From Rathayibacter oskolensis (GTDB taxonomy: Bacteria; Actinomycetota; Actinomycetes; Actinomycetales; Microbacteriaceae): a DNA stretch of 64,000 nucleotides. Positions within the stretch are counted from its first letter, which is position 1. Every line of letters begins with the position of its first letter. The translations under genes were made by a program, and so were the position numbers. Positions 1-64,000 of the stretch are shown here, piece after piece. Location of the stretch: the NCBI RefSeq assembly GCF_900177245.1, contig NZ_FXBM01000002.1:1054001-1118000 (forward strand), given 5' to 3'. The notes below the pieces were generated by a model. It saw only the letters and a program-made list of their open reading frames with translations, was not told where the DNA came from and ran no database searches.

Positions 1-111
1 GCAGGGGCGATCAAGCTCATCCGCCGCTGCCTGGTCACCGAACTCGGCCTCGACCGCACTCGGGTCGCGTTCATGGGCTACTGGCGCACCGGCCGCTCCG
101 AAGCCAACTAG
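1..111 (+). CDS. Siderophore-interacting protein, C-terminal fragment
   Basis: Only the last 36 codons are present, open from base 1 to a TAG at 109-111. The peptide contains FMGYWRTG just before its end. That resembles the C-terminus of siderophore-interacting (SIP/ViuB-type) flavoproteins, which reduce ferric siderophores in the cytosol using NAD(P)H. The flavin- and NAD-binding parts lie outside the window, so the call rests on this short tail. The stop is only 1 nt before the repeat element at 113-304. Confidence 0.5.
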
Positions 112-112
112 T

Positions 113-304
113 CTGCGAGCGCCGCGGTGCCGTCATCTGCGGCGTTGTCGTCGGTTGCGATACCTCCGGCATCGTGCCCTCCTCCGCCTTGCAGCTGGCT
201 GCGAGCGCCGCGGTGCCGTCATCTGCGGCGTTGTCGTCGGTTGCGATACCTCCGGTATCGCGCCCTCCTCCGCCTTGCAGCTGACGGCACCGCGACGCTC
301 GCAG
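113..304. repeat. Composite repeat element with inverted ends (MITE/REP-like)
   Basis: Two direct copies of an 86-bp unit (113-198 and 199-284) differ at only a few positions. The first 24 bases (113-136) recur inverted at 281-304 with 22 of 24 matching, so the whole 192-bp block could fold or act as an element with inverted ends. Copy 2 also holds a perfect 8-bp inverted repeat around a 3-nt loop (GCGATACC at 243-250, GGTATCGC at 254-261); in copy 1 this is imperfect. It lies between two convergent genes, so it may also end transcription. No transposase is encoded. From memory, similar units recur in Microbacteriaceae genomes, which I could not check. Confidence 0.75.
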
Positions 305-384
305 AGGTTGGAGGGGGCGCGGCGCGCGGCGCGCGCGCGGCCGGGGTGCTGAGATGCGCGGGCGGTGGAGCGGACCGGAGAGGG

Positions 385-1233
385 TCAGAGGGTGGGCGGG
401 ACGCCCACGAGGCGGCTCGAGAGGGTCCAGAGGTCGCGGCCGAGCTGGCGGTCGGTCGCCTGGGAGGCGACGGCGCCGCCGGGCTTGAGGCCGTCGAAGT
501 AGGTGCCGCTCGCGGCGCTGACGTCGGGCTCGGAGCAGAGGGTGATCAGCGGAACCGCACCGGCCTCGGCGGTGATGCCGTAGGAGCCGCCGGTGAGCGC
601 GGACATCGCCTTCATCAGGCGGGAGTCGCCGCCGAAGCCGGTCGCGACGAAACCGGGATGGAACGAGAACGCGTCCACCGGAGTCGGAAGCAGGCGCTCC
701 GCCAGCTCGCGGATGAAGAGGATCGTCGCGAGCTTCGAGGTGCCGTAGGCGCGCCACCCGCCCAGCCACGGGCCCTTCCGGCGGTCGAGGTCCTGCAGCG
801 AGAGCCTCCCGAACCGGTTCGCGACACTCGCGGTCGACACGACGCGTGCACCGGGGCGCTCGCGGCCGGTCTCGATGAGCCTCGGGAGCAGGAGCCTGGT
901 CAGCAGGAAGGGCGCCAAGTGGTTGCTCTGGATCGTGCGCTCGTGCCCGTCCGCCGTCTCGGCGCGCTGTGACACGAGGCCGCCGGCGTTGTTGGCGAGC
1001 ACGTCGATGCCGTCGAACCGAGCGAGGAGCGCGTCGGCGAGCGAGCGCACGTCGTCGAGCCGATCGAAGTCGGCGACGAACGGCTCACCCCCGACAGCGG
1101 CGGCGACCGAGCGGGTCCGCTCCGGGTTCCGCCCGACGACGGCGACGGTGGCGCCCGCCCCGGCCAGCTCCTCCGCCGCGACCTTCCCGATGCCGGAGCT
1201 CGCCCCGGTGAGCACGACGACGCGCCCCTTCAT
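385..1233 (-). CDS. Short-chain dehydrogenase/reductase (retinol dehydrogenase-like)
   Basis: A 282-aa classical/extended SDR. The Rossmann nucleotide-binding motif TGASSGIG is at residues 9-16, NNAG at 81-84, a serine-containing VVSTAS strand near 131-136 and the catalytic YGTSK (Tyr163, Lys167). The WRAYGTSK context and the length fit the retinol-dehydrogenase/WWOX-like group, which oxidises or reduces alcohols and carbonyls with NAD(P)(H). The substrate cannot be told. The ATG at 1233 is chosen because MKGRVVVLTG is the usual N-terminus; a GTG at 1245 would overlap the upstream gene. No Shine-Dalgarno is evident, and the start lies 1 nt after the stop of the preceding gene, so it is probably co-transcribed with it. 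Confidence 0.85.
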   Translation of the reverse strand: MKGRVVVLTGASSGIGKVAAEELAGAGATVAVVGRNPERTRSVAAAVGGEPFVADFDRLDDVRSLADALLARFDGIDVLANNAGGLVSQRAETADGHERTIQSNHLAPFLLTRLLLPRLIETGRERPGARVVSTASVANRFGRLSLQDLDRRKGPWLGGWRAYGTSKLATILFIRELAERLLPTPVDAFSFHPGFVATGFGGDSRLMKAMSALTGGSYGITAEAGAVPLITLCSEPDVSAASGTYFDGLKPGGAVASQATDRQLGRDLWTLSSRLVGVPPTL

Positions 1234-1234
1234 G

Positions 1235-1621
1235 TCAGCGACCACGGAGGTATCCGCCCTTCTCGAGACCGGCTTCGATCTCGAATCGATTGCGCAGCGG
1301 ATCGCGACCCGCGACGAGGTACGCGAACGGGAACCACATCCCGAACCGCTGCCACTGCTGCTTGTGAACGGCCTCGTGCTCGAGGACGCGGTCCGACACG
1401 TTCGTGTCGGTGAGATAGCTCGTGCCGACGCAGGAGCCGCCGCGGCCGAACGCCCACGAGGGCATGCCCGTGAAGACGACCAGGCCGTTCCGGCGCTCGA
1501 TCGGCCCGGTGCTCCAGAGCGCCCCCCAGGCCAGCCCCACCGCGCAGGCGAAGAGGTAGCCGGGCCGGGTGATCGCGGGGTCGAGGGCGACGACCGAGAC
1601 CGCTCTGCCGAGAGCGCTCAC
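1235..1621 (-). CDS. Small membrane-associated protein with HEAVHKQQW motif
   Basis: A 128-aa protein of unknown function. A hydrophobic stretch near residues 17-35 (LFACAVGLAWGALWS) suggests one membrane segment or re-entrant region. In the second half HEAVHKQQW resembles a zincin-type HExxH helix and is followed by FGMWFPFAYLVAG, so metal binding is possible. The GTG at 1621 is preferred because GTGA overlaps the stop of the upstream oxidoreductase by 4 nt, implying translational coupling. It is read between that flavoprotein and the SDR in one apparent operon. Similar small proteins in related actinobacteria are, to my knowledge, labelled hypothetical. Confidence 0.65.
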   Translation of the reverse strand: MSALGRAVSVVALDPAITRPGYLFACAVGLAWGALWSTGPIERRNGLVVFTGMPSWAFGRGGSCVGTSYLTDTNVSDRVLEHEAVHKQQWQRFGMWFPFAYLVAGRDPLRNRFEIEAGLEKGGYLRGR

Positions 1622-3114
1622 GCGCTCTCGCGCCCGTAGGTCTCGAGAAGGCGGAGCCACACCTCGCTGATCGTCGGGTAGGAGGGGACGGCGTGCCAGA
1701 GCCGCGACAGCGGCACCTCGCCGACGACCGCGATCGTCGCCGAGTGGACGAGCTCGCCGACCTCCTTGCCGACGAAGGTGACGCCGAGGACGACCGAGCG
1801 GTCCTCGTCGACGACCATCCGCGCGGTTCCCGTGTAGCCCACGGCCGCGAGCGTGGCTCCGGCGACCGAGCCGATCTCGTAGTCGACCACCCGCGTGCGG
1901 TAGCCGGCCTTCTCAGCCGCTGCGGCCGTGAGACCCACGGAGGCGACCTCCGGGTCGGTGAAGACGACCTGCGGCACCGCCTCGTGGTCGGCGGTCGCGA
2001 CGTGCGCCCCCCAGGGCGCATCGTGGACTGCTGCGCCTGCGCTCCGTGCGACGATCACGTCGCCGGCGGCGCGCGCCTGGTACTTGCCCTGGTGGGTCAG
2101 CAGGGCGCGGTGGTTCACGTCGCCGACCCCGTAGAGCCAGGGCGCGTCGCCGCCGATCGGGGCGCCGTCGTCGCCGAGCACGAGCATCGTGTCGTCCACG
2201 GTCAGCGACGAGCCGGGCTCCAGCCCGACCGTCTCGAGTCCGAGATCGCGGGTGTGCGGGGCCCGGCCCGTGGCGGCGAGGATCTCGTCGGCCTCGAGCA
2301 CCTCCCCGCTCTCGAGCGTCACGGCGACGGTGCCGTCGGCACGTCGCTCGACCGAGGCGGGGGACCCGCCGAGGCGGACGTCGACCCCGAGCGAGCGGAG
2401 CGAGTCGCCGACGAGGTCGCCGGCGAACGGCTCGAAGGGGGCGAGCAGCCCGCTGCGGGCGAGAAGGGTCACGGAGGAGCCCAGACCCGCGTAGGCGGTC
2501 GCCATCTCGCAGGCGACGACGCCGCCTCCGACGATGACCAGGCGGGTCGGCACGACCTCGGCGCTGGTCGCCTCGCGACTCGTCCACGGCGCCGCGGCGC
2601 GGAGACCGGGGACGTCGGGGACCACGGCCGTCGTGCCGGTCGCGACGGCGACGGCGGCGCGGGCGCGGAGGACGCGGACGGAGCCGTCCGGCGCCGTCAC
2701 GCTGACCTCGCGCTCACCGCTGAGCCGGCCGTGGCCGCGCACGAGGGTGATGCCCGCACCCTCGAGCCACTGCACCTGCCCGTGGTCGTCCCAGCCGCTG
2801 GTGACGGAGTCGCGGTGCGCGAGGAGGGCGGCAACGTCGATGCCGCCGGTCACCGCCTGCGCCGCTCCCGGCAGATCGCGAGCGGCTCTGATCGCCATCG
2901 GCGCGCGCAGCAGCGCCTTGGAGGGCATGCACGCCCAGTAGGAGCACTCTCCGCCGACGAGCTCGCTCTCGACGACGGCGGCGGTGAGGCCGCCCTGCAC
3001 GGCGCGGTCGGCGATGTTCTCGCCGACCGGTCCGGCGCCGATGACGACGAGGTCGAACTCGTCGACGGTGCCGTGAGGGGCGTCGGAGGTGGGCTGCGGT
3101 GTGTCGCTCGTCAT
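1618..3114 (-). CDS. FAD-dependent pyridine nucleotide-disulfide oxidoreductase (Lpd/mercuric reductase-like)
   Basis: A 498-aa class I flavoprotein disulfide reductase. The FAD-binding VIGAGPVGENIA is near residues 24-35, the redox disulfide GGECSYWAC has Cys57 and Cys62, and a second Rossmann VIVGGGVVACE lies mid-protein. The C-terminal dimer domain ends HAVPSYPTISE. Lipoamide dehydrogenases carry HAHPTxSE there; here Tyr stands where the catalytic His precedes Pro. That substitution also occurs in LpdA/quinone-reductase-like members, so lipoamide dehydrogenase activity is doubtful and an NAD(P)H-dependent reductase of quinones or another acceptor is likelier. No lipoyl-enzyme genes lie nearby. 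Confidence 0.85.
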   Translation of the reverse strand: MTSDTPQPTSDAPHGTVDEFDLVVIGAGPVGENIADRAVQGGLTAAVVESELVGGECSYWACMPSKALLRAPMAIRAARDLPGAAQAVTGGIDVAALLAHRDSVTSGWDDHGQVQWLEGAGITLVRGHGRLSGEREVSVTAPDGSVRVLRARAAVAVATGTTAVVPDVPGLRAAAPWTSREATSAEVVPTRLVIVGGGVVACEMATAYAGLGSSVTLLARSGLLAPFEPFAGDLVGDSLRSLGVDVRLGGSPASVERRADGTVAVTLESGEVLEADEILAATGRAPHTRDLGLETVGLEPGSSLTVDDTMLVLGDDGAPIGGDAPWLYGVGDVNHRALLTHQGKYQARAAGDVIVARSAGAAVHDAPWGAHVATADHEAVPQVVFTDPEVASVGLTAAAAEKAGYRTRVVDYEIGSVAGATLAAVGYTGTARMVVDEDRSVVLGVTFVGKEVGELVHSATIAVVGEVPLSRLWHAVPSYPTISEVWLRLLETYGRESA

Positions 3115-3204
3115 GGTCTCTCCCGGTGGTTCGCGGAGGCGGTCGGCCTCTCGGTGGATGGGCGTGTCGAGCGCCGAGCGCTCGTCAGGGAACCCGATGC
3201 GTCG

Positions 3205-3576
3205 TCAGTGGGCGGGGACGATCTCGGCCCGCCAGCCGTCGTAGCGACCGCCCTCGCGCTCGACGGCCTCGATCACCTGGCGGAGGAACACGGTCGTTGC
3301 CGCCTCGTCGACCGCGGCGTGGTGGCTCGCCACCAGCACGTGCCGCAGGCGGAGGCGCGAGATCGCGATCTCGTACCCCGAGGCGACGAGCGTGCGCGCG
3401 GCGCGCCGGGCGCGACTGCGGAAGAGGAAGACGGCGAAGTGGTCGACCTCTCGCAGCTCCCAGACCTGGTCGCCGTAGCGGAGCCGGATCTCGAGCTGCT
3501 GGGCCGCGCGCTCCCGCTGCGCGTCGAGGGCGGAGGAGCCGCCGGCGGGTGCGGTGGTCAGGGTGTCGTCGCTCAT
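3205..3576 (-). CDS. RraB-family (ribonuclease E regulator B-like) protein
   Basis: A 123-aa protein whose C-terminal half matches the RraB fold: an ISRLRLRHVLVASH strand/helix, a central acidic helix, then GGRYDGWRAEIV at the end. The GGxYDGWE-type terminus is the family hallmark. In Gammaproteobacteria RraB binds RNase E and alters its cleavage pattern. Actinobacterial homologues are uncharacterised, so the role in RNA turnover is only inferred. The ATG at 3576 overlaps the stop of the upstream crotonase gene by 4 nt (ATGA), so the two are probably translated together. Confidence 0.7.
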   Translation of the reverse strand: MSDDTLTTAPAGGSSALDAQRERAAQQLEIRLRYGDQVWELREVDHFAVFLFRSRARRAARTLVASGYEIAISRLRLRHVLVASHHAAVDEAATTVFLRQVIEAVEREGGRYDGWRAEIVPAH

Positions 3577-4379
3577 CGTCCGGTGAACTCCGCGGTCGTA
3601 CGGGCCAGGAAGGCCTCCAAGCCGATGCGCGCGTCGTCGGACGCTGCGAGGCGTGCGAGGTCGCCGGGGAGCGCGGCCGCCGCCCGCGCATCGCCCTCGG
3701 CGACGGCGAGGCGCGCGTTCGCGAGGGCCGCCTGCACCGCGAGCGGCGCCTGGGCGGCGATGCGCGCCGCGAGGGCGTGCGCGGCCGTGGCGACGGTTCC
3801 GTCGGCCACCACCTCCTGAACGAGGCCGATGCGGTGCGCCTCCGCGGCGTCGAAGGTGTCGCCGGTCAGGATCCAGCGGAGCGCATCGCCCCAGCCGGCG
3901 GCGCGGGGGAAGCGGAGGGTCGCGCCTCCGAACGGGAGGATGCCGCGGGACACCTCGATCTGGCCGAAGCAGGTCGACTGCTCGGCCAGCACCACGTCCG
4001 CGGCGAGCGCCAGCTCGATGCCGAGAGTGAGGCAGACTCCCTTGACGCCGATGACGACCGGCTTCGAGACGGGACGGGTGCGGAGCCCCCACGGGTCCAG
4101 ACCTCCGTCAGGCACGAAGTCGAGGCCGCCGGAGCCGATGCGCGGTCCGATGTCGGCGAGGTCGAGGCCCGCCGTGAAGTGCTCGCCCTCGGCCAGCACG
4201 ACGCCCGCCCGCAGCTCGGGATCGCGGTCGAGCTCGCCGTAGGCGGCAGCGAGACCGGAGAGCAGTGCGAGATCGGCGGCGTTGCGCTTCTCGGGGCGGT
4301 CGAGCACGATCTCGAGGACGTGACCGCGGCGATGCGTACGGACGCGATCCGTGCCCGCGCTCGGTCGGGTCTCGGTCAT
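3573..4379 (-). CDS. Enoyl-CoA hydratase/isomerase (crotonase) family protein
   Basis: A 268-aa crotonase-fold protein. The N-terminal LEIVLDRPEKRNAADLALL, the first oxyanion-hole segment EHFTAGLDL and the CLTLGIELALAADVVLA helix are all typical. The second oxyanion segment reads STCFGQIEVSRGILPFGGA, with Glu at the usual acid position (QIEV) but no second clear catalytic Glu, so it could be a hydratase, an isomerase or a non-hydratase member. The ATG at 4379 has GGAGGA about 4 nt upstream; the frame extends further up, but without conserved sequence. It is followed by the overlapping RraB-like gene. Confidence 0.8.
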   Translation of the reverse strand: MTETRPSAGTDRVRTHRRGHVLEIVLDRPEKRNAADLALLSGLAAAYGELDRDPELRAGVVLAEGEHFTAGLDLADIGPRIGSGGLDFVPDGGLDPWGLRTRPVSKPVVIGVKGVCLTLGIELALAADVVLAEQSTCFGQIEVSRGILPFGGATLRFPRAAGWGDALRWILTGDTFDAAEAHRIGLVQEVVADGTVATAAHALAARIAAQAPLAVQAALANARLAVAEGDARAAAALPGDLARLAASDDARIGLEAFLARTTAEFTGR

Positions 4380-4497
4380 CGGTCCTCCGCTCGGTCGCGT
4401 CCGTCCATCTTGCCCGGTGCCTCCGACACAGGGGCTCCTGCGACCGGGGATTGACGGGGGTCGCTCAGGCCCCGGGGCGCAGTGCACGCCCGGCGGC

Positions 4498-5331
4498 TCA
4501 CGCTCCGCGCGTCAGCGCGCCGACGATCCGGAGGATCGTGGGCAGATCGTCGACCGCCGCGGTCGGGGAGGCGGGGGCGAAGGAGGTGAGGCCCGCGCCC
4601 GCGAGCGGGAACCGCGCCCTGAGCGCCTCCAGGGAGGCGACCAGACGCGCCGCGGGAACGCCGAAGGGGACCGGGTCGAACAGCCCGGCGAGATCGGCCG
4701 GGTCGAGGACGTCGAGGTCGATGTGCACGTACACCGATCCGGCGCCGGTGGCCTCGACGGCCGCGACGAGGGCGTCCGGATCGAGCTCGTCGACCGAGAG
4801 CCGGCGGGCGCCGCGCTCGAGCAGGCCCTCGAGCTCACCGGGGTCGGTCGAGCGGACCCCGGCCAGCACGACCCGGTCGGCGGGGACGCGCTCGTCGGCG
4901 GGAGCGCTCAGGAGGCCCACCCCGTCGCCGAGAACGGCCGAGAGCACCATGCCGCAGAAGGCTCCGCTCGGAGAGGTCGAGGGAGTGTTCGCGTCGGGGT
5001 GCGCGTCGAACCAGACGACCGCGACCGGTGCGGACGCCTGCCTGATCGCGTGCCCGACCGCGGCGAACTCGACCCCGCAGTCGCCGCCGATGGTCACGAC
5101 GGGGCCGACCCGGCCGAGGAGGGCCTCGCGCATCCGCTCGGCGGTCGTCGCAACCGATGCGTAGCGGCGGATCCCGGTGTCCTGGGCGTCGCCGGCCTCG
5201 GCCGGGACGTCGACGACGATCGTCGCGGAGGAGGGCAGATCGCCACGGATCGCCTCCGCTCCGTCGACGAGGCGCATGGCCCGCGTCGACGCGGAGCCCT
5301 GCCACTGCGGGACAACGAGGAAGGACGCCAT
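4498..5331 (-). CDS. Arginase/agmatinase-fold protein with altered metal site
   Basis: A 277-aa ureohydrolase-fold protein. Family motifs are in order: GGDC (residues 82-85), DAHPD (109-113), SGAFCGM (near 122-128) and HIDLDVLDP (203-211). The Asp/His ligands of DAHxD and DxD are kept. Cys85 replaces the Mn-ligand His of GGDH, and Cys126 replaces the His of the NxHGM loop that is catalytic in arginases. The true substrate is therefore open; arginine, agmatine or formiminoglutamate cannot be assumed. The ATG at 5331 is followed at once by the conserved MASFLVVPQWQG. It stands alone, in the same direction as the crotonase gene downstream of it. Confidence 0.75.
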   Translation of the reverse strand: MASFLVVPQWQGSASTRAMRLVDGAEAIRGDLPSSATIVVDVPAEAGDAQDTGIRRYASVATTAERMREALLGRVGPVVTIGGDCGVEFAAVGHAIRQASAPVAVVWFDAHPDANTPSTSPSGAFCGMVLSAVLGDGVGLLSAPADERVPADRVVLAGVRSTDPGELEGLLERGARRLSVDELDPDALVAAVEATGAGSVYVHIDLDVLDPADLAGLFDPVPFGVPAARLVASLEALRARFPLAGAGLTSFAPASPTAAVDDLPTILRIVGALTRGA

Positions 5332-5398
5332 GGGACTCACTATGGCACGCACGATCCGGCCCCCGCGGGCGCGGTGCACCCCTGTCCGGCCCGTCGGC

Positions 5399-6193
5399 TC
5401 AGACGGTCGGCAGCGGGTCGAGGGCGGGAGCACCGCCGGGAGCTCCCGCGGCCGGCGGAGGCGCCGCCGACGGCCCGTCGAGGTCGAGCAGCGCCTCGTC
5501 GAGAGCCGAGCGACCGCGGTCGACCGCCGCGCGCGCCTGCTCGAGGGCCGCGTCGGGTTCGGAGGCGGCGAGCCGGCCGGCCGCCTCGAGCTGGGCCCGG
5601 GTCTCCTCGGCGAGGATGCGGGGTGCCGCCGTCACGCCGTCGCCGTGGACCGCGGCGAGCAGCGCGGCCGCGTCGGCCCCGAGCCCCGCGGCGGTGCGGG
5701 CGGCCTCGAGGAGCATGAGCTGCCGCCGAGCCTGGGCGAGAGGCTCCCTGTAGCCGGCGACGACGGAGTCCAGCGCGGCGTCGGCCTCGAGAAGGAGGGC
5801 GAGGATCGCGGCGGGGTCGTGCCGGGCACCGGCGGCCCGCGCCTCGTCCGCATCCAGCAGCAGTGCGCTGGCGGCGCTGCAGGCCGTCGCCACGTCGGTC
5901 GCGGAGGCGAGCTGCGCAGACGTGCGGACGCCGGTCAGGGTGGCGGCGCTCGCCAGGTCGTCCCGGACCGAGCGCTCCAGCCCGCTGACCTGGGCCTCGG
6001 CGCGGGCGAGAAGAGCACTCAGACCCTCGACGGCGTCGAGCAGATCGGATCCGCCCTCGGGCGCCAGCGCCACGCGCTCGATCGCCTCCCTGAGCGGTCG
6101 CACCTGGCGCTCGGAGGAGGTGCCCGCGAGAACGGAGACGTCTGCCCGCGCACGCTGCAGCCGCTCGGGGAGGGGCGGGGGCTGCGTGCTCAC
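5399..6193 (-). CDS. Alanine-rich helical protein resembling the C-terminal region of TPM-domain proteins
   Basis: A 264-aa, strongly helical, Ala/Leu/Glu/Arg-rich protein without signal peptide or membrane segment. The order of its helices (LLLEADAALDSVVAGYREPL, then LLEAARTAAGL, then a late AASEPDAALEQA helix) recalls the long coiled tail of actinobacterial TPM-domain membrane proteins. The TPM domain, the signal peptide and the transmembrane helix are absent. The GTG at 6193 is preferred because a TACGAT box ends 6 nt before it; nothing further upstream looks coding. The C-terminus is Pro/Ala/Gly-rich. Function unknown. Confidence 0.6.
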   Translation of the reverse strand: MSTQPPPLPERLQRARADVSVLAGTSSERQVRPLREAIERVALAPEGGSDLLDAVEGLSALLARAEAQVSGLERSVRDDLASAATLTGVRTSAQLASATDVATACSAASALLLDADEARAAGARHDPAAILALLLEADAALDSVVAGYREPLAQARRQLMLLEAARTAAGLGADAAALLAAVHGDGVTAAPRILAEETRAQLEAAGRLAASEPDAALEQARAAVDRGRSALDEALLDLDGPSAAPPPAAGAPGGAPALDPLPTV

Positions 6194-6199
6194 TCCGCG

Positions 6200-6205
6200 A
6201 TCGTA
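6200..6205 (-). promoter_or_regulatory. TACGAT -10-like box, leaderless start of the helical protein
   Basis: TACGAT on the minus strand ends 6 nt before the GTG at 6193. The distance implies transcription starting at or next to the start codon. No -35 consensus is seen. Confidence 0.45.
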
Positions 6206-6273
6206 CGGCCCGTGTGTTACGGCGAGTGTCGCCTCCGCTCGCCCGCCCCCGGCGGCCGCCTCAGGATGGAGGC

Positions 6274-7035
6274 ATGCCACGCACGCTCGCCATCGTCGAG
6301 GTCGCCCGGGACCGACCCGGCCGCGACGAGTACCACGCGTACGTGCAGATCCTCAACGCGCGCCTGCTCGAGACGGCCCGCGAGCTCGGCTGGCAGGCGC
6401 GGCGCTTCGCCGCCGAGGATCTCGGCACCGAGGCGCTCCTCGAGCAGACCGCGGGGGCCGACGCGATCCTGCTGGCGGGCGGCGAGGACATCGCGCCCGA
6501 GCGCTACGGCGTCGAGCGCGGCTACCCCGGCGAGGGCCCGCACGCCGAGCGCGCCGACTCGGCGCAGATCGCGCTCGTGCAGCGCGCCGTCGCCGTGGGG
6601 ACGCCGCTGCTCGGGATCTGCCGCGGCCTCCAGATCGTCAACGTCGCCCTCGGCGGCACCCTCGTGCCCGACCTCGGCGCCGACGCCGTGCACGTCAACG
6701 CGTCAGCGCCGGCCCACCAGCGCATGCACCGCCACGGCGTCGTGCTCGCGCCGGCGACCGCGCTCGGCGGCCTGTTCGGAGGCGACGTCCTCGCCGTCCA
6801 GAGTGCCCACCACCAGGCGGTCGACGTGCTCGCGCCGGGTCTGCGCGTCGCCGCCCGTGCCGACGACGGCGTCGTCGAGGCGATCGAGCACTGCACCGCT
6901 CCCGTCGTGGGCGTGCAGTGGCACCCGGAGGATCCCGCCGCGCCGGCCGGCCAGCTCACGACCCTGCTCGAGGGCCTCGCGCTGGCGGCCGCGCACGGCT
7001 CGTTCGCTCCGGAGTCGCTCGCCGCTGCTGCCTGA
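6274..7035 (+). CDS. Gamma-glutamyl-gamma-aminobutyrate hydrolase family protein (peptidase C26, class I glutamine amidotransferase fold)
   Basis: A 253-aa class I amidotransferase-fold hydrolase of the PuuD/C26 type. The nucleophile elbow GICRGLQIVNVALGG has Cys116, and the His/Glu pair lies in GVQWHPED (His217, Glu219). The AGGEDIAPERYG block near 68-79 matches the GGxDxxPxxYG signature of C26 enzymes, which cleave gamma-glutamyl amides in polyamine catabolism. No polyamine genes adjoin it, so the substrate is inferred. The ATG at 6274 has AGGATGGAG just upstream; earlier in-frame codons are unconserved. Confidence 0.85.
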   Translation: MPRTLAIVEVARDRPGRDEYHAYVQILNARLLETARELGWQARRFAAEDLGTEALLEQTAGADAILLAGGEDIAPERYGVERGYPGEGPHAERADSAQIALVQRAVAVGTPLLGICRGLQIVNVALGGTLVPDLGADAVHVNASAPAHQRMHRHGVVLAPATALGGLFGGDVLAVQSAHHQAVDVLAPGLRVAARADDGVVEAIEHCTAPVVGVQWHPEDPAAPAGQLTTLLEGLALAAAHGSFAPESLAAAA

Positions 7036-7090
7036 TCCCGCGGCTGCAGCCCGAGCCCGCCGCTGCGGACCGCGCACGGCGGACCGGCGC

Positions 7091-8596
7091 TCAGCGCTCC
7101 AGTCGCTCCATCCACGCCTCGATGTCGTCGGCCGTGCGCGGGATGCCGACCGAGAGGTTCTCGGCGCCGTCGGCCGTCACGAGCACGTCGTCCTCGATCC
7201 GCACGCCGATGCCGCGCAGCTCCTCCGGAACGGTGAGGTCGTCGGGCTGGAAGTAGAGGCCGGGCTCGATCGTGAAGACCATGCCCTCCTCGACGACTCC
7301 GTCGATGTACATCTCGCGGCGCGCCTTGGCGCAGTCGTGGACGTCGAGACCGAGGTGGTGGCTGGTGCCGTGGACCATGTAGCGGCGGTGCTGCTGGTTG
7401 TCGGACTCGAGGGCCTCCTCGGCGCTCACGGGGAGCAGACCCCACTCGGCGGTGCGACGGGCGATCACCGCCATCGCGGCGGCGTGGACCTCGCGGAAGC
7501 GGATGCCGGGCCGGACGATCGCGAACGCCGCGTCGGCCGCCTCCCTGACCGTCTCGTGCACCCGGCGCTGGGCCTCGCTGTAGCGACCGTCGACGGGGAA
7601 GGTGCGGGTGATGTCGGCGGTGTAGTAGCTCTCCTGCTCGACGCCGGCATCGAGCAGGACGAGATCGCCGGGGCGCACCGGGCCGTCGTTCCGCGTCCAG
7701 TGCAGGATGCACGCGTGGGCACCGGCGGCGGCGATCGTGTCGTAGCCGACGGTGTTGCCGTCTGCGCGGGCGCGCCCGTTGAAGACGCCCTCGATCAGCC
7801 GCTCGCCGCGCGCGTGGGCGACGATGCGCGGGAGGTCGGCGACGACGTCCTCGAAGCCGCGGGCCGTGGCGGCGACCGCGGCGCGGAGCTCCGCGATCTC
7901 GTACGCGTCCTTCACGAGGCGCAGCTCAGAGAGGTCGCGCTCGAGGGCGGTGTCGCGCGCGGTGTCGTCGCGGGAGGCGAGGCGCCCGGTGACGAGCGGG
8001 TCGGCCTCGCGCAGCACGGCGACCGGCACGTCGCCTCCGGCGTCGAGCACGGCGTCGAGCTCGTCGATGCCCCGCGCCTCGAGACCCAGATCGCTCGAGA
8101 CCTGCGCGAGCGAGGGGCGCGGCCCGATCCAGAACTCGCCGATCTCGGAGTTGGCGTAGAACTCGTCGGAGTCGCGCCCGGCGCGCTCGCGGAAGTACAG
8201 CGTCGCGGTGTGGCCGGCGCCCGAGGGCTCGAGCACCAGGACCGCGCCCGGCTCGGAGTCGGCGCCCCAGCCGGTGAGCCAGGTGAAGGCGGAGTGCGCG
8301 CGGAAGGGGTAGTCGGTGTCGTTCGCGCGCTGCTTCAGGCGCCCTGCCGGCACGACGACGCGGACGCCGGTGTGCAGGGCGGAGAGGCGCTCGCGACGGG
8401 CGGCGGCGAAGGAGGCCTGCTCGCGAGGAGCGGGGAGGGGCTCGGCGCGGTCGGCCCAGCCGGAGGCGATGAAGTCGCGGAACCGGTCGGAGGCGGGGGT
8501 CGTCGAGCGGTTCGCGCTCGCGCGGGGTGTCGGTGCGGCACCGGGATCGGGCGTCGGGGTGGCGGTCTGCTCGTCCGTGTTCGTCATGGCGTCCAT
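7091..8596 (-). CDS. Aminopeptidase P-type M24 metallopeptidase
   Basis: A 501-aa Xaa-Pro aminopeptidase-like protein with an N-terminal AMP_N domain and a C-terminal pita-bread M24 domain. The five metal ligands are all visible: Asp in LLDAGVE, Asp in TADITRTF, His in GTSHHLGLDVHD, Glu in FTIEPGLYF and Glu in RIEDDVLV. The enzyme removes N-terminal residues preceding proline, in the cytosol. The GGAGGA-rich stretch directly upstream best fits the ATG at 8596 (6 nt spacing); an ATG at 8587 is the alternative. It is convergent with the C26 gene. Confidence 0.9.
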   Translation of the reverse strand: MDAMTNTDEQTATPTPDPGAAPTPRASANRSTTPASDRFRDFIASGWADRAEPLPAPREQASFAAARRERLSALHTGVRVVVPAGRLKQRANDTDYPFRAHSAFTWLTGWGADSEPGAVLVLEPSGAGHTATLYFRERAGRDSDEFYANSEIGEFWIGPRPSLAQVSSDLGLEARGIDELDAVLDAGGDVPVAVLREADPLVTGRLASRDDTARDTALERDLSELRLVKDAYEIAELRAAVAATARGFEDVVADLPRIVAHARGERLIEGVFNGRARADGNTVGYDTIAAAGAHACILHWTRNDGPVRPGDLVLLDAGVEQESYYTADITRTFPVDGRYSEAQRRVHETVREAADAAFAIVRPGIRFREVHAAAMAVIARRTAEWGLLPVSAEEALESDNQQHRRYMVHGTSHHLGLDVHDCAKARREMYIDGVVEEGMVFTIEPGLYFQPDDLTVPEELRGIGVRIEDDVLVTADGAENLSVGIPRTADDIEAWMERLER

Positions 8597-8665
8597 TCTC
8601 CTCCTCCGTGACCGGAGCACCCCGGCCTCTCGGGTCGGCGGGGGAGAACTCGCGAGGACGGCGCC

Positions 8666-9685
8666 CTAGGAGGAGTCCTTGACCATCCCGCGCACCGAGA
8701 GCTGGGCGAGGACGGGACGGTGATCGCTCCCGTCGTCGTCGTGCCCGTCGAGGACGACGTAGCCCGAGACGTCCCAGCGACCGGAGTAGAGGACGTGGTC
8801 GATCGTGGCGCCGAGGACCGTGGGGAGGGACGTCGGCCAGGTTCCCACCGCGGCGCCGCCCGCGACCGCACCCGCGTCGGAGCAGGCCCCCAGATCGGCG
8901 GTGCCCGGGATCCCCGTCCAGTGGTCGAGGGTCGAGTTGAGGTCGCCGAGGACAACGATGTCGTCCTCGGTGCTGCACAGGGCCGCGAGTCGCGTGAGGT
9001 CGCTGCTCCAGTCGTCCATCCGCGCGGGGACCGGCGGCATCGCGTGCACGGCGGCGATGACGGGGCGCTCGGACGTGTCCGGGCGGGCGACCAGCGAGGG
9101 CAGCAGGCCGGTGGGGGTCGTCTCGGCGTCGACGGCGTAGGTGCCGAGGGACGTGGCGAGCAGGAGGGCCGTTCCGGCGCTCCCCTCCGCTCCCGAGACG
9201 AAGTGCAGCGTCATCGGCCGGCCCGCGGCGCCGAGCGCGTCCGCCACCTGCTGAGCCGGACCCTGCGACACCTCGACGAGAGCCAGTGCGTCGACGGCGT
9301 TCTCGGTCGCGACCGCCGCGATCGTGTCGACGGGGACCGAGTCGAGCACGTTCCAGCTGAGCACGCGCAGGTCGGCCAGACGGTGGGCGCGGGGCGGGGA
9401 GGAGTCGAAGCCCCGCACCGCCTGCAGGCCCGCGAGGACGAGGGCGAATGCGACTCCGAGAGCGGCGATGCCCAGGGCGAGTCGCCGGATCGGCCGCACC
9501 AGGACGGCGATGACCAGGAGGACCACGGCGACGGCGACGGCGCCGAGGCCGCCCGCCAGGCGGAACGAGACCAGCTGCGCGAAGGGCGCCTCCCTGACGA
9601 TCCCGAAGAAGCCGGGGGCCGCCGCCACGATCAGCACGACCGCCACCGCGGCCGCCACCGCGAACTTCACCAGTCTCGTGCCCAT
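8666..9685 (-). CDS. Membrane-anchored endonuclease/exonuclease/phosphatase (EEP) family protein
   Basis: A 339-aa protein. Three hydrophobic segments fill residues 1-90 (about 7-28, 42-63 and 71-90), followed by an extracytoplasmic EEP domain. The domain shows VLSWNVLD, a metal-binding LVEV, VHAMPP, the catalytic LGDLNSTLDHW, TIDHVLYSG and the terminal SDHRPVLAQL His. The fold covers DNases, sphingomyelinases and inositol-phosphate phosphatases, so the substrate is unknown. The topology suggests catalysis outside the membrane. It points away from the PHP gene, which starts 63 bases beyond it. Confidence 0.8.
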   Translation of the reverse strand: MGTRLVKFAVAAAVAVVLIVAAAPGFFGIVREAPFAQLVSFRLAGGLGAVAVAVVLLVIAVLVRPIRRLALGIAALGVAFALVLAGLQAVRGFDSSPPRAHRLADLRVLSWNVLDSVPVDTIAAVATENAVDALALVEVSQGPAQQVADALGAAGRPMTLHFVSGAEGSAGTALLLATSLGTYAVDAETTPTGLLPSLVARPDTSERPVIAAVHAMPPVPARMDDWSSDLTRLAALCSTEDDIVVLGDLNSTLDHWTGIPGTADLGACSDAGAVAGGAAVGTWPTSLPTVLGATIDHVLYSGRWDVSGYVVLDGHDDDGSDHRPVLAQLSVRGMVKDSS

Positions 9686-9735
9686 CCCGGCTCAGGCTAG
9701 GGCATGCGCCCGCGAGGGCCCGCAGGACGCGCGTC

Positions 9736-9741
9736 TACGAT
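9736..9741 (+). promoter_or_regulatory. TACGAT -10-like box of the PHP gene
   Basis: TACGAT ends 7 nt before the ATG at 9749. This favours that ATG over the one at 9740, which lies inside the box, and suggests a leaderless transcript. Confidence 0.45.
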
Positions 9742-9748
9742 GGAGCGC

Positions 9749-10588
9749 ATGCATGTCGCGGGAGGCGGGTTCGACCTCCACACCCACTCCCTCGTCTCCG
9801 ACGGCACCGAGACCCCCGACGTGCTCGTGCGCGCGGCCGCGGCGGCGGGCCTGAGTGGGGTCGCCCTCACCGATCACGACTCCACCGGCGGCTGGGCGGC
9901 CGCCCGCGTCGCCGCCGAGGAGGCGGGGATCGAGCTCCTCCCGGGCATGGAGCTGTCGTCCCGAGCCGGGTGGGCGAGCGTGCACGTGCTGGCGTACCTG
10001 GTGGATCCGACCGACGCGGGCCTGCTCGCCGAGACCGCCAGGATCAGGACGGAGCGGATGCACCGCGCGGAGGCGATCGTCACCGCGATCGGCGCCGACT
10101 ACGACCTCACCTGGGACGACGTCCTCGCGCAGACGAGCCCCGGGTCCACCATCGGGCGTCCGCACATCGCGGACGCGCTGGTCGCGCGGGGGCTCGCCAC
10201 CGACCGCTCGGCCGCGTTCGCCGGGATCCTCGACTGGCGCGGGGGCTACTACCGCCCGCACTACGCGCCCGATCCGGTCGACGCCGTCCGCCTCGTGCGA
10301 GCGGCCGGCGGAGTACCCGTGATCGCGCACCCCGCTGCGAGCTCGCGCGGGATCGCGGTCGAGTCGATGCTCCCGGACCTCGTCGACGCGGGGCTCTTCG
10401 GGCTCGAGGTCGAGCATCGCGAGAACACCCGCGACGGCAAGCGGAGGCTCCGCGAGCTCGCCGCCCGCTACTCCCTCGTCACGACGGGATCGAGCGACTA
10501 CCACGGCACGGGCAAGCCGAACCGCCTGGGCGAGAACACGACCGACCGCGCGACGGTCGACGCGATCCGCGCCTCCGCCCGCGGCTGA
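9749..10588 (+). CDS. PHP-domain phosphoesterase (YciV/RnmV-like)
   Basis: A 279-aa PHP (polymerase and histidinol phosphatase) domain protein. The metal-binding motifs appear in order: DLHTHSLVSDG, ALTDHDSTGGW, LPGMELSS, GRPHIADALV, VIAHPAAS, VEHREN and TGSSDYHG near the end. This is the TrpH/YciV arrangement, known for 5'-to-3' exoribonuclease activity on short or 5' rRNA ends and for 3',5'-bisnucleotide phosphatase activity. Which applies here cannot be read from sequence. The start at 9749 is set by the TACGAT box just upstream. Confidence 0.85.
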   Translation: MHVAGGGFDLHTHSLVSDGTETPDVLVRAAAAAGLSGVALTDHDSTGGWAAARVAAEEAGIELLPGMELSSRAGWASVHVLAYLVDPTDAGLLAETARIRTERMHRAEAIVTAIGADYDLTWDDVLAQTSPGSTIGRPHIADALVARGLATDRSAAFAGILDWRGGYYRPHYAPDPVDAVRLVRAAGGVPVIAHPAASSRGIAVESMLPDLVDAGLFGLEVEHRENTRDGKRRLRELAARYSLVTTGSSDYHGTGKPNRLGENTTDRATVDAIRASARG

Positions 10589-10632
10589 CCCGGGCCGCTC
10601 GGGCTGCCGGGCCCCCGCGGGCGGACCGGAGC

Positions 10633-12045
10633 CTAGGCCTGGCCGTCCGGGCGCGGGGCGCGGTTGCGCGAGCGGGTGCGGCGGCGCGGGGCGCTGTTGC
10701 CGTCGTGGTGCTCCTTGCTCTCGCTCGAGGGAGCCGGGCCCGTCTGGGGAGCGGCGACCTCGGCGTGCTCGGACCGGGTGCGACGACGCGGCTCTCGCGG
10801 CTCGCGCTGACGCGTCGAGCGCTCGGGGCGCGCGTCGGCCTTCGCCTCCGCGGGGATCGGGGTGGGCTTCAGGCGGCCCTTCGTCCCGACGGGGATGTCG
10901 AGGTCGGTGTAGAGGTGCGGCGACGAGGAGTAGGTCTCGACCGGGTCCGGCTGCCCGAACTCGAGCGCGCGGTTGATCAGGGCCCACTTGTGCAGGTCCT
11001 CCCAGTCGACGAACGTGACCGCGATGCCCGTCTTTCCCGCGCGGCCGGTGCGGCCCACGCGGTGCAGGTAGGTCTGGTCGTCGTCGGGGATCGTGTGGTT
11101 GATCACGTGGGTGACGTCGTTGACGTCGATGCCTCGCGCGGCGACGTCGGTCGCGATCAGGATGTCCTTCTTGCCGGCCTTGAACGCCGCCATCGCCCGC
11201 TCGCGCTGCTCCTGGTTGAGGTCGCCGTGCACCGCGGCCGCGTTGAAGCCGCGATCGTTCAGCTCCTCGACGATGCGGGCCGCCGCGCGCTTGGTCCGCG
11301 TGAAGATGACCGTCTTGCCGCGACCCTCCGACTGCAGGATGCGGGCGATCACCTCGTCCTTGTCGAGCGAGTGCGCGCGGTAGACGATGTGCTTGATGTT
11401 GGCCTGCGTGATGCCCTCGTCGGGGTCCGTCGCGCGGATGTGGATCGGCTTGTTCATGAAGCGGCGCGCGAGCGCCACGATCGCGCCCGGCATCGTCGCC
11501 GAGAAGAGCATGGTGTGCCGGTTGGCGGGAGTCTGGGCGAAGAGCTTCTCGATGTCCGAGAGGAAGCCGAGATCGAGCATCTTGTCGGCCTCGTCGAGCA
11601 CCATCACCTGCACGTTCGCGAGCGACAGCAGGCGCTGGCCGGCGAGGTCGAGCAGTCGGCCGGGCGTGCCGACGACGATCTGCGCGCCCGCCTTGAGCTG
11701 CTCGATCTGGCCCTCGTAGGCCTTGCCGCCGTAGATCGAGACGATCTTGGTCGGCCGGTTCGAGGCGGCCAGCTCGATGTCCTCGGTGACCTGGACGGCG
11801 AGCTCGCGCGTCGGGACGACGATGAGCGCCTTGACCCCGGGCTCCGGGTCGGTGCCCAGAGCCTGGATCAGGGGGAGCCCGAAGCCGAAGGTCTTGCCGG
11901 TGCCGGTCTTGGCCTGGCCGATGATGTCCTGCTTCTGCAGGGCCAGGGGGATCGTCTGCTCCTGGATGGGGAACGGCTCGAGGATGCCCTTGGACGCGAG
12001 TGCGGCGACGATGTCGTCGTCGATGTTCAGATCGGAGAAAGTCAC
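10633..12045 (-). CDS. DEAD-box ATP-dependent RNA helicase (RhlE/DeaD-like)
   Basis: A 470-aa DEAD-box helicase with the Q motif (FPIQEQ, residues 25-30), Walker A AKTGTGKT (45-52), PTRELA, GTPGR, DEAD (151-154), SAT (183-185), and the domain-2 motifs VATDVAARGIDV-like and HRVGRTGRAG. A basic, disordered Arg/Pro-rich tail of about 100 residues follows and is a likely RNA-binding extension. It unwinds RNA duplexes in the cytosol. Its neighbours, a ferritin-like gene and a DUF3107 gene, match the surroundings of mycobacterial rhlE. The start is a GTG at 12045 without a clear ribosome-binding site. Confidence 0.93.
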   Translation of the reverse strand: MTFSDLNIDDDIVAALASKGILEPFPIQEQTIPLALQKQDIIGQAKTGTGKTFGFGLPLIQALGTDPEPGVKALIVVPTRELAVQVTEDIELAASNRPTKIVSIYGGKAYEGQIEQLKAGAQIVVGTPGRLLDLAGQRLLSLANVQVMVLDEADKMLDLGFLSDIEKLFAQTPANRHTMLFSATMPGAIVALARRFMNKPIHIRATDPDEGITQANIKHIVYRAHSLDKDEVIARILQSEGRGKTVIFTRTKRAAARIVEELNDRGFNAAAVHGDLNQEQRERAMAAFKAGKKDILIATDVAARGIDVNDVTHVINHTIPDDDQTYLHRVGRTGRAGKTGIAVTFVDWEDLHKWALINRALEFGQPDPVETYSSSPHLYTDLDIPVGTKGRLKPTPIPAEAKADARPERSTRQREPREPRRRTRSEHAEVAAPQTGPAPSSESKEHHDGNSAPRRRTRSRNRAPRPDGQA

Positions 12046-12187
12046 GGGAGGGAAGCGCCTTACGTCTTGTACGGTCCACGCCCTGTACGACTCCGGGCGC
12101 TTAGGTCACCGATCCAGCGCCGGTGACGTCCCGGCGAGTCTACCGGCACCCGCCTCTCGGGGCCCGTAGGCGGCCAGGGGCTCGCTC

Positions 12188-12193
12188 TATGCT
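12188..12193 (+). promoter_or_regulatory. TATGCT -10-like box of the ferritin-like gene
   Basis: TATGCT ends 6 nt before the ATG at 12200, consistent with a leaderless transcript. The 154 bases between the divergent helicase and this gene hold no other recognised site. Confidence 0.45.
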
Positions 12194-12199
12194 GATCGG

Positions 12200-12919
12200 A
12201 TGGCAGCCTGGTTCCGACGTCGACGTCCCCTGGGTGACACGCCTCGCCTGACCCCGCGCGGGGAGTCCTCGACGAAGCGGGACCGCGTCGATCTGGCGGA
12301 CCTCACTCCGGAGCTGCTGCCCTACCTCGGCCAGGTCGCCTACCTGCAGCTCGCCGTGTTCGAGGCGCTCGCCCGCGCCGTCGCGTCGACCGACGACCTC
12401 GCCGACAAGGAGGCGATCTCGGCCGCTGCGGGCACGGCGCTCGCGAAGCACCACGCCGTCGTCGCCGAGCTCCGCCGCCGCGACGTCGAGCCGGGGGAGG
12501 CGATGGCACCGTTCCGCCCGGCGATCGACACCTTCGAGCGGCTCACGCGGGGAGCCGATCTGCACGAGACGCTCCTGTCGGCCTACATCACCGCGGGGCT
12601 CCTCGACGACTTCTTCATCCGTCTGACCGGCGGGCTGCCCAACGACGTGGGGCCGCGCATCGCGCAGACCCTCGGAGCCGACACCGGCGTCGACGGCCTG
12701 GTCGCGATCCTCCGCCGCGAGATCGCGGCCGATCAGAAGCTCGGGTCGCGGCTGGCGGTCTGGGGGCGTCGCCTGGTCGGCGACACGCTGCTGGTGGCCC
12801 GGTCGGCCCTGATGGGCTCCGGAAATCACGACTCCGACGAGTCGCGCATCGAGCCGGTCTTCACCGAGCTCATCGCCTCGCACACGCGGAGGATGGACGC
12901 GCTCGGACTGACCGCCTAG
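12200..12919 (+). CDS. Ferritin-like fold protein (Rv3210c-like)
   Basis: A 239-aa protein of long helices in a ferritin-like arrangement, with acidic and His positions such as KHHAVVAELRRRD and HETLLSAYITAGLLDDFF. From memory it is the counterpart of a conserved actinobacterial protein next to rhlE and DUF3107, of unknown function. Fully conserved ExxH di-iron pairs are not obvious, so metal binding is uncertain. The N-terminus is basic (residues 1-28) without a signal peptide. The start is fixed by the TATGCT box 6 nt upstream. Confidence 0.7.
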   Translation: MAAWFRRRRPLGDTPRLTPRGESSTKRDRVDLADLTPELLPYLGQVAYLQLAVFEALARAVASTDDLADKEAISAAAGTALAKHHAVVAELRRRDVEPGEAMAPFRPAIDTFERLTRGADLHETLLSAYITAGLLDDFFIRLTGGLPNDVGPRIAQTLGADTGVDGLVAILRREIAADQKLGSRLAVWGRRLVGDTLLVARSALMGSGNHDSDESRIEPVFTELIASHTRRMDALGLTA

Positions 12920-12934
12920 GGCCGAGCGGGCCGG

Positions 12935-13237
12935 CTAGGGAGCGACCCTGCCGGCCAGCATGGCCTCGAGGGCGGTGTGATCGCGACGCGACCGGGCGCG
13001 ACCGAGACGGAGGTCGACCACGAGGACGACGACCGCGGCGAGCGCCAGGGTGATCACCCAGATCAGGCCGCCGTCCCAGGCCAGCCCCGCCCAGGTCAGA
13101 ACGACCCAGACGACGGCCGCGACGATGCCGCCGAGCGCCGGCACCAGCACCGACCCGTGCAGGTCGCGGTGCGGGAGGCCGTAGCGCGCGGCGAGCCCGA
13201 GGAGGACGCCGCCGAGAGTGACGAAGAGGAGTTCCAT
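12935..13237 (-). CDS. Small membrane protein, three predicted helices
   Basis: A 100-aa integral membrane protein. Hydrophobic stretches fall near residues 2-17, 28-47 and 54-74 (LIWVITLALAAVVVLVVDL), followed by a basic cytoplasmic tail (RLGRARSRRDH). The family is not recognised; small proteins of this kind are often found next to DUF3107 in actinobacteria. The ATG at 13237 has AACTCCTC-type sequence on the opposite strand and no strong Shine-Dalgarno on its own. It lies downstream of, and in the same direction as, the DUF3107 gene. Confidence 0.6.
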   Translation of the reverse strand: MELLFVTLGGVLLGLAARYGLPHRDLHGSVLVPALGGIVAAVVWVVLTWAGLAWDGGLIWVITLALAAVVVLVVDLRLGRARSRRDHTALEAMLAGRVAP

Positions 13238-13259
13238 GCCGGTCTCGACGAGCGGGGGA

Positions 13260-13484
13260 TCAGGCGACGAAGCCGACGCGGCGGGACTCCTCGGAGCCGA
13301 CCTCGACGAAGGCGATGGTCTCGGTCGGGATGATGTAGATCTTGCCCTTCTCATCGCGCAGGCGGAGGACCTTGGTGCCGGCCTCGAGAGCGCCGGTCAC
13401 CGTCTTCTCGACCTCGGTCACGGACATCGAGGACTCGAAGTTGAGCTCGCGCGGGGTGTTGACGATTCCGATACGGATTTCCAC
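13260..13484 (-). CDS. DUF3107 family protein
   Basis: A 74-aa protein beginning VEIRIGIVNTPREL, with a central TVTGALE helix and ending in YIIPTETIAFVEVG plus a short tail. This is the whole DUF3107 domain (TB9.4/Rv3208A type), a conserved actinobacterial protein of unknown role. GTG at 13484 is the start because the conserved IRIGIV strand begins right after it and AAAGG lies about 9 nt upstream. It is followed by the small membrane protein gene and faces away from adnA. Confidence 0.88.
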   Translation of the reverse strand: MEIRIGIVNTPRELNFESSMSVTEVEKTVTGALEAGTKVLRLRDEKGKIYIIPTETIAFVEVGSEESRRVGFVA

Positions 13485-13621
13485 CAGCAGTGCCTTTCGG
13501 GAGGGGACGTGTCCGTCACGATACGGCACCGCACGAGGGCGCCGACGCCGGTTTCGCGCTGAGCGGACCGCCCGCCGAGCGCGACCTCGCGGGGCGGCGG
13601 AGGAGTGTCGGACGTGTTCGT

Positions 13622-13627
13622 TAGCGT
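13622..13627 (+). promoter_or_regulatory. TAGCGT -10-like box of adnA
   Basis: TAGCGT ends 6 nt before the GTG start at 13634. No ribosome-binding site fits in this gap, so the adnAB mRNA may be leaderless. Confidence 0.4.
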
Positions 13628-13633
13628 GGTCGC

Positions 13634-16600
13634 GTGAGCGCTCCCGGATCCCCAGCAGCCCCCTCCGCCGCGACGGCCGAGGGCTCGGCGGAGCCTGCCG
13701 GCGCGACGCTCGACGCCTCCCAGCGCGCAGTGCTCGAGCTGCCGGACGGGCGGAGCGCCGCCGTGCTCGGCGCTCCGGGCTCCGGCAAGACGACGACGAT
13801 CGTCGAGCTCGTCGCCGAGCGCGTGCTCGAGCGCGGCTACCCGCCGGAGTCGGTGGTCGTCCTGGCGGCGAGCCGCACCGCCGCGACGGCCCTGCGCGAC
13901 GTGCTCGCGCTCCGGCTCGACGTGCCGACCCTCGGCCCCCTGGCGCGCACCGCGACGTCGCTGGCGTTCGAGGCGGTGACCGCCTCCGCGAAGGAGCTGG
14001 GTCTCCAGCGCCCGACCCTGCTCACGGGGGGCGAGCAGGACGCGATCCTGTCGGAGCTGATCGAGGGGCACCTCGAGGAGGGGACCGGCCCGCGCTGGCC
14101 GGAGGAGTTCGCTCCCGAGGTGCTCCGGCTCCGCGCCTTCCGCACCGAGCTGCGCGAGTTCGGCATGCGGGCGACCGAGCACGGGCTCGACTCCACGGCG
14201 GTGCGCGCTCTGGCGATCGACGCCGACCGCGGCGAGTGGGCGGCCGCGGCCGCGGTGCTCGACGAGTTCCGCGACGTCGTCGACTGGATGGCCCCCGAGA
14301 CCGGCACCCGCCTCGACGCCGCCGAGTTCGCCGCCTTCGCCGCAGAGGCCGTCCGCGGCGGCGGGGGAGGCGAGCGCATCGCGGGGCTCCGCCTCGTGGT
14401 GGTCGACGACATGCAGGAGGCGAGCGAGTCGACCGTCGTGCTGTTGCGCGCCCTCGCCGAACGCGGGGTGAGCGTCATCGCGTTCGGTGATCCCGACGTG
14501 GCGACGAGCGCCTACCGCGGCGCCGCCTCCGACACTCTCGGCCGCTTCGCGAGCAGCATCGGCGTGGCCGACGCCCTGACGCTCGTCCTCGGCCGCGTCC
14601 ACCGGCACGACGCGGGGCTGCGCGCGCTCGTGGCCGCGGCGACGCAGCGCATCGGCACGGCGGCGGCCGGCCGGCAGCGCGCCGTCGCGACCGAGCCCGA
14701 CGCCGAGGGGGCGCCCGAGCCGGTGCTCGTCCTGCACGCCCCCACCCCGGCGCGCGAGGCGGCGACCATCGCGCGGCTCCTGCGCGAGCGTCGGCTGCGC
14801 GACGGGGTGCCGTGGCGGCGGATGGCGGTCGTGGTCCGCTCCGGTGCGGCGGTGCAGCCGCTCGTCAAGGCGCTCGCGGTCGCCGAGGTCCCCACGCGGT
14901 CGGTGCTCGCCGGCCGGGCGCTGCGCGACGACCACGCCGCTCGCGCGCTGCTCGTCCTGGTGGGCGCGGCCATCGGCGAGCGGCCGCTCGACGCCGAGCT
15001 GGCGGCGGAGCTGCTGCTCGGTCCGTTCGGCGGCGTCGACCGGCTCGGCCTCCGGCGGCTCCGGCTGGCGCTGCGAGCGGAGGAGCTCGCCGCCGGCGGC
15101 ATCCGCGCGAGCAATCCGCTGCTCGTCGAAGCGCTGGCGGCTCCCGGCCGCTTCGCCACCATCGACTCGGCACCGGCCAGGCAGGCCGAGCGGCTCGCGC
15201 TCGCCCTCGACCGGGTGCGCCGCCTGCACGACGAGAACGGCTCGATCGAGGAGCTGCTCTGGTCGGCGTGGGAGTCGAGCCGGGTGGCCGCCTCCTGGAG
15301 GGAGCTCTCGTTCGGCACCGGTCTCACGGCGGCCGAGGCGAACCGCAATCTCGACGGTGTCGTCGCCCTCTTCAGCGCGGCTCGCCGCTTCGTCGAGCGC
15401 GCCACCGGCGAGTCGGCCGGCGGGTTCGTCACCGAGATCCTCGAGGCCGAGGTCCCCGAGGACTCGCTCGCCCCGCGCTCCGTCGAGGACGCGGTGCTCA
15501 TCGGCACGCCGTCGTCGGTGGTGGGGCTCGAGTTCGACGTGGTGGTGATCGCCCGCCTGCAGGACGGCGTGTGGCCGAACCTCCGCCAGCGCGGGTCGCT
15601 GCTGGATCCCGACGGCCTCGTCCGCGCGGCGAGGGGCGAGGGTGCTCTGCCCCTCGACGCCCGCAAGGCGACCCTCGACGACGAGCTGCGGATGTTCGCG
15701 CTCGCGGCCTCGCGCGCCCGACGACAGCTCGTGCTCAGCGCCGTCGCGGGCGACGACGAGACGCCGTCCCTCTTCTTCCGGTTGAGTCCGCCCGATGCCC
15801 CGCGCCTCGATGCCGCCTCGGCCGTGCCGCTCACCCTGCGCGGCGCCGTGGCCGGGCTCCGGCGCACGGCGACGACGCCGGGTTCGCCGGAGGCACCCGC
15901 GGCGATCCGCGCACTCCGCGCTCTGACCCTCGCCGAGGTCGCCGGGGCCGATCCCTCCTCGTGGTACGGCGTGCTCGAGCCCTCGACGACCGAGCCGCTC
16001 GTCGACCTCGACGACCCCGAGCGCCCGGTCTCGGTGTCGCCGAGCCGGCTCGAGGCGTTCGAGAAGTCGCCGCTGGACTGGTTCGTCGATGCGGTCTCCG
16101 GGTCGACGACGAGCACGGCGATGGGGGTCGGCACGCTCGTGCACTGGGTGCTCGAGAACGCCGCAGACCCCGATGCCGAAGCGCTCTGGTCGGCTCTCGA
16201 GTCGCGCTGGCCCGAGCTCGTCTTCGAGTCCCCCTGGCTCGGCGAGCGGCAGCGGCGCACCACGCGCCGCCTCGTGGAGGGGCTCGCCGAGTACCTCGCC
16301 GACTTCGAGCGGGCGGGGAGCGTGGTGCTCGGCCGCGAGCAGCAGTTCGAGATCGAGGTGCCTCCTGCGCGGGTCCGCGGCTCGATCGACAGGGTCGAGC
16401 GCGCCTCCGACGGCTCGGTGACCATCGTCGATCTCAAGACCGGGAGGAGCACCCCGCGCCAGGCCGACATCGCCGACCACGCGCAGCTCGGCAGCTATCA
16501 GCTGGCGGTCGCCAGCGGGGCGATCGAGGCCGCGGGCTCGGCGGCCGAGGGGGGAGCGAAGCTGCTCTTCGTCGCCCGAGGGGTCCGCGGCCGGCTCTAC

Positions 16601-16861
16601 CGCGAGGTCGAGCAGCCGCGGTTCGGCGAGGACGAGCTCGAGCGGCTGCGGGAGCGCGTGCGCGCGGCGGCGGCGGGGATGGCGGCGGCCGAGTTCTCCG
16701 GACTCCTCGACGCGGTGCCCTTCTCGCCGGGCGACGCGCTGCGCTACCGGATCCACGCCGTCCCGGAGGTGTCGGGCGACGGCCTCCTGAGGCTCGACGA
16801 CCCCGACGCTCCTGACGACGACGACGAACCCGCTGCCGCCGATGAGGAGGCCTCCCCGTGA
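13634..16861 (+). CDS. adnA: AdnA-like UvrD/Rep-family helicase-nuclease subunit
   Basis: A 1075-aa protein with an N-terminal SF1 motor and a C-terminal RecB-like nuclease. Walker A GAPGSGKT is at residues 46-53, Walker B reads VVVDDMQE, and an AFGDPDVA motif III follows. Near residues 915-935 the nuclease shows GSIDRVE and VDLKTG with a downstream Gln in HAQLGSYQL. With AdnB it forms the actinobacterial motor-nuclease that resects DNA double-strand breaks, as studied in mycobacteria. Its Walker B (VDDMQE rather than DEYQD) is less canonical than that of AdnB, consistent with a secondary motor. The GTGA junction overlaps adnB by 4 nt. Confidence 0.88.
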   Translation: MSAPGSPAAPSAATAEGSAEPAGATLDASQRAVLELPDGRSAAVLGAPGSGKTTTIVELVAERVLERGYPPESVVVLAASRTAATALRDVLALRLDVPTLGPLARTATSLAFEAVTASAKELGLQRPTLLTGGEQDAILSELIEGHLEEGTGPRWPEEFAPEVLRLRAFRTELREFGMRATEHGLDSTAVRALAIDADRGEWAAAAAVLDEFRDVVDWMAPETGTRLDAAEFAAFAAEAVRGGGGGERIAGLRLVVVDDMQEASESTVVLLRALAERGVSVIAFGDPDVATSAYRGAASDTLGRFASSIGVADALTLVLGRVHRHDAGLRALVAAATQRIGTAAAGRQRAVATEPDAEGAPEPVLVLHAPTPAREAATIARLLRERRLRDGVPWRRMAVVVRSGAAVQPLVKALAVAEVPTRSVLAGRALRDDHAARALLVLVGAAIGERPLDAELAAELLLGPFGGVDRLGLRRLRLALRAEELAAGGIRASNPLLVEALAAPGRFATIDSAPARQAERLALALDRVRRLHDENGSIEELLWSAWESSRVAASWRELSFGTGLTAAEANRNLDGVVALFSAARRFVERATGESAGGFVTEILEAEVPEDSLAPRSVEDAVLIGTPSSVVGLEFDVVVIARLQDGVWPNLRQRGSLLDPDGLVRAARGEGALPLDARKATLDDELRMFALAASRARRQLVLSAVAGDDETPSLFFRLSPPDAPRLDAASAVPLTLRGAVAGLRRTATTPGSPEAPAAIRALRALTLAEVAGADPSSWYGVLEPSTTEPLVDLDDPERPVSVSPSRLEAFEKSPLDWFVDAVSGSTTSTAMGVGTLVHWVLENAADPDAEALWSALESRWPELVFESPWLGERQRRTTRRLVEGLAEYLADFERAGSVVLGREQQFEIEVPPARVRGSIDRVERASDGSVTIVDLKTGRSTPRQADIADHAQLGSYQLAVASGAIEAAGSAAEGGAKLLFVARGVRGRLYREVEQPRFGEDELERLRERVRAAAAGMAAAEFSGLLDAVPFSPGDALRYRIHAVPEVSGDGLLRLDDPDAPDDDDEPAAADEEASP

Positions 16862-19800
16862 TCGACGCCCTGACCATCGCCGAGCGCCTCGAGCTGCGCC
16901 CGCCCACGGCCGAGCAGCGCGCCGTGATCGAAGCCCCGCTCGCCCCCGCGCTCGTGGTCGCGGGGGCCGGCAGCGGCAAGACCGAGACGATGGCGAACCG
17001 CGTGCTGTGGCTGCTCGCCAACGGGCTCGCCGCACCGTCCGAGGTGCTCGGGCTGACGTTCACCCGCAAGGCCGCCGCCGAGCTCGGCGAGCGGATCGGG
17101 CGCCGCATCGACCAGCTCGGCGCCGCCGGGCTGCTGCCCCTCGCGGAGGGCCAGACCGAGCCCGACCCGTTCGAGGCCGCGACCGTCTCCACCTACAACG
17201 CCTTCGCCAACACGATCTTCCGCGACAACGCGGCGCTCATCGGCCGCGAGGGCGACGCGACCGTCCTCTCGGAGGCGTCCGCCTGGCATCTCGCGCGAGG
17301 AGTCGTCGCCGACACCGCCGACCCGCGGATCCTCGAGGTCGAGGCGGGCATCGACCGACTGACCGACCTCACCGTCTCGCTCGCGCACGACCTCGCCGAC
17401 AACCTCGCCGACCCGGCGGAGGTCTCGGCCTTCGCCGAGGACTTCCTCCGGCTCGGCGAACTGCCGCGCGGTTCGAGCGGCTCCGGGATGTACCGCGACC
17501 TCGAGAAGGCGCTGCAGTCGGTCGGCGCGCTGCCGGTGCTGACGGCGCTCGCCGAGCGGTTCCAGGAGGCGAAGGCCGAGCGCGGCTTCGTCGAGTTCTC
17601 GGACCAGGTCGCCCTCGCGCTGAGCATCCTCGAGCGCGTCCCGCGGATCGTCGACGAGCACCGCGCCCGCTACCGCGTCGTCCTGCTGGACGAGTACCAG
17701 GACACCTCGGTGCTGCAGACCCGCCTGCTCGCCCGGCTCTTCGAGGGTCAGGGAGTGATGGCCGTCGGCGATCCGCATCAGTCCATCTACGGCTGGCGGG
17801 GGGCCAGCGCCGAGGGCCTCGGTCGGTTCGCCGTCGACTTCGGCTCCGCGTCGCGCTTCTCGCTCTCGACGAGCTGGCGCAACGGCCACGGGATCCTCGC
17901 CGCGGCGAACGCCGTCGTCGCTCCGCTCGCGGTGGGCGGTGCCGTGCCGGTCGACCGGCTCGCCGCCGGACCGGGAGCGAGCGGGCACCCCGTCGAGCTG
18001 ACCTTCCCCGAGACCATCGACGAGGAGGCCGACGACGTCGCCCGCTGGTTCGCCGGCCGCATCGCCGAGAGCGAGGAGCCCCCGTCGGCCGCGGCGCTGT
18101 TCCGGGTGCGCGCGCACATGGACCGCTTCGCCGCCGCCCTCTCCCGGCACGGCGTCCGCTACCACATCCTGGGCATCGGCGGCCTGCTGCGTCAGCCCGA
18201 GATCGCCGATCTCGTCGCGGCGCTCACCGTCGTCGAGGACCCGGCGGCGGGCAGCGAGCTCGTCCGCCTCCTGGCCGGCGCGCGCTGGCGGATCGGCGTG
18301 CGCGACCTGCGCGCGCTGCGCGACCTCTCCTCCTGGCTCGCCTCGCGCGACCACGCCCACCGGCTGCTGCCCGAGGAGGTCCGCGAGCGGATGCGCGCCT
18401 CCGTCACCGAGGGCGAGGGCGGGTCGATCGTCGAGGCTCTCGACTTCATCGCCTCGCGGAGGCCGGGGGAGGACGGCCGGATCGACCACTCGGCCCTCTC
18501 CGGTTTCAGCGACGAGGGGCTCCGGCGCCTCCGCGACGCGGGTGACCTGTTCGCGCGCCTCCGGGCCCGCGCCGGCCTCGATCTGCTCGACTTCGTCACC
18601 CTCGTCGAGCAGGAGCTCGGCCTCGACATCGAGGTGGAGGCGAACGAGACTCGAGGCGACGGCCGCGCGAACCTCGAGGCGTTCCGCGAGGCGGTGGCCG
18701 GCTATCTGCAGACCGACGACCGCGGCGCCGGGACGGGGTCGTCCCTGCGCGGTTTCCTCCGGTGGCTGGTCCTGGCCGACAAGCGCGACGGTCTCGCCCC
18801 CCGACCGGAGGATCCCGAGCCCGGTACCGTCCAGCTGCTCACCATCCACGGTTCGAAGGGACTCGAATGGGATCTCGTGGCGGTTCCGCGCCTGGTCGAC
18901 GGAGAGCTCCCCGGTACTCCGATCGAGGGCTTCCGCGGCTGGGTCCGCCTCGGCGCCATGCCCTACGCGTTCCGCGGCGACGCCGCTGAGCTGCCCGACC
19001 TCGCCTGGCGGTCGTGCGAGACGCAGAAGGAGTTCGTCGACGCGATGGTCGACTTCGGCGACACCCTCCGCGAGCGCAACGAGTCGGAGGAGCGCCGGCT
19101 CGCCTACGTCGCCGTCACCCGCGCCCGTCACCGCCTGCTCCTGAGCGGCTCGTGGTGGGCGGGCCAGACGAAGCCGAGGGGGCCGGGGGTGTTCCTCCGC
19201 GACCTCGCCGAGGCCGGAACGATCCCGGAGCTCCCGGCGGAGCCGCAGAACCTCGAGAACCCCCTCGAGCAGGCTCCCCGCACCTTCCGCTGGCCGCACG
19301 ACCCCCTCGGCACCCGGGGCGACCGCGTGCGAGCGGCGGCCGAGCGCGTCGCGGTCGCCGAGCCCGCCCTCCTCGGCGCCCGCGGCGACGACATCCGCCT
19401 CCTGCTGGCCGAGCGGGCGGTGCGGATGAGCGGCGGCGAGCGCGTCGCCCTCCCGACCAGGATCCCCGCCTCGCGGTTCAAGGACATCGTGAGCAGCCCG
19501 GCCGAAGTGACCGCGCAGCTGCGCCGGCCGATGCCCGAGCGGCCCTACCGGCAGACCCGCCTCGGCACGACCTTCCACTCCTGGGTAGAGAACCGGTTCG
19601 GCGTCCAGGGCGCGACCGAAGCGGTCGACACCTTCCCCGATGAGCTCGACGACGCGGGCGACTCCGCCCCCGAGCAGGAGGCTCTCGCGCGCCTGATCGA
19701 GACCTTCGAGCGCTCGGAGTGGGCCGATCGGCGCCCGGAGGCCGTCGAGATCGAGATCCACCTGCAGCTCGCCGGTCACGTCGTCGTCTGCAAGCTCGAC

Positions 19801-20070
19801 GCCGTCTACCCGGCGGGCGACGGCTACCAGATCGTGGACTGGAAGACCGGGCGCGTGCCGAAGGACGCGGCCGACCTCGAGCTGAAGCAGTTCCAGCTCG
19901 CGCTCTACCGCCTGGCCTTCTCGCACTGGAGGGGCGTCCCGCTCGAGAGCGTCGACGCCGTCTTCTACTTCGTCGCCGACGACCTCGTGCTGCGCCCGGA
20001 GCGGTTCTACTCCGAGCGGGAGCTCTCGGAGTCGCTGTCCTCGGCGACGGGAGCGAGCCCGCGGCCGTGA
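16858..20070 (+). CDS. adnB: AdnB-like UvrD/Rep-family helicase-nuclease subunit
   Basis: A 1070-aa SF1A helicase with nuclease domain. Walker A VAGAGSGKT is near residues 34-42, TFTRKAA follows, Walker B reads VVLLDEYQDTS, and GDPHQSIYGWRGA and the late AYVAVTRAR motif are intact. The RecB-family nuclease lies near 975-1005, with CKLDAVYP, VDWKTG and a Gln in LKQFQLALY. In the mycobacterial complex AdnB is the leading 3'-to-5' motor and cuts one strand; AdnA cuts the other. It starts at a GTG coupled to adnA. Its 3' end runs 64 bp into the 3' end of the opposite APH-fold gene. Confidence 0.9.
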   Translation: MIDALTIAERLELRPPTAEQRAVIEAPLAPALVVAGAGSGKTETMANRVLWLLANGLAAPSEVLGLTFTRKAAAELGERIGRRIDQLGAAGLLPLAEGQTEPDPFEAATVSTYNAFANTIFRDNAALIGREGDATVLSEASAWHLARGVVADTADPRILEVEAGIDRLTDLTVSLAHDLADNLADPAEVSAFAEDFLRLGELPRGSSGSGMYRDLEKALQSVGALPVLTALAERFQEAKAERGFVEFSDQVALALSILERVPRIVDEHRARYRVVLLDEYQDTSVLQTRLLARLFEGQGVMAVGDPHQSIYGWRGASAEGLGRFAVDFGSASRFSLSTSWRNGHGILAAANAVVAPLAVGGAVPVDRLAAGPGASGHPVELTFPETIDEEADDVARWFAGRIAESEEPPSAAALFRVRAHMDRFAAALSRHGVRYHILGIGGLLRQPEIADLVAALTVVEDPAAGSELVRLLAGARWRIGVRDLRALRDLSSWLASRDHAHRLLPEEVRERMRASVTEGEGGSIVEALDFIASRRPGEDGRIDHSALSGFSDEGLRRLRDAGDLFARLRARAGLDLLDFVTLVEQELGLDIEVEANETRGDGRANLEAFREAVAGYLQTDDRGAGTGSSLRGFLRWLVLADKRDGLAPRPEDPEPGTVQLLTIHGSKGLEWDLVAVPRLVDGELPGTPIEGFRGWVRLGAMPYAFRGDAAELPDLAWRSCETQKEFVDAMVDFGDTLRERNESEERRLAYVAVTRARHRLLLSGSWWAGQTKPRGPGVFLRDLAEAGTIPELPAEPQNLENPLEQAPRTFRWPHDPLGTRGDRVRAAAERVAVAEPALLGARGDDIRLLLAERAVRMSGGERVALPTRIPASRFKDIVSSPAEVTAQLRRPMPERPYRQTRLGTTFHSWVENRFGVQGATEAVDTFPDELDDAGDSAPEQEALARLIETFERSEWADRRPEAVEIEIHLQLAGHVVVCKLDAVYPAGDGYQIVDWKTGRVPKDAADLELKQFQLALYRLAFSHWRGVPLESVDAVFYFVADDLVLRPERFYSERELSESLSSATGASPRP

Positions 20071-21074
20071 GCGGAGGAGCCGGTGCGAGCACCGGGGGTG
20101 CGGTTCAGCAGCTCCTCCACCTCCGAGACCTCGAGCACGGGGCCGGTGTCGGTCGACAGCGGGGCCGACAGATCGCCCAGAACGCTGTCGACGAGGGTGT
20201 CGAGCATGCCGACGGCGTCGTCGACGATCGAGGAGTCGTCCGTCTCGGTGCCGTGCAGGAGCCAGCGCGCGAGCTCGAGCTCGGCGTAGAGCTGAGCGCG
20301 CTGACGGATCGTGCGGTCGACGGCGCCCGCCCGCATCCGGGAGTAGGCCGACAGAGCCGTCCCGGAGCCCGGCGCGCTGAGGAGCCAGTGCAGATCGCGG
20401 GCGGGATCGCCCACGCGCAGGGCCGCCCAGCCGAGCACGGCGGTGACCACCTCTCCCGAGCGGAGGAAGGAGTCGGAGGTCATCGAGCCGTTCACGACCG
20501 TCGGGTCGAACTGCCACAGCGACTCGTCCGACGAGGCCGACTCCCAGCGCGCGACGAGCGCGGCCGGCACGTGACCGGTGTCGGCGGCGCGCTCGATGAC
20601 GGCGACCGTCTCGTTCACGCTGTCGCGGGCCGACGAGACGGGGAGTCCCGCCTCCTGGACGAACGAGGCCGGCAGGGAGTGGATAGCGCCGATCGCCCGC
20701 CCGACGGAGTCGGCGAGCCCGCTCGAGGCGGCCACATCGTCGATCAGCACGCGGTCGCCGTCGAGGTACTCGTAGACGACGGCGCGAGTGCCGTCGAAGG
20801 GCGCCTGGCCGACGCTGGCCTGCAGGTCGAACGGCAGGCGGCTGCGGATCCCGGCGGTCAGTGCGCGCAGCGCGACCAGATCACCGAGCTGCTCCTGCTC
20901 GGCGAGCGGCGAGGTGGGCACCCTCACGATCAACCGGGCCCCCTCGCGCGTCGTCAGGAGCGCCGAGTCGAAGTCGCCGTGCGTCGAGTGGGTGAACGGG
21001 CGCGCGGTGCGGACGTCGAGGCCTTCGACGGCCGAAGTGGCCAGCGCGGCTAGAGTGAGATGGGATCTGGCCAT
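20007..21074 (-). CDS. APH-fold phosphotransferase-like protein, catalytic residues lost
   Basis: A 355-aa aminoglycoside/macrolide phosphotransferase-fold protein. The N-lobe is recognisable (ARLIVRVPTSPLAEQEQL, AVVYEYLDGDRV). The catalytic loop, usually HGDLxxxN, reads VVNGSMTSDSF, so His, Asp and Asn are all replaced. The metal-binding segment, usually GVIDW, reads AVLGW with Gly for Asp. RVGDPARDLHWLL still marks the family. It is therefore probably a pseudokinase that binds rather than phosphorylates. The start at ATG 21074 is 7 nt after a TAACCT box. It converges on adnB with a 64-bp tail overlap. Confidence 0.8.
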   Translation of the reverse strand: MARSHLTLAALATSAVEGLDVRTARPFTHSTHGDFDSALLTTREGARLIVRVPTSPLAEQEQLGDLVALRALTAGIRSRLPFDLQASVGQAPFDGTRAVVYEYLDGDRVLIDDVAASSGLADSVGRAIGAIHSLPASFVQEAGLPVSSARDSVNETVAVIERAADTGHVPAALVARWESASSDESLWQFDPTVVNGSMTSDSFLRSGEVVTAVLGWAALRVGDPARDLHWLLSAPGSGTALSAYSRMRAGAVDRTIRQRAQLYAELELARWLLHGTETDDSSIVDDAVGMLDTLVDSVLGDLSAPLSTDTGPVLEVSEVEELLNRTPGARTGSSAHGRGLAPVAEDSDSESSRSE

Positions 21075-21081
21075 GGGTTCT

Positions 21082-21087
21082 AGGTTA
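21082..21087 (-). promoter_or_regulatory. TAACCT -10-like box of the APH-fold gene
   Basis: TAACCT on the minus strand ends 7 nt before the ATG at 21074, consistent with a leaderless transcript. Confidence 0.45.
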
Positions 21088-21203
21088 GGTCGCCCGGTGC
21101 CCGACCGGCCCGATCGCCACGCGCTGTCCCGCCGATGCCGGCCGACCGCGTGCCGTGGTCGAAAGAGGCGGATCCCGCCGACGCACCCCGAAAAGAGCCA
21201 CGC

Positions 21204-22151
21204 ATGTCCCTGCCCTTCGCCGACCGACTCCCGCTCTCGCGTCAGGCCGTCGACCGCGACTACCTGTCCCGGGCGCGCCCCGCGCTCTACGACGAGCTCC
21301 TCGGCGAGGAGACGACCCGGGTCCTGCCGCTCTGGAAGGACAGGGCGCTCGTCGACGGCGACCGCCTCGCTCTCCGCGGCGTCGAGGACGTGACGGCGGG
21401 GACCCTCCGGATCTACCTCGGGCGCACCACCGTGGACGCCGAGGGCGAGCCGGCGGGGACGCCGGTGATCGCCACCGTCCTCACCGACGCGGCCGCCGCC
21501 GAGCTCGAGCCCGATGAGGAGCGGTGGAGCGGCCTGCGCCCGATCGCCGAGAAGCTCAGCGACCGCGACGCCGGCCTCTTCACCGAGGCGCTCGCGATGG
21601 TCAACTGGCACGCCTCGCACGCGTACTCCCCGCGCAACGGCGACCCCACGGTCGTCGAGCAGGGCGGCTGGGTGCGCCGATCGCCCACCGACGGCAGCCA
21701 GGTCTTCCCCCGGACCGATCCCGCGATCATCGTCTGCGTCCTCGACGACGACGACCGCCTGCTGCTGGGCTCCAACGCGATGTGGGGGAACGACCGCTTC
21801 TCGCTCCTGGCCGGTTTCGTCGAACCCGGCGAGTCGCTCGAGGCGGCCGTGGTCCGCGAGATCTTCGAGGAGTCGGGGATGCGCGTCGTCGACCCGGTCT
21901 ACCTCGGCTCCCAGCCCTGGCCCTTCCCCGCGTCGCTCATGGTCGGCTTCACCGCCCGCCTCGCCGCCGGCCAGGCGCCCGCGGCGCTCAAGCCCGACGG
22001 CGAGGAGATCGTCGAGCTGCGCTGGTTCACCCGGCAGCAGCTGCACGACTCGCTGGAGTCGGTGCTGCTGCCCGGCCGCTCCTCCATCGCCCGCGCGATG
22101 ATCGAGGACTGGTACGGGGGCGAGCTGGAGAACGGTCCGATCCTCGCGTGA
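21204..22151 (+). CDS. nudC: NAD(+) diphosphatase, NudC-like Nudix hydrolase
   Basis: A 315-aa NudC-type hydrolase that splits NAD(H) to NMN and AMP and may remove NAD caps from RNA. The Nudix box from GFVEPGE to EESGM (about residues 203-225) is intact, and the NudC-specific SQPWPFPASLM follows it. FPRTDPAII precedes the box as in the family. The zinc ribbon between the N-domain and the Nudix fold has lost its four cysteines: the position of FCPRCG reads YSPRNG. The ATG at 21204 begins MSLPFADRLPLSRQ; only a weak AAAAGAG lies upstream. The GTGA junction couples it to uvrD2. Confidence 0.88.
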   Translation: MSLPFADRLPLSRQAVDRDYLSRARPALYDELLGEETTRVLPLWKDRALVDGDRLALRGVEDVTAGTLRIYLGRTTVDAEGEPAGTPVIATVLTDAAAAELEPDEERWSGLRPIAEKLSDRDAGLFTEALAMVNWHASHAYSPRNGDPTVVEQGGWVRRSPTDGSQVFPRTDPAIIVCVLDDDDRLLLGSNAMWGNDRFSLLAGFVEPGESLEAAVVREIFEESGMRVVDPVYLGSQPWPFPASLMVGFTARLAAGQAPAALKPDGEEIVELRWFTRQQLHDSLESVLLPGRSSIARAMIEDWYGGELENGPILA

Positions 22152-23863
22152 GCCTCCTCGACGGTCTCGACGAGGGGCAGCGCGAGGCGGCGGAGGCGCT
22201 CCTCGGGCCGGTCTGCATCCTCGCGGGCGCGGGCACCGGCAAGACCCGCACGATCACGCACCGGATCGCGCACGGAGTCGCGACGGGCGTCTACACCCCG
22301 GGCCGGGTGATGGCGCTCACCTTCACCAGCCGCTCGGCCGCCGAGCTGCGCACCCGGCTGCGCGTGCTCGGTGCGGGAGGCGTGCAGGCCCGCACCTTCC
22401 ATGCCGCGGCGCTCTCGCAGCTGAGCTACTTCTGGCCGCAGCTCGTCGGCGGCACGATGCCGCAGCTGCTCGACAACAAGGCGCGGCTGCTCGGGCACGC
22501 CGCCGAGCGCCTCCGGCTGAAGCTCGACACCGCGACGCTGCGCGACCTCTCGGCCGAGATCGAGTGGCGGAAGGTCTCTGCGCTCTCGCTCGAGCAGTAC
22601 GCCGTGGTCGCGAGGACCCGCGCTCTTCCCGGCCGGCTCACCCTCGAGCAGACCCTCGCGCTCGTCGACGAGTACGAGGGGCTGAAGGACCAGCGCCGCC
22701 AGATCGACTTCGAGGACGTCCTCCTGGTCGCGGCGGGGATGCTCGAGTCGGAGCCCGCGATGGCGATGCAGGTCCGCGAGCAGTACCGCTTCTTCGTCGT
22801 CGACGAGTACCAGGACGTGTCGCCGCTGCAGCAGCGGCTCCTCGAGCTGTGGCTGGGCGACCGGAGCGACCTCTGCGTGGTCGGCGACGCCAGCCAGACC
22901 ATCTACTCCTTCGCCGGGGCCCGAGCCGACTACCTCCTCGAGTTCCCGTCCCGCTGGCCGGCGGCGACGGTGGTCCGTCTCGAGGAGAACCACCGCTCGG
23001 CGCCTCCGATCGTGCAGACCGCCAACCGCCTGATGCGCGGCCGTCCCGGGGCGCTCTCGCTGCGCTCGGTCGTGACCGCCGACGCCCCCGAGCCCGCGAT
23101 CGACGGCTACCCCGACGACATCGCGGAGGCGCGGGGGATCGCCGCGCGCGTCGCCGCCGACATCGAGGCGGGCATCCGCCCCTCGGACATCGCGATCCTC
23201 TTCCGCACGAACGCGCAGTCGGCGGTCATCGAGCACGCCCTCGGCGAGCGGGGGGTCAGCGCGCACATGCGGGGAGGCAAGCGCTTCTTCGACCTGCCGG
23301 AGGTGAAGCAGGCGGTCATGCAGCTGCGCGCGGCCTCCGTCTCGATCTCGGGGGAGCCGCTCTTCAAGTCGGTCAGCGACGTGCTCCGCTCGCTCGGCTG
23401 GAGCGCCGAGCCCCCCTCGGCGGCCGGTGCGGTGCGCGACCGGTGGGAGTCGCTCGACACGCTCGCCCGCCTCGTCGACGAGGCGCCGGCCGAGTGGACC
23501 TTCAAGCAGTTCACCGACGACCTCCTGGTCCGTCAGCAGGGCCATCACGAGCCCGATCGCGCCGCGGTGACCCTCGCGACCCTCCACTCGGCGAAGGGAC
23601 TCGAGTGGGACTCGGTCCACCTGATGGGACTCGCCGAGGGCCTGCTCCCTCTCTCCTACGCGACCGGGCTCGAGGCGATCGACGAGGAGCGCCGCCTCCT
23701 CTACGTCGGCATCACCCGCGCGCGGCGGCGCCTGCGGCTGTCGTGGTCGGGCTCGACCGTCGGCCGGGCCGCGCGGAGGGAGCCGTCCCGCTTCCTCAGC
23801 GAGATCGATCGGGGAGACCTCGGCACGCGCAGTCGCGGTGCGGCTCCAGCGGCCGCTCGGTGA
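22148..23863 (+). CDS. ATP-dependent DNA helicase UvrD2-like
   Basis: A 571-aa SF1A helicase. Walker A AGAGTGKT is at residues 26-33, TFTSRSAAELRTR follows, Walker B VVDEYQDVSPLQQ lies near 218, and GDASQTIYSF, ATLHSAKGLEWD and YVGITRARRRL complete the set. Position directly after nudC and sequence fit mycobacterial UvrD2, a 3'-to-5' helicase, but the protein ends shortly after the last motor motif. The HRDC and tetracysteine extension of the mycobacterial enzyme is absent. GTG at 22148 overlaps the nudC stop by 4 nt. Its last 68 bp overlap the opposite cyclodehydratase-like gene. Confidence 0.88.
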   Translation: MSLLDGLDEGQREAAEALLGPVCILAGAGTGKTRTITHRIAHGVATGVYTPGRVMALTFTSRSAAELRTRLRVLGAGGVQARTFHAAALSQLSYFWPQLVGGTMPQLLDNKARLLGHAAERLRLKLDTATLRDLSAEIEWRKVSALSLEQYAVVARTRALPGRLTLEQTLALVDEYEGLKDQRRQIDFEDVLLVAAGMLESEPAMAMQVREQYRFFVVDEYQDVSPLQQRLLELWLGDRSDLCVVGDASQTIYSFAGARADYLLEFPSRWPAATVVRLEENHRSAPPIVQTANRLMRGRPGALSLRSVVTADAPEPAIDGYPDDIAEARGIAARVAADIEAGIRPSDIAILFRTNAQSAVIEHALGERGVSAHMRGGKRFFDLPEVKQAVMQLRAASVSISGEPLFKSVSDVLRSLGWSAEPPSAAGAVRDRWESLDTLARLVDEAPAEWTFKQFTDDLLVRQQGHHEPDRAAVTLATLHSAKGLEWDSVHLMGLAEGLLPLSYATGLEAIDEERRLLYVGITRARRRLRLSWSGSTVGRAARREPSRFLSEIDRGDLGTRSRGAAPAAAR

Positions 23864-24587
23864 ACGCTCCGGAGGCGTCGGCGTAGGTGCGCACGGCGCG
23901 GCTCAGTCCGGTCCAGCCCGCGAGCAGCCGGCGGAGCGCCGCGTCGGCTGCGGCGACCGCCATCGCCGCGCTCGCGAGCGGCGTCCGCGTCGAGGCGGTG
24001 GCGCCGAGCACCTGGATCACCAGTCGCGGCCAGTCGGGATCGAGATCGATTCGGTCGCGGTCGGCGCAGTGCAGGCAGGGGCCGTCGCCGGGCTCGACGA
24101 GCGGCCCCAGGCGCACGGCCTCGTCACCGAAGACCACCGGCAGGTGCGGCACGTCGGCCGCCAGCCAGTGCGCCGCGCGGGCGGGCGCGATCGCGAAGTC
24201 GGCGATGAGCACGGCGAGGTCCGGGAGGGAGTCGTCCGGCACCACCTCGCAGCCCTCGCCGCGCAGCAGCGTGCGCAGCGCGTCGGCGGTGGCTCCGACT
24301 CCCTCGACCGCGATTCGCGGCGGCACGGGAGGGGCGGGGTCGACGTTCCGCAGCAGCACGGGGCGCAGCGCCGCCAGCAGGTCGTCGACGCGGGAGTCGG
24401 AGGCGCCCGCCCTGGTCGCGATCAGCCGCGCCGTCCCGGCGCTCGTCCCCGCCCGCAGGGCGTGCAGCAGCAGCTCCTCCGCGTAGCCGACTCCGTCGAT
24501 GACCACGTGGGGATGGTCGAGGCCGACCTGCATCGCCGTCGCCGAGCGCCAGAGGAGGGGGAAGCGGGGATCGAGCCGGAGGACCAT
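23796..24587 (-). CDS. Cyclodehydratase-like / TOMM leader-binding-type protein
   Basis: A 263-aa protein resembling the bacteriocin-biosynthesis cyclodehydratase (C-protein/E1-like) domain. An N-terminal winged-helix-like half is followed by RLGPLVEPGDGPCLHCADRD and a terminal RDCACRG, so CxxC plus CxC would form the structural zinc site. In thiazole/oxazole peptide pathways such proteins hand the leader peptide to a YcaO partner. No YcaO, precursor peptide or oxidase is encoded here. From memory, homologues accompany uvrD2 and DUF2342 genes in many actinobacteria, so a conserved non-bacteriocin role is likely. The start is ATG 24587; the 3' end overlaps uvrD2. Confidence 0.65.
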   Translation of the reverse strand: MVLRLDPRFPLLWRSATAMQVGLDHPHVVIDGVGYAEELLLHALRAGTSAGTARLIATRAGASDSRVDDLLAALRPVLLRNVDPAPPVPPRIAVEGVGATADALRTLLRGEGCEVVPDDSLPDLAVLIADFAIAPARAAHWLAADVPHLPVVFGDEAVRLGPLVEPGDGPCLHCADRDRIDLDPDWPRLVIQVLGATASTRTPLASAAMAVAAADAALRRLLAGWTGLSRAVRTYADASGAFTERPLEPHRDCACRGLPDRSR

Positions 24588-24644
24588 CGGACGATCATGG
24601 CCCCGGCGGTCCGAGGGCCGTCGGAGTTGTCCACAGGCCCCGGA

Positions 24645-26054
24645 TCAGACCGGGCGGTCGCCCGTCGGCTCGGGCCCGCGATCGTCGCCGGGCTCGTCCG
24701 AGGACGGCGCGTCGGGCGTCGTGCCGTTCAGCAGCTCCTCGAGCGCGAGGTCCATCTCGTCGGGCTCCGGAGTCTCGCCGCGCGACTCGGCGCTCAGGCG
24801 CGCGACCAGTCGGCTCGGGTCGTCGAGGTCGTCCGACCCGGGGAGCAGGTCGGGGTGCGACCACAGGCTGTCGCGCGCCTCCGGGCCGACCGCGTCGGTG
24901 ACGGCCTGCCACATGGCGGCGGCGTCGCGGAGGCGTCGCGGCCGGAGCTCCAGGCCGACGAGCGTCGCGAACGCCGATTCGGCCGGGCCGCCCGAGGCAC
25001 GGCGGCGCCGCACCGTCTCGGCGATGGCGCCCGCGCTCGGGAGGCGGGTCGTCGCGGCCGCCGTCACGACATCGACCCAGCCCTCGATCAGTGCGAGCAC
25101 CGTCTCGAGTCGTCCGTGCGCCGCGAGCTGCTCCTCGGTCTTCGGCGGGATCAGCGCGCCGGAGGTCATCGCGTCGCGCAGCTCCTCGGGGTTCGCCGGG
25201 TCGAAGGTCTCGGCCAGCTCCTCGAGTCGCGCCGTGTCGATGCTGATCCCGCGCGCGAAGTCGGTGATCTGCGAGATGAGGGCGAGGCGCAGCCACTTGC
25301 CGTGCCGGAAGAGGCGCGCGTGGGCGAGCTCGCGCACGGCGAGGTAGATCTGCACCTGGTCGATCGGGATGTCGAGGCCCTCGCCGAACGCCGCGACGTT
25401 CTGGGGGAGGATCGCCGCGTCGTTCTCCTCGAGCAGCGGGATGCCGATGTCGCCCCCCGAGACGACCTCGGCCGCGAGCTGTCCCACGACCTGGCCGAGC
25501 TGGAGCGCGAAGAGGGTGCCGCCGATGCCGCGCATCATGTTCTCGGCACCCGCGATCATCGCCTGCATCTCCTCCGGTGCCTGGTCGCGCATCACGCCCG
25601 TGAGCGCGTCCGAGATGCTGAGGGCGACGGGCTCCGCGAGCTGCGTCCACACCGGCATCGTCAGGGCGATCCACTCGAGGCGGCTGATCGAGCGGGGCGG
25701 ACGGCTCAGCTCCGAGACGTAGGCGACCTCGTCGAGCCAGAGGGCGGCGACGCCGAAGGCTCCGTCGAGGGGAGCGCGGACGCTGTCGGACACGGGCACC
25801 GAGTCGGCGCGGGCCAGCTGCTTGGCCTGCTCGAGCGCGAGGGTCCAGTTGATCCCGTCGCCGCTCTGCTGCATCGCGCTCTGCAGCTGCGAGAGCAGGT
25901 TCTGCAGGGCGACGGGGTCGTTCGGCAGGCCGGCGGCACCGGCGAGCTGCGCCGGGTCGATCGGTCCGTTCCCCGAGAGGAACTGCCGGAGCATCTCGCG
26001 GAACTCGTCCTCCGAGCCGCCGCCCGGTCGGTCCGCGTTGTCGCCATCGGCCAT
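24645..26054 (-). CDS. DUF2342 zinc-dependent metalloprotease-like protein
   Basis: A 469-aa protein of the DUF2342/Rv3195 family, annotated as a predicted zincin. The conserved segments present are ISRLEWIALTMPVW, MRGIGGTLFALQLGQVVGQL, ILPQNVAAFGEGLDIP and the core VRELAHARLFRHGKWL, in which Glu and His would supply the metal site. The C-terminal 70 residues are acidic and disordered. The N-terminus is a flexible acidic stretch. ATG at 26054 has GGAGGG 9 nt upstream. It is divergent from the PDZ/Lon-like gene; the 208 bases between them contain a near-palindromic CTACGTTAG (26144-26152) that could serve as a -10 box in both directions. Confidence 0.8.
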   Translation of the reverse strand: MADGDNADRPGGGSEDEFREMLRQFLSGNGPIDPAQLAGAAGLPNDPVALQNLLSQLQSAMQQSGDGINWTLALEQAKQLARADSVPVSDSVRAPLDGAFGVAALWLDEVAYVSELSRPPRSISRLEWIALTMPVWTQLAEPVALSISDALTGVMRDQAPEEMQAMIAGAENMMRGIGGTLFALQLGQVVGQLAAEVVSGGDIGIPLLEENDAAILPQNVAAFGEGLDIPIDQVQIYLAVRELAHARLFRHGKWLRLALISQITDFARGISIDTARLEELAETFDPANPEELRDAMTSGALIPPKTEEQLAAHGRLETVLALIEGWVDVVTAAATTRLPSAGAIAETVRRRRASGGPAESAFATLVGLELRPRRLRDAAAMWQAVTDAVGPEARDSLWSHPDLLPGSDDLDDPSRLVARLSAESRGETPEPDEMDLALEELLNGTTPDAPSSDEPGDDRGPEPTGDRPV

Positions 26055-26262
26055 GGGGATCAGCCCTCCGTCGTTCGGATCCGGTCGCCCGGTGGACGCC
26101 CGCGCCGGGCGTCCGATTGTGGCGCGACTCCCAGTCGTGCAAGCTACGTTAGCCCGGGCGCCCTGGGCGACGGCGTGAAGACGGCCGTCCCCGCCCACGC
26201 CGCTTCCGCCCGCCGCGAACAACCCGGCGGAGCCGCTCCCGTCCGCTGTCAGGAAGGCCCCC

Positions 26263-27363
26263 GTGACGCTGTTCTCCGACGATCCGCGCCCCTCCGCTCC
26301 CCGCGGTCGGCGGGCCTGGGTCGGTCCGGTGGTCCTCTTCTCGGGCGTCGCGCTGGTCGTCGCCCTCGGAGTCGCGCCCGCTCCCTACGTCATCGAGCAG
26401 CCGGGACCCGTGTTCGACACCCTGGGCACGAGCGGCGAGGACGTGCCGCTGATCTCCATCCCCGACCGGACCACGTACCCCACGACGGGCAGCCTCGACA
26501 TGCTGACCGTCTCGGTGGTGGGCAACCCCGAGAGCCTCCCCAACTGGGTCGAGATCGCGAGCGCCTGGTTCGATCGGAGCAAGGCCGTCGTCCCGGTGGA
26601 GCAGATCTTCCCGGCCTCGACCACGGTGCAGGAGCGCGACGAGGTCAACCAGGCCGAGATGACCGACTCCCAGCAGGAGGCGATCGCCGCCGCGCTCACC
26701 GAGCTCGGCTACCCCGTCACGCAGCGGGTCTCGGTCGCGCAGATCCCCGACGGCTCGCCCTCCGACGGAGTGCTGGAGGCGGGCGACGAGGTCCTCGCCG
26801 TCGACGGCTCGCCCGTGGCCGACGTGGCCGCGCTCCGCGACGCCGTGCAGGCGGCCGGCACCGACGGACCCGTCTCCCTGACGATCGAGCGCGACGGCGC
26901 CGAGCAGGAGGCGGAGGTCACACCCGAGGACAGCGACGGCTCAGCGGTCATCGGCATCGTGGCCGGGGCGGCGTTCGACTTCCCGTTCGAGGTCGAGATC
27001 CAGCTCGACGACGTCGGCGGCCCCAGCGCCGGGATGATGTTCGCGCTCGGCATCATCGACAAGCTCACCGAGGGCTCCCTCAACGGAGGCGAGGACGTCG
27101 CCGGGACGGGCACGATCGACGCCGAGGGCGAGGTCGGCGCGATCGGCGGCATCCGCCAGAAGATGTTCGGCGCCGTCGATGCCGGGGCGTCCTACTTCCT
27201 CGCTCCCGCCGACAACTGCGGCGAGGTCGTCGGGCACGTCCCCGACGGTCTCGAGGTGCTGAGCGTCTCGACGCTCGACGAGGCGCTCGCCGCACTGCAG
27301 GGGATCGCGGCCGGCGACACGGCCGATCTGCCGGACTGCGACGACGCGACTCCGATCAGCTGA
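26263..27363 (+). CDS. Membrane-anchored PDZ/Lon-type (S16) protease, YlbL-like
   Basis: A 366-aa protein. One N-terminal membrane helix lies near residues 18-40 (WVGPVVLFSGVALVVALG), a PDZ domain mid-protein (GVLEAGDEVLAVDG), and an S16 Lon-like catalytic domain at the C-terminus. The serine is in GGPSAGMMFALG and the lysine in IGGIRQKMFGA. It corresponds to Rv3194c. It probably cleaves substrates outside the membrane without ATP. The start is a GTG at 26263 with AGGAAGG about 6 nt upstream. It is followed by the UPF0182 gene in the same direction, with a TAGCAT box between them at 27410-27415. Confidence 0.88.
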   Translation: MTLFSDDPRPSAPRGRRAWVGPVVLFSGVALVVALGVAPAPYVIEQPGPVFDTLGTSGEDVPLISIPDRTTYPTTGSLDMLTVSVVGNPESLPNWVEIASAWFDRSKAVVPVEQIFPASTTVQERDEVNQAEMTDSQQEAIAAALTELGYPVTQRVSVAQIPDGSPSDGVLEAGDEVLAVDGSPVADVAALRDAVQAAGTDGPVSLTIERDGAEQEAEVTPEDSDGSAVIGIVAGAAFDFPFEVEIQLDDVGGPSAGMMFALGIIDKLTEGSLNGGEDVAGTGTIDAEGEVGAIGGIRQKMFGAVDAGASYFLAPADNCGEVVGHVPDGLEVLSVSTLDEALAALQGIAAGDTADLPDCDDATPIS

Positions 27364-27454
27364 GCCGGCGATCCGGGTCGACGCTCAGGTGGGGCTCCGA
27401 CCGGTCGCCTAGCATAGGAGGCCCCCCTCACATCTCGACAGCAGAGGCGCATCC

Positions 27455-30415
27455 GTGAGTTCCACAGCAACCGAAACCCCCCCGCGGAAGAGACGGAGCG
27501 TTCTCGCCGTCACGGTCGTGGTGGTGGCCGTTCTGGTGGTGGCGTTCTTCGTCTTCGCCGGTCTCTACACCGACATCCTCTGGTACGACCAGCTCGGCTT
27601 CCTCTCCGTCCTCACGACGCAGTGGGCGGCGGCCGGCGGGCTCTTCGCCGTCGGCTTCCTCGCGATGGCGGTGCCGGTCTTCATCAGCCTGACGCTGGCC
27701 TACCGCCTCCGGCCGGTCTACGCGAAGCTCAACTCGCAGATCGACCGCTACCAGCAGGTCGTCGAGCCGCTGCGCCGCCTGGCCACCTTCGGGATCCCCG
27801 CGGTGCTCGGACTGTTCGCGGGCGTCTCCTCGGCGACCCGGTGGCAGACGAGCCTCACCTTCTGGAACCGCACGCCGTCGGGCGTCGCCGACCCGCAGTT
27901 CGGCCTGGACACCTCGTTCTACCTGTTCGAGCTGCCCTTCTACCAGAGCGTCGTCGGCTTCGCCTCGGCGGTCCTGCTCATCTCGGGTCTGGCCGCGCTG
28001 GCCACGGGCTACCTCTACGGCGCGATCCGCGTGAACGGCCGCGAGGTGCGCATCTCGAAGTCCTCGCGCATCCAGCTCGCGATCATCGCCGCGCTCTACC
28101 TGCTCGTCCAGGCGGTGAGCCTCTGGCTCGACCAGTACGCGACCCTCACCGATCAGGGCTCCCGCATCACCGGAGCTACCTACTCCACGGTCAACGCGAC
28201 CATCCCCGGCCTGCAGATCCTCGCCGGCGTCGCGGCGCTCGTGGCGGTGCTGTTCGTGGTCACCGCGTTCATCGGGCGCTGGCGCCTGCCGGTGATCGGC
28301 ACCGCGCTGCTCATCGTCTCCAGCCTGCTGGTCGGCTCGCTCTACCCCTGGGTCGTGCAGACGTTCCAGGTCGTGCCGAACGAGCGCACGCTCGAGGAGC
28401 CGTACATCCAGCGCAACATCGACATGACCCGCCAGGCCTACGGGGTCGACGACGTCGAGGTCATCCCCTATGACGCGACCACCGACGCCGAGCCGGGCGC
28501 GCTGCGCTCCGACGCCGAGACCACGGCGAACATCCGCATCCTCGACCCCGCGGTCGTGACCGACGCGTTCTCGCAGCTGCAGCAGTTCCGCCAGTACTAC
28601 TCGTTCGGCGACGAGCAGAACGCGCTCGACGTCGACCGCTACTCGATCGAGGGGTCCACGCAGGACGCCGTCGTCGGCGTCCGCGAGCTGAACCTCGACG
28701 GCCTCGGCACCAACCAGACCTGGTACAACCAGACCCTCGTCTACACGCACGGCTACGGCCTCGTCGCCGCGTACGGCAACCAGCGCTCCGCCGACGGCGA
28801 GCCGGTGTTCATCGAGTCGGGCGTGCCGACGACCGGCGACCTGGGCGACTACGAGCCGCGGATCTACTTCGGCGAGAGCTCGCCCGCCTACTCGATCGTG
28901 GGCGGCGAGGACGACCGGAACATCGAGCTCGACTACCCCTCGGGCACCGAGGGCGAGCAGCAGACCTACACGACCTTCGACGGCGACGGCGGGCCCACGC
29001 TCGACAACGTCTTCAAGAAGCTCGTCTACGCGATCAAGTTCCAGTCCGAGCAGATCTTCCTCTCGGACGGGGTCAACAACGAGTCGCAGATCCTCTACGA
29101 CCGCAACCCCGTCGAGCGCGTCCAGAAGGTCGCGCCCTACCTGACCCTCGACTCCGACGCCTATCCGACCGTCGTCGACGGCCGGGTGGTCTGGGTGGTC
29201 GACGGCTACACGACGTCGGCCGAGTACCCCTACTCGGAGGTGCAGAGCCTCTCGCAGGCGATCGCCGACACGAACACGCAGCAGCAGTTCCCGACCGACG
29301 ACGTGAACTACATCCGCAACAGCGTGAAGGCCACGGTCGACGCCTACGACGGCAAGGTCACGCTCTACGCCTGGGACACCGAGGACCCGGTGCTGCAGAC
29401 CTGGCAGAAGATCTTCCCGAGCACCGTCGAGTCGATCAGCGAGATGTCGGCCGACCTGCTCAGCCACGTCCGCTACCCGGAGGACCTCTTCAAGGTGCAG
29501 CGGGCCGTGCTCGGCACCTACCACGTGACCGACGCGGGGTCCTTCTACTCGCGCGAGGCCGCCTGGGAGACGCCCAACGACCCGACGAGCGGCAACGCGA
29601 CGACCTCCGCCGTCGGCGGCGACTCGCTCCAGCCGCCGTACTACCTGACCCTGCAGACCCCCGACGTCGAGGAGCCGTCGTACTCGCTCTATTCGACGTA
29701 CATCCCGGCGAGCACGCCGGGGAGCTCGGCGAGCCGCAACGTGCTGACCGGCTACCTGGTGGCCGACTCCGACGCCGGCTCGACGGACGGATCGGTCGCC
29801 GACGGCTACGGCACGCTGAGGCTGCTCGAGCTGCCGAACGAGGACACGGTGCCCGGCCCCGGTCAGGTGCAGAACGCGTTCAACACCGACCCGACCGTCG
29901 CGAACCAGCTGGCGCTCCTCCAGCGTGGCGACACGACGGTGACCCGCGGCAACCTGCTGACCCTCCCGGTCGGCGGCGGCCTGCTCTACGTGCAGCCGAT
30001 CTACGTCAGCTCGACCGGCGACACGAGCTTCCCGCTCCTTCAGAAGGTGCTCGTCGCGTTCGGCGACGACATCGCCTTCGAGGACACACTCGACGCCGCC
30101 CTCGACAGTCTCTTCGGTGGCGACTCCGGCGCGGATGCGGGCGACACCGGGACACCGGTCGATCCGGCGACCGGCGACGGCACCACCGACCCGGGAACGG
30201 ACACCGGGACGGATACCGGCACCGATCCGGGAACCGGCACGGACGCGGGTTCGACGGATCAGACGGCGCTGCAGCAGGCGCTGAGCGACGCGAGCGCCGC
30301 TCTCGCCGAGCGTGAGGCGGCCTTCGCCGCCGGCGACCTGACCGCCTTCGCCGCGGCCGACGAGAAGCTCACGGAGGCGCTCCAGCGGGCCCTCGAGGCC
30401 GAGGGGGCGCAGTAG
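27455..30415 (+). CDS. UPF0182 (COG1615) large membrane protein
   Basis: A 986-aa protein of the UPF0182 family (Rv3193c type). About seven hydrophobic helices occupy residues 20-310, including LYTDILWYDQLGFL, a family signature. A large extracytoplasmic domain follows to about residue 890. The end is a low-complexity Asp/Gly/Thr repeat (near 30160-30260) and a charged Ala/Glu helix. The function is unknown. The start is GTG 27455 with only a weak AGAGG nearby. The methyltransferase-like gene begins 4 nt after its stop, so they are co-transcribed. Confidence 0.92.
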   Translation: MSSTATETPPRKRRSVLAVTVVVVAVLVVAFFVFAGLYTDILWYDQLGFLSVLTTQWAAAGGLFAVGFLAMAVPVFISLTLAYRLRPVYAKLNSQIDRYQQVVEPLRRLATFGIPAVLGLFAGVSSATRWQTSLTFWNRTPSGVADPQFGLDTSFYLFELPFYQSVVGFASAVLLISGLAALATGYLYGAIRVNGREVRISKSSRIQLAIIAALYLLVQAVSLWLDQYATLTDQGSRITGATYSTVNATIPGLQILAGVAALVAVLFVVTAFIGRWRLPVIGTALLIVSSLLVGSLYPWVVQTFQVVPNERTLEEPYIQRNIDMTRQAYGVDDVEVIPYDATTDAEPGALRSDAETTANIRILDPAVVTDAFSQLQQFRQYYSFGDEQNALDVDRYSIEGSTQDAVVGVRELNLDGLGTNQTWYNQTLVYTHGYGLVAAYGNQRSADGEPVFIESGVPTTGDLGDYEPRIYFGESSPAYSIVGGEDDRNIELDYPSGTEGEQQTYTTFDGDGGPTLDNVFKKLVYAIKFQSEQIFLSDGVNNESQILYDRNPVERVQKVAPYLTLDSDAYPTVVDGRVVWVVDGYTTSAEYPYSEVQSLSQAIADTNTQQQFPTDDVNYIRNSVKATVDAYDGKVTLYAWDTEDPVLQTWQKIFPSTVESISEMSADLLSHVRYPEDLFKVQRAVLGTYHVTDAGSFYSREAAWETPNDPTSGNATTSAVGGDSLQPPYYLTLQTPDVEEPSYSLYSTYIPASTPGSSASRNVLTGYLVADSDAGSTDGSVADGYGTLRLLELPNEDTVPGPGQVQNAFNTDPTVANQLALLQRGDTTVTRGNLLTLPVGGGLLYVQPIYVSSTGDTSFPLLQKVLVAFGDDIAFEDTLDAALDSLFGGDSGADAGDTGTPVDPATGDGTTDPGTDTGTDTGTDPGTGTDAGSTDQTALQQALSDASAALAEREAAFAAGDLTAFAAADEKLTEALQRALEAEGAQ

Positions 30416-30419
30416 CGCG

Positions 30420-31013
30420 ATGGTTCAGGTCGACCGCGGCGAGCACCTCCGCTCGGGGGAGTGGCTCGACCTGAACCGCGCCTACTGGGAGGCGCAGGAC
30501 GCGGAGGGACCGGGGGAGCGGGCGGGCGAACCGCTCGCCCCCGGCTCCCGGCTCCTCCACCTGCAGTGCGGCGGAGGCGAGCGGACGCTCGCCCTCGCCG
30601 GCCCCGATGTGCAGGTGATCGGCGTCGACTTCTCGATGCAGGCCGTGCGCCGCGCTCGGGCTCGGGCGATCGAGCGCGGTCTGACCGACCGCTCGCGCTT
30701 CCTCTGCGCGAACGTCTACGACCTCCGGCACATGCTGCCGGAGCCCGACTCCTTCGACCGCGTGCTGACGTCGCGGAGTGCGCTGACCTGGCTCCCGGAT
30801 CTGGAGGAGTGGGCGCGCATCGTCGAGTGGTTCCTCGCGCCTCTGGGCTCGCTGCGGGTCGACCCCGACGCGGGCCGTCCCGTCGTCGACGCCGACGTGC
30901 GCCGCTGGTCGCCCAGCGCGGAGGACGTCATCGAGGCGCTCCGGGCCACCGGGCTGACCGTCGCCGACCCCGGTGACGGCAGCGTCGGGATCACCGCGTC
31001 GAAGACCCCCTGA
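30420..31013 (+). CDS. Class I SAM-dependent methyltransferase, short form
   Basis: A 197-aa methyltransferase-like protein. N-terminal GEWLDLNRAYWEAQ, motif I LLHLQCGGGERTLALAG, motif II VIGVDFSMQAVRRAR and FDRVLTSRSALTWLPDL are recognisable. Related proteins are usually about 260-270 aa and carry a substrate loop between motif I and the N-terminus and another after the WF motif. Here the sequence passes directly from EWFLAPLGSLRV to a short C-terminal part, so substrate-binding regions are trimmed. The target is unknown. ATG 30420 lies 4 nt after the UPF0182 stop. Confidence 0.65.
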   Translation: MVQVDRGEHLRSGEWLDLNRAYWEAQDAEGPGERAGEPLAPGSRLLHLQCGGGERTLALAGPDVQVIGVDFSMQAVRRARARAIERGLTDRSRFLCANVYDLRHMLPEPDSFDRVLTSRSALTWLPDLEEWARIVEWFLAPLGSLRVDPDAGRPVVDADVRRWSPSAEDVIEALRATGLTVADPGDGSVGITASKTP

Positions 31014-31039
31014 CGGCCCCGCCTGCTCCGAGGTCCCCC

Positions 31040-31087
31040 GATGTGCACTGCCCTCGATTTGCACTGGTCCTGATTTGCACTGGTCCT
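31040..31087. repeat. Three tandem 16-bp repeats upstream of tRNA-fMet
   Basis: Copies 31056-31071 and 31072-31087 are identical (GATTTGCACTGGTCCT); 31040-31055 is a diverged copy. The last two each contain TTGCAC, and the second of these is the -35 box of the tRNA promoter. Confidence 0.8.
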
Positions 31088-31103
31088 GATCCGCGTGTAG
31101 TGT
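31075..31103 (+). promoter_or_regulatory. Promoter of initiator tRNA gene
   Basis: TTGCAC at 31075-31080 and TAGTGT at 31098-31103 are separated by 17 bp, the sigma-70-type spacing. The tRNA begins 12 nt after the -10 box. This is the best -35/-10 pair in the window. Confidence 0.75.
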
Positions 31104-31115
31104 TTTCTCTTGTGC

Positions 31116-31189
31116 CGCGGGGTGGAGCAGTTCGGTAGCTCGCTGGGCTCATAACCCAGAGGTCGTAGGTTCAAATCCTGCCCCCGCAA
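31116..31189 (+). tRNA. tRNA-Met(CAT), initiator
   Basis: A complete cloverleaf of 74 nt. The anticodon loop CTCATAA sits on a stem with three consecutive G:C pairs (GGG/CCC), and base 1 is C facing A72, an unpaired end. Both are initiator hallmarks. The T-arm reads GGTTCAAATCC. No CCA is encoded after the discriminator A. Confidence 0.93.
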
Positions 31190-31200
31190 CAAGAAGACGG

Positions 31201-31226
31201 AATCCGGTCTCGTGAGAGGCCGGATT
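31201..31226 (+). terminator. Hairpin after tRNA-fMet
   Basis: AATCCGG at 31201-31207 pairs with CCGGATT at 31220-31226, with an inner TCTC/GAGA pairing and a small bulge, followed by TTCGTCGTT. It lies 11 nt after the tRNA and 21 nt from the convergent VOC gene, so it may serve both. Confidence 0.6.
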
Positions 31227-31247
31227 TCGTCGTTAAACGTCGGGTGG

Positions 31248-31628
31248 TCACCCGGCGTCGATCACGCTCAGCACGTTGCCCGCCGGGTCGCGGAACCACG
31301 CGATCGTGGGCCCGTGGCCCCGCATCACGCCCGTCTCATCGGTCGGCAGCTCGGAGTCGTCGTAGATCTTCGTCACGACGCCCGCGCGGTTGAGCTCCGC
31401 GACCGCGGCGTCGACGTCGGCGACCGCGAGGTTCAGGATCGTGAAGGTCGCGGGCACATGGTCCGGCTTCGGGTAGGCGATCGCGCTGCCTCCTCCCGGC
31501 AGGCGGATGTCGAGGATCCCCATCTCGTTCGTCGTGACGTCGAAGCCGAGGGTCTCGCCGTAGAAGCGCTCCGCCGCACCGATGTCGTCGACGCTGAACC
31601 CGCTGAAGACCCGCTCGCTCGTGACCAT
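31248..31628 (-). CDS. VOC (glyoxalase/bleomycin-resistance fold) protein
   Basis: A 126-aa vicinal-oxygen-chelate protein. It opens RVFSGFSVDDIGAAERFYGETLGF and ends TIAWFRDPAGNVLSVID, both classic for this fold. The metal-ligand positions are incomplete in a single domain; a homodimer is expected. The substrate is unknown: glyoxalase, dioxygenase and antibiotic-binding relatives share the fold. ATG 31628 has GGAGGG 7 nt upstream. It converges on tRNA-fMet and diverges from the MFS gene, 99 bases away. Confidence 0.8.
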   Translation of the reverse strand: MVTSERVFSGFSVDDIGAAERFYGETLGFDVTTNEMGILDIRLPGGGSAIAYPKPDHVPATFTILNLAVADVDAAVAELNRAGVVTKIYDDSELPTDETGVMRGHGPTIAWFRDPAGNVLSVIDAG

Positions 31629-31727
31629 GACAGCACCCTCCTCCTCGCGCGGCTCCGTCGCCGACGCGTCGCGCCAGACGCTACTCTGGTCGGCTGCCCC
31701 CGTCACGGGGCGGGAGGGGGAACGGGC

Positions 31728-32990
31728 GTGCGACTCTCCGTTCCGCGCGCCCTCCGCCCGTTCGAGACCCGGGCCTACCGGTTCCTCGCGCTCTCGCTGG
31801 CGGTGTCCCTGCTCTCCAGCGGTGTCTGGATCGTCGCTCTCGTCTGGCAGGTGATCGCGCTCGGCGGAGGGCCGAGCGACGTCTCCGTCGTGGCCGCCGC
31901 GTCCGCGCTCGGCCTCGTCCTGGCCGTCCTGCTCGGGGGAGTGGCCGCCGACCGGGTGCCGCAGCGGCGCCTCCTGCTCTCGGTCGAGGCCGGTCGGGTG
32001 CTCGTCGTGCTCACGGCGGTCGGGCTCGATGCGGCCGGCGTGCTGAGCCTCTGGCAGCTGACGCTGATCGCCTTCGTCCTCGGGATCGGCGAGGCGTTCT
32101 TCTTCCCCGCCTACTCGGCGATCCTCCCGCGTCTCCTGCCGAGCGCTCAGCTCCTCGCCGCGAACGGGGTGGAGGGGGCGCTGCGTCCCGTCGCCCAGAG
32201 CGCCGCGGGCCCGGCGATCGCGGGCGCGGTCATCGCGGTCGCCGCTCCGTCCACCGCCTTCGCCGTCGCGGCCGGCGGCTACGCTCTGGCGCTGGTCGCA
32301 CTGCTGGTGATGGGGCCGGTGCCGTTCGAGCGCGCAGCGGAGGCGGACACGGGCGCGCTGCGGTCGGCCCTGCGCGATCTGGGTGAGGGCTTCGGCTACA
32401 TGGTCCGCACCCGTTGGCTGCTGGCGACGCTGCTGTTCGCGGTCGTCCTCGTGTTCCTCGTGATGGGGCCGATCGAGGTGCTCGTCCCCTTCGCCGTCCG
32501 CGACCAGACCGGAGCGGGCGCCTCGGGGTACGCGCTGGCCCTCACGGCCTACGGCTGCGGCGGAGTGATCGGCTCGATCCTGATCTCGTCGCGGCCGATC
32601 CCGCGCCGCTACCTCAGCACGATGGTCCTGCTGTGGGGCTTCGGCTGCCTGCCCTTCGTGCTCCTCGGAGTCGTCGACCAGCTCTGGATGATCGCGGCGA
32701 TCCTCTTCGTCGACGGGGTCACGGGGTCCGCTGCGCAGGTGCTCTGGGGGACGCTCCTGCAGCAGCGGGTACCGCCGGCGCTGCTCGGACGGGTCTCGAG
32801 CCTCGACTTCTTCGTCTCGCTGGCGCTGATGCCGGTGTCGATGGCGGTCGCGGGCCCGGTGGGGGAGGCGTTCGGCCTGGCGCCGACCTTCGCGATCGTC
32901 GGCCTGCTCGCGGCGGCGGCCGCGGTGCTGACGCTGCTCCTGGCCCGCCTCGGTCCGGACGAGCTCGCTCACCCGCTCCGGGCGTCGTGA
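31728..32990 (+). CDS. MFS transporter (enterobactin/macrolide exporter-like)
   Basis: A 420-aa protein with about 12 hydrophobic helices. The loop between helices 2 and 3 has GGVAADRVPQRRLLL, the MFS signature. GEAFFFPAYSAILPRLLP and LLAANGVEGALRPVAQSAAGPA are typical of the DHA3-type efflux group (MefA/EntS-like), which uses the proton gradient. The cargo is unknown. The start is GTG 31728 after a GGGAGGGGG purine tract; the frame extends upstream without family similarity. It stands alone between the divergent VOC gene and the CHAP gene. Confidence 0.82.
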   Translation: MRLSVPRALRPFETRAYRFLALSLAVSLLSSGVWIVALVWQVIALGGGPSDVSVVAAASALGLVLAVLLGGVAADRVPQRRLLLSVEAGRVLVVLTAVGLDAAGVLSLWQLTLIAFVLGIGEAFFFPAYSAILPRLLPSAQLLAANGVEGALRPVAQSAAGPAIAGAVIAVAAPSTAFAVAAGGYALALVALLVMGPVPFERAAEADTGALRSALRDLGEGFGYMVRTRWLLATLLFAVVLVFLVMGPIEVLVPFAVRDQTGAGASGYALALTAYGCGGVIGSILISSRPIPRRYLSTMVLLWGFGCLPFVLLGVVDQLWMIAAILFVDGVTGSAAQVLWGTLLQQRVPPALLGRVSSLDFFVSLALMPVSMAVAGPVGEAFGLAPTFAIVGLLAAAAAVLTLLLARLGPDELAHPLRAS

Positions 32991-33072
32991 GCCGGCCTCG
33001 CGCGACGTCTCGTCGGCGGTGTGTCGATGCGAGCGGCACGGTATCCTCGTCCGGGATGCGAAGGGTGCAGGC

Positions 33073-34086
33073 GTGACGGACGAACAGGTGGGCGAGAACC
33101 CGACATCGACCCCGGAGGGGTCGGACGGGGCGACGGTCCACCTCACCCGGCGCAGTCGCCGGAACGCCGAGACCGCCTCCCTCGCCGTCGTGACGCCCGT
33201 GACCGTGGTCAGGCCCGCGCCGGCGCCGGTGAAGGCTCCCGTCCTCGCCGCCGTGCCCCCGGTCCGACGCCGTTCCGGCCGCGCGCTCCGCACCGCGCTC
33301 AGCACCGTCGCCGTCGCGGCCGTCGCCGGCATGGTCGCCGTCATGGCGCTGCCCGCCTACTCGTTCGACCCCGCTCCCGACTCCCAGGCCGCCGTCGAGG
33401 CGGCGGCGCGCGTGCAGGCGCTCGGCAACCAGAAGCTGACCGTCTCGTCCGCCGCCGAGCAGGAGCAGGTCATCCGCGACTCCTTCACCGCGCCCACCCA
33501 GGCGCAGCTCGACGAGGCCGCGGCGCAGGCCCGTGCCCTCGCCGCGGCGGCCGAGCAGGCGGCGCGGGAGGCGCAGGAGGCGGCCGACGCCGCGGAGGCC
33601 GCGAGTGCGGCCGAGGCGTCGGGCACCTCCGTCCCCGGCACGACCGGTTCGAGCACCTCGGTCACTCCGCGCGAGGAGGGCGACGACTACCCCTGGCGCG
33701 ACGCTCTCACGGACGACCAGGGCGGCGGTCTCTCGCCGCTGCGCTACTACTACCGCGAGTGCGTCGACTTCGTCGCCTGGCGGCTCAACCGCGACCAGGG
33801 CTCCACGAGTGCGCCGTTCAAGTGGACCTGGGGCAATCTGACGCCCGGCGGTGGCAGCGCCTACGCCTGGGCGGGTCAGTGGGCGTCGCACGGCTGGGTG
33901 ACCAGCAGCACGCCCGTCCCCGGCAGCGTCGCCTGGTTCACCGGCAACCACGTCGCCTACGTGCAGTCGGTCAACTCCGACGGCACCGTCTCGCTCGAGG
34001 AGTACAACTGGGGCAACGATCACGCGTACCACACGCGGACCGTCCCCGCCTCGAGCGTCCCGCTCTTCCTGTACCCGCCGAGCTGA
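33073..34086 (+). CDS. Membrane-anchored CHAP-domain peptidoglycan hydrolase
   Basis: A 337-aa protein. A disordered, basic cytosolic N-terminus leads to a single membrane helix near residues 71-95 (ALSTVAVAAVAGMVAVMALP), then an Ala-rich coiled coil (about 105-185), a Ser/Thr linker and a C-terminal CHAP domain. Catalytic Cys230 is in YYRECVDFVAWRL, His293 in GNHVAYVQ and the polar third residue near EEYNWGN (310-315). Such enzymes cut peptide or amide bonds of peptidoglycan outside the cell. GTG 33073 has GAAGGG about 8 nt upstream. Its stop overlaps the next ATG by 1 nt. Confidence 0.85.
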   Translation: MTDEQVGENPTSTPEGSDGATVHLTRRSRRNAETASLAVVTPVTVVRPAPAPVKAPVLAAVPPVRRRSGRALRTALSTVAVAAVAGMVAVMALPAYSFDPAPDSQAAVEAAARVQALGNQKLTVSSAAEQEQVIRDSFTAPTQAQLDEAAAQARALAAAAEQAAREAQEAADAAEAASAAEASGTSVPGTTGSSTSVTPREEGDDYPWRDALTDDQGGGLSPLRYYYRECVDFVAWRLNRDQGSTSAPFKWTWGNLTPGGGSAYAWAGQWASHGWVTSSTPVPGSVAWFTGNHVAYVQSVNSDGTVSLEEYNWGNDHAYHTRTVPASSVPLFLYPPS

Positions 34087-34883
34087 TGGCGGTCGGATTC
34101 GCGGTCGCGCAGTTCGCCCCGACCGCCGATCGCGAGGCGAACCTCGCGAGCATCCGCCGGCTGGCAGCCCTCGCCTCCGAGCGGGGTGCGGGCGTCGTCG
34201 TCTTCCCCGAGTACAGCTCCTTCTTCACCGACCCCCTCGGCCCCGAGCTGGTCGCCGCCGGTGAGGCTCTCGACGGGCCCTTCGCGCGCGGGCTCGGAGG
34301 CGTCGCGCGCGACCTGGGCGTGCACCTCGTCGCGGGCATGGTCGAGTCGGTCGACGACGGCCGCATCGCGAACACCCTCATCGCCGTCGACCCCGCGGGC
34401 TCCCTGGTCGCGCACTACCGCAAGCTCCATCTCTACGACGCCTTCGGTCAGAAGGAGTCGGAGTGGGTCGCCGCCGGCGAGATCGCGGCGCCGCAGACCT
34501 TCCGCGTCGGCGAGCTCGTCGTGGGGCTCCAGACCTGCTACGACCTGCGCTTCCCCGAGGTGACCCGCTGGCTGGTCGACGCCGGGGCCGACGTCGTGGC
34601 GGCTCCGGCCGAGTGGGTCCGCGGCCCCCTCAAGGAGGCGCACTGGCGCACGCTCGTCACGGCGCGCGCCCTCGAGAACACGATCTACCTCGTGGCGGCC
34701 GATCAGACGCCTCCGATCGGAGTCGGATCGAGCATGATCGTCGACCCGATGGGGGTCGAGATCGCCACCCTCGGCGAGGCGGAGGACGTCGCGGTGGCGT
34801 GGCTCTCGCGCGAGCGGATCGACGCGTCGCGCGCGAAGAACCCGGCGCTCTCGCTCCGGCGCTTCCGGGTGCAGCCGCTCTGA
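34086..34883 (+). CDS. Carbon-nitrogen hydrolase (nitrilase superfamily)
   Basis: A 265-aa nitrilase-superfamily amidase. The catalytic Glu42 (FPEYSS), Lys113 (YRKLHLYDAFGQKES) and Cys151 (QTCYDLRFPE) are all present. The motifs are closest to the Nit/omega-amidase group, which hydrolyses small amides such as deaminated glutathione or 2-oxoglutaramate; the exact substrate is unproven. The TGATG junction couples it to the CHAP gene. It converges on an aminotransferase gene, and an amidase paired with a transaminase can make an omega-amidase pathway, which is only suggestive here. Confidence 0.88.
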   Translation: MAVGFAVAQFAPTADREANLASIRRLAALASERGAGVVVFPEYSSFFTDPLGPELVAAGEALDGPFARGLGGVARDLGVHLVAGMVESVDDGRIANTLIAVDPAGSLVAHYRKLHLYDAFGQKESEWVAAGEIAAPQTFRVGELVVGLQTCYDLRFPEVTRWLVDAGADVVAAPAEWVRGPLKEAHWRTLVTARALENTIYLVAADQTPPIGVGSSMIVDPMGVEIATLGEAEDVAVAWLSRERIDASRAKNPALSLRRFRVQPL

Positions 34884-34895
34884 GCCCCGGCGGCC

Positions 34896-36098
34896 TCAGG
34901 CCGACAGGCGCATCCCCGCGAGCCGCTCGGCGGCGGTGTCGAGCACCTCGAACCTCTTGCAGAACGCGAATCTGACGAGCGAGCGGTAGGGAGCCGCGTC
35001 CTCGGCCGAGCAGAACGCCGAGACCGGCACCGCGACCACGCCGGCGAGCGAGGGCAGCGAGCGGCAGAAGGCCACTCCGTCCTCGAAGCCGAGCGGAGCG
35101 GCGTCGGCCACGACGAAGTAGCTGCCGGCCGACGGCGAGACGCCGAAGCCCGCCGCGGAGAGGCCCGCGGAGAGGATGTCGCGCTTGCGCTCGAGGGTCG
35201 CGGCGATCCCGGTGAAGAAGGAGTCGTCCATCCCGAGGCCGAGCGCGACGGCTCCCTGGAACGGAGAGCCGCTCACATAGGTCAGGAACTGCTTGACGGC
35301 CAGGATCGCGGTCACCAGGTCGCGCGGTCCGCTCAGCCAGCCGATCTTCCACCCGGTGGTGCTGAAGGTCTTCCCCGCCGAGGAGATCGTGACGGTGCGC
35401 TCGCGGGCACCCGGCAGGGTGGCGATCGGCACGTGCGCGCCGTCGAAGCGCAGGTGCTCGTAGACCTCGTCGGTCACGATCACCGCACCGTGGCGCTCGG
35501 CGAGGCGCACGATCAGCTCGCGGGTCTCGGCGGGCAGGACGGAACCGGTCGGGTTGTGGGGGTCGTTGACCAGGATGACCCGGGTGCGGTCCGTCACCGC
35601 CCGCTCGAGGTCGTCGTGGTCGGCGACGAAGGAGGGGCCGCGCAGCGGCACGGTGCGGTGCACGCCTCCGGCGAGGGCGATGAGGGCACCGTACGCGTCG
35701 TAGTGCGGGGTGAAGGTGACGACCTCGTCGCCCGGCTCGAGCAGCGCGAGGAGGGTCGCGGCGAGGGCCTCGGTCGCGCCCGTGGTGACGAGGACCTCGC
35801 CGTCGGGGTCGACCTCGAGGCCGTAGAAGCGCTCCTGGTGCGCCGAGACCGCCTCGCGCAGGACCGGGAAGCCGGGGCCCGGCGGGTACTGGTTCAGGCC
35901 GGAGGAGATCGCCTCCCGAGCGGCGTCGAGCACCGCGCGGGGGCCGTCCTCGTCGGGGAAGCCCTGGCCGAGGTTGATCGCCCCGGTGCGGGTGGCGAGG
36001 GCGCTCATCTCGCTGAAGACGGTGGCGGCGACCTCGCCGCCGGGGCTGAGAAGACCGGCTCCCGCGGCGGCGCGGGTCCAGGATCCGTGGATGCTCAC
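34896..36098 (-). CDS. Class I/II PLP-dependent aminotransferase (kynurenine/methionine or DapC-like)
   Basis: A 400-aa fold-type I aminotransferase. INLGQGFPDEDGP near residue 41, NDPHNPTGSV (178-187), TDEVYEH and the PLP lysine in SSAGKTFSTTGWKIGW (Lys243) are clear. The GQGFPD opening and length match the group with kynurenine/glutamine transaminase, YbdL methionine aminotransferase and actinobacterial DapC, so the substrate is not fixed. It could form a transaminase/omega-amidase pair with the neighbouring nitrilase-family gene. The start is GTG 36098, before which lies a cluster of imperfect repeats. The 12-base gap to the convergent gene has no visible terminator. Confidence 0.88.
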   Translation of the reverse strand: MSIHGSWTRAAAGAGLLSPGGEVAATVFSEMSALATRTGAINLGQGFPDEDGPRAVLDAAREAISSGLNQYPPGPGFPVLREAVSAHQERFYGLEVDPDGEVLVTTGATEALAATLLALLEPGDEVVTFTPHYDAYGALIALAGGVHRTVPLRGPSFVADHDDLERAVTDRTRVILVNDPHNPTGSVLPAETRELIVRLAERHGAVIVTDEVYEHLRFDGAHVPIATLPGARERTVTISSAGKTFSTTGWKIGWLSGPRDLVTAILAVKQFLTYVSGSPFQGAVALGLGMDDSFFTGIAATLERKRDILSAGLSAAGFGVSPSAGSYFVVADAAPLGFEDGVAFCRSLPSLAGVVAVPVSAFCSAEDAAPYRSLVRFAFCKRFEVLDTAAERLAGMRLSA

Positions 36099-36111
36099 GC
36101 TCCCAGTCTGC

Positions 36112-36157
36112 ACTGCGCTCGCCGATCCGAACTGCGCTCCCCCTCGGCGCTGCGCTC
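36112..36157. repeat. Imperfect 18-19-bp repeats upstream of the aminotransferase gene
   Basis: CTGCGCTC recurs at 36113-36120, 36132-36139 and 36150-36157, spaced 19 and 18 bases, with GATCC/GATCTC-like sequence between copies. It lies in the 182 bases between two divergent genes. Confidence 0.5.
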
Positions 36158-36198
36158 CTGATCTCACTGGTCGAGGGTGCTTCGCGAGCCGTCGGGCA

Positions 36199-36227
36199 TT
36201 GAGGTCCGGCTCGCAGGCCCGTCATAA
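36199..36227 (+). promoter_or_regulatory. Candidate promoter of the HtrA-like gene
   Basis: TTGAGG at 36199-36204 and TCATAA at 36222-36227 are separated by 17 bp, in an A/T-richer patch 53 nt before the start codon. Both boxes are imperfect. Confidence 0.35.
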
Positions 36228-36280
36228 GAAACGCCCAGGTTCGATGGTCAAGCTATCCCCGCTTGGAAGGAGCAGCACCC

Positions 36281-37765
36281 ATGACCGAGAGTCACGAGGG
36301 TCCTCGTCAGCCGGAGGAACCCACCACGCCGACGCCGTCCGGCGCACCCGAGGCGGCCGATCGCCCGTCCGCCGAGAGCTCCGCACCGCAGCCCCCCTAC
36401 ACTCCGAACTCCTCGACCGGCAACGAGCCGCAGCCCGTCGCTCCGGCCCCGCGCTACGGCCAGTTCGCCCCGCCCGCTCCCCACACCGTGCACAGCTCCG
36501 AGCCGGCCCCCGGCACCAGCGCGTTCGGCCCCGCCGGCGAGCAGCCCCCTGCCCAGGGCCCCGCGCCCACCGCCACCAAGCGCCGAGCGGGTGTCAGCGT
36601 CGTCGCCGCACTCGCGATCGGCGCGGTCGTCGGCGGAGTCGCGGGAGCCGGAGTGTTCGGCCTCTGGTCGGCCTCCAACGGCTCGGCCACCCGCGTCGTC
36701 TCCTCCGGCGGCTCGCAGACCATCACCGTGAACAACGCCGACGACGCCACGACCGCCACCGCTGTCGCCGCCAAGGCGACTCCGAGCGTCGTCACGATCT
36801 CGGTCAGCGGCGGCTCGTCGGCGGGCACCGGCTCGGGGATCGTCCTCACCGACGACGGCTACGTGCTCACCAACACGCACGTCGTGACGCTGGACGGCGG
36901 CGTCTCGGACGCTGCGGTCACGGTCACCACCGATGACGGCAGGATCTTCGACGCCACGATCGTCGGCACCGACCCGACACTCGACCTCGCGGTGATCAAG
37001 CTGACGGACGCGACCGACCTGACGCCGATCACCTTCGCCGACTCGACCAAGGTCAACGTCGGCGACACGGCCGTCGCGATCGGCGCGCCTCTCGGTCTCT
37101 CCGGGACCGTCACCGACGGCATCGTCAGCGCGCTGAACCGGAGCATCCAGGTCGCCTCCTCGGCCGCCCCCGACGACTCGGGGGACAGCTCGAGCGGGAG
37201 CACCGACAGCCCCTTCAACTTCGACATCCCGGGTCAGAACGAGCAGACCCAGGCCACGAGCACGATCTCGCTGCCGGTCATCCAGACCGACGCCGCGATC
37301 AACCCGGGCAACTCCGGTGGCGCCCTCCTCGACAGCGAGGGCGAGCTCATCGGCGTCAACGTCGCGATCGCCAGTGCGGGCTCGAGCTCGGGCTCGAGCG
37401 ACCAGTCGGGCAACATCGGCGTCGGCTTCGCCATCCCGAGCGCGGTCGCCGAGCGCGTCGCGCAGGAGATCATCGAGAGCGGATCCGCGACCCACGGACT
37501 CCTCGGGGCCAGTGTCACGGACTCGACCGAGGACGTGCTCGGGGCCGCGATCCAGGAGGTCACCAGCGGCGGAGCGGCCCAGGCCGCCGGGCTCCAGGCC
37601 GGCGACATCGTCACCGACGTGTCCGGCACCCCGATCACCAGCGCCTCCGATCTCACGGCCCAGGTGCGGGCGCAGGCCGCGGGCGCCGACGTCGAGATCA
37701 CCTACGTGCGTGGCGGCGAGAGCTACCAGGTCGACGTGACGCTGGGCACCATGGCGACCAGCTGA
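36281..37765 (+). CDS. HtrA/DegP-like membrane serine protease with PDZ domain
   Basis: A 494-aa S1C protease. A Pro-rich cytosolic tail (residues 1-100) leads to one membrane helix (about 104-128), an extracellular trypsin-like domain with His200 (LTNTHVV), Asp235 (DPTLDLAVIKL) and Ser345 (NPGNSGGALL), and a C-terminal PDZ domain (about 410-490). A Ser/Asp-rich insertion sits near 293-325, in the loop between the barrels. It degrades or senses misfolded envelope proteins. ATG 36281 has AAGGAG 8 nt upstream. A strong hairpin follows the gene. Confidence 0.92.
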   Translation: MTESHEGPRQPEEPTTPTPSGAPEAADRPSAESSAPQPPYTPNSSTGNEPQPVAPAPRYGQFAPPAPHTVHSSEPAPGTSAFGPAGEQPPAQGPAPTATKRRAGVSVVAALAIGAVVGGVAGAGVFGLWSASNGSATRVVSSGGSQTITVNNADDATTATAVAAKATPSVVTISVSGGSSAGTGSGIVLTDDGYVLTNTHVVTLDGGVSDAAVTVTTDDGRIFDATIVGTDPTLDLAVIKLTDATDLTPITFADSTKVNVGDTAVAIGAPLGLSGTVTDGIVSALNRSIQVASSAAPDDSGDSSSGSTDSPFNFDIPGQNEQTQATSTISLPVIQTDAAINPGNSGGALLDSEGELIGVNVAIASAGSSSGSSDQSGNIGVGFAIPSAVAERVAQEIIESGSATHGLLGASVTDSTEDVLGAAIQEVTSGGAAQAAGLQAGDIVTDVSGTPITSASDLTAQVRAQAAGADVEITYVRGGESYQVDVTLGTMATS

Positions 37766-37785
37766 CGCCGCCCTTCCGAGCCGAC

Positions 37786-37819
37786 AGCAGCCCCCGAGGA
37801 CACGTCCTCGGGGGCTGCT
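37786..37819 (+). terminator. Perfect 15-bp hairpin after the HtrA-like gene
   Basis: AGCAGCCCCCGAGGA at 37786-37800 pairs fully with 37805-37819 across the loop CACG. No T-run follows, as is common in actinobacterial terminators. Confidence 0.75.
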
Positions 37820-37851
37820 AGGGTTGTGCTCCCGCCACACGAACTGGACCC

Positions 37852-38934
37852 ATGCAGCCCGAGACACCGACGGACGACCTCTCCGGCCTGCCCGGCGTCT
37901 CCTATGTGATGCCGGTGCTGAACGAGGTGACCCACGTGCGGGCGGCCGTCGCGTCGCTGCTCGCTCAGGACTACTCCGGGCCCTTCGACATCGTGCTGGC
38001 CCTCGCGCCGAGCATCGACGGCACGGAGGAGCTCGTCGCCCAGCTGAGCGCGGCCGATCCGCGGATCCACGTGGTGCCGAACCCGGTGGGGTCGACGCCG
38101 GCGGGGCTCAACGCCGCCATCCGCGCGTCTCGCCACCCCGTGGTCGTGCGGGTCGACGCGCACTCCGTGCTCCCCGCCGAGTACGCCCGCATCGCCGTCG
38201 AGGCGCTGCAGCGCTCGGGGGCCGACAACGTCGGCGGGGTGATGGCCGCCCAGGGCCTCACCGCGTTCCAGCGCGCCGTCGCCCGCGCCTACGGTTCCCG
38301 CATCGGCCTGGGCGGGACGCCGCACCACATCGGCGGCGAGGAGGGTCCGGCCGAGACCGTCTACCTCGGCGTCTTCCGCCGCGCCGCCCTCGACCGCGCC
38401 GGCCTGTTCGACGAGCGATTCAAGCGCGGCCAGGACTGGGAGCTCAACCGCCGCATCCGCGAGCAGGGCGGCCTCGTCTGGTTCACCCCGCGCCTCACCG
38501 TCACCTACCGCCCGCGCCCCTCGCTGCGGGCGCTGCTCCGGCAGTTCCTGTCGACCGGCATGTGGCGGGGGGAGCTGACCCGCCTGTTCCCGGCGTCGCG
38601 GTCGCTGCGCTACTTCGCCCCGCCCGTCCTCGTCGCGCTCCTGGCGCTCGGGCTGCTCGCGGGAGCGGCGGGCGCAGTGCAGGCGCTCGTCGGCGTCGCA
38701 CCGTGGCTCCTGCTCGGCCTGGCCGTGCCGGCCGGCTACCTCCTCCTGGTCGCGGTGGCGACCCTGGTGGTCGCGCGAGAGGACGGCCCGCGCGCGATGC
38801 TCTGGTTCTGCGTCGTGATCCCCGCGATCCACGTGGCCTGGGGCACCGGTTTCGTGCTGGGCTTCGCCGGGCTGACCAGCAACATCGCCGCCCACCGCCA
38901 CCAGCCGAAAGCCGATACCGCGAGGGGCGCATGA
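37852..38934 (+). CDS. Family 2 glycosyltransferase with C-terminal membrane helices
   Basis: A 360-aa GT2 protein. The GT-A domain shows VSYVMPVLNEVTHVRAAVAS, the NxxGSTPAGLNAAI block, the DxD-like VVRVDAHSVL and the acceptor-site QDWELNRRIREQGG. Two or three hydrophobic helices follow (about 265-345), so it is membrane-bound and works on a lipid-linked or exported glycan. ATG 37852 comes 32 nt after the HtrA-gene hairpin. It is coupled by ATGA to the CDP-alcohol phosphatidyltransferase gene and begins a three-gene operon. Confidence 0.87.
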   Translation: MQPETPTDDLSGLPGVSYVMPVLNEVTHVRAAVASLLAQDYSGPFDIVLALAPSIDGTEELVAQLSAADPRIHVVPNPVGSTPAGLNAAIRASRHPVVVRVDAHSVLPAEYARIAVEALQRSGADNVGGVMAAQGLTAFQRAVARAYGSRIGLGGTPHHIGGEEGPAETVYLGVFRRAALDRAGLFDERFKRGQDWELNRRIREQGGLVWFTPRLTVTYRPRPSLRALLRQFLSTGMWRGELTRLFPASRSLRYFAPPVLVALLALGLLAGAAGAVQALVGVAPWLLLGLAVPAGYLLLVAVATLVVAREDGPRAMLWFCVVIPAIHVAWGTGFVLGFAGLTSNIAAHRHQPKADTARGA

Positions 38935-39731
38935 CCACCACGACGAGACCCCGATCGATCGCCGAGCTGCGCGCCGTCGCACAGCCCCCCGAGGTCAGGG
39001 GGCGCCGGAACGCCGAGCACTGGACCGCCTCGCTCTACCTGCGGAGGTTCTCGCCGTACCTCACCTGGCTCCTGCTGCGCACCTCGATCTCGGCCAACGG
39101 CGTGACCGGGCTGATGATCCTGGTCGGCTGGAGCGCCGCCGCAGCGCTGCTGATCCCCGGGATCGCGGGGGCGGCTCTCGCGCTCCTGCTCGGCCAGCTG
39201 CAGATGCTGGTCGACTGCTGCGACGGAGAGGTCGCGCGCTGGCGGCGCACCTCGTCTCCGGCGGGCGTGTTCCTCGACAAGGTCGGGCACTACACCACCG
39301 AGGCGCTCATCCCGATCGCGCTCGGCCTGCGTGCGGCCGGGCTCCCCTTCGACGCCCCCGCCGACTTCCTCTGGACGACCATCGGGCTGGCGCTCGCCCT
39401 CGTCATCGTCCTGAACAAGGCGCTGAACGACATGGTGCACGTCGCCCGCGCCAACGCCGGGCTGACGAAGCTGGCCGACACGAAGGGGGAGGCTGTCCCG
39501 TCCTCCTCCGGTCTCGCCCGCCTCCGCCGCGCCGCGCGCTTCGTGCCGTTCCACCGCCTCTACCACTCGGTCGAGCTGACGATGCTCGCCTTCGCGACCG
39601 CCGTCGTCGGGCTCTTCGTCGGCGAGGGCGTCGCCGACCGGGTGCTGGTCTCGGCACTCCTGCCGCTCGCCCTCCTCGCCCTCGTCGGGCACTTCGTCGC
39701 GATCATGGCGTCCAAGCGTGTCCGCGCCTGA
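38931..39731 (+). CDS. CDP-alcohol phosphatidyltransferase family protein
   Basis: A 266-aa integral membrane enzyme. The family signature is DCCDGEVARWRR followed by GVFLDKVGHY: Asp95, Asp98, Asp116 and, at the fourth ligand position, His120 instead of Asp. Such enzymes move a phospho-alcohol from a CDP-alcohol to an acceptor, with two divalent metals. Members within sugar-polymer clusters often show GxFLDxxGHY, so the His may mark a subgroup rather than loss. It overlaps both neighbours, a GT2 gene before (4 nt) and after (14 nt), which ties it to glycan or glycolipid assembly. Confidence 0.82.
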   Translation: MTTTTRPRSIAELRAVAQPPEVRGRRNAEHWTASLYLRRFSPYLTWLLLRTSISANGVTGLMILVGWSAAAALLIPGIAGAALALLLGQLQMLVDCCDGEVARWRRTSSPAGVFLDKVGHYTTEALIPIALGLRAAGLPFDAPADFLWTTIGLALALVIVLNKALNDMVHVARANAGLTKLADTKGEAVPSSSGLARLRRAARFVPFHRLYHSVELTMLAFATAVVGLFVGEGVADRVLVSALLPLALLALVGHFVAIMASKRVRA

Positions 39732-40617
39732 GACCGTTCCCGGCTCCGCGACCGAGCCGCGCGTCGGTGTCGTCGTCCTCACCCAGGGCACCCGTGCCGA
39801 CGATCTCGCCGCCGGCCTCTCGAGCGTCCTCGCTCAGGAGGGCGTCGTGCTCGACGTCGTCTGCGTCGGCAACGGCTGGGTTCCGGAGTCGCTGCCGGAG
39901 GGCGTCCGCGCGCTCGCCCTGCCCGAGAACCGCGGCATCCCCGCCGGCAGGAACGCCGGCGTCCCCGCGGTCGCGGGGGAGTACCTCTTCTTCCTCGACG
40001 ACGACGCGCGGGTGCCCTCGCCCGGCTTCCTCCGCGACGCGGTCGCTCTGCTGTCGTCACCGCGTCGGATCGGGCTCGTCCAGCCCCGTGTCGACAGCAC
40101 CGACGGCACCCCCGCGCCGCGCCGCTGGATCCCGCGGATCCTCAAGGGCGACCGGCGCCGCTCCGGTCCGGTCTTCTCGGTCTGGGAGGGGGCGGTCGTC
40201 ATCCGGCGCGACACCTTCGAGCAGGCGGGCGGCTGGGCCGACCCCTTCTTCTACGCTCACGAGGGCATCGAGCTGGCGTGGCGGGTCTGGGACACCGGGC
40301 GGACGACCTGGTACGCCGGCGAGCTGGTGGCCGAGCACCCGGTGATCCAGCAGACCCGGCACGCGGACTACTACCGGCTGAACGCGCGCAACCGGGTGTG
40401 GCTGGCGCGGCGCAATCTGCCCTGGCCACTCGCTCTCGCCTACGTGGGCTCGTGGACGGGGATCCAGTGCCTCCGGTGGGCGCGGGACGTGCCGACGCTG
40501 CGCGCCTGGTTCGCCGGGTGGCGCGAGGGCTGGCGGTCGGATCCCGGGGAGCGGCGCGTCCTGACCTGGCGCACAGTGCTGCGCATGGCGTTCGCCGGTC
40601 GTCCCCCGATCGTCTAG
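39718..40617 (+). CDS. Family 2 glycosyltransferase (rhamnosyl/galactofuranosyl-type)
   Basis: A 299-aa GT2 protein with VGVVVLTQGTRADDLAAGLSS, LPENRGIPAGRNAG, the DxD core LFFLDDDARVPS, and GWADPFFYAHEGIELAWRV, in which EGIELAWR replaces the more usual EDxDLxxR acceptor block. The C-terminal helices are amphipathic and no true membrane segment is clear. The GIPAGRNAG motif is frequent in transferases that build wall polysaccharides. GTG 39718 lies inside the end of the preceding gene. The TAG stop forms part of TAGCAT (40615-40620), a possible -10 box for the amylosucrase-like gene. Confidence 0.85.
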   Translation: MSAPETVPGSATEPRVGVVVLTQGTRADDLAAGLSSVLAQEGVVLDVVCVGNGWVPESLPEGVRALALPENRGIPAGRNAGVPAVAGEYLFFLDDDARVPSPGFLRDAVALLSSPRRIGLVQPRVDSTDGTPAPRRWIPRILKGDRRRSGPVFSVWEGAVVIRRDTFEQAGGWADPFFYAHEGIELAWRVWDTGRTTWYAGELVAEHPVIQQTRHADYYRLNARNRVWLARRNLPWPLALAYVGSWTGIQCLRWARDVPTLRAWFAGWREGWRSDPGERRVLTWRTVLRMAFAGRPPIV

Positions 40618-40670
40618 CATCGGGGCATCCGCCCCCCCGGTGAGGGCGGAAGGCTCCCGAAAGGACGACG

Positions 40671-42572
40671 GTGTTCGATTCGACGCAGCTCCTCTCCAGC
40701 GCGCTCCTCTCGACGGTGCGCGAGCGGATCGACGCGGCAGGAGGTGTCGCCTCCGATCCCGAGTTCCAGGCCCGGCTCGACGCGCACCTCCCGCGGCTCG
40801 TGGAGCTGCTCTCGTCGGTGTACGCCGACCGCGACGACCTGGCCGACCAGCTGGTCGCGCTCGTCGAACTCGCCGCCGGCTCGTGGGAGGCCCGCCCCGA
40901 CGAGTTGCGGGCGCTCGACCGCGCTCGCGAGCTGCACCCCGACTGGTTCCTCTCGAACAAGGCGCTCGGAGGCGTCTGCTACGTCGACCGGTTCGCCGGC
41001 CACCTCGAGGGCCTGCGTGCCGAGATCCCGTACTTCCGCGAGATCGGGCTCAACTACCTGCATCTCATGCCGATCTTCGACGCCCCGGAGGGCGAGTCCG
41101 ACGGCGGCTACGCGGTGTCGAGCTACCGGCGCGTGCGTCCCGATCTCGGCGACATGGAGCAGCTGCGCCTGCTCGCCTCCGAGCTGCGCGAGCAGGGCAT
41201 CGCCCTCGTCGTCGACTTCGTCTTCAACCACACCTCGAACGAGCACGAGTGGGCGCGTCGGGCTCTCGCCGGCGAGACGCGCTACGAGGACTACTACTGG
41301 ATCTTCCCCGACCGGGAGCAGCCCGACGCGTTCGAGCGGACCACCCGCGAGATCTTCCCCGACGACCACCCCGGCTCCTTCGTCCCGCTCGAGGACGGAC
41401 GCTGGGTGTGGGCGACCTTCCACTCCTACCAGTGGGATCTGAACTACTCGAACCCCGAGGTGTTCCGGGCGATGGCGGGCGAGATGCTGTTCCTGGCGAA
41501 TCAGGGCGTCGACGCGCTCCGGATGGACGCCGTCGCGTTCATCTGGAAGGAGCTGGGCACCACCTCGGAGTCGCAGCCCGAGGCGCACCTGCTGCTGCGC
41601 GCGTTCAACGAGGTCTGCCGGCTCGCCGCTCCGTCGCTCCTGTTCAAGTCCGAGGCGATCGTGCACCCGGACGAGGTCGTCGAGTACATCGACGTCGAGG
41701 AGTGCCAGCTCTCCTACAACCCGCTGCAGATGGCCCTCACCTGGGAGGCGCTCGCCACCCGCGACGTCCGCCTCCTCTCGCAGGCGCTCGAGCGCCGGCA
41801 CGCCCTGCCCGCAGGGACGGCGTGGGTCAACTACGTGCGCGGGCACGACGACATCGGCTGGACCTTCGCCGACGAGGACGCCGCAGAGCTCGGCATCGAC
41901 GCGGCCGGGCACCGCCGCTTCTTGAACGACTTCTACACCGACCGCTTCGAGGGCAGCTTCGCGCGCGGGGTCCCCTTCCAGGAGAACCCGCGCACCGGCG
42001 ACCGGCGGGTGTCGGGCACGACGGCGTCCCTCGCCGGAGTCGAGGCCGGCGACCCGTACGGGATCGAGCGGGTCCTGCTGGCCCACTCCATCGCCCTGAG
42101 CACGGGCGGGCTGCCGCTGCTCTACCTCGGCGACGAGGTCGGGCAGCTCAACGACTACGGCTACGCCGAGGATCCGACCACGGCCGGTGACTCCCGCTGG
42201 GTGAACCGGCCGCGCCGGCCCACCGAGCGCTACGCAGAGCGCGAGACTCCCGGGACCGACGCGGGAGAGATCTTCGGCGGCCTCCTGCACCTGATCGCCA
42301 TCCGCAAGGCCGTCCCGCTGTTCGCGGGGACGGAGCTCACCGTCTTCGACCCCGTGAACCACCATGTGCTCGGCTATCAGCGCCCCGGAGAGGGCGAGTC
42401 CCTGCTCGTCCTGGCGAACGTGTCCGACGAGGTGCAGGAGATCGCCCCCGAGCGCTTCGGCGCTGTCGAGCCGTGGGCGCTCGACCTCGTGACCGAGATC
42501 ACCGTCGACCTCCGGGAGGGCTTCCGGCTCGCGCCTCTCCAGTTCGTCTGGCTCCGGGTGACGCCCGTCTGA
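40671..42572 (+). CDS. Amylosucrase-like GH13 alpha-glucan enzyme
   Basis: A 633-aa GH13 protein with the long helical N-terminal region of amylosucrases (residues 1-95), then a (beta/alpha)8 barrel. LVVDFVFNHTSNEH, the nucleophile Asp in LRMDAVAFIWKELG (about residue 285), the acid Glu in LFKSEAIVHP (about 328) and the Asp in VRGHDDIGW (about 393) are intact. Amylosucrase makes alpha-1,4-glucan from sucrose; sucrose hydrolases and trehalose synthases are close relatives. No signal peptide is present, so it acts inside the cell. GTG 40671 has AAAGGA 7 nt upstream. Confidence 0.87.
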   Translation: MFDSTQLLSSALLSTVRERIDAAGGVASDPEFQARLDAHLPRLVELLSSVYADRDDLADQLVALVELAAGSWEARPDELRALDRARELHPDWFLSNKALGGVCYVDRFAGHLEGLRAEIPYFREIGLNYLHLMPIFDAPEGESDGGYAVSSYRRVRPDLGDMEQLRLLASELREQGIALVVDFVFNHTSNEHEWARRALAGETRYEDYYWIFPDREQPDAFERTTREIFPDDHPGSFVPLEDGRWVWATFHSYQWDLNYSNPEVFRAMAGEMLFLANQGVDALRMDAVAFIWKELGTTSESQPEAHLLLRAFNEVCRLAAPSLLFKSEAIVHPDEVVEYIDVEECQLSYNPLQMALTWEALATRDVRLLSQALERRHALPAGTAWVNYVRGHDDIGWTFADEDAAELGIDAAGHRRFLNDFYTDRFEGSFARGVPFQENPRTGDRRVSGTTASLAGVEAGDPYGIERVLLAHSIALSTGGLPLLYLGDEVGQLNDYGYAEDPTTAGDSRWVNRPRRPTERYAERETPGTDAGEIFGGLLHLIAIRKAVPLFAGTELTVFDPVNHHVLGYQRPGEGESLLVLANVSDEVQEIAPERFGAVEPWALDLVTEITVDLREGFRLAPLQFVWLRVTPV

Positions 42573-42582
42573 GCCGCCCCGG

Positions 42583-42588
42583 TAGCCT
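42583..42588 (+). promoter_or_regulatory. TAGCCT -10-like box of the glycerophosphotransferase-like gene
   Basis: TAGCCT ends 6 nt before the ATG at 42595, only 22 nt after the previous stop. A leaderless transcript is implied. Confidence 0.4.
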
Positions 42589-42594
42589 GATCCG

Positions 42595-43881
42595 ATGGCT
42601 GGCTTCCGCGACGTCCTCGATCGACTGCTGGTCGACGCCGGCCTGGCGCGCAAGGTTGGCCTCGATCTGCTCGCGGCGCGGCGTGCCCGCCAGGCGGTCT
42701 CCCGGCTCCTCGCCGCTCGCGGGCCGCTCCCGCTCGGGCGCTTCGAGATCGGCGTGTACTTCGCCGACGGCGACATCAACCTCTACCAGGTGCGGCAGTG
42801 GTACCGGCCGCTCGAGGAGCTCGCGCGGACGCACCCGGTCGTGCTGCTCAGCCGCAACGCGACCGCTGCGGAGGTGATGCTGCGCGAGAGCCCCGTGCCC
42901 GTCGCCTACGTGCGGTCGGTCGCCGACCTCGAGACCACGATCGCCGAGCAGCCGCTGCGCATCGTCCTCTACGTGAACCAGAACTCGCGCAACTTCCAGA
43001 TGATGCGGTACGGGCGGAGGTGGCACGTCTTCGTCAATCACGGCGAGAGCGACAAGATGTACATGACCACCAACCAGTTCAAGGCCTACGACTACAGCCT
43101 CATCGCGGGCGATGCAGCGCTGGCACGGCTGCACCGGGTGCTCTGGGACTTCGACTTCGACAAGCGCGCCCTGCCGATCGGGCGCCCGCAGGCCGACCAC
43201 TTCGCCGGCCGCACGCCGTTCCCGCCGGACGAGCGGCAGGTCGTGCTCTACGCGCCGACCTGGGAGGGCGACCGGCCGGCTGCCGGCTACGGGTCGATCC
43301 GGAGCCACGGCGTCGCGCTGGTCGGTGCGCTCCTGGCCGACCCGCGCTACCGCCTGGTCTACCGCCCGCACCCCCGCAGCGGCGCGGTCGACCCCGACTA
43401 CGGAGCCGCCGACCGCCGGATCGCGGACATGATCGCCGCGGCGAACGCCGCCGACCCGACCGCCAGGCACGTGCACGACACGGGTGCCGAGCTCGGCTGG
43501 CAGCTGGCGGCCGCCGACCTCGCCGTCCTCGACGTCTCGGCCATGGTCTACGACCGCCTCGCGACCGGACGGCCGCTGATGGTGACGCGGCCCACGAGTC
43601 CCGACGCCGAGGTCGACGAGACCGGCTATCTCGGCGACGCGGAGTGGCTCCTCGCCGAGGACGCCTCGACGCTCCCGAGCAGGATCGCCGGCCCCGAGCA
43701 CGACGAGGCCGCGGTCGAGCGCCTCGAGCGCTGGGTCGGGCACTACTTCGGCGACACGAGCCCGGGGGCATCCACCCGCCGGTTCCACGCCGCGATCGAG
43801 CACCTGCTCGCCCAGTGGGAGCACCACGCCGCCCTGCACCACGACGACCCGGAGGTCGACGAGCGCGATCCGGAGCGCTGA
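42595..43881 (+). CDS. CDP-glycerol:glycerophosphate glycerophosphotransferase-like protein (TagB/TagF type)
   Basis: A 428-aa GT-B-fold protein of the teichoic-acid primase/polymerase family. HVFVNHGESDKMYMTTNQ carries the catalytic His of the HGxxxK block, VVLYAPTWEGDRP is the YAPTxR/W motif, and YRLVYRPHPRSG and the late ADLAVLDVSAMVYDRL bind the nucleotide. It transfers glycerol- or ribitol-phosphate, or a related polyol phosphate, from the CDP form onto a membrane acceptor. It lacks the long tandem domain of processive TagF. ATG 42595 is set by the -10-like box. An AI-2E-family gene follows. Confidence 0.82.
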   Translation: MAGFRDVLDRLLVDAGLARKVGLDLLAARRARQAVSRLLAARGPLPLGRFEIGVYFADGDINLYQVRQWYRPLEELARTHPVVLLSRNATAAEVMLRESPVPVAYVRSVADLETTIAEQPLRIVLYVNQNSRNFQMMRYGRRWHVFVNHGESDKMYMTTNQFKAYDYSLIAGDAALARLHRVLWDFDFDKRALPIGRPQADHFAGRTPFPPDERQVVLYAPTWEGDRPAAGYGSIRSHGVALVGALLADPRYRLVYRPHPRSGAVDPDYGAADRRIADMIAAANAADPTARHVHDTGAELGWQLAAADLAVLDVSAMVYDRLATGRPLMVTRPTSPDAEVDETGYLGDAEWLLAEDASTLPSRIAGPEHDEAAVERLERWVGHYFGDTSPGASTRRFHAAIEHLLAQWEHHAALHHDDPEVDERDPER

Positions 43882-43946
43882 ACGCCCCCTCGCCGCCGCG
43901 GCGTCAAGGCCCGGTCCGGTGCGGATCGCGCCCGCGCGCCTGCTAC

Positions 43947-43952
43947 TACGCT
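43947..43952 (+). promoter_or_regulatory. TACGCT -10-like box of the AI-2E-family gene
   Basis: TACGCT ends 6 nt before the ATG at 43959, implying a leaderless transcript. Confidence 0.4.
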
Positions 43953-43958
43953 CGACGC

Positions 43959-45110
43959 ATGATCACCCCGCGCGGTTTCGCCCGCTCCCGCCGGCGCAGG
44001 GCCGTGGCGACGCCTCCCCCCATCGAGCCCGACATCGTCGTGTCGACCGACGCCGAGAAGCCGGTCTTCACCATCCGCTCGTTCCGCATCGGGCTGTTCG
44101 GTGGTCTCGGCGTGCTGGTCGCCCTGGTGCTCGGGGGCCTCGTCGTCTCGCTGAGCACGGTGCTCACCTACATCTTCGTGGCGCTGTTCTTCGCCCTGGG
44201 CCTTGACCCGCTGGTCTCGTGGCTCGAGCGCAAGCGGATCCCGCGGGCCCTGGCCATCACCATGGTCTTCGCGGTGGTCGTGCTCCTCTTCGCGAGCCTG
44301 CTGCTCTACATCATCCCGATCCTCGTCGAGCAGCTGACCCTGTTCGTGACGAGCGCGCCGAGGATCGTGACCGACATCGCCTCGCAGCAGTGGGTGCTCG
44401 ATCTCGAGCAGCAGCTGCGCGGAGTCATCGACGTCGACGAGCTGATCCAGACCGTGCAGAGCTTCATCGGGGACCCGGGCAATCTGCTGTCCCTCGGCGG
44501 CGGGCTCCTCGCTGTCGGGACCGGAATCGCGAGCGGAGTGACCGGCGCGATCATCGTGCTGATCCTGATGCTGTACTTCCTCGCCTCCCTGCGGTCGATG
44601 AAGGCCGTCGCCTACCGGTTCGCGCCGGCGTCGCACCGCGCCAAGGCGCACGAGGTCGGTGACGAGATCACCGGTGCCGTCGGCCGCTACGTCGTGGGGC
44701 AGGTCTCCCTGGCGGGAGTCAACGGAGTCCTGACCTTCATCCTGATGCTCTCGATCGGCGGTCCGTTCCCCGCGCTCCTGGCCTGCGTCGCCTTCCTCTG
44801 CTCGCTGATCCCGCTCGTCGGCACGATCACGGGAGCGATCATCATCTCGCTCGCGTGCCTGCTCGCCTCCCCGGTGACGGCACTGGTGGCCGCGATCTAC
44901 TACCTGGTCTACATGCAGGTCGAGGCCTACTTCCTCAGCCCGCGCATCATGAACCGCGCGGTGTCGGTGCCCGGAGCGGTCGTCGTCATCGCGGCGGTCG
45001 CGGGAGGCACGCTCGCGGGCGTGCTCGGCGCACTCGTCGCGATCCCGGTCGCCGCATCGGTGATCATCGTCGTGCAGAAGGTGGTCTTCCCGAGGCAGGA
45101 CGCCAAGTAG
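43959..45110 (+). CDS. AI-2E family (YdiK/PerM-type) membrane transporter
   Basis: A 383-aa membrane protein with about eight helices in the AI-2E arrangement: two or three early helices, LGLDPLVSWLERKRIPRALA, a soluble amphipathic middle (about 125-185), and the conserved later helices with ALLACVAFLCSLIPLVGTITGA. Family members export small molecules or act as Na+/H+ antiporters; the autoinducer label rests on few examples. The N-terminal 40 residues are cytosolic. Position next to the wall-polymer genes may be incidental, as it appears to have its own leaderless promoter. Confidence 0.87.
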   Translation: MITPRGFARSRRRRAVATPPPIEPDIVVSTDAEKPVFTIRSFRIGLFGGLGVLVALVLGGLVVSLSTVLTYIFVALFFALGLDPLVSWLERKRIPRALAITMVFAVVVLLFASLLLYIIPILVEQLTLFVTSAPRIVTDIASQQWVLDLEQQLRGVIDVDELIQTVQSFIGDPGNLLSLGGGLLAVGTGIASGVTGAIIVLILMLYFLASLRSMKAVAYRFAPASHRAKAHEVGDEITGAVGRYVVGQVSLAGVNGVLTFILMLSIGGPFPALLACVAFLCSLIPLVGTITGAIIISLACLLASPVTALVAAIYYLVYMQVEAYFLSPRIMNRAVSVPGAVVVIAAVAGGTLAGVLGALVAIPVAASVIIVVQKVVFPRQDAK

Positions 45111-45116
45111 CGGCGA

Positions 45117-45785
45117 TCAGCGGAACGGCGGGACTGCGCCGTCCACCGCGGCGGTGAACGCCGCGACCGACGACGGGAACCGCGGGTCGGAGCCCGCCGC
45201 GGCCACAGGCGGGAGGGTCCGCGTGACCAGCGGGACGACTCCGGCCCAGACGCCCTCCTCCTGCGCGTCGTCGTCGGAAGGGCCTGCCGCCCGCACCTTC
45301 ACGCTCGCCTCGGTGAGCGGCAGGCGCAGCACGAGGGTCGCGGCGATCTCGCGGGACGTGCTCGGGCGCACCTCCTCGTCGCGACCGGGGAGCAGGCGGG
45401 CGACGAGCAGCTCGAGTGCGCGGGCCTTCTCCTCGCCCTCGAGCGCCTCCGGAGTGCCGAGGATCATCGCGGACCGGTAGTTCATCGAGCTGTCGAAGGT
45501 CGAGCGGGCGACGACGAGTCCGTCGACCAGGGTGACGGCGACCGTGAGAGAGGCACCGCGGGCGGCGGCGCGCAGGAGTCCGCCGCCGCTCGAGCCGTGC
45601 AGGAGGAGCGAGTCCCCGTCGCGCGCGAACAGGATCGGCAGGACGATCGCGGCGCCGTCCCTGACGAGGGCGACGTGCGCGACGAGCGCCTCGTCGAGGA
45701 TCTCGTCGAGCGCGGCGCGGTCGGTGCTCTGGCGGTCGCGGAGTCGGGTGATCCGGGTGCGGTCGGTGACGGTGAGGGTGTCCAT
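45117..45785 (-). CDS. Pyridoxamine 5'-phosphate oxidase-fold flavin protein
   Basis: A 222-aa split-barrel protein with ALDEILDEALVAHVALV, IVLPILFARDGDSLLLHGSSG, VDGLVVARSTFDSSMNYRSAM and GVVPLVTRT. This is the FMN-binding group annotated as nitroimidazole resistance or PPOX-class, often encoded beside MocR regulators. True PdxH residues are not conserved enough to claim PLP synthesis. ATG 45785 begins MDTLTVTDRTRI. It is divergent from the MocR-type regulator 79 bases away, which probably controls it. Its 3' end is 6 nt from the AI-2E gene, convergently. Confidence 0.82.
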   Translation of the reverse strand: MDTLTVTDRTRITRLRDRQSTDRAALDEILDEALVAHVALVRDGAAIVLPILFARDGDSLLLHGSSGGGLLRAAARGASLTVAVTLVDGLVVARSTFDSSMNYRSAMILGTPEALEGEEKARALELLVARLLPGRDEEVRPSTSREIAATLVLRLPLTEASVKVRAAGPSDDDAQEEGVWAGVVPLVTRTLPPVAAAGSDPRFPSSVAAFTAAVDGAVPPFR

Positions 45786-45805
45786 CCGCTCAGGGTGCCG
45801 TCCTG

Positions 45806-45849
45806 TCTGGATCTGCCAGAATGCCAACGGACCGACGAACGAGTGGTCC
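45806..45849. promoter_or_regulatory. Candidate operator between PPOX and MocR genes
   Basis: The 79-bp divergent region holds two inverted repeats: TCTGG-N5-CCAGA at 45806-45820 and GGACC-N11-GGTCC at 45829-45849. MocR-type regulators usually bind such paired sites next to their own gene. Confidence 0.45.
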
Positions 45850-45864
45850 AGTTCGGAGGAGGAC

Positions 45865-47307
45865 ATGGCCTCGGCGGAGATCGAGATCCCGCTCCTGCTC
45901 GCGCCGTCCGCACGCGGCTCCGTCCGGGCGTCGCTCGCGGAGGCGCTGCGAGCGGCGGTGCTCGACGGACGCTACCGAGCCGGCGACGCGATCCCGTCCA
46001 GCCGCGTGCTCGCCGAGCAGCTGGGCGTCTCGCGCGGGACCGTCGTCGCGGCCGTCGACCAGCTCGTGGGGGAGGGCTACCTCGTCGCGCGCCCGCGTGC
46101 GGCCGTGACGGTCGCCTCCGACGGGATCGTCGTTCCCTCCTCCGCAGAGGCGTCGCCGCGCCGGGATCCCGTCGAGCCGGTTCCGGCGCGGCTCGACCTG
46201 CGGCCGGGACGGCCGGACACCCGCGGCCTCGACACTCCGGAGTGGCGGGCGGCGTGGCGGCCGGCCCTCTCCGCGCCCCCCTCCGACCTCCCGGTCGCGA
46301 CCGGTGATCCCGGTCTGCGCGAGAGCATCGCCGAGCAGCTCCGGCGTTCCCGCGGCCTCGATGTCGGGGCCGAGGACATCGTCGTGACGAGCGGAACAGC
46401 CGACGCCGTCGCCCTGCTCGCGCGAGCGGCCGCGAGCGCGCTCGGCCGTCCGGTCCGCGTGGCCGTGGAGGACCCCGGCTACCCGGCCGTGCGGCGTCGG
46501 CTGCGCGCCGAGGGCCACGAGATCGTCGGCGTCCCGGTCGTCGGCGACGGCATCGACCTCGGAGCGCTGGCTGCATCCGGGGCCGACATCGTCGTGGTGA
46601 CGCCCTCGCACCAGTACCCCACCGGCGGGCGCCTCGCCCTCGCCGCCCGCCTGGAGCTGGTCCGTCGGTCGGCCGGCGAGCGGCTCCTCGTGATCGAGGA
46701 CGACTACGACAGCGAGTTCCGCTACGTGGGAGCCCCGCTGCCCGCTCTCGCCTCTCTCGACACGGGCGGGGGAGTGGCGCACATCGGCTCGTTCTCGAAG
46801 ACGGTCTCGCCGTGGCTGAGGGTGGCCTACCTGGCGCTACCCGCGTCGTCGTGGCTGCGCGCGGCACTCGCCGAGATCGACGCCGAGCGGGACGCGTCCG
46901 TCTCGGGGCCGACGCAGGAGGCGCTCGCCGCGTTCATGGCGAGCGGCGCGTTCCGGCGCCACCTGACGCGGTCTCGGCGACGCTACGTGCACCGGCGCGA
47001 GCTGGTGAGGCGCTTCTCCGAGGCCGTCGACTGGGGCACGGCGAGCGGGCTCGACGGCGGGCTGCACGTGGTGCTGTCGCTGCCGCTCGACGCCTCGGTG
47101 GTCGCGGCCGCCCTCCACGCGGAGGGGCTCCTCGTCGCGACCCTCGACGAGTACGCGGTCTCGGGCCGGGCGACCGAGGACGCGCTCGTGCTCGGCTACG
47201 GCAGCACCGGCGATCTGGAGCTCGCGGAGGCGCTGACGATCATCGATCGCACCGTGCGGCGGCTCGTCCGTGATATCCGGCTCGTCCGTGATATCCCTGG
47301 AGGATGA
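45865..47307 (+). CDS. MocR/PdxR-type regulator (GntR HTH plus aminotransferase domain)
   Basis: A 480-aa fusion of a GntR winged helix (residues about 15-80; IPSSRVLAEQLGVSRGTVVAA) and a fold-type I aminotransferase domain. VVVTPSHQYPTGG and VIEDDYDSEFRY hold the cofactor, and the PLP lysine is Lys312 in GSFSKTVSPWLRVAY. Such proteins sense PLP or an amino compound and control vitamin B6 or linked genes. ATG 45865 has GGAGGA 4 nt upstream. Its last codons contain an 18-bp tandem duplication, and its stop overlaps the HhH-GPD gene by 4 nt. Confidence 0.9.
   Translation: MASAEIEIPLLLAPSARGSVRASLAEALRAAVLDGRYRAGDAIPSSRVLAEQLGVSRGTVVAAVDQLVGEGYLVARPRAAVTVASDGIVVPSSAEASPRRDPVEPVPARLDLRPGRPDTRGLDTPEWRAAWRPALSAPPSDLPVATGDPGLRESIAEQLRRSRGLDVGAEDIVVTSGTADAVALLARAAASALGRPVRVAVEDPGYPAVRRRLRAEGHEIVGVPVVGDGIDLGALAASGADIVVVTPSHQYPTGGRLALAARLELVRRSAGERLLVIEDDYDSEFRYVGAPLPALASLDTGGGVAHIGSFSKTVSPWLRVAYLALPASSWLRAALAEIDAERDASVSGPTQEALAAFMASGAFRRHLTRSRRRYVHRRELVRRFSEAVDWGTASGLDGGLHVVLSLPLDASVVAAALHAEGLLVATLDEYAVSGRATEDALVLGYGSTGDLELAEALTIIDRTVRRLVRDIRLVRDIPGG
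47260..47295. repeat. Perfect 18-bp tandem duplication at the MocR gene 3' end
   Basis: Units 47260-47277 and 47278-47295 are identical. They encode the repeated RLVRDI near the C-terminus and end 8 nt before the ATG of the next gene. Confidence 0.85.
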
Positions 47308-47903
47308 CTGCCGACGCCGCACTGCACATCACCGACGACCCCGAGGCCGACGCGCTCCTCACCCGGGATCCGCTCGCCCTGCTGATCGGCATGCTGCTCG
47401 ACCAGCAGGTCGCGATGGAGACGGCGTTCTCGGGTCCGCTCAAGATCGAGCAGCGCCTGGCGGAGGCGGGGGCCGCGTTCGATGCCGCGTCGATCGCCTC
47501 CTTCGACGAGGACGACTTCTCGGAGCTGTGCCGGACGCCGCCGGCGATCCACCGCTACCCGGCGAACATGGCCGGGCGGGTGCAGGTGCTCTGCCGGGCG
47601 CTGGTCGACGACTGGGGAGCGGACGCCTCCGCGATCTGGACCCGCGACGAGCCCGACGGCCGCACGGTGCTGGCCCGCCTGAAGGCGCTGCCCGGTTTCG
47701 GTGACCAGAAGGCGCAGATCTTCGTGGCGCTGCTCGGCAAGCGGCGCGGCTTCACCGGGGCGGGATGGCGTGAGGCGGCCGGGGCCTACGGCGAGGAGGA
47801 CTCGTTCCGCTCGGTGGCCGACATCGTGTCGCCGGAGTCGCTGGCGAAGGTGCGGGCGACGAAGCAGGCGGCCAAGGCCGCGGCGCGGGAGTCGAAGAAG
47901 TAG
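47304..47903 (+). CDS. HhH-GPD-type DNA repair-like protein
   Basis: A 199-aa protein of the helix-hairpin-helix GPD superfamily. ALLIGMLLDQQVAMETAFSG corresponds to the family's QQ-containing helix, and KALPGFGDQKAQIFVALLGK is the hairpin. The catalytic Asp that base-excision glycosylases place about 18 residues after the hairpin (VDTH-like) is missing; the sequence there reads KRRGFTGAGW. It may bind DNA without glycosylase chemistry, or use other residues. The C-terminus is basic. ATG 47304 overlaps the MocR stop; the upstream CTGGAGG supplies a ribosome-binding site. Confidence 0.78.
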   Translation: MTADAALHITDDPEADALLTRDPLALLIGMLLDQQVAMETAFSGPLKIEQRLAEAGAAFDAASIASFDEDDFSELCRTPPAIHRYPANMAGRVQVLCRALVDDWGADASAIWTRDEPDGRTVLARLKALPGFGDQKAQIFVALLGKRRGFTGAGWREAAGAYGEEDSFRSVADIVSPESLAKVRATKQAAKAAARESKK

Positions 47904-47926
47904 ACCTCGCGTCCGGCTCCGGCCCG

Positions 47927-49426
47927 TCAGATCCGGTCGTCGAGCTCCGCGATCAGCGCGGCCCGGTCCTCGCGCAGGATCGACGCCCCGCTCCCAGGGA
48001 TCCCGCGGACCTCGACACCGCGCGCGGTGAGCACCGTCGCGAGGGACGGGTGGCCCAGCGGGTCCTCCGGCAGCACCGCGAGGGTCGGAACGGTGAAGCC
48101 CGCGGGAGCCTCCGCCGCGCCCTTCGCCGTCAGACCGCTCGCCGAGGACGGATCCCAGAGGCGGTGCGCCGAGACGTCGAGCTCGATCTGCTCGTCGGTC
48201 CAGATCGGGTGCCGGCGACGCACCTCGTCGGCGTCGCCCTTCTCGACCTGCGCGAGAGCGCCGGTCCGGCGCAGGGTGCCGGTCAGACCCCGCGCGTCCG
48301 AGAAGGCGGGGTCGAGCAGGATCAGGCGCTCGGGCCGGTAGCCGTCGACGAGCTCGGCCGCGACCAGCGCGCCGAGGCCGTGGCCGATGATGAGGTCGGG
48401 AGTCTGCAGCACCGACGCGCGCACGTCGCCCGCCCAGCGCTCCGGCGAGTACGACGGCGACTTCGGAGACCCGCCGTGACCGGCCAGGTCGGGCGCGATC
48501 ACGCGGTAGCCGTGCTCGTGGAGGGTCGGCACGAGGGCGTACCAGACCCTCGAGTCCGAGGCGAGGCCGTGCAGCAGCAGCGCCACCCGCTCACCCGCCC
48601 CGCCGTAGTCGCGGACGTACAGCTCGAGGGGCTCCGCCGGACCGGCCGACAGCGCCTTCCGCTCGGCGTGCGTGGGCTCGAGCACCAGGGAGTTGGCGAA
48701 GACCTGGGGAGCCGGGCCGAACGCGTCGCGGGCGCTGCGCACGACCGCGCGTCCGAGCATCGCGTTGCCGGCGCCTCCGATCGCGGCACCGATGCCGAAC
48801 GGCAGGGCCCGCCCGACGAGACCCGCGCCCTGCTGGGCGAGGAAGTGGTGGGTGAAGGAGCGCTTGGCCCGATCGGCGATCTCGCCTACCAGGAACGACG
48901 GCAGCCCCTTCGTGACCACGGAACCCCAGTACTGGTTCATGCCGTTCCCGCCGCCGGTGGCCTGGCTCGCGACCTGGCGCACGAGGTCGCTCCCGGAGGA
49001 GCCCATCATCAGCGTCAGCACGAGGGCGCGGGCGCGCTCCGGGTCCTCGAGGCGGATGCCGTGCACCTCCGTCACCGACTGCGCGAAGAGGGCGCTGGCC
49101 TCGAGGAACCCCGCCGCCCCGGCGCCCGACAGGGCGAGGGAGGTGATGGTGCCGATCCCGGGGACGACGGCGGTCGCTCCGATGGCCGCGCCGCCCGCGG
49201 CGACGCTGGCGAGGTACTGCCGCTCGAGCGACGTGATGAGCTGGTCGGGAGTCGCGTTCGGCCGACGGCGTCGCAGCGCGCGGATGTTCGCGAGCACCGC
49301 GGGGCGCTGGACGGCCAGCAGCCGATCGAGGATGCGCGCGAGCTGCGCGTTCTCGACCTGCGCCTCCGAACCCGACGTGTCGTCGATCCGCTTCTCGAGA
49401 TCGCGCTTGCGCTTGCGGTCGGCCAT
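47927..49426 (-). CDS. Fusion of a helical membrane-interacting domain with a degenerate alpha/beta hydrolase
   Basis: A 499-aa protein. Residues 1-40 are charged; 60-235 are helical with Gly/Ala-rich membrane-like stretches (VAAGGAAIGATAVVPGIGTI, GAGLVGRALPFGIGAAIGGA), reminiscent of EcsC-type proteins. From about 265 an alpha/beta hydrolase follows (RVALLLHGLASDSRVWYALV, APDLAGHGGS). The nucleophile elbow reads IIGHGLGA, with Gly for Ser, and the His motif reads PGSGASILRED, with Ala for His. The hydrolase is thus probably inactive. ATG 49426 has AGGAG 9 nt upstream; GTG 49480, coupled to the ABC gene by GTGA, is the alternative. Confidence 0.75.
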   Translation of the reverse strand: MADRKRKRDLEKRIDDTSGSEAQVENAQLARILDRLLAVQRPAVLANIRALRRRRPNATPDQLITSLERQYLASVAAGGAAIGATAVVPGIGTITSLALSGAGAAGFLEASALFAQSVTEVHGIRLEDPERARALVLTLMMGSSGSDLVRQVASQATGGGNGMNQYWGSVVTKGLPSFLVGEIADRAKRSFTHHFLAQQGAGLVGRALPFGIGAAIGGAGNAMLGRAVVRSARDAFGPAPQVFANSLVLEPTHAERKALSAGPAEPLELYVRDYGGAGERVALLLHGLASDSRVWYALVPTLHEHGYRVIAPDLAGHGGSPKSPSYSPERWAGDVRASVLQTPDLIIGHGLGALVAAELVDGYRPERLILLDPAFSDARGLTGTLRRTGALAQVEKGDADEVRRRHPIWTDEQIELDVSAHRLWDPSSASGLTAKGAAEAPAGFTVPTLAVLPEDPLGHPSLATVLTARGVEVRGIPGSGASILREDRAALIAELDDRI

Positions 49427-49476
49427 GTCCTGCACTCCTGCGTCGTCTGCCGGCCGCGGATGGCCCGGCGCGTTCG

Positions 49477-50277
49477 TCACTCGGCGGCGGCCTGCGGTTT
49501 CGGCGCGTAGTCCTCAGCGTAACGGGCGAGCACCTCGTCGATCGGCCCGTCCAGAACGAGCGCGCCCTTGTCGAGGTAGAGCCCGCGCGTGCAGAACCGA
49601 CGCAGGTCGCGCTCGTTGTGCGAGACGAAGAACAGCGTCCGGCCGGCGGCGAGGAGCTCCTCGATCCGCGCGTAGCACTTCTCGCGGAAGGCCTTGTCGC
49701 CGACGGCGAGCACCTCGTCGACGAGGATGATCGGCTCCTCGAGGCGCGAGACCACCGAGAAGGCGATGCGCACCTTCATCCCGCTCGAGAGGTGCTTGTA
49801 GGGGGTGTCGAGGAAGTCGCCGATCTCGGCGAACTCGATGATCGAGTCGAACCGGGCGTCGACCTCGCGTCGCGACATGCCGTGCAGGCCGGCGGTGAGG
49901 TAGACGTTCTCGCGGACGCTGAGGTCGGCGACGAACCCGCCGGTGATCTCGATCAGCGGAGCGACGCCTCCGCGCACCTCGACGACGCCCTCGTCGGGCA
50001 GGACCACGCCCGCGACCAGCTTGAGGAGGGTCGACTTGCCCTGACCGTTGCGCCCGACGACACCGATCGCCTCGCCGGCCCGTACCTCGACATCGAGGCC
50101 GCGCAGCGCCCAGAACTCTCCCGGTCGCGAGCGCCGGGCACCGCCCGAGAACAGGTCCTTGAAGGAGCGGCGGCCGCGGCGGTTGCGGCGGAAGCGGATG
50201 CCGAGGCCGCGGCAGGCGATGACGACGGGGGCCTCGGCGGGGGTCGACGCGGAGGTCGACGCGGGGGGAGGCGTCAT
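49477..50277 (-). CDS. ABC transporter ATP-binding protein for wall glycopolymer export (TagH/Wzt-like)
   Basis: A 266-aa ABC ATPase. Walker A GRNGQGKST, signature LSSGMKVRI, Walker B IILVDEVLAVGD and the H-loop FVSHN are present. FRRNRRGRRSFKDLFSGG before the domain, IEITGGFVADLSVRENVYL, and the LSSGM signature are specific to teichoic acid and O-antigen exporters. It powers transfer of an undecaprenyl-linked polymer across the membrane. There is no C-terminal carbohydrate-binding domain. It overlaps the permease gene by 1 nt (TGATG). Confidence 0.9.
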   Translation of the reverse strand: MTPPPASTSASTPAEAPVVIACRGLGIRFRRNRRGRRSFKDLFSGGARRSRPGEFWALRGLDVEVRAGEAIGVVGRNGQGKSTLLKLVAGVVLPDEGVVEVRGGVAPLIEITGGFVADLSVRENVYLTAGLHGMSRREVDARFDSIIEFAEIGDFLDTPYKHLSSGMKVRIAFSVVSRLEEPIILVDEVLAVGDKAFREKCYARIEELLAAGRTLFFVSHNERDLRRFCTRGLYLDKGALVLDGPIDEVLARYAEDYAPKPQAAAE

Positions 50278-51101
50278 CACAGCTCCTTCAGGACCGCGCG
50301 CTCCGAACGGCGGAAGACGATCAGCCCGAGACCGAGCACGAGGACCGAGATCAGCGCGGAGGAGAGGATCAGCGGCAGGTCGAGCTCGCTCGCGAAGAAC
50401 GTCGAGCGGTAGAGGGCGAAGATCCCGCTGAGCGGATTGAGGGCGGCGAGCGGCCGGATCGCCTCGGGGAGGTTCGCGGTCGAGTAGATGATCGGCGACG
50501 CGTAGAAGAGGAAGCGCAGGACCAGCTTGATGGCCCGCTCGAGATCGCGGAAGAAGACGACCAGCGGAGCGACCAGGAGGCCGACCCCCAGGGTGAGGAC
50601 CGCCTGCAGGAGGATCGCCACGGGGAAGAGCAGGATCGCCGGAGTGACGCTCGCGCCCGCGATCACCGCGAAGAGCACGAGGACCGGCAGGCTCGCCACG
50701 AACTCGATGCCCTTCGACAGCACGATCCGGCCGACCCAGATCGTGCGCGGGATCGACGTGGAGCGGACCAGCTTCGTCTCGCGGAGGAACGCCCGGGTCG
50801 CGTCGGACGTGGCCTGGTTGAACCACATCCACGGGAGGAGCCCGGCGAGCAGGAAGACGATGTAGGGGTCCTCGCCCACCGACCGGTCGAAGACCACGGT
50901 GAAGACGAAGTAGTAGATGCCCGACATCACGAGCGGGTCGAGCACCGACCAGAAGTAGCCGAGCGCGCTGGTCGCGTAGCGCACCGTCAGGTCGCGCTTC
51001 GTCAGGAGCCAGAGCGAGTGCCGGTAGCGCCACGCTCGCGAGCGGCGGTGACGGACGGCGGTGTCGGACTCGGCGTCGCCGACGCGTGCGGACGTGCTCA
51101 C
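50277..51101 (-). CDS. ABC-2 permease for wall glycopolymer export (TagG/Wzm-like)
   Basis: A 274-aa membrane protein with about six helices. LLTKRDLTVRYATSALGYFWSVLDPL is the classic N-terminal motif of polysaccharide ABC-2 permeases; the FYASPIIY and LNPLSGIFALYR segments near the end confirm it. It forms the channel with the ATPase encoded next. GTG 51101 has GGAGGAG 9 nt upstream; the longer upstream frame is low-complexity. The LicC-like nucleotidyltransferase gene lies 70 bases upstream in the same direction, so the three probably form one operon. Confidence 0.9.
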   Translation of the reverse strand: MSTSARVGDAESDTAVRHRRSRAWRYRHSLWLLTKRDLTVRYATSALGYFWSVLDPLVMSGIYYFVFTVVFDRSVGEDPYIVFLLAGLLPWMWFNQATSDATRAFLRETKLVRSTSIPRTIWVGRIVLSKGIEFVASLPVLVLFAVIAGASVTPAILLFPVAILLQAVLTLGVGLLVAPLVVFFRDLERAIKLVLRFLFYASPIIYSTANLPEAIRPLAALNPLSGIFALYRSTFFASELDLPLILSSALISVLVLGLGLIVFRRSERAVLKEL

Positions 51102-51171
51102 TGCGCGCGACTCCTCCCGGCCGACTCCGTTCGAGCCGATTGCGGTCGAGCCGGGGGAGGCTCCGCGGGCG

Positions 51172-51957
51172 TCAGACGAAGAGGTTCGCGCGCTCGAGGT
51201 CCTCGGCGAAATCCACCTCGACCGCATAGAGGTCGGAGATGTCCATCGGCTCGACGAGCAGCCTGTCCTGCTCGATCGCCAACTCTATGCCACGCTCGAA
51301 GTAGTCCTGGGCGTCGACCCGGGCCAGCTGGCGGATGAGCGCCGGCTTGTCGGCCGCCGAGACGTAGTTGATGCCCACGGCCTCGCCGAGACCGCCGCGC
51401 ACCGTCTTCGAGAGCTCGTCGATGTAGCCCTCGGCGCTCGTCGTGTACTTGACCTCCTCGTCGGACACCTTGGCGGTGTTGACGGTGACGAAGGAGGTGT
51501 CCTTCGCGACGAGCACGGCGGCCCGGTCGAGGATGCGGGGGTCGAACACGACGTCGCCGTTCATCCAGAGGACCCCGCCCTGGCCGGAGGCCTGGAGCGC
51601 ACGCAGGAGGCTCTTCGACGTGTTGGTCTGGTCGTACTGCTCGTTGTAGACGAACGACGCCGACGGGAACGCCTCGATGATGTGCTCGAGCTTGTAGCCG
51701 ACGACGATGCTCACCGGCACCTTCGTACCGAAGGCGTGGTGGATGTTGTCGAACTGCTGCTGCATGATCGTGCGGCCGTCGCTGAGGGGGGTCAGCGGCT
51801 TCGGGAGGGAGCGGCCGAGACGGCTGCCCATGCCCGCGGCGAGGATGACGACGGTGGCGGGGATGCTGCTCGAACCGGAGCCGGTGCTCGTCCGGCCGGT
51901 GCCGACGGCGTCGGCGCCTCGAGTGTCATCGCCGCCTCGAGTGTCTCTGTGTGCCAT
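51172..51957 (-). CDS. LicC-like nucleotidyltransferase (phospho-alcohol or sugar-phosphate cytidylyltransferase type)
   Basis: A 261-aa NTP-transferase fold enzyme. The signature VILAAGMGSRLGRSLPKPLTPL lies near residues 36-57, and WMNGDVVFDPRIL carries the metal-binding Asp. SIVVGYKLEHII and VYNEQYDQTNTSKSLL match phosphocholine cytidylyltransferases (LicC) and related CTP-using enzymes. It would supply an activated CDP-alcohol or NDP-sugar for the polymer exported by the adjacent transporter. The first 34 residues are disordered. ATG 51957 has GAGGAG 9 nt upstream. Confidence 0.8.
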   Translation of the reverse strand: MAHRDTRGGDDTRGADAVGTGRTSTGSGSSSIPATVVILAAGMGSRLGRSLPKPLTPLSDGRTIMQQQFDNIHHAFGTKVPVSIVVGYKLEHIIEAFPSASFVYNEQYDQTNTSKSLLRALQASGQGGVLWMNGDVVFDPRILDRAAVLVAKDTSFVTVNTAKVSDEEVKYTTSAEGYIDELSKTVRGGLGEAVGINYVSAADKPALIRQLARVDAQDYFERGIELAIEQDRLLVEPMDISDLYAVEVDFAEDLERANLFV

Positions 51958-52006
51958 CGTGTCGTCTCCTCGATTTAACCGCTGTGTATCGATCTCGGTG
52001 CTCCCT

Positions 52007-52032
52007 GGGTGAACTCTTAGTGTACAGTTCCC
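52007..52032. promoter_or_regulatory. Imperfect inverted repeat upstream of the LicC-like gene
   Basis: GGGTGAACT (52007-52015) faces AGTTCCC (52026-52032) across an A/T-richer CTTAGTGTAC. The region is unusually A/T-rich for this window and lies between divergent genes; it could hold a promoter or an operator. Confidence 0.35.
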
Positions 52033-52119
52033 GCTCTCGAAGACCAGGGTGGTTGACCGGCCGTGTCGGAGCCCGCTCCCCGCCTCCGGCGCGCCCCCGT
52101 CGGCGTCGGAGCGACTTGG

Positions 52120-52125
52120 TACCGT
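52120..52125 (+). promoter_or_regulatory. TACCGT -10-like box of the ABC ATPase gene
   Basis: TACCGT ends 6 nt before the ATG at 52132, implying a leaderless transcript. Confidence 0.4.
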
Positions 52126-52131
52126 AGCCGG

Positions 52132-53079
52132 ATGACGTCCGCGACGAACGCCGAGGGTTTCCGACAGGAGTCGGCAGCAGAGCCCGCGATCGCTCCGGAC
52201 GCCGCCTCTCCCGACCTCACCGCTCTCGAGGACGCCGCCGCGGCCGGAGCCGCCGCTCCGGAGGCCGCTGCTCCCGGCGCCGCTCCGGACGTCACCGCTC
52301 CCGACGCCGCCGCCGCCACTCCCGTCGTCTTCGAGCTCCACGCCCTCACGCGGACGTTCGGCCGCACGGTCGCCGTCGATCGCATCGACCTCGAGGTCCG
52401 CGCCGGCACCTTCTACGGGATCATCGGCCCCAACGGCGCCGGCAAGACGACGACCCTGTCGATGATGACGGGCCTCCTGCGCCCCGACACGGGCAGTGTC
52501 CGCGTGCACGGGGTCGACGTCTGGAAGGACCCGGCCGCGGCGAAGAAGCTCATCGGGGTCCTGCCCGACCGGCTGCGGCTCTTCGACCGCTTGACCGGCG
52601 CCCAGTTCCTCTACTACGCGGCGGCACTGCGCGGCATCGACCGGCCGACGGCCAAGCGGCGCATCGTCGAGCTCGCCGATGCGCTCGGGCTGACCGACGC
52701 GCTCGGTCGCCTGATCTCCGACTACTCCGCGGGGATGGCGAAGAAGGTCGCCCTCGCCGGCGCCATGATCCACGCGCCCCGCGTCCTCGTGCTCGACGAG
52801 CCGTTCGAGTCCGTCGACCCGGTCTCCTCCGCGGCCGTGATCACCGTGCTGCGCCGGTTCGTCGCCGGGGGAGGCACGGTCGTGCTCTCGAGCCACGGTC
52901 TCGACTTCATCGAGCGCGTCTGCGACGACGTGGCGGTGATCGTCGGCGGCAGGGTGCTCGCCTCCGGATCGGTGGAGGACGTCGCCGGGACCGCGACCCT
53001 CGAGGAGCGCTTCCTCGAGCTCGCGGGAGGCAAGCAGATCGCCGAGGGGCTGCAGTGGTTGCACGACTTCTCCGGCTGA
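52132..53079 (+). CDS. ABC transporter ATP-binding protein
   Basis: A 315-aa protein. An Ala/Pro-rich N-terminal extension (residues 1-65) precedes a single ABC domain with Walker A IGPNGAGKTTT, Q-loop GVLPDRLRLFDRLT, Walker B VLVLDEPFESVDP and H-loop VVLSSHG. The signature reads DYSAGMAKKVALA, with SAGM in place of SGGQ, as in a subset of ABC-2 ATPases. The last 30 residues extend past the domain. It pairs with the permease encoded next, whose GTG start lies 25 nt inside this gene. The cargo is unknown. Confidence 0.85.
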   Translation: MTSATNAEGFRQESAAEPAIAPDAASPDLTALEDAAAAGAAAPEAAAPGAAPDVTAPDAAAATPVVFELHALTRTFGRTVAVDRIDLEVRAGTFYGIIGPNGAGKTTTLSMMTGLLRPDTGSVRVHGVDVWKDPAAAKKLIGVLPDRLRLFDRLTGAQFLYYAAALRGIDRPTAKRRIVELADALGLTDALGRLISDYSAGMAKKVALAGAMIHAPRVLVLDEPFESVDPVSSAAVITVLRRFVAGGGTVVLSSHGLDFIERVCDDVAVIVGGRVLASGSVEDVAGTATLEERFLELAGGKQIAEGLQWLHDFSG

Positions 53080-54605
53080 GGCTCGACGTCCTGCTCGGGG
53101 CCTTCCGCTCGGGAGCCGCGCAGTCCGGCGGGGCCGTCCTCGGGCTCCTCGTCGTCGTCGGTGCTACCGCGGCGCTGCTGCTCGGGGTGGGCTCCCTCGA
53201 GGCGTCGTCGGAGTCGGCGGCAGACGCCGTGGTCGTCGCCGGCGCGCTCCTGACCCTCGGCTTCCTCGTGCTCCCGTTCCTGCTCGGACCGGTCGACCCG
53301 ATGGACCCCCGGTCGTTCCGGCTCTTCGGCATCCCCGCCGCGCGGCTCGCCGCGGCGCTCGCCCTGGCCGGTCTCGTCTCGGCGCCGGTGCTCGCCCTGG
53401 CCGTCGTCGCCGCGGCGCTGGTGCCCCTGTTCCCGGGTGCCGGCGGCTTCGCGGTGCTCGGACCGCTCCTCGGGGTCCTCACGACGGCGCTCTGCGCGCG
53501 GATCGGTCTCGCCGCCTCCGCCGCGCTCGTCCCGTCGCGCACCGCGAGGGAGCTGCTCGCAGTCCTCGGCCTCGTGCTCCTGCTGGCGGTGCCCGCCGCA
53601 CTGGTCGTCGTGACCGGCCTCGACTGGGGAGGGACGGGCTCTCGGGCCCTCGACACGGTCGCCTCCGCGCTCGAGGCGTCGCCCTTCGGCGCGGCGTGGG
53701 CCCTCGCCGCCGACGCCGAGTCGGGCGACCCCCTGCCGTCGCTCGCCGTCGCGCTGGTCACTCTCGCGGCCGCGGCCGGACTGTGGTGGCTGATGGTGCG
53801 GCTGCTGATCACCCGTCCGGAGCGGACGCACCGGCCGGCGAGGGGACTGCGCCTGGGCTGGTTCGACGCGCTCCCCGCCTCGCCCGCCGGCGCGATCGCC
53901 GCGCGGAGCGTCACCTACTGGCTCCGCGACCCCCGCTACCAGGCGTCGCTCGTCGCCGTCCCGCTCCTCCCGGTGGTCGCGCTCGTGCTGCTCGCCGTCG
54001 TCGGGGTGCCCTTCCCGCTCCTGTCGCTGCTCCCGGTCCCGCTGGTCGTCCTCTTCCTCGGCTGGTTCCTGCACAACGACACCGCCTACGACGGCTCGGC
54101 GTTCTGGCTGCACGTCGCCGCGGGCGTCCGCGGGCGCGCCGACCGGATCGGCCGGGCGTTCCCCACGCTCCTGCTCGGCCTGCCGATCGTGCTGCTCGGC
54201 TCGCTCGTGAGCAGCGCGACCTCGGGCCTGGAGCGGTCGTTCCCGGTCCTGCTGGCCGCGAACACCTGCCTCCTCCTCGTGCCGGCCGGAGTCGCCAGCG
54301 CGCTCTCGGCGCGGCTCGCCTACCCGGCACCGCGCCCCGGCGACAGCGCGTTCGTGCAGCCGCAGGCACCGGGTGCGAGCGGCGCGGGGCCGCAGGCGCT
54401 CGCCTTCGGGCTCGGGCTGCTGCTCTCGGCGCCGACCGTGGTGCTGGCCGTCCGAGCGCTCTTCGTCGACCAGGAGGCGGTGCAGACCGCGCTGCTCACC
54501 GGTTTCGGCAGCGCGCTCGTGGTCTTCGTGCTGGGGGTGCTGATCGGCGGGGCGCTCTTCGACCGGCGGGCCGCGGAGCTCGTCTCGTTCACCAGCCGGT
54601 ACTGA
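53055..54605 (+). CDS. Large ABC-2-type permease
   Basis: A 516-aa, very hydrophobic protein with about 10-12 predicted helices, starting VARLLRLRLDVLLGAFRSG. Cytosolic loops are short and basic (around 270, RPERTHRPARGLRLG). FLLGPVDPMDPRSFRLFGI and SVTYWLRDPRYQASLVAVPLL resemble actinobacterial transporter permeases of unknown substrate. It is the membrane half of the transporter formed with the preceding ATPase. GTG 53055 overlaps that gene by 25 nt in another frame. Confidence 0.82.
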   Translation: MVARLLRLRLDVLLGAFRSGAAQSGGAVLGLLVVVGATAALLLGVGSLEASSESAADAVVVAGALLTLGFLVLPFLLGPVDPMDPRSFRLFGIPAARLAAALALAGLVSAPVLALAVVAAALVPLFPGAGGFAVLGPLLGVLTTALCARIGLAASAALVPSRTARELLAVLGLVLLLAVPAALVVVTGLDWGGTGSRALDTVASALEASPFGAAWALAADAESGDPLPSLAVALVTLAAAAGLWWLMVRLLITRPERTHRPARGLRLGWFDALPASPAGAIAARSVTYWLRDPRYQASLVAVPLLPVVALVLLAVVGVPFPLLSLLPVPLVVLFLGWFLHNDTAYDGSAFWLHVAAGVRGRADRIGRAFPTLLLGLPIVLLGSLVSSATSGLERSFPVLLAANTCLLLVPAGVASALSARLAYPAPRPGDSAFVQPQAPGASGAGPQALAFGLGLLLSAPTVVLAVRALFVDQEAVQTALLTGFGSALVVFVLGVLIGGALFDRRAAELVSFTSRY

Positions 54606-54651
54606 CGCCGGTCCTCGCGGCCGGCCCCGCCCGCCCCCGGGGTGCGAGCGT

Positions 54652-54657
54652 AGGATC
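54652..54657 (+). promoter_or_regulatory. TAGGAT -10-like box of the DUF3039 gene
   Basis: TAGGAT ends 6 nt before the ATG at 54664, implying a leaderless transcript. Confidence 0.5.
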
Positions 54658-54663
54658 GAGGGC

Positions 54664-54945
54664 ATGACGACCCGCCCCGAGAACAGCAGCACCGACCCCC
54701 TCGAGGGAGGCGGTGGAACCGCCACGCTCGATCGCGAACTCGAGGAGCTCCTCAACCAGGAGACCATCGAACCCGGTGATCACGAGCGCTTCTCGCACTA
54801 CGTGCCGAAGGACAAGATCCTCGAGAGCGCTCTGACCGGAAAGCCGGTCAGAGCCCTCTGCGGCAAGAAGTGGCTGCCCGGCCGCGATCCCGAGAAGTTC
54901 CCGGTCTGCCCCGCCTGCAAGGAGATCTACTCCCGCATGAAGTAG
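54664..54945 (+). CDS. DUF3039 family protein
   Basis: A 93-aa protein with the full DUF3039 pattern: LEELLNQETIEPGDHERFSHYVPKDKI, LTGKPVRALCGKKWLPGRDPEKFPVCPACKEIY and the end. Two or three cysteines (ALCGKKW, VCPAC) and a His could bind zinc. The family is conserved in actinobacteria and its function is unknown. The gene contains a perfect 11-bp inverted repeat in its coding sequence (54829-54854). It is convergent with pncB, whose stop lies 10 bases beyond. Confidence 0.88.
   Translation: MTTRPENSSTDPLEGGGGTATLDRELEELLNQETIEPGDHERFSHYVPKDKILESALTGKPVRALCGKKWLPGRDPEKFPVCPACKEIYSRMK
54829..54854 (+). other. Perfect hairpin inside the DUF3039 coding sequence
   Basis: GCTCTGACCGG (54829-54839) pairs with CCGGTCAGAGC (54844-54854) around AAAG; four more pairs form beyond one mismatch. 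It covers the conserved SALTGKPVRALC codons, so it may be a by-product of the protein sequence or an mRNA structure. Confidence 0.6.
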
Positions 54946-54955
54946 CGGGCGCGCC

Positions 54956-56260
54956 TCACGCGTAGCGCGTCGGCAGCACCGGGTCGCCCCGGCCGAGCCG
55001 GAGCGCGTCCTGGGGGAGCTCCAGCACCGCGTTGGCGTGGTGCTCCCGAGCCGCCTCGACGCTGGCAGCACCGAGGTGCTCCGAGCGGATCGTGCCCGCC
55101 TCGACGAGGGGGACGAGCAGCGCGCGCTCGCCGTCGCCGACCGCACCCTCCGGCCCGGCGCCGACGTGCACGACCTCCTCGAGCGCGATCCCGTCCTCCG
55201 AGAGGAGGCGTCCGGCAGCCTTGCGCCCGCCGATCGACTCCTTCGAGACCGACTTCTTGGCGACGGCCACCCACTCGCCCGCGTCGTCCTCGTGCGCGAC
55301 GAGCTTGTAGACCATCCCGGCTGTCGGATGACCGGATCCCGTGGCGACCGAGGTGCCCACTCCGTAGGAGTCGACGGGGGAGGCGGCCAGTGCCGCGATG
55401 CCGAACTCGTCGAGGTCGTTCGTGACGGTGATCCTGGTCGCTGTGGCGCCGAGCGCATCGAGCTGGGCGCGCACCGCCGCCACCTGCTGGGGCAGGTCGC
55501 CGGAGTCGATGCGCACGGCGCCGAGACCCGTGCCGGCGACCCGCACGGCCAGGTCGACGGCGGCGGTCACGTCGTAGGTGTCGACGAGGAGCGTCGTGCC
55601 CGGTCCGAGCGCGGCGACCTGCGCGCGGAACGCCTCCTCCTCGGAGTCGTGGAGCAGTGTGAAGGCGTGGGCGGAGGTGCCCATCGTCGGAACTCCCCAG
55701 CTGCGGCCGGCCTCGAGGTTCGAGGTCGCTCCGAAGCCCGCGATGTAGGCGGCGCGCGCGGCGGCGACGGCCGAGCGCTCCCCGGCCCGCCTCGAGCCCA
55801 TCTCGGCGAGCGGCCGGCCGTCGGCGGCCGACACCATGCGCGCCGCGGCGCTCGCGACCGCGCTGTCGTGGTTGAGGACGCTCAGCACCAGCGTCTCGAG
55901 CAGCACGCCCTCGGCGAAGGGCGCCTCGACGATCAGCACGGGGGAGCCGGGGAGGTAGACCTCGCCCTCGCGGTAGCCCCACACGTCGCCGCGGAAGCGG
56001 TAGTCGGCCAGCCAGTCGAGGGTCCTGGAGTCGACGACGCGGTTCGCGCGCAGCCAGTCGAGCTCGGGGTCGCCGAAGCGGAACCGGGAGACGAGTTCGA
56101 GGAGCCGGCCGGTGCCGGCGAGCACGCCGTAGCGGCGACCGGGGGGAAGGCTCCTGGCGAAGACCTCGAACATGCAGCGGCGATCGGCGGTCCCGCTGCC
56201 GAGAGCGCCCTCGACCATCGTGAGCTCGTAGCGGTCGGTGAGGAAGGACGTGGCATCCAT
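54956..56260 (-). CDS. pncB: Nicotinate phosphoribosyltransferase
   Basis: A 434-aa enzyme of the Preiss-Handler NAD salvage pathway; it makes nicotinate mononucleotide from nicotinate and PRPP with [17 protein letters not shown] opens the protein, [17 protein letters not shown] follows, [20 protein letters not shown] holds the autophosphorylated His, and [11 protein letters not shown] and [12 protein letters not shown] close the active site. The length is usual. ATG 56260 begins [13 protein letters not shown]. It diverges from murI, 41 bases away. Confidence 0.92.
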
Positions 56261-56287
56261 GGGCTCAGTGTTCCACGAGCCCGCCGG

Positions 56288-56293
56288 TAGGCT
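56288..56293 (+). promoter_or_regulatory. TAGGCT -10-like box of murI
   Basis: TAGGCT ends 8 nt before the GTG at 56302, suggesting a leaderless or near-leaderless murI-rph-rdgB mRNA. Confidence 0.45.
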
Positions 56294-56301
56294 CGTCTCC
56301 C

Positions 56302-57162
56302 GTGACGGACGCACCCATCGGCATCTTCGACTCCGGGGTCGGCGGGCTCACCGTCGCCCGCTCCGTCATCGACCAGCTCCAGAACGAGTCGATCGTCTAC
56401 CTCGGCGACACCGCGCACTCCCCGTACGGGCCCAAGCCGCTCGCCGACGTCCGCGCCTATGCGCTCGACACGCTCGACACGCTCGTCGATCAGGGGGCGA
56501 AGCTGCTCGTGATCGCCTGCAACACGGCGTCGGCCGCGATGATGCGGGACGCGCGCGAGCGCTACACGATCGGCCGCGGCATCCCCGTCGTCGAGGTGAT
56601 CCACCCCGCGGTGCGCAGCGCCGTGCGCGACACCCGCAACCGCCGCGTCGGCGTCATCGGGACCGTCGGCACGATCCGCTCCCGCGCCTACGACGACGCG
56701 TTCGTCGCCGCACCCGATCTCGAGCTCGTCACCGCCGCCTGCCCCCGCTTCGTGGAGTTCGTGGAGGCCGGGATCACCTGGAGCGACGAGCTGCTCGCCG
56801 TCGCCGAGGAGTACCTCGCCCCGCTCAAGGCCGCCGGAGTCGACACCCTCGTCCTCGGCTGCACGCACTACCCGCTGCTGCGCGGCGCCATCGCCTACGT
56901 GATGGGCCCCGAGGTGAGGCTGGTGTCGAGCGCCGAGGAGACCGCGCTCGACGTCTACCGCACCCTCGTCGCGCACGGACTGCAGCGGACGGCCTCAGCC
57001 CCGCCGAGCTACCGCTGGGAGGAGACCGGATCGAGCGACTTCGTCCGCCTCGCCCGCCGGTTCCTCGGCCCCGAGGTCTCGAGCGTCGATCTCGTCGAGA
57101 CCGGAACCATCAATCTGCGCGAGCTCGATCGGGCCGCGCCGCAGACAGGGAGCCCCCAGTGA
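56302..57162 (+). CDS. murI: Glutamate racemase
   Basis: A 286-aa cofactor-independent racemase that supplies D-glutamate for peptidoglycan. [30 protein letters not shown], the catalytic Cys73 (CNTASAAM) and Cys187 (GCTHYPLL) are intact. The start is GTG 56302. The GTGA junction with rph, and that of rph with rdgB, make a three-gene translationally coupled operon that is a common actinobacterial arrangement. Confidence 0.95.
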
Positions 57163-57923
57163 CCGACAGCACCGCCAGCACTGCCGTGAAGCGCAAGGAC
57201 GGCCGCGCGGCCGACGAGCTGCGCACCGTGACCATCGAGCGCGGCTGGAGCACGCAGGCCGAGGGGTCGGCCCTCGTCTCGTTCGGCGACACGAAGGTGC
57301 TCTGCACCGCCTCCTTCACCAACGGCGTCCCGCGCTGGCTCCAGGGCAAGGGCAAGGGCTGGGTCACCGCCGAGTACGCGATGCTGCCGCGCTCGACCAA
57401 CTCGCGGATGGACCGCGAGGCGGTCAAGGGCAAGGTCGGCGGGCGCACCCACGAGATCTCGCGGCTGATCGGCCGCAGCCTCCGCGCCGTCGTCGACATG
57501 AAGGCGCTCGGCGAGAACACGATCGTCGTCGACTGCGACGTGCTGCAGGCCGACGGCGGCACCAGGACCGCCGCGATCACCGGGGCCTACGTCGCGCTGG
57601 TCGACGCGATCGAGTGGGCGCGCGGCAAGAAGTACGTCGGGCAGAGGGCCACCCCGCTGATCGACAGCCTCTCGGCCGTCTCGGTGGGCATCATCGACGG
57701 CGTGCCCATGCTCGACCTCGCCTACGTCGAGGACGTGCGCGCCGAGACCGACATGAACGTCGTCGTCACCGGCCGAGGCCTTTTCGTCGAGGTCCAGGGC
57801 ACGGCCGAGGGCGCTCCGTTCGACCGCCGCGAACTCGACGCCCTGCTCGACCTCGCGGTCGCGGGAGCCGCCGATCTCGCGCGCATCCAGGCGGAGGCGC
57901 TCGCCGCGGAGCCGGGCGCGTGA
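57159..57923 (+). CDS. rph: Ribonuclease PH
   Basis: A 254-aa phosphorolytic 3'-to-5' exoribonuclease that trims tRNA precursors. [58 protein letters not shown] and the active-site [19 protein letters not shown] are all present. GTG 57159 overlaps the murI stop by 4 nt. The N-terminal 12 residues are a short extension before the RPH fold. Confidence 0.95.
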
Positions 57924-58537
57924 GCCTGGATCTCGTGCTCGCGACGCACAACGCGGGCAAGGTCGAGGAGTTCCGCGCGATGCTCGCCGGCGCGCTGCCG
58001 GAGGTCGGCGTCCGCGCGTACGACGGCCCGGAGCCCGTCGAGGACGGCGTCTCGTTCGCCGAGAACGCCCTGATCAAGGCGCGGGCCGCCGCGGCGCACA
58101 TGGGTCTCGTGGCGCTGGCCGACGACTCCGGCATCTGCGTCGACGTGCTCGGAGGCGCGCCGGGCATCTTCTCGGCGCGCTGGTCCGGCAGGGCGCACGA
58201 CGCCGCCGCGAACCTCGAGCTGCTGCTCGCCCAGCTCGCCGATGTGAAGGCCGAGCACCGCGGCGCCCACTTCAGCTGCACGATCGCCCTCGTCGTGCCC
58301 GACTCCGTCCTGCCGGGCGGTCAGGAGATCGTCGTCGAGGGGCGCTGGGACGGCTCGATCGCGCTCGCTGCGCGCGGGACGAACGGGCACGGCTACGACC
58401 CGGTCTTCGTCCCGGATTCGGGAGCCCTCACCGCGGCGGAGCTCGCACCCGAGCAGAAGAACGCCCGGAGCCACCGCGCCCGGGCGTTCACCGCGCTGCG
58501 CTCGGAGCTCGTCGCCCTCGAGGCGCGCCTGGCCTGA
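57920..58537 (+). CDS. rdgB: dITP/XTP pyrophosphatase (RdgB/HAM1)
   Basis: A 205-aa house-cleaning enzyme that hydrolyses ITP, dITP and [35 protein letters not shown], the metal-binding [26 protein letters not shown] and GHGYDPVFV are conserved. The insertion around [10 protein letters not shown] is seen in actinobacterial members. GTG 57920 overlaps the rph stop by 4 nt. Its last four codons and stop lie in the first copy of a 16-bp tandem repeat. Confidence 0.94.
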
Positions 58538-58604
58538 TCCGCGCCTGGCCTGATCCGCGCCTGGCCTGATCCGCGTCTGGCCTGATCCGTGCCTGGCCTG
58601 ATCC
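58525..58604. repeat. Five tandem 16-bp repeats across the rdgB stop codon
   Basis: Units of GCGCCTGGCCTGATCC run from 58525 to 58604; units 1-3 are identical and units 4 and 5 have one change each. Unit 1 contains the end and stop codon of rdgB, so the stop context is copied four more times downstream. Confidence 0.85.
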
Positions 58605-58618
58605 GCCCGTCGGCGGGC
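58605..58618. terminator. Small GC hairpin between rdgB and the DedA gene
   Basis: GCCCG (58605-58609) pairs with CGGGC (58614-58618) across TCGG, directly after the repeats and 6 nt before the convergent gene end. The stem is short, so the role is uncertain. Confidence 0.35.
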
Positions 58619-58623
58619 GCCGC

Positions 58624-59379
58624 TCAGTGCTCGCGGCGCTTGCGGTCGAGGGCGTCCGCGTCGAGGACGTAGGCGGCCGACTCGGTCGAGTCCGTCTCCT
58701 TGTCGGTCGCGAGGCGGGCCTTGCGTCGCTGCTGGAAGAAGTGGAACAGCGTCGGCACGATCGCCAGGAGCACCGCTCCGATGAGGATCACGTCGATGTA
58801 GTGCGAGACGAAGTCCGCGACCGGCGGGATGAAGGCGAGCAGCCACCCCAGGAGGGTCACGCCGCTGCCCCAGATCAGGGCGCCGATCAGGTTGTAGAAG
58901 CTGTACTTGCGGTAGTTCATGTGCGCGACGCCTGCGGCGATCGGCGCGAAGGTGCGCACGATCGGCACGAATCGCGCGAGGATCACCGCGAAGCCGCCGA
59001 AGCGCTCGAAGAAGGCGTTCGTGCGCTTCACGTTCTCGATGCTGAAGAAGCCCGACTCCTTGCGCTCGAAGATGCGCGGACCGGCTTTGTGCCCGATCAG
59101 GTAGCCGACCTCTCCGCCGAGGAACGCGGCGAAGCCGATGGACAGGCAGATCAGCCAGATCGGGACGCCGAGCCCGCCGTTGGCCGCGTCCTCGTGGGCG
59201 AGGAGACCGGTGATGATCAGGAGCGTGTCGCCGGGGAAGAGGAAGCCGATCAGCAGACCGGTCTCGGCGAAGACGATGAGGCACACGACGAGGACGCCCC
59301 ACGGCCCGAACGACGTGAGGATCGTCTCCGGGTCGAGCCAGGGGATGAGGGCGGCGTGAGTCAACGGTTCTCCAGACAT
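58624..59379 (-). CDS. DedA-family membrane protein
   Basis: A 251-aa DedA/SNARE-associated family protein. VFAETGLLIGFLFPGDTLLII, LGGEVGYLIGHKAGPRIFER and ILARFVPIVRTFAPIAAGVAHM are the family signatures, including the F-x-R-x-x-P-x-x-R re-entrant motif. Members support lipid carrier recycling (undecaprenyl phosphate or phospholipid flipping) and proton homeostasis. Four to five helices are predicted, with a charged cytosolic C-terminus. ATG 59379 is chosen as MSGEPLTH; no clear ribosome-binding site precedes it. Confidence 0.88.
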   Translation of the reverse strand: MSGEPLTHAALIPWLDPETILTSFGPWGVLVVCLIVFAETGLLIGFLFPGDTLLIITGLLAHEDAANGGLGVPIWLICLSIGFAAFLGGEVGYLIGHKAGPRIFERKESGFFSIENVKRTNAFFERFGGFAVILARFVPIVRTFAPIAAGVAHMNYRKYSFYNLIGALIWGSGVTLLGWLLAFIPPVADFVSHYIDVILIGAVLLAIVPTLFHFFQQRRKARLATDKETDSTESAAYVLDADALDRKRREH

Positions 59380-59497
59380 CGGCGGCGCCGTCCGGCCGAC
59401 AGGCACGGCGAAGGCGTGACGGGGCTCAGCGTAGCGGCCCACCCGGCGATGCGTCCGAGGATCTCGCCGACCGCTCCCTCAGACCGGCGCGTCCGGG

Positions 59498-60361
59498 TCA
59501 CACCGCCTGGCGCCGGAGGAAGGAGAGCGCCGTCTGCGCGACCTCCTGCCAGCCGTGGTCGATCGTGAGGGAGTGGCCGCGGTCCGGCAGCTCGACGAGC
59601 TCCGTCACGCCGCGATTCCGGCTCTGACGGCGGTGGCTCTCCCGGCTGATCGCGAGAGGCACCGTCGTGTCCTTCTCGCCGCCGATGATGAGGAGCGGCC
59701 CGCGGTCCGGATTGCCGGAGTCGACCTTCGTCTCCGAGAACGGGTTCAGGTTCGCCGTGACCGCCTGGAACAGCGGCACGCCCGAGGCAGGGACGTGGAA
59801 CTCCTCGTACAGGGCACGGCCCTCCGCCTCGTCGAGAGCGTTGACCCAGCCGAAGGCGAACTGCTCGTAGGTGAGGGAGACCGCGCGGGACAGGATGGCC
59901 GGGTTGCCGACGACCGGTGCCGCCGACTTCAGCGAGCTCAGGGGAACGGAGAGGACCCCCTGGAACGGAGCGTTGTCGATCGCGACCGTCGCTGCGGCGA
60001 CCCCCTCCCCGGCGAGCTTGAGGGCGATGAGGCCGCCGAACGAGTGCCCGATCACGGCGGGGCGACGCTCGAGTCGCGCCACCGCCTCGAGGTAGTGGTC
60101 GGTGACCTGCTGCACCATCTTCTTCGCGAAGACCTCGGGGTCGCGCCGGGCCTCGGCGACCGACTCGGGATCGTCCGGCCAGCGCGGGGCGAGGCCGGTG
60201 TAGCCGTTCTCCTCGAAGAAGGTCCGCCAGCGGTCCCAGCTGCTCGAGAGGAGCCAGAGACCGTGGACGAAGAGGACGGGCCGGCGACCGGACGCGTTCG
60301 CGCGGTCGATCTCGGCGAGCTCGGTGTCCGTGAGGGTGGAGGGTCGTGCGGTGGTCATCAT
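59498..60361 (-). CDS. Alpha/beta hydrolase
   Basis: A 287-aa alpha/beta hydrolase with an intact triad: Ser in PAVIGHSFGGLIALKL, a late Asp before LPDRGHSLTIDHGW, and His in that motif. RPVLFVHGLWLLSSSWDRW carries the oxyanion hole. NLNPFSETKVDSGN occupies part of the cap region. The substrate is unknown; the family spans lipases, esterases and haloperoxidase relatives. GAGGAG lies just upstream, and the ATG at 60358 is equally possible. It diverges from an AraC-type regulator gene 145 bases away, its likely controller. Confidence 0.85.
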   Translation of the reverse strand: MMTTARPSTLTDTELAEIDRANASGRRPVLFVHGLWLLSSSWDRWRTFFEENGYTGLAPRWPDDPESVAEARRDPEVFAKKMVQQVTDHYLEAVARLERRPAVIGHSFGGLIALKLAGEGVAAATVAIDNAPFQGVLSVPLSSLKSAAPVVGNPAILSRAVSLTYEQFAFGWVNALDEAEGRALYEEFHVPASGVPLFQAVTANLNPFSETKVDSGNPDRGPLLIIGGEKDTTVPLAISRESHRRQSRNRGVTELVELPDRGHSLTIDHGWQEVAQTALSFLRRQAV

Positions 60362-60506
60362 GCGCTCCTCTGGGTCGGAGAGAGGGTCCGATGGCGATCG
60401 TCCTGCTCCGGGCGCCGAGCGGTCTAGAACGAGAGCGCACGCGGATGGCTCAGCACTGCACGCGGAGCGCGCGGAGGACTAGCATCCCGGCCAGGGGAGG
60501 GCGACT

Positions 60507-61517
60507 GTGGCGACGATCGATCTCGAGGGGCTGCTCCTCACCGACCGCATCGACCTGCTCCGCGAGCACGTGCGAGCGGGCCGCGTCCCGCTGACGCTGG
60601 AGCCGCATCCGGGTGCCGAGGTGACCGCGCGGTCCCGTGCTGCGCAGCTGGGCGGCATACACCTCCTCTGCACGGAGGGCCGGGGCGCCGACGTCGTCCG
60701 GACCCCGCGACAGTCCCGCGACGGCACTCCGCCGAGCGTGATGGTGAGCGTGCTCGAGTCGGGTGCGACCCGGCTCGAGCAGGACGGCACGGTCGCCGAT
60801 CTCCGCGCGGGCGACATCGTGCTGGCCACGACGACCCGGCCGTACCGGATCCGGTTCGCCCCCGGAACGAACCGCTCCACGTTCCAGATCCCCGTGTCCC
60901 TCCTCGAGCTGCCGGTCGGCCTGGTGGACTCCCGGGTCGCGACGGTCTTCCGGCCGACCGACCCGGTGGTGGCAGCGGTCTCGGGCTTCCTGCGCGCGGC
61001 GGCGCAGGCGGCGACCCTCACCTCCGCCCCTCTGCCCGACGCTCCCGCGCTCGAACGGCCGACCCTCGCGATGGTGGCCACCCTGCTGACCCTCCCCGTC
61101 GCCGAGGAGGCCGTCGGTCGCGCGGCTCGGGCGCAGTCGCTGGGCATCCGGATCCTGACCCACGTGCAGACCCGCCTCGCCGACCCCGACCTGTCGGCGC
61201 GGACGGTGGCTGCGGCCCTGGGCGTCTCGGAGCGCTCCGTCTACGCCGCCCTCGCGCGCTCGGGCGTCGGGCTGGGCGATCGCATCCGCGAGGGCCGGCT
61301 CGCCCTGGCGACGCGTGCGCTCGCCGACGACCCCCTCGCGAGCATCTCCGCGATCGCCCACGAGTGCGGATTCGCCGATCACTCGCACTTCACGCGGGTG
61401 TTCCGGGCCCGGTACGGGATCACGCCGTCTGACTGGCGCCGCGGTGCGGCCGGAGCGCCGGACGATCGTGCGGAAGGTGGGACTCGAACCCACACGCCTC
61501 TCGGCACAGGAACCTAA
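60507..61517 (+). CDS. AraC-family transcriptional regulator
   Basis: A 336-aa regulator. The N-terminal half (about 1-180) is a cupin-like AraC-binding sensor of the AraC_binding_2 type, with DLRAGDIVLATTTRPYRI. The C-terminal half has two HTHs: LSARTVAAALGVSERSVYAAL and ISAIAHECGFADHSHFTRVFRARYGITPSDWRR, the full AraC signature. GTG 60507 has GGGAGG 7 nt upstream, and TAGCAT (60480-60485) may be its -10 box. The last residues (GGTRTHTPLGTGT) are translated antisense to the tRNA-Leu gene. It probably controls the divergent hydrolase gene. Confidence 0.88.
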   Translation: MATIDLEGLLLTDRIDLLREHVRAGRVPLTLEPHPGAEVTARSRAAQLGGIHLLCTEGRGADVVRTPRQSRDGTPPSVMVSVLESGATRLEQDGTVADLRAGDIVLATTTRPYRIRFAPGTNRSTFQIPVSLLELPVGLVDSRVATVFRPTDPVVAAVSGFLRAAAQAATLTSAPLPDAPALERPTLAMVATLLTLPVAEEAVGRAARAQSLGIRILTHVQTRLADPDLSARTVAAALGVSERSVYAALARSGVGLGDRIREGRLALATRALADDPLASISAIAHECGFADHSHFTRVFRARYGITPSDWRRGAAGAPDDRAEGGTRTHTPLGTGT

Positions 61518-61549
61518 ATCCTGCGTGTCTGCCATTCCACCACTCCCGC
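61469..61549 (-). tRNA. tRNA-Leu(TAG)
   Basis: An 81-nt class II tRNA on the minus strand. The acceptor stem GCGGGAG pairs with CTTCCGC (one G:T), the anticodon loop TTTAGGT holds TAG, a long variable arm is present, and the T-arm reads GGTTCGAGTCC. No CCA is encoded. Its 3' 49 bases overlap the end of the AraC-type gene on the other strand. Confidence 0.93.
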
Positions 61550-61575
61550 GAGTGCGGGATCCAGTCTAGGAGGGG

Positions 61576-61611
61576 CCTCAGGACGAGGAGGCGCCTCAGG
61601 ACGAGGAGGCG
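61576..61611. repeat. Perfect 18-bp tandem duplication at the MFS gene 3' end
   Basis: Units 61576-61593 and 61594-61611 are identical. The second contains the TGA stop of the MFS gene (61596-61598); the first repeats the stop and the serine codons just beyond it. Confidence 0.85.
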
Positions 61612-62864
61612 GCACCGCCCGGCCCCCGGTGCGGGACGTACCGCGGGATCCAGCGCGAGAGCGCCGCGGCGCCGGCCAGCCCCAGCACGCCCATCGCCCC
61701 CGCGGCGAACGGCAGCGACACGGCCGCCGTCAGCGCCGAGACGATGATCGGAGCGGCCGCGTTGCCCGCATCGCCGGTGAAGCGGAACGCGCCGAGGAAG
61801 GGCGCGGGATCGTCGGGGGGCGCCAGATCCGCTCCGATCGTCATCAGGATGCCCGAGCCGATCCCGTTCGCGGCGGCCAGGACGCAGGCGACCGCGACGA
61901 ACCAGGGGACGGGATCGATCGCCGCGAGAGTGAGCGCCAGGACGAGGTGCCCGACGCCGAGCCCGATCATCGACGGGATCGCGGAGGCGCCCCGGCCGAA
62001 CCGGTCCATGATCTGCCCGCCCGCGTAGAACAGGGCGAAGTCGATGCCGCCCGCGATCCCGATGACGATGGCCGTCTCGGTCTCGGCCATGCCGATGCTG
62101 ATCGCCCAGAGCGGGAGGATCACCGTCCGGCTCGCCCGAAGGGCGCCGATCACCGCCGCCCCCGTGCCCATCCGCGCGAGGACGCCGCGGTGCTGCCGGA
62201 GGACGCGGACGAGTCCGTCGGACGGCTCCCGTGCGGGCGCCGGCGCGGCCGCACCCGGCGCGGCGGCGGCGGCGCGGCGGAGGACGGTCGCGGGATCGGG
62301 GACGAGCAGGAGCACGACCACCGCGGCCACGCAGCAGACGATGTGCACCCAGAAGACGGACTCGACGGAGCCGCTGAGGTGGACGACTCCCGCCGCCAGG
62401 AACGGACCGATCAGCCACCCCGCCCGGAACGCCCCCGCGAGCGCGCTCAATGCCCGCGCGCGGTGGCTGATCGGCACGAACGAGGTCATGAACGCGTGCC
62501 GCGCGAGCGCGAAGACCGCCGTCGCGAGGCCGATGAGGAACACTCCGACCGTCAGCCCCACCCAGGACGTGGACAGCAGGCAGATCACGAGGCCGACGAT
62601 CGACAGGCCGGAGGCGCTCAGCATTGCGCCGCGCTCGCCGATCCGCGAGACGATCCAGCCGCTCGGGATGTCGCCCGCGAGCTCGCCGATCATGATCATC
62701 CCGGCGACGAGGCCCGCGAGGGCGAGGGTCGCACCGAGATCCCCCGCCGCAGCAGGGAGGAGGGGGATGATCGCGCCCTCGCCGATCGAGAAGAGCAGCG
62801 TCGGCAGGAAGGTCGACAGCAGGAGCGGGCCGACGGGGAACGGGCGCTCTGCGGTGTCGGTCAT
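61596..62864 (-). CDS. MFS transporter
   Basis: A 422-aa protein with about 12 helices. PVGPLLLSTFLPTLLFSIGEGAIIPLLP opens it, and MIGELAGDIPSGWIVSRIGERGAML is the loop 2-3 signature. A Pro/Ala-rich loop divides the halves near residue 200. It resembles the multidrug-efflux DHA1 group; the cargo is unknown. ATG 62864 is preferred over ATG 62873 because a TAGCAT box ends 7 nt before it and contains the earlier ATG. The C-terminus ends in serines inside the 18-bp duplication. It is divergent from prfB. Confidence 0.83.
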   Translation of the reverse strand: MTDTAERPFPVGPLLLSTFLPTLLFSIGEGAIIPLLPAAAGDLGATLALAGLVAGMIMIGELAGDIPSGWIVSRIGERGAMLSASGLSIVGLVICLLSTSWVGLTVGVFLIGLATAVFALARHAFMTSFVPISHRARALSALAGAFRAGWLIGPFLAAGVVHLSGSVESVFWVHIVCCVAAVVVLLLVPDPATVLRRAAAAAPGAAAPAPAREPSDGLVRVLRQHRGVLARMGTGAAVIGALRASRTVILPLWAISIGMAETETAIVIGIAGGIDFALFYAGGQIMDRFGRGASAIPSMIGLGVGHLVLALTLAAIDPVPWFVAVACVLAAANGIGSGILMTIGADLAPPDDPAPFLGAFRFTGDAGNAAAPIIVSALTAAVSLPFAAGAMGVLGLAGAAALSRWIPRYVPHRGPGGAASSS

Positions 62865-62871
62865 CTCCTCC

Positions 62872-62877
62872 ATGCTA
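62872..62877 (-). promoter_or_regulatory. TAGCAT -10-like box of the MFS gene
   Basis: TAGCAT on the minus strand ends 7 nt before the ATG at 62864; no leader of useful length remains. Confidence 0.4.
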
Positions 62878-62912
62878 GGTCTGCGCGGGGCGGGCTCCGC
62901 GCGGGCCGCCGG

Positions 62913-62918
62913 TAGTCT
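62913..62918 (+). promoter_or_regulatory. TAGTCT -10-like box of prfB
   Basis: TAGTCT ends 9 nt before the ATG at 62928. It lies 35 bp from the divergent MFS box. Confidence 0.4.
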
Positions 62919-62927
62919 GAGGGCACC

Positions 62928-64000
62928 ATGCTGGACAACGACTTCACCGAGCAGATCACTGCTCTCCGCTCCACCTTCACCGACATCCGCGCCGTGATCG
63001 ACGTCGACGCCCTCCGCGAGAAGATCGCCGAGCTCAGAGAGCAGGCGGGCGCTCCCGACCTGTGGGACGACACCGACGCCGCGCAGAAGATCACGAGCGC
63101 CCTGAGCCACCGGCAGTCCGAGCTGGCTCGCATCACGTCGATCGAGCGCCGCCTCGACGACCTCGAGGTGCTGGTCGAGATGGCCAACGAGGCCGAGGAC
63201 GCCGAGTCCGAGCAGGAGGCGATCGCCGAGCTCACCGCCCTGCAGAAGACGATGGGCGAGCTCGAGGTGCAGACGCTGCTCGACGGCGAGTACGACGACC
63301 GCCCGGCGGTCGTGACGATCCGCGCCGGCGCCGGGGGAGTGGACGCCTCCGACTTCGCCGAGATGCTGATGCGCATGTACCTGCGCTGGGCCGAGAAGCA
63401 CAAGTACACCGCGACCGTCATGGACGCGAGCTACGCGGAGGAGGCCGGCATCAAGTCGGCGACCTTCGAGATCGACGCGCCCTACGCCTTCGGCACGCTC
63501 TCGGTCGAGGCGGGCACGCACCGGCTGGTCCGGATGAGCCCCTTCGGCGCCGCGGGCAAGCGCCAGACCTCGTTCGCCGCGGTCGAGGTCATCCCCCTGA
63601 TGGAGGAGGCCGGCGCGGTCGAGATCCCCGACAACGACATCCGGGTCGACGTCTTCCGCTCCTCCGGGCCGGGCGGCCAGTCGGTCAACACCACCGACTC
63701 GGCGGTGCGCATCACCCACCTCCCCACGGGGACGGTCGTGTCGATGCAGAACGAGAAGAGCCAGATCCAGAACCGGGCGGCGGCCATGCGGGTCCTGCAG
63801 TCGCGGCTCCTGCTGATCCAGAAGGAGCAGGAGGCGGCGACCAAGAAGGAGCTGGCCGGGAACATCACGGCGAGCTGGGGCGATCAGATGCGCAGCTACG
63901 TGCTCGCGCCGTACCAGATGGTCAAGGACCTCCGCACCGACCACGAGGTCGGCAACCCGGCGCACGTCTTCGACGGCGACATCGACGGGTTCATCGCCGC
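62928..64000 (+). CDS. prfB: Peptide chain release factor 2, C-terminus beyond window
   Basis: The first 357 codons of RF2, which ends translation at UGA and UAA. The SPF recognition motif lies near residue 205 ([15 protein letters not shown]) and the GGQ peptide-release motif near 250 ([17 protein letters not shown]). The usual length is about 370 residues, so only a short tail is missing. The frame is open throughout; there is no in-frame UGA or CUUU slip site near codon 26, so the programmed frameshift of many bacteria is absent, as is usual in actinobacteria. Confidence 0.97.

What the first reader, a model, noticed from the sequence alone, without database searches (positions are those of the whole stretch)
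47927..49426. Fusion of an EcsC-like helical domain to a triad-less alpha/beta hydrolase
The hydrolase half keeps the fold motifs, but its nucleophile is Gly (GHGLGA) and its His position is Ala (GASILRED). Two independent losses of the triad point to a pseudoenzyme used for binding. The helical, Gly-rich partner domain probably touches membranes. It sits directly after the wall-polymer exporter genes, so a scaffold or sensor for export or lipid carriers is possible. This is the strongest candidate here for an undescribed protein type.
Basis: partly seen in the sequence, partly recalled or inferred. Interest (0 to 1): 0.7.

Follow-up and report, generated by a model that had tools for sequence, protein, structure and literature searches.

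The report
Exporter-linked EcsC-like protein with dead hydrolase
In Rathayibacter bacteria, a helical protein encoded beside a cell-wall polymer exporter has gained a second half that was once an enzyme; most species examined have since lost that half's catalytic residues but kept the rest, which suggests it now binds something rather than cutting it.

Summary
Window 47927-49426 (-) is one 499-aa ORF: an EcsC-like helical domain (about 30-240) joined to an alpha/beta hydrolase domain (about 269-499), with Gly350 in the nucleophile column and Ala481 in the His column. The fusion is in 15 of 15 genus genomes searched; it was not seen outside the genus in samples of 299 family and 396 order genomes (match tables capped). 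Elsewhere the EcsC-like gene stands alone, and 19 of 19 aligned free hydrolases keep Ser and His. Of 16 fused copies, 14 have Gly plus Ala or Ser, one Gly plus Leu, one keeps Ser and His. Flanking-gene and rpoB trees make the last two sisters, so catalysis was probably lost twice after fusion; the hydrolase-only tree does not settle this. The dead domain is still constrained (dN/dS 0.10-0.23 in 13 chosen pairs). The gene follows tagH in 15 of 15 Rathayibacter loci; the stand-alone gene does in 27 of 36 other family loci. Best reading: an exporter-associated protein whose acquired hydrolase domain became a binding or regulatory module. Ligand and physical link are inferred.

The parts
47927..49426 (-). 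CDS of the fusion protein (499 aa), ATG at 49426
   Evidence: full-length match in 15 of 15 genus genomes, one of them (G001/L001) with an in-frame stop near its start
48707..49339 (-). EcsC-like helical domain, residues about 30-240
48623..48691 (-). variable linker, residues about 246-268
   Evidence: 7 of 23 columns invariant among 13 dead copies
47930..48622 (-). alpha/beta hydrolase domain, residues about 269-499
48377..48379 (-). codon 350, Gly in the nucleophile position
47984..47986 (-). codon 481, Ala in the catalytic His position
49477..50289 (-). TagH/Wzt-type ABC ATPase, directly upstream (start codon not settled)
   Evidence: upstream on the same strand in 15 of 15 Rathayibacter loci, and upstream of the stand-alone gene in 27 of 36 other Microbacteriaceae loci
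50277..51227 (-). TagG/Wzm-type ABC-2 permease
51172..51957 (-). sugar-phosphate nucleotidyltransferase-like gene upstream of the permease
47304..47903 (+). convergent HhH-GPD protein, downstream boundary of the gene group

Best explanation
Supported by sequence: an EcsC-like helical protein is a frequent downstream neighbour of a TagGH/Wzm-Wzt-type exporter in Microbacteriaceae, and in the Rathayibacter ancestor an alpha/beta hydrolase related to a free-standing, Ser/His-bearing family was fused to its C-terminus. After fusion the nucleophile and His were lost in the ancestor of most of the genus and, probably independently, in the G014 lineage, while the rest of the domain stayed under purifying selection. 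Inferred: the EcsC-like half sits at the cytoplasmic face of the membrane with the exporter, and the dead hydrolase half binds a ligand (such as a lipid-linked intermediate) or a protein partner without cleaving it, regulating or scaffolding export.
For: Fusion in 15 of 15 genus genomes and not seen outside the genus in three samples (capped tables). Ser and His in 19 of 19 aligned free-standing relatives and in one fused copy (L021), absent in 15 of 16 fused copies counting the window. G014/G015 sister group: 100 UFBoot on TagG+TagH+N and 100 on rpoB. Hydrolase-half dN/dS 0.10-0.23 in 13 chosen pairs; Gly kept through four synonymous codons. Exporter adjacency 15 of 15 and 27 of 36. TagH orthologue (E <= 1e-100) in 61 of 71 genomes with the EcsC-like domain against 15 of 71 without.
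Against: No structure, localisation, ligand or interaction data; both AlphaFold2 models were poor (mean pLDDT 39.9 and 48.0). dN/dS is higher in the hydrolase half than in the N half in 12 of 13 pairs, so it is less constrained. One genus copy has an in-frame stop. The hydrolase-only tree prefers G014 with the main clade (p-AU 0.793), though the G014+G015 grouping is not rejected (0.247); for the flanking genes the alternatives are not rejected at 5% either (p-AU 0.052 and 0.093). Outside Microbacteriaceae 0 of 14 loci show the TagH link, and 9 of 36 family loci lack it within the 1.5 kb flank. The co-occurrence is confounded by relatedness and by reduced genomes among those lacking the domain; for the 20 of those with 2 Mb or more, 7 have TagH, still fewer than 61 of 71.
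Confidence: 0.55

Rival explanations
1. Passive decay: the fused hydrolase domain lost its use and is drifting, kept only because it is attached to a useful EcsC-like half.
For: Residues lost apparently twice with different replacements; dN/dS higher in the hydrolase half in 12 of 13 pairs; one copy with an in-frame stop.
Against: dN/dS stays at 0.10-0.23; 124 of 231 hydrolase columns are invariant across 13 dead copies, including 11 of 15 in the former His loop and 11 of 16 around the former nucleophile; all 15 genus copies match over both domains.
Confidence: 0.2
2. The domain still catalyses a reaction that does not use the Ser/His pair.
For: H286, D291, S292, D313, H317 and H349 are kept in all 16 copies; the presumed acid position is Glu or Asp in 15 of 16.
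Against: Both residues of the relay are gone in 15 of 16 copies, with varied His replacements (Ala, Ser, Leu). I made no systematic search for an alternative catalytic residue.
Confidence: 0.1
3. The exporter link is only neighbourhood inheritance; the EcsC-like protein serves another membrane function.
For: The EcsC-like domain matches in 102 of 394 class genomes, some of them weakly; 0 of 14 loci from other families carry a TagH orthologue beside it; 9 of 36 family loci lack it within the flank.
Against: Adjacency persists in 27 of 36 loci at about 54-63% N-domain identity to the window, and presence correlates with the TagH orthologue.
Confidence: 0.3

Closest known systems
EcsC family (Pfam PF12787)
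   Same: Profile-profile match over about 170 columns; shared C-terminal P-G-G-N-type segment. Recalled: B. subtilis ecsC lies downstream of the ecsAB ABC-transporter genes, a similar gene order
   Different: Single sequences miss Pfam's model or hit it weakly (9 of 34 at E <= 1, best 2.2e-4). In 36 stand-alone Microbacteriaceae loci only a 2-99-residue tail follows the domain, no hydrolase
Abhydrolase_6 / alpha-beta hydrolase family (PF12697); nearest are the free-standing Microbacteriaceae hydrolases L099-L104
   Same: 41-45% identity to the hydrolase half of the Ser/His-bearing fused copy L021
   Different: Free-standing, Ser and His intact; other neighbourhoods (Pth/Mfd-like or HflX/LexA-like neighbours, named by recall from the sequences)
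TagGH and mycobacterial Wzm-Wzt galactan exporters (NF010065, NF050108, NF050109)
   Same: The two upstream genes match these models best
   Different: The matches shown are below the curated cut-offs; cargo unknown; as recalled, neither system is defined by an EcsC-like third gene
Alpha/beta hydrolase-fold pseudoenzymes (neuroligins and others, recalled)
   Same: Hydrolase fold kept without a catalytic triad and used for binding
   Different: Bacterial, fused to an EcsC-like domain, with a triad-bearing fused homologue in the same genus

Membership tests
Alpha/beta hydrolase fold (Abhydrolase_6) | Profile match above the curated cut-off | tested here: met
   57.3 bits against 26.3
Catalytically competent serine hydrolase | Nucleophile (Ser, Cys or Asp) at the GxSxG elbow | tested here: not met
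   Gly in the window and in 15 of 16 fused copies counting it
Catalytically competent serine hydrolase | Catalytic His after the last strand | tested here: not met
   Ala in the window; Ala, Ser or Leu in 15 of 16 copies
EcsC (PF12787) | Single-sequence match above the Pfam cut-off | tested here: not met
   No EcsC hit for the window. PF12787 at E <= 10 matched 2 of 6 genomes, at other places than this gene
EcsC (PF12787) | Remote homology at profile level | tested here: met
   Probability 98.6, E 1e-15; controls 0.1-0.6
EcsC (PF12787) | Shared three-dimensional fold | tested here: inconclusive
   Model pLDDT 39.9; no PDB match by sequence below E 0.1 for either profile
Component of a TagGH/Wzm-Wzt exporter | Conserved gene adjacency | tested here: met
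   15 of 15 Rathayibacter and 27 of 36 other Microbacteriaceae loci; but 0 of 14 in other families
Component of a TagGH/Wzm-Wzt exporter | Physical association or export phenotype | not testable with these tools
   needs bench work

The most novel reading that the evidence does not exclude
A third component of an actinobacterial wall-polymer ABC exporter, an EcsC-like protein, in which a fused hydrolase was switched from enzyme to binding module twice within one genus, with a triad-bearing relative still present: a natural before-and-after pair for how pseudoenzymes arise and for what EcsC proteins do at ABC transporters.
Probability: 0.35. Interest if true: 0.65.

Novelty: new variant of a known kind. 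Interest (0 to 1): 0.45.

Why it matters
No solved structure was found by sequence for EcsC-family proteins, and my searches of the held library gave no paper on their function (listings and one passage seen). An EcsC-like gene with conserved position after a TagGH-type exporter gives a testable role. The Rathayibacter fusion adds a natural series (intact, separately lost, long lost) for asking what a hydrolase domain is kept for once catalysis is gone.

Tried and rejected
Rejected: fusion by sequencing or annotation error (full-length match in 15 of 15 genus genomes, 14 of them without an in-frame stop). Rejected, within the samples searched: a broad family of EcsC-hydrolase fusions. In one search a few rows outside the genus run to query residue 280-290, just past the EcsC-like domain; none listed goes further. 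Rejected: a separate hydrolase gene between tagH and the EcsC-like gene in the 7 loci with a 0.78-0.96 kb gap (no hydrolase hit there; the open frames in the gaps were looked at but not identified).

Neighbours of the free-standing hydrolases look like housekeeping genes and give no substrate hint. The literature searches listed no paper on this fusion.

Limits and dropped rows. The hydrolase-only tree conflicts with the flanking-gene tree on where G014 sits. I read this as attraction between fast-evolving dead copies, but the test does not decide it. The L007 copy was left out of the invariant-column count (13 dead copies). L036, a hydrolase locus, gave no hit with the L021 query and was not in the 19 aligned. 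L042 was left out of alignment A2. The 13 dN/dS pairs were chosen by hand from 120 possible and share sequences. The 36 synteny loci are the best-scoring ones, not a random draw.

Full report
What is there. Window 47927-49426 (-) is a single 499-aa ORF. Pfam finds an alpha/beta hydrolase domain at 283-492 (Abhydrolase_6, E 4.7e-15) and nothing significant in the first 250 residues. The gene follows a TagH/Wzt-type ATPase (49477-50289) and a TagG/Wzm-type permease (50277-51227) on the same strand, with a nucleotidyltransferase-like gene upstream of those. The best NCBIfam matches of the exporter genes are teichoic-acid TagH and mycobacterial galactan Wzt/Wzm, below their curated cut-offs, so the cargo is unknown.

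Identity of the N-terminal half. Single sequences hardly reach EcsC: the window gives no hit, and 9 of 34 aligned sequences give weak ones at E <= 1, the best 2.2e-4. PF12787 at E <= 10 matched 2 of 6 genomes, at other places than this gene. At profile level the link is strong: 34 N-domains against 15 EcsC-family proteins gave probability 98.6 and E 1e-15 over about 170 columns, while one reversed and five column-shuffled versions gave 0.1-0.6. 'EcsC-like' is therefore right as remote homology. Neither profile matched a solved structure below E 0.1.

Distribution. A genome-contig scan found six loci, all in records named Rathayibacter. The tool holds 15 genomes of that genus; all 15 have the full-length fusion at 66-91% identity. 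Nine of them are unnamed and placed in the genus by the tool. The genus lies in Microbacteriaceae. In a 299-genome family sample, 228 match the N-domain at E <= 0.001, but with the full-length query only the six Rathayibacter genomes in that sample match across both domains (the table is capped). A 99-genome relatives search and a 396-genome order search (four candidates scored per genome, table capped) also showed the fusion only in Rathayibacter genomes. The N-domain profile matched 102 of 394 class genomes at E <= 0.001, the lowest of them weakly and in part. In 36 stand-alone Microbacteriaceae loci the protein ends in a tail of median 49 residues (2-99), net positive in 29 of 36. In Rathayibacter the hydrolase takes the place of that tail.

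Catalytic residues. In 16 fused copies (15 genomes and the window) the nucleophile/His columns read Gly/Ala in 12, Gly/Ser in 2, Gly/Leu in 1 (L020, genome G014) and Ser/His in 1 (L021, genome G015). All 19 free-standing hydrolases aligned keep Ser and His: six at 41-45% identity to the L021 hydrolase half and 13 more distant Rathayibacter paralogues. L021's Ser aligns with the serine of the GHSMG motif of a solved hydrolase (3qit), and its His with that chain's GGH segment in a second stretch that is not significant. So fusion most simply preceded the loss.

How often was it lost. A tree of TagG+TagH+N-domain joins G014 and G015 with 100 UFBoot, and rpoB does so in both codings. With full codons the other 13 Rathayibacter form a clade at 100; with codon positions 1+2 they do not (support 41-70 along the backbone), where the partial G005 sequence has a very long branch beside G014/G015. 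With the first species tree the residues were lost in the ancestor of the main clade and separately in G014. Against this, the hydrolase-only tree prefers G014 with the main clade (p-AU 0.793); the G014+G015 grouping is not rejected (0.247), while G015 with the main clade is (0.023). For the flanking genes G014+G015 is best (0.935) and the alternatives score 0.052 and 0.093. I treat two losses as likely, not proven. Regain in G015 is a less simple alternative: its Ser codon (TCG) differs from Gly codons at two positions.

Selection. Pairwise dN/dS (Nei-Gojobori, own script) over 13 chosen pairs is 0.10-0.23 for the hydrolase half and 0.02-0.14 for the N half; the hydrolase half is higher in 12 of 13. 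One pair includes the copy with the stop (that codon skipped), and one is G014/G015. Among 13 dead copies, 124 of 231 hydrolase columns and 165 of 216 N-domain columns are invariant. The nucleophile column stays Gly through four synonymous codons. This is a retained domain, though less constrained than the N half. One copy (VKM Ac-2754) has an in-frame stop near its start; copies without a stop exist in the other 14 genomes.

Exporter link. TagG and TagH lie upstream on the same strand in 15 of 15 Rathayibacter loci. In 36 other Microbacteriaceae loci with the stand-alone gene (the best-scoring ones), TagH is upstream on the same strand within the flank in 27: 20 with under about 180 bp between the matches and 7 with 0.78-0.96 kb. 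It is absent within 1.5 kb in 9. In 14 loci from outside the family none has it. A TagH orthologue (E <= 1e-100) is in 61 of 71 genomes with the N-domain (71 of the 228, first by handle number, one weak match passed over) and in 15 of 71 without (51 of these 71 identified by elimination from the capped list) (Fisher p 3.4e-15). Many genomes lacking both are small; among the 20 without the N-domain that have 2 Mb or more, 7 have TagH (p 1.8e-5 against 61 of 71). Relatedness is not corrected for.

Mechanism. The most likely reading is that the EcsC-like half works with the exporter at the membrane and that the dead hydrolase half binds a ligand or partner. The pseudoenzyme part is well supported by sequence; the functional link is moderately supported by gene order; ligand, membrane contact and regulation are inference. 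From recall, B. subtilis ecsC also follows ABC-transporter genes, so EcsC-like proteins beside ABC transporters may be a recurring arrangement worth testing.

Literature. EcsC with membrane: 92 papers, 20 listed, none by title and abstract start about EcsC function; not opened. EcsC family with ABC transporter: one paper, of which I saw one table passage naming an EcsC family protein in C. diphtheriae. EcsA/B/C: four papers, listing only. 'EcsC domain': none. Hydrolase-fold pseudoenzymes: listing only. Rathayibacter with rhamnomannan or cell wall and Wzm/Wzt galactan: listings with abstract starts. The library holds few papers of subscription journals.

Noticed in passing
L001 (Rathayibacter sp. 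VKM Ac-2754), start of the fusion gene: An in-frame stop near the start of this copy; the other 14 genus genomes have copies without one. Sequencing error or real loss cannot be told here.
   Followed up: partly
L042, L059, L060, L087, L095, L096, L098: 0.78-0.96 kb lies between the tagH and EcsC-like matches; no hydrolase is there and the open frames in the gap were not identified.
   Followed up: partly
L022 (genome G012): A divergent stand-alone EcsC-like paralogue (37% identity) in a Rathayibacter genome that also has the fusion.
   Followed up: no
L099-L104: The free-standing hydrolase lies between Pth-like and Mfd-like genes in L103 and L104, and near HflX-like or LexA-like genes in L099-L102; gene names are recalled from the sequences.
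   Followed up: partly
window 42595-43881 (+): A 428-aa ORF, recalled as resembling glycerophosphotransferases, gave no Pfam hit at E <= 0.001 and no NCBIfam hit at E <= 1e-5.
   Followed up: no
L136 and L139: EcsC-type proteins below the Pfam cut-off whose C-terminal segment looks, by eye, much like the window N-domain; a possible bridge between the two groups.
   Followed up: no
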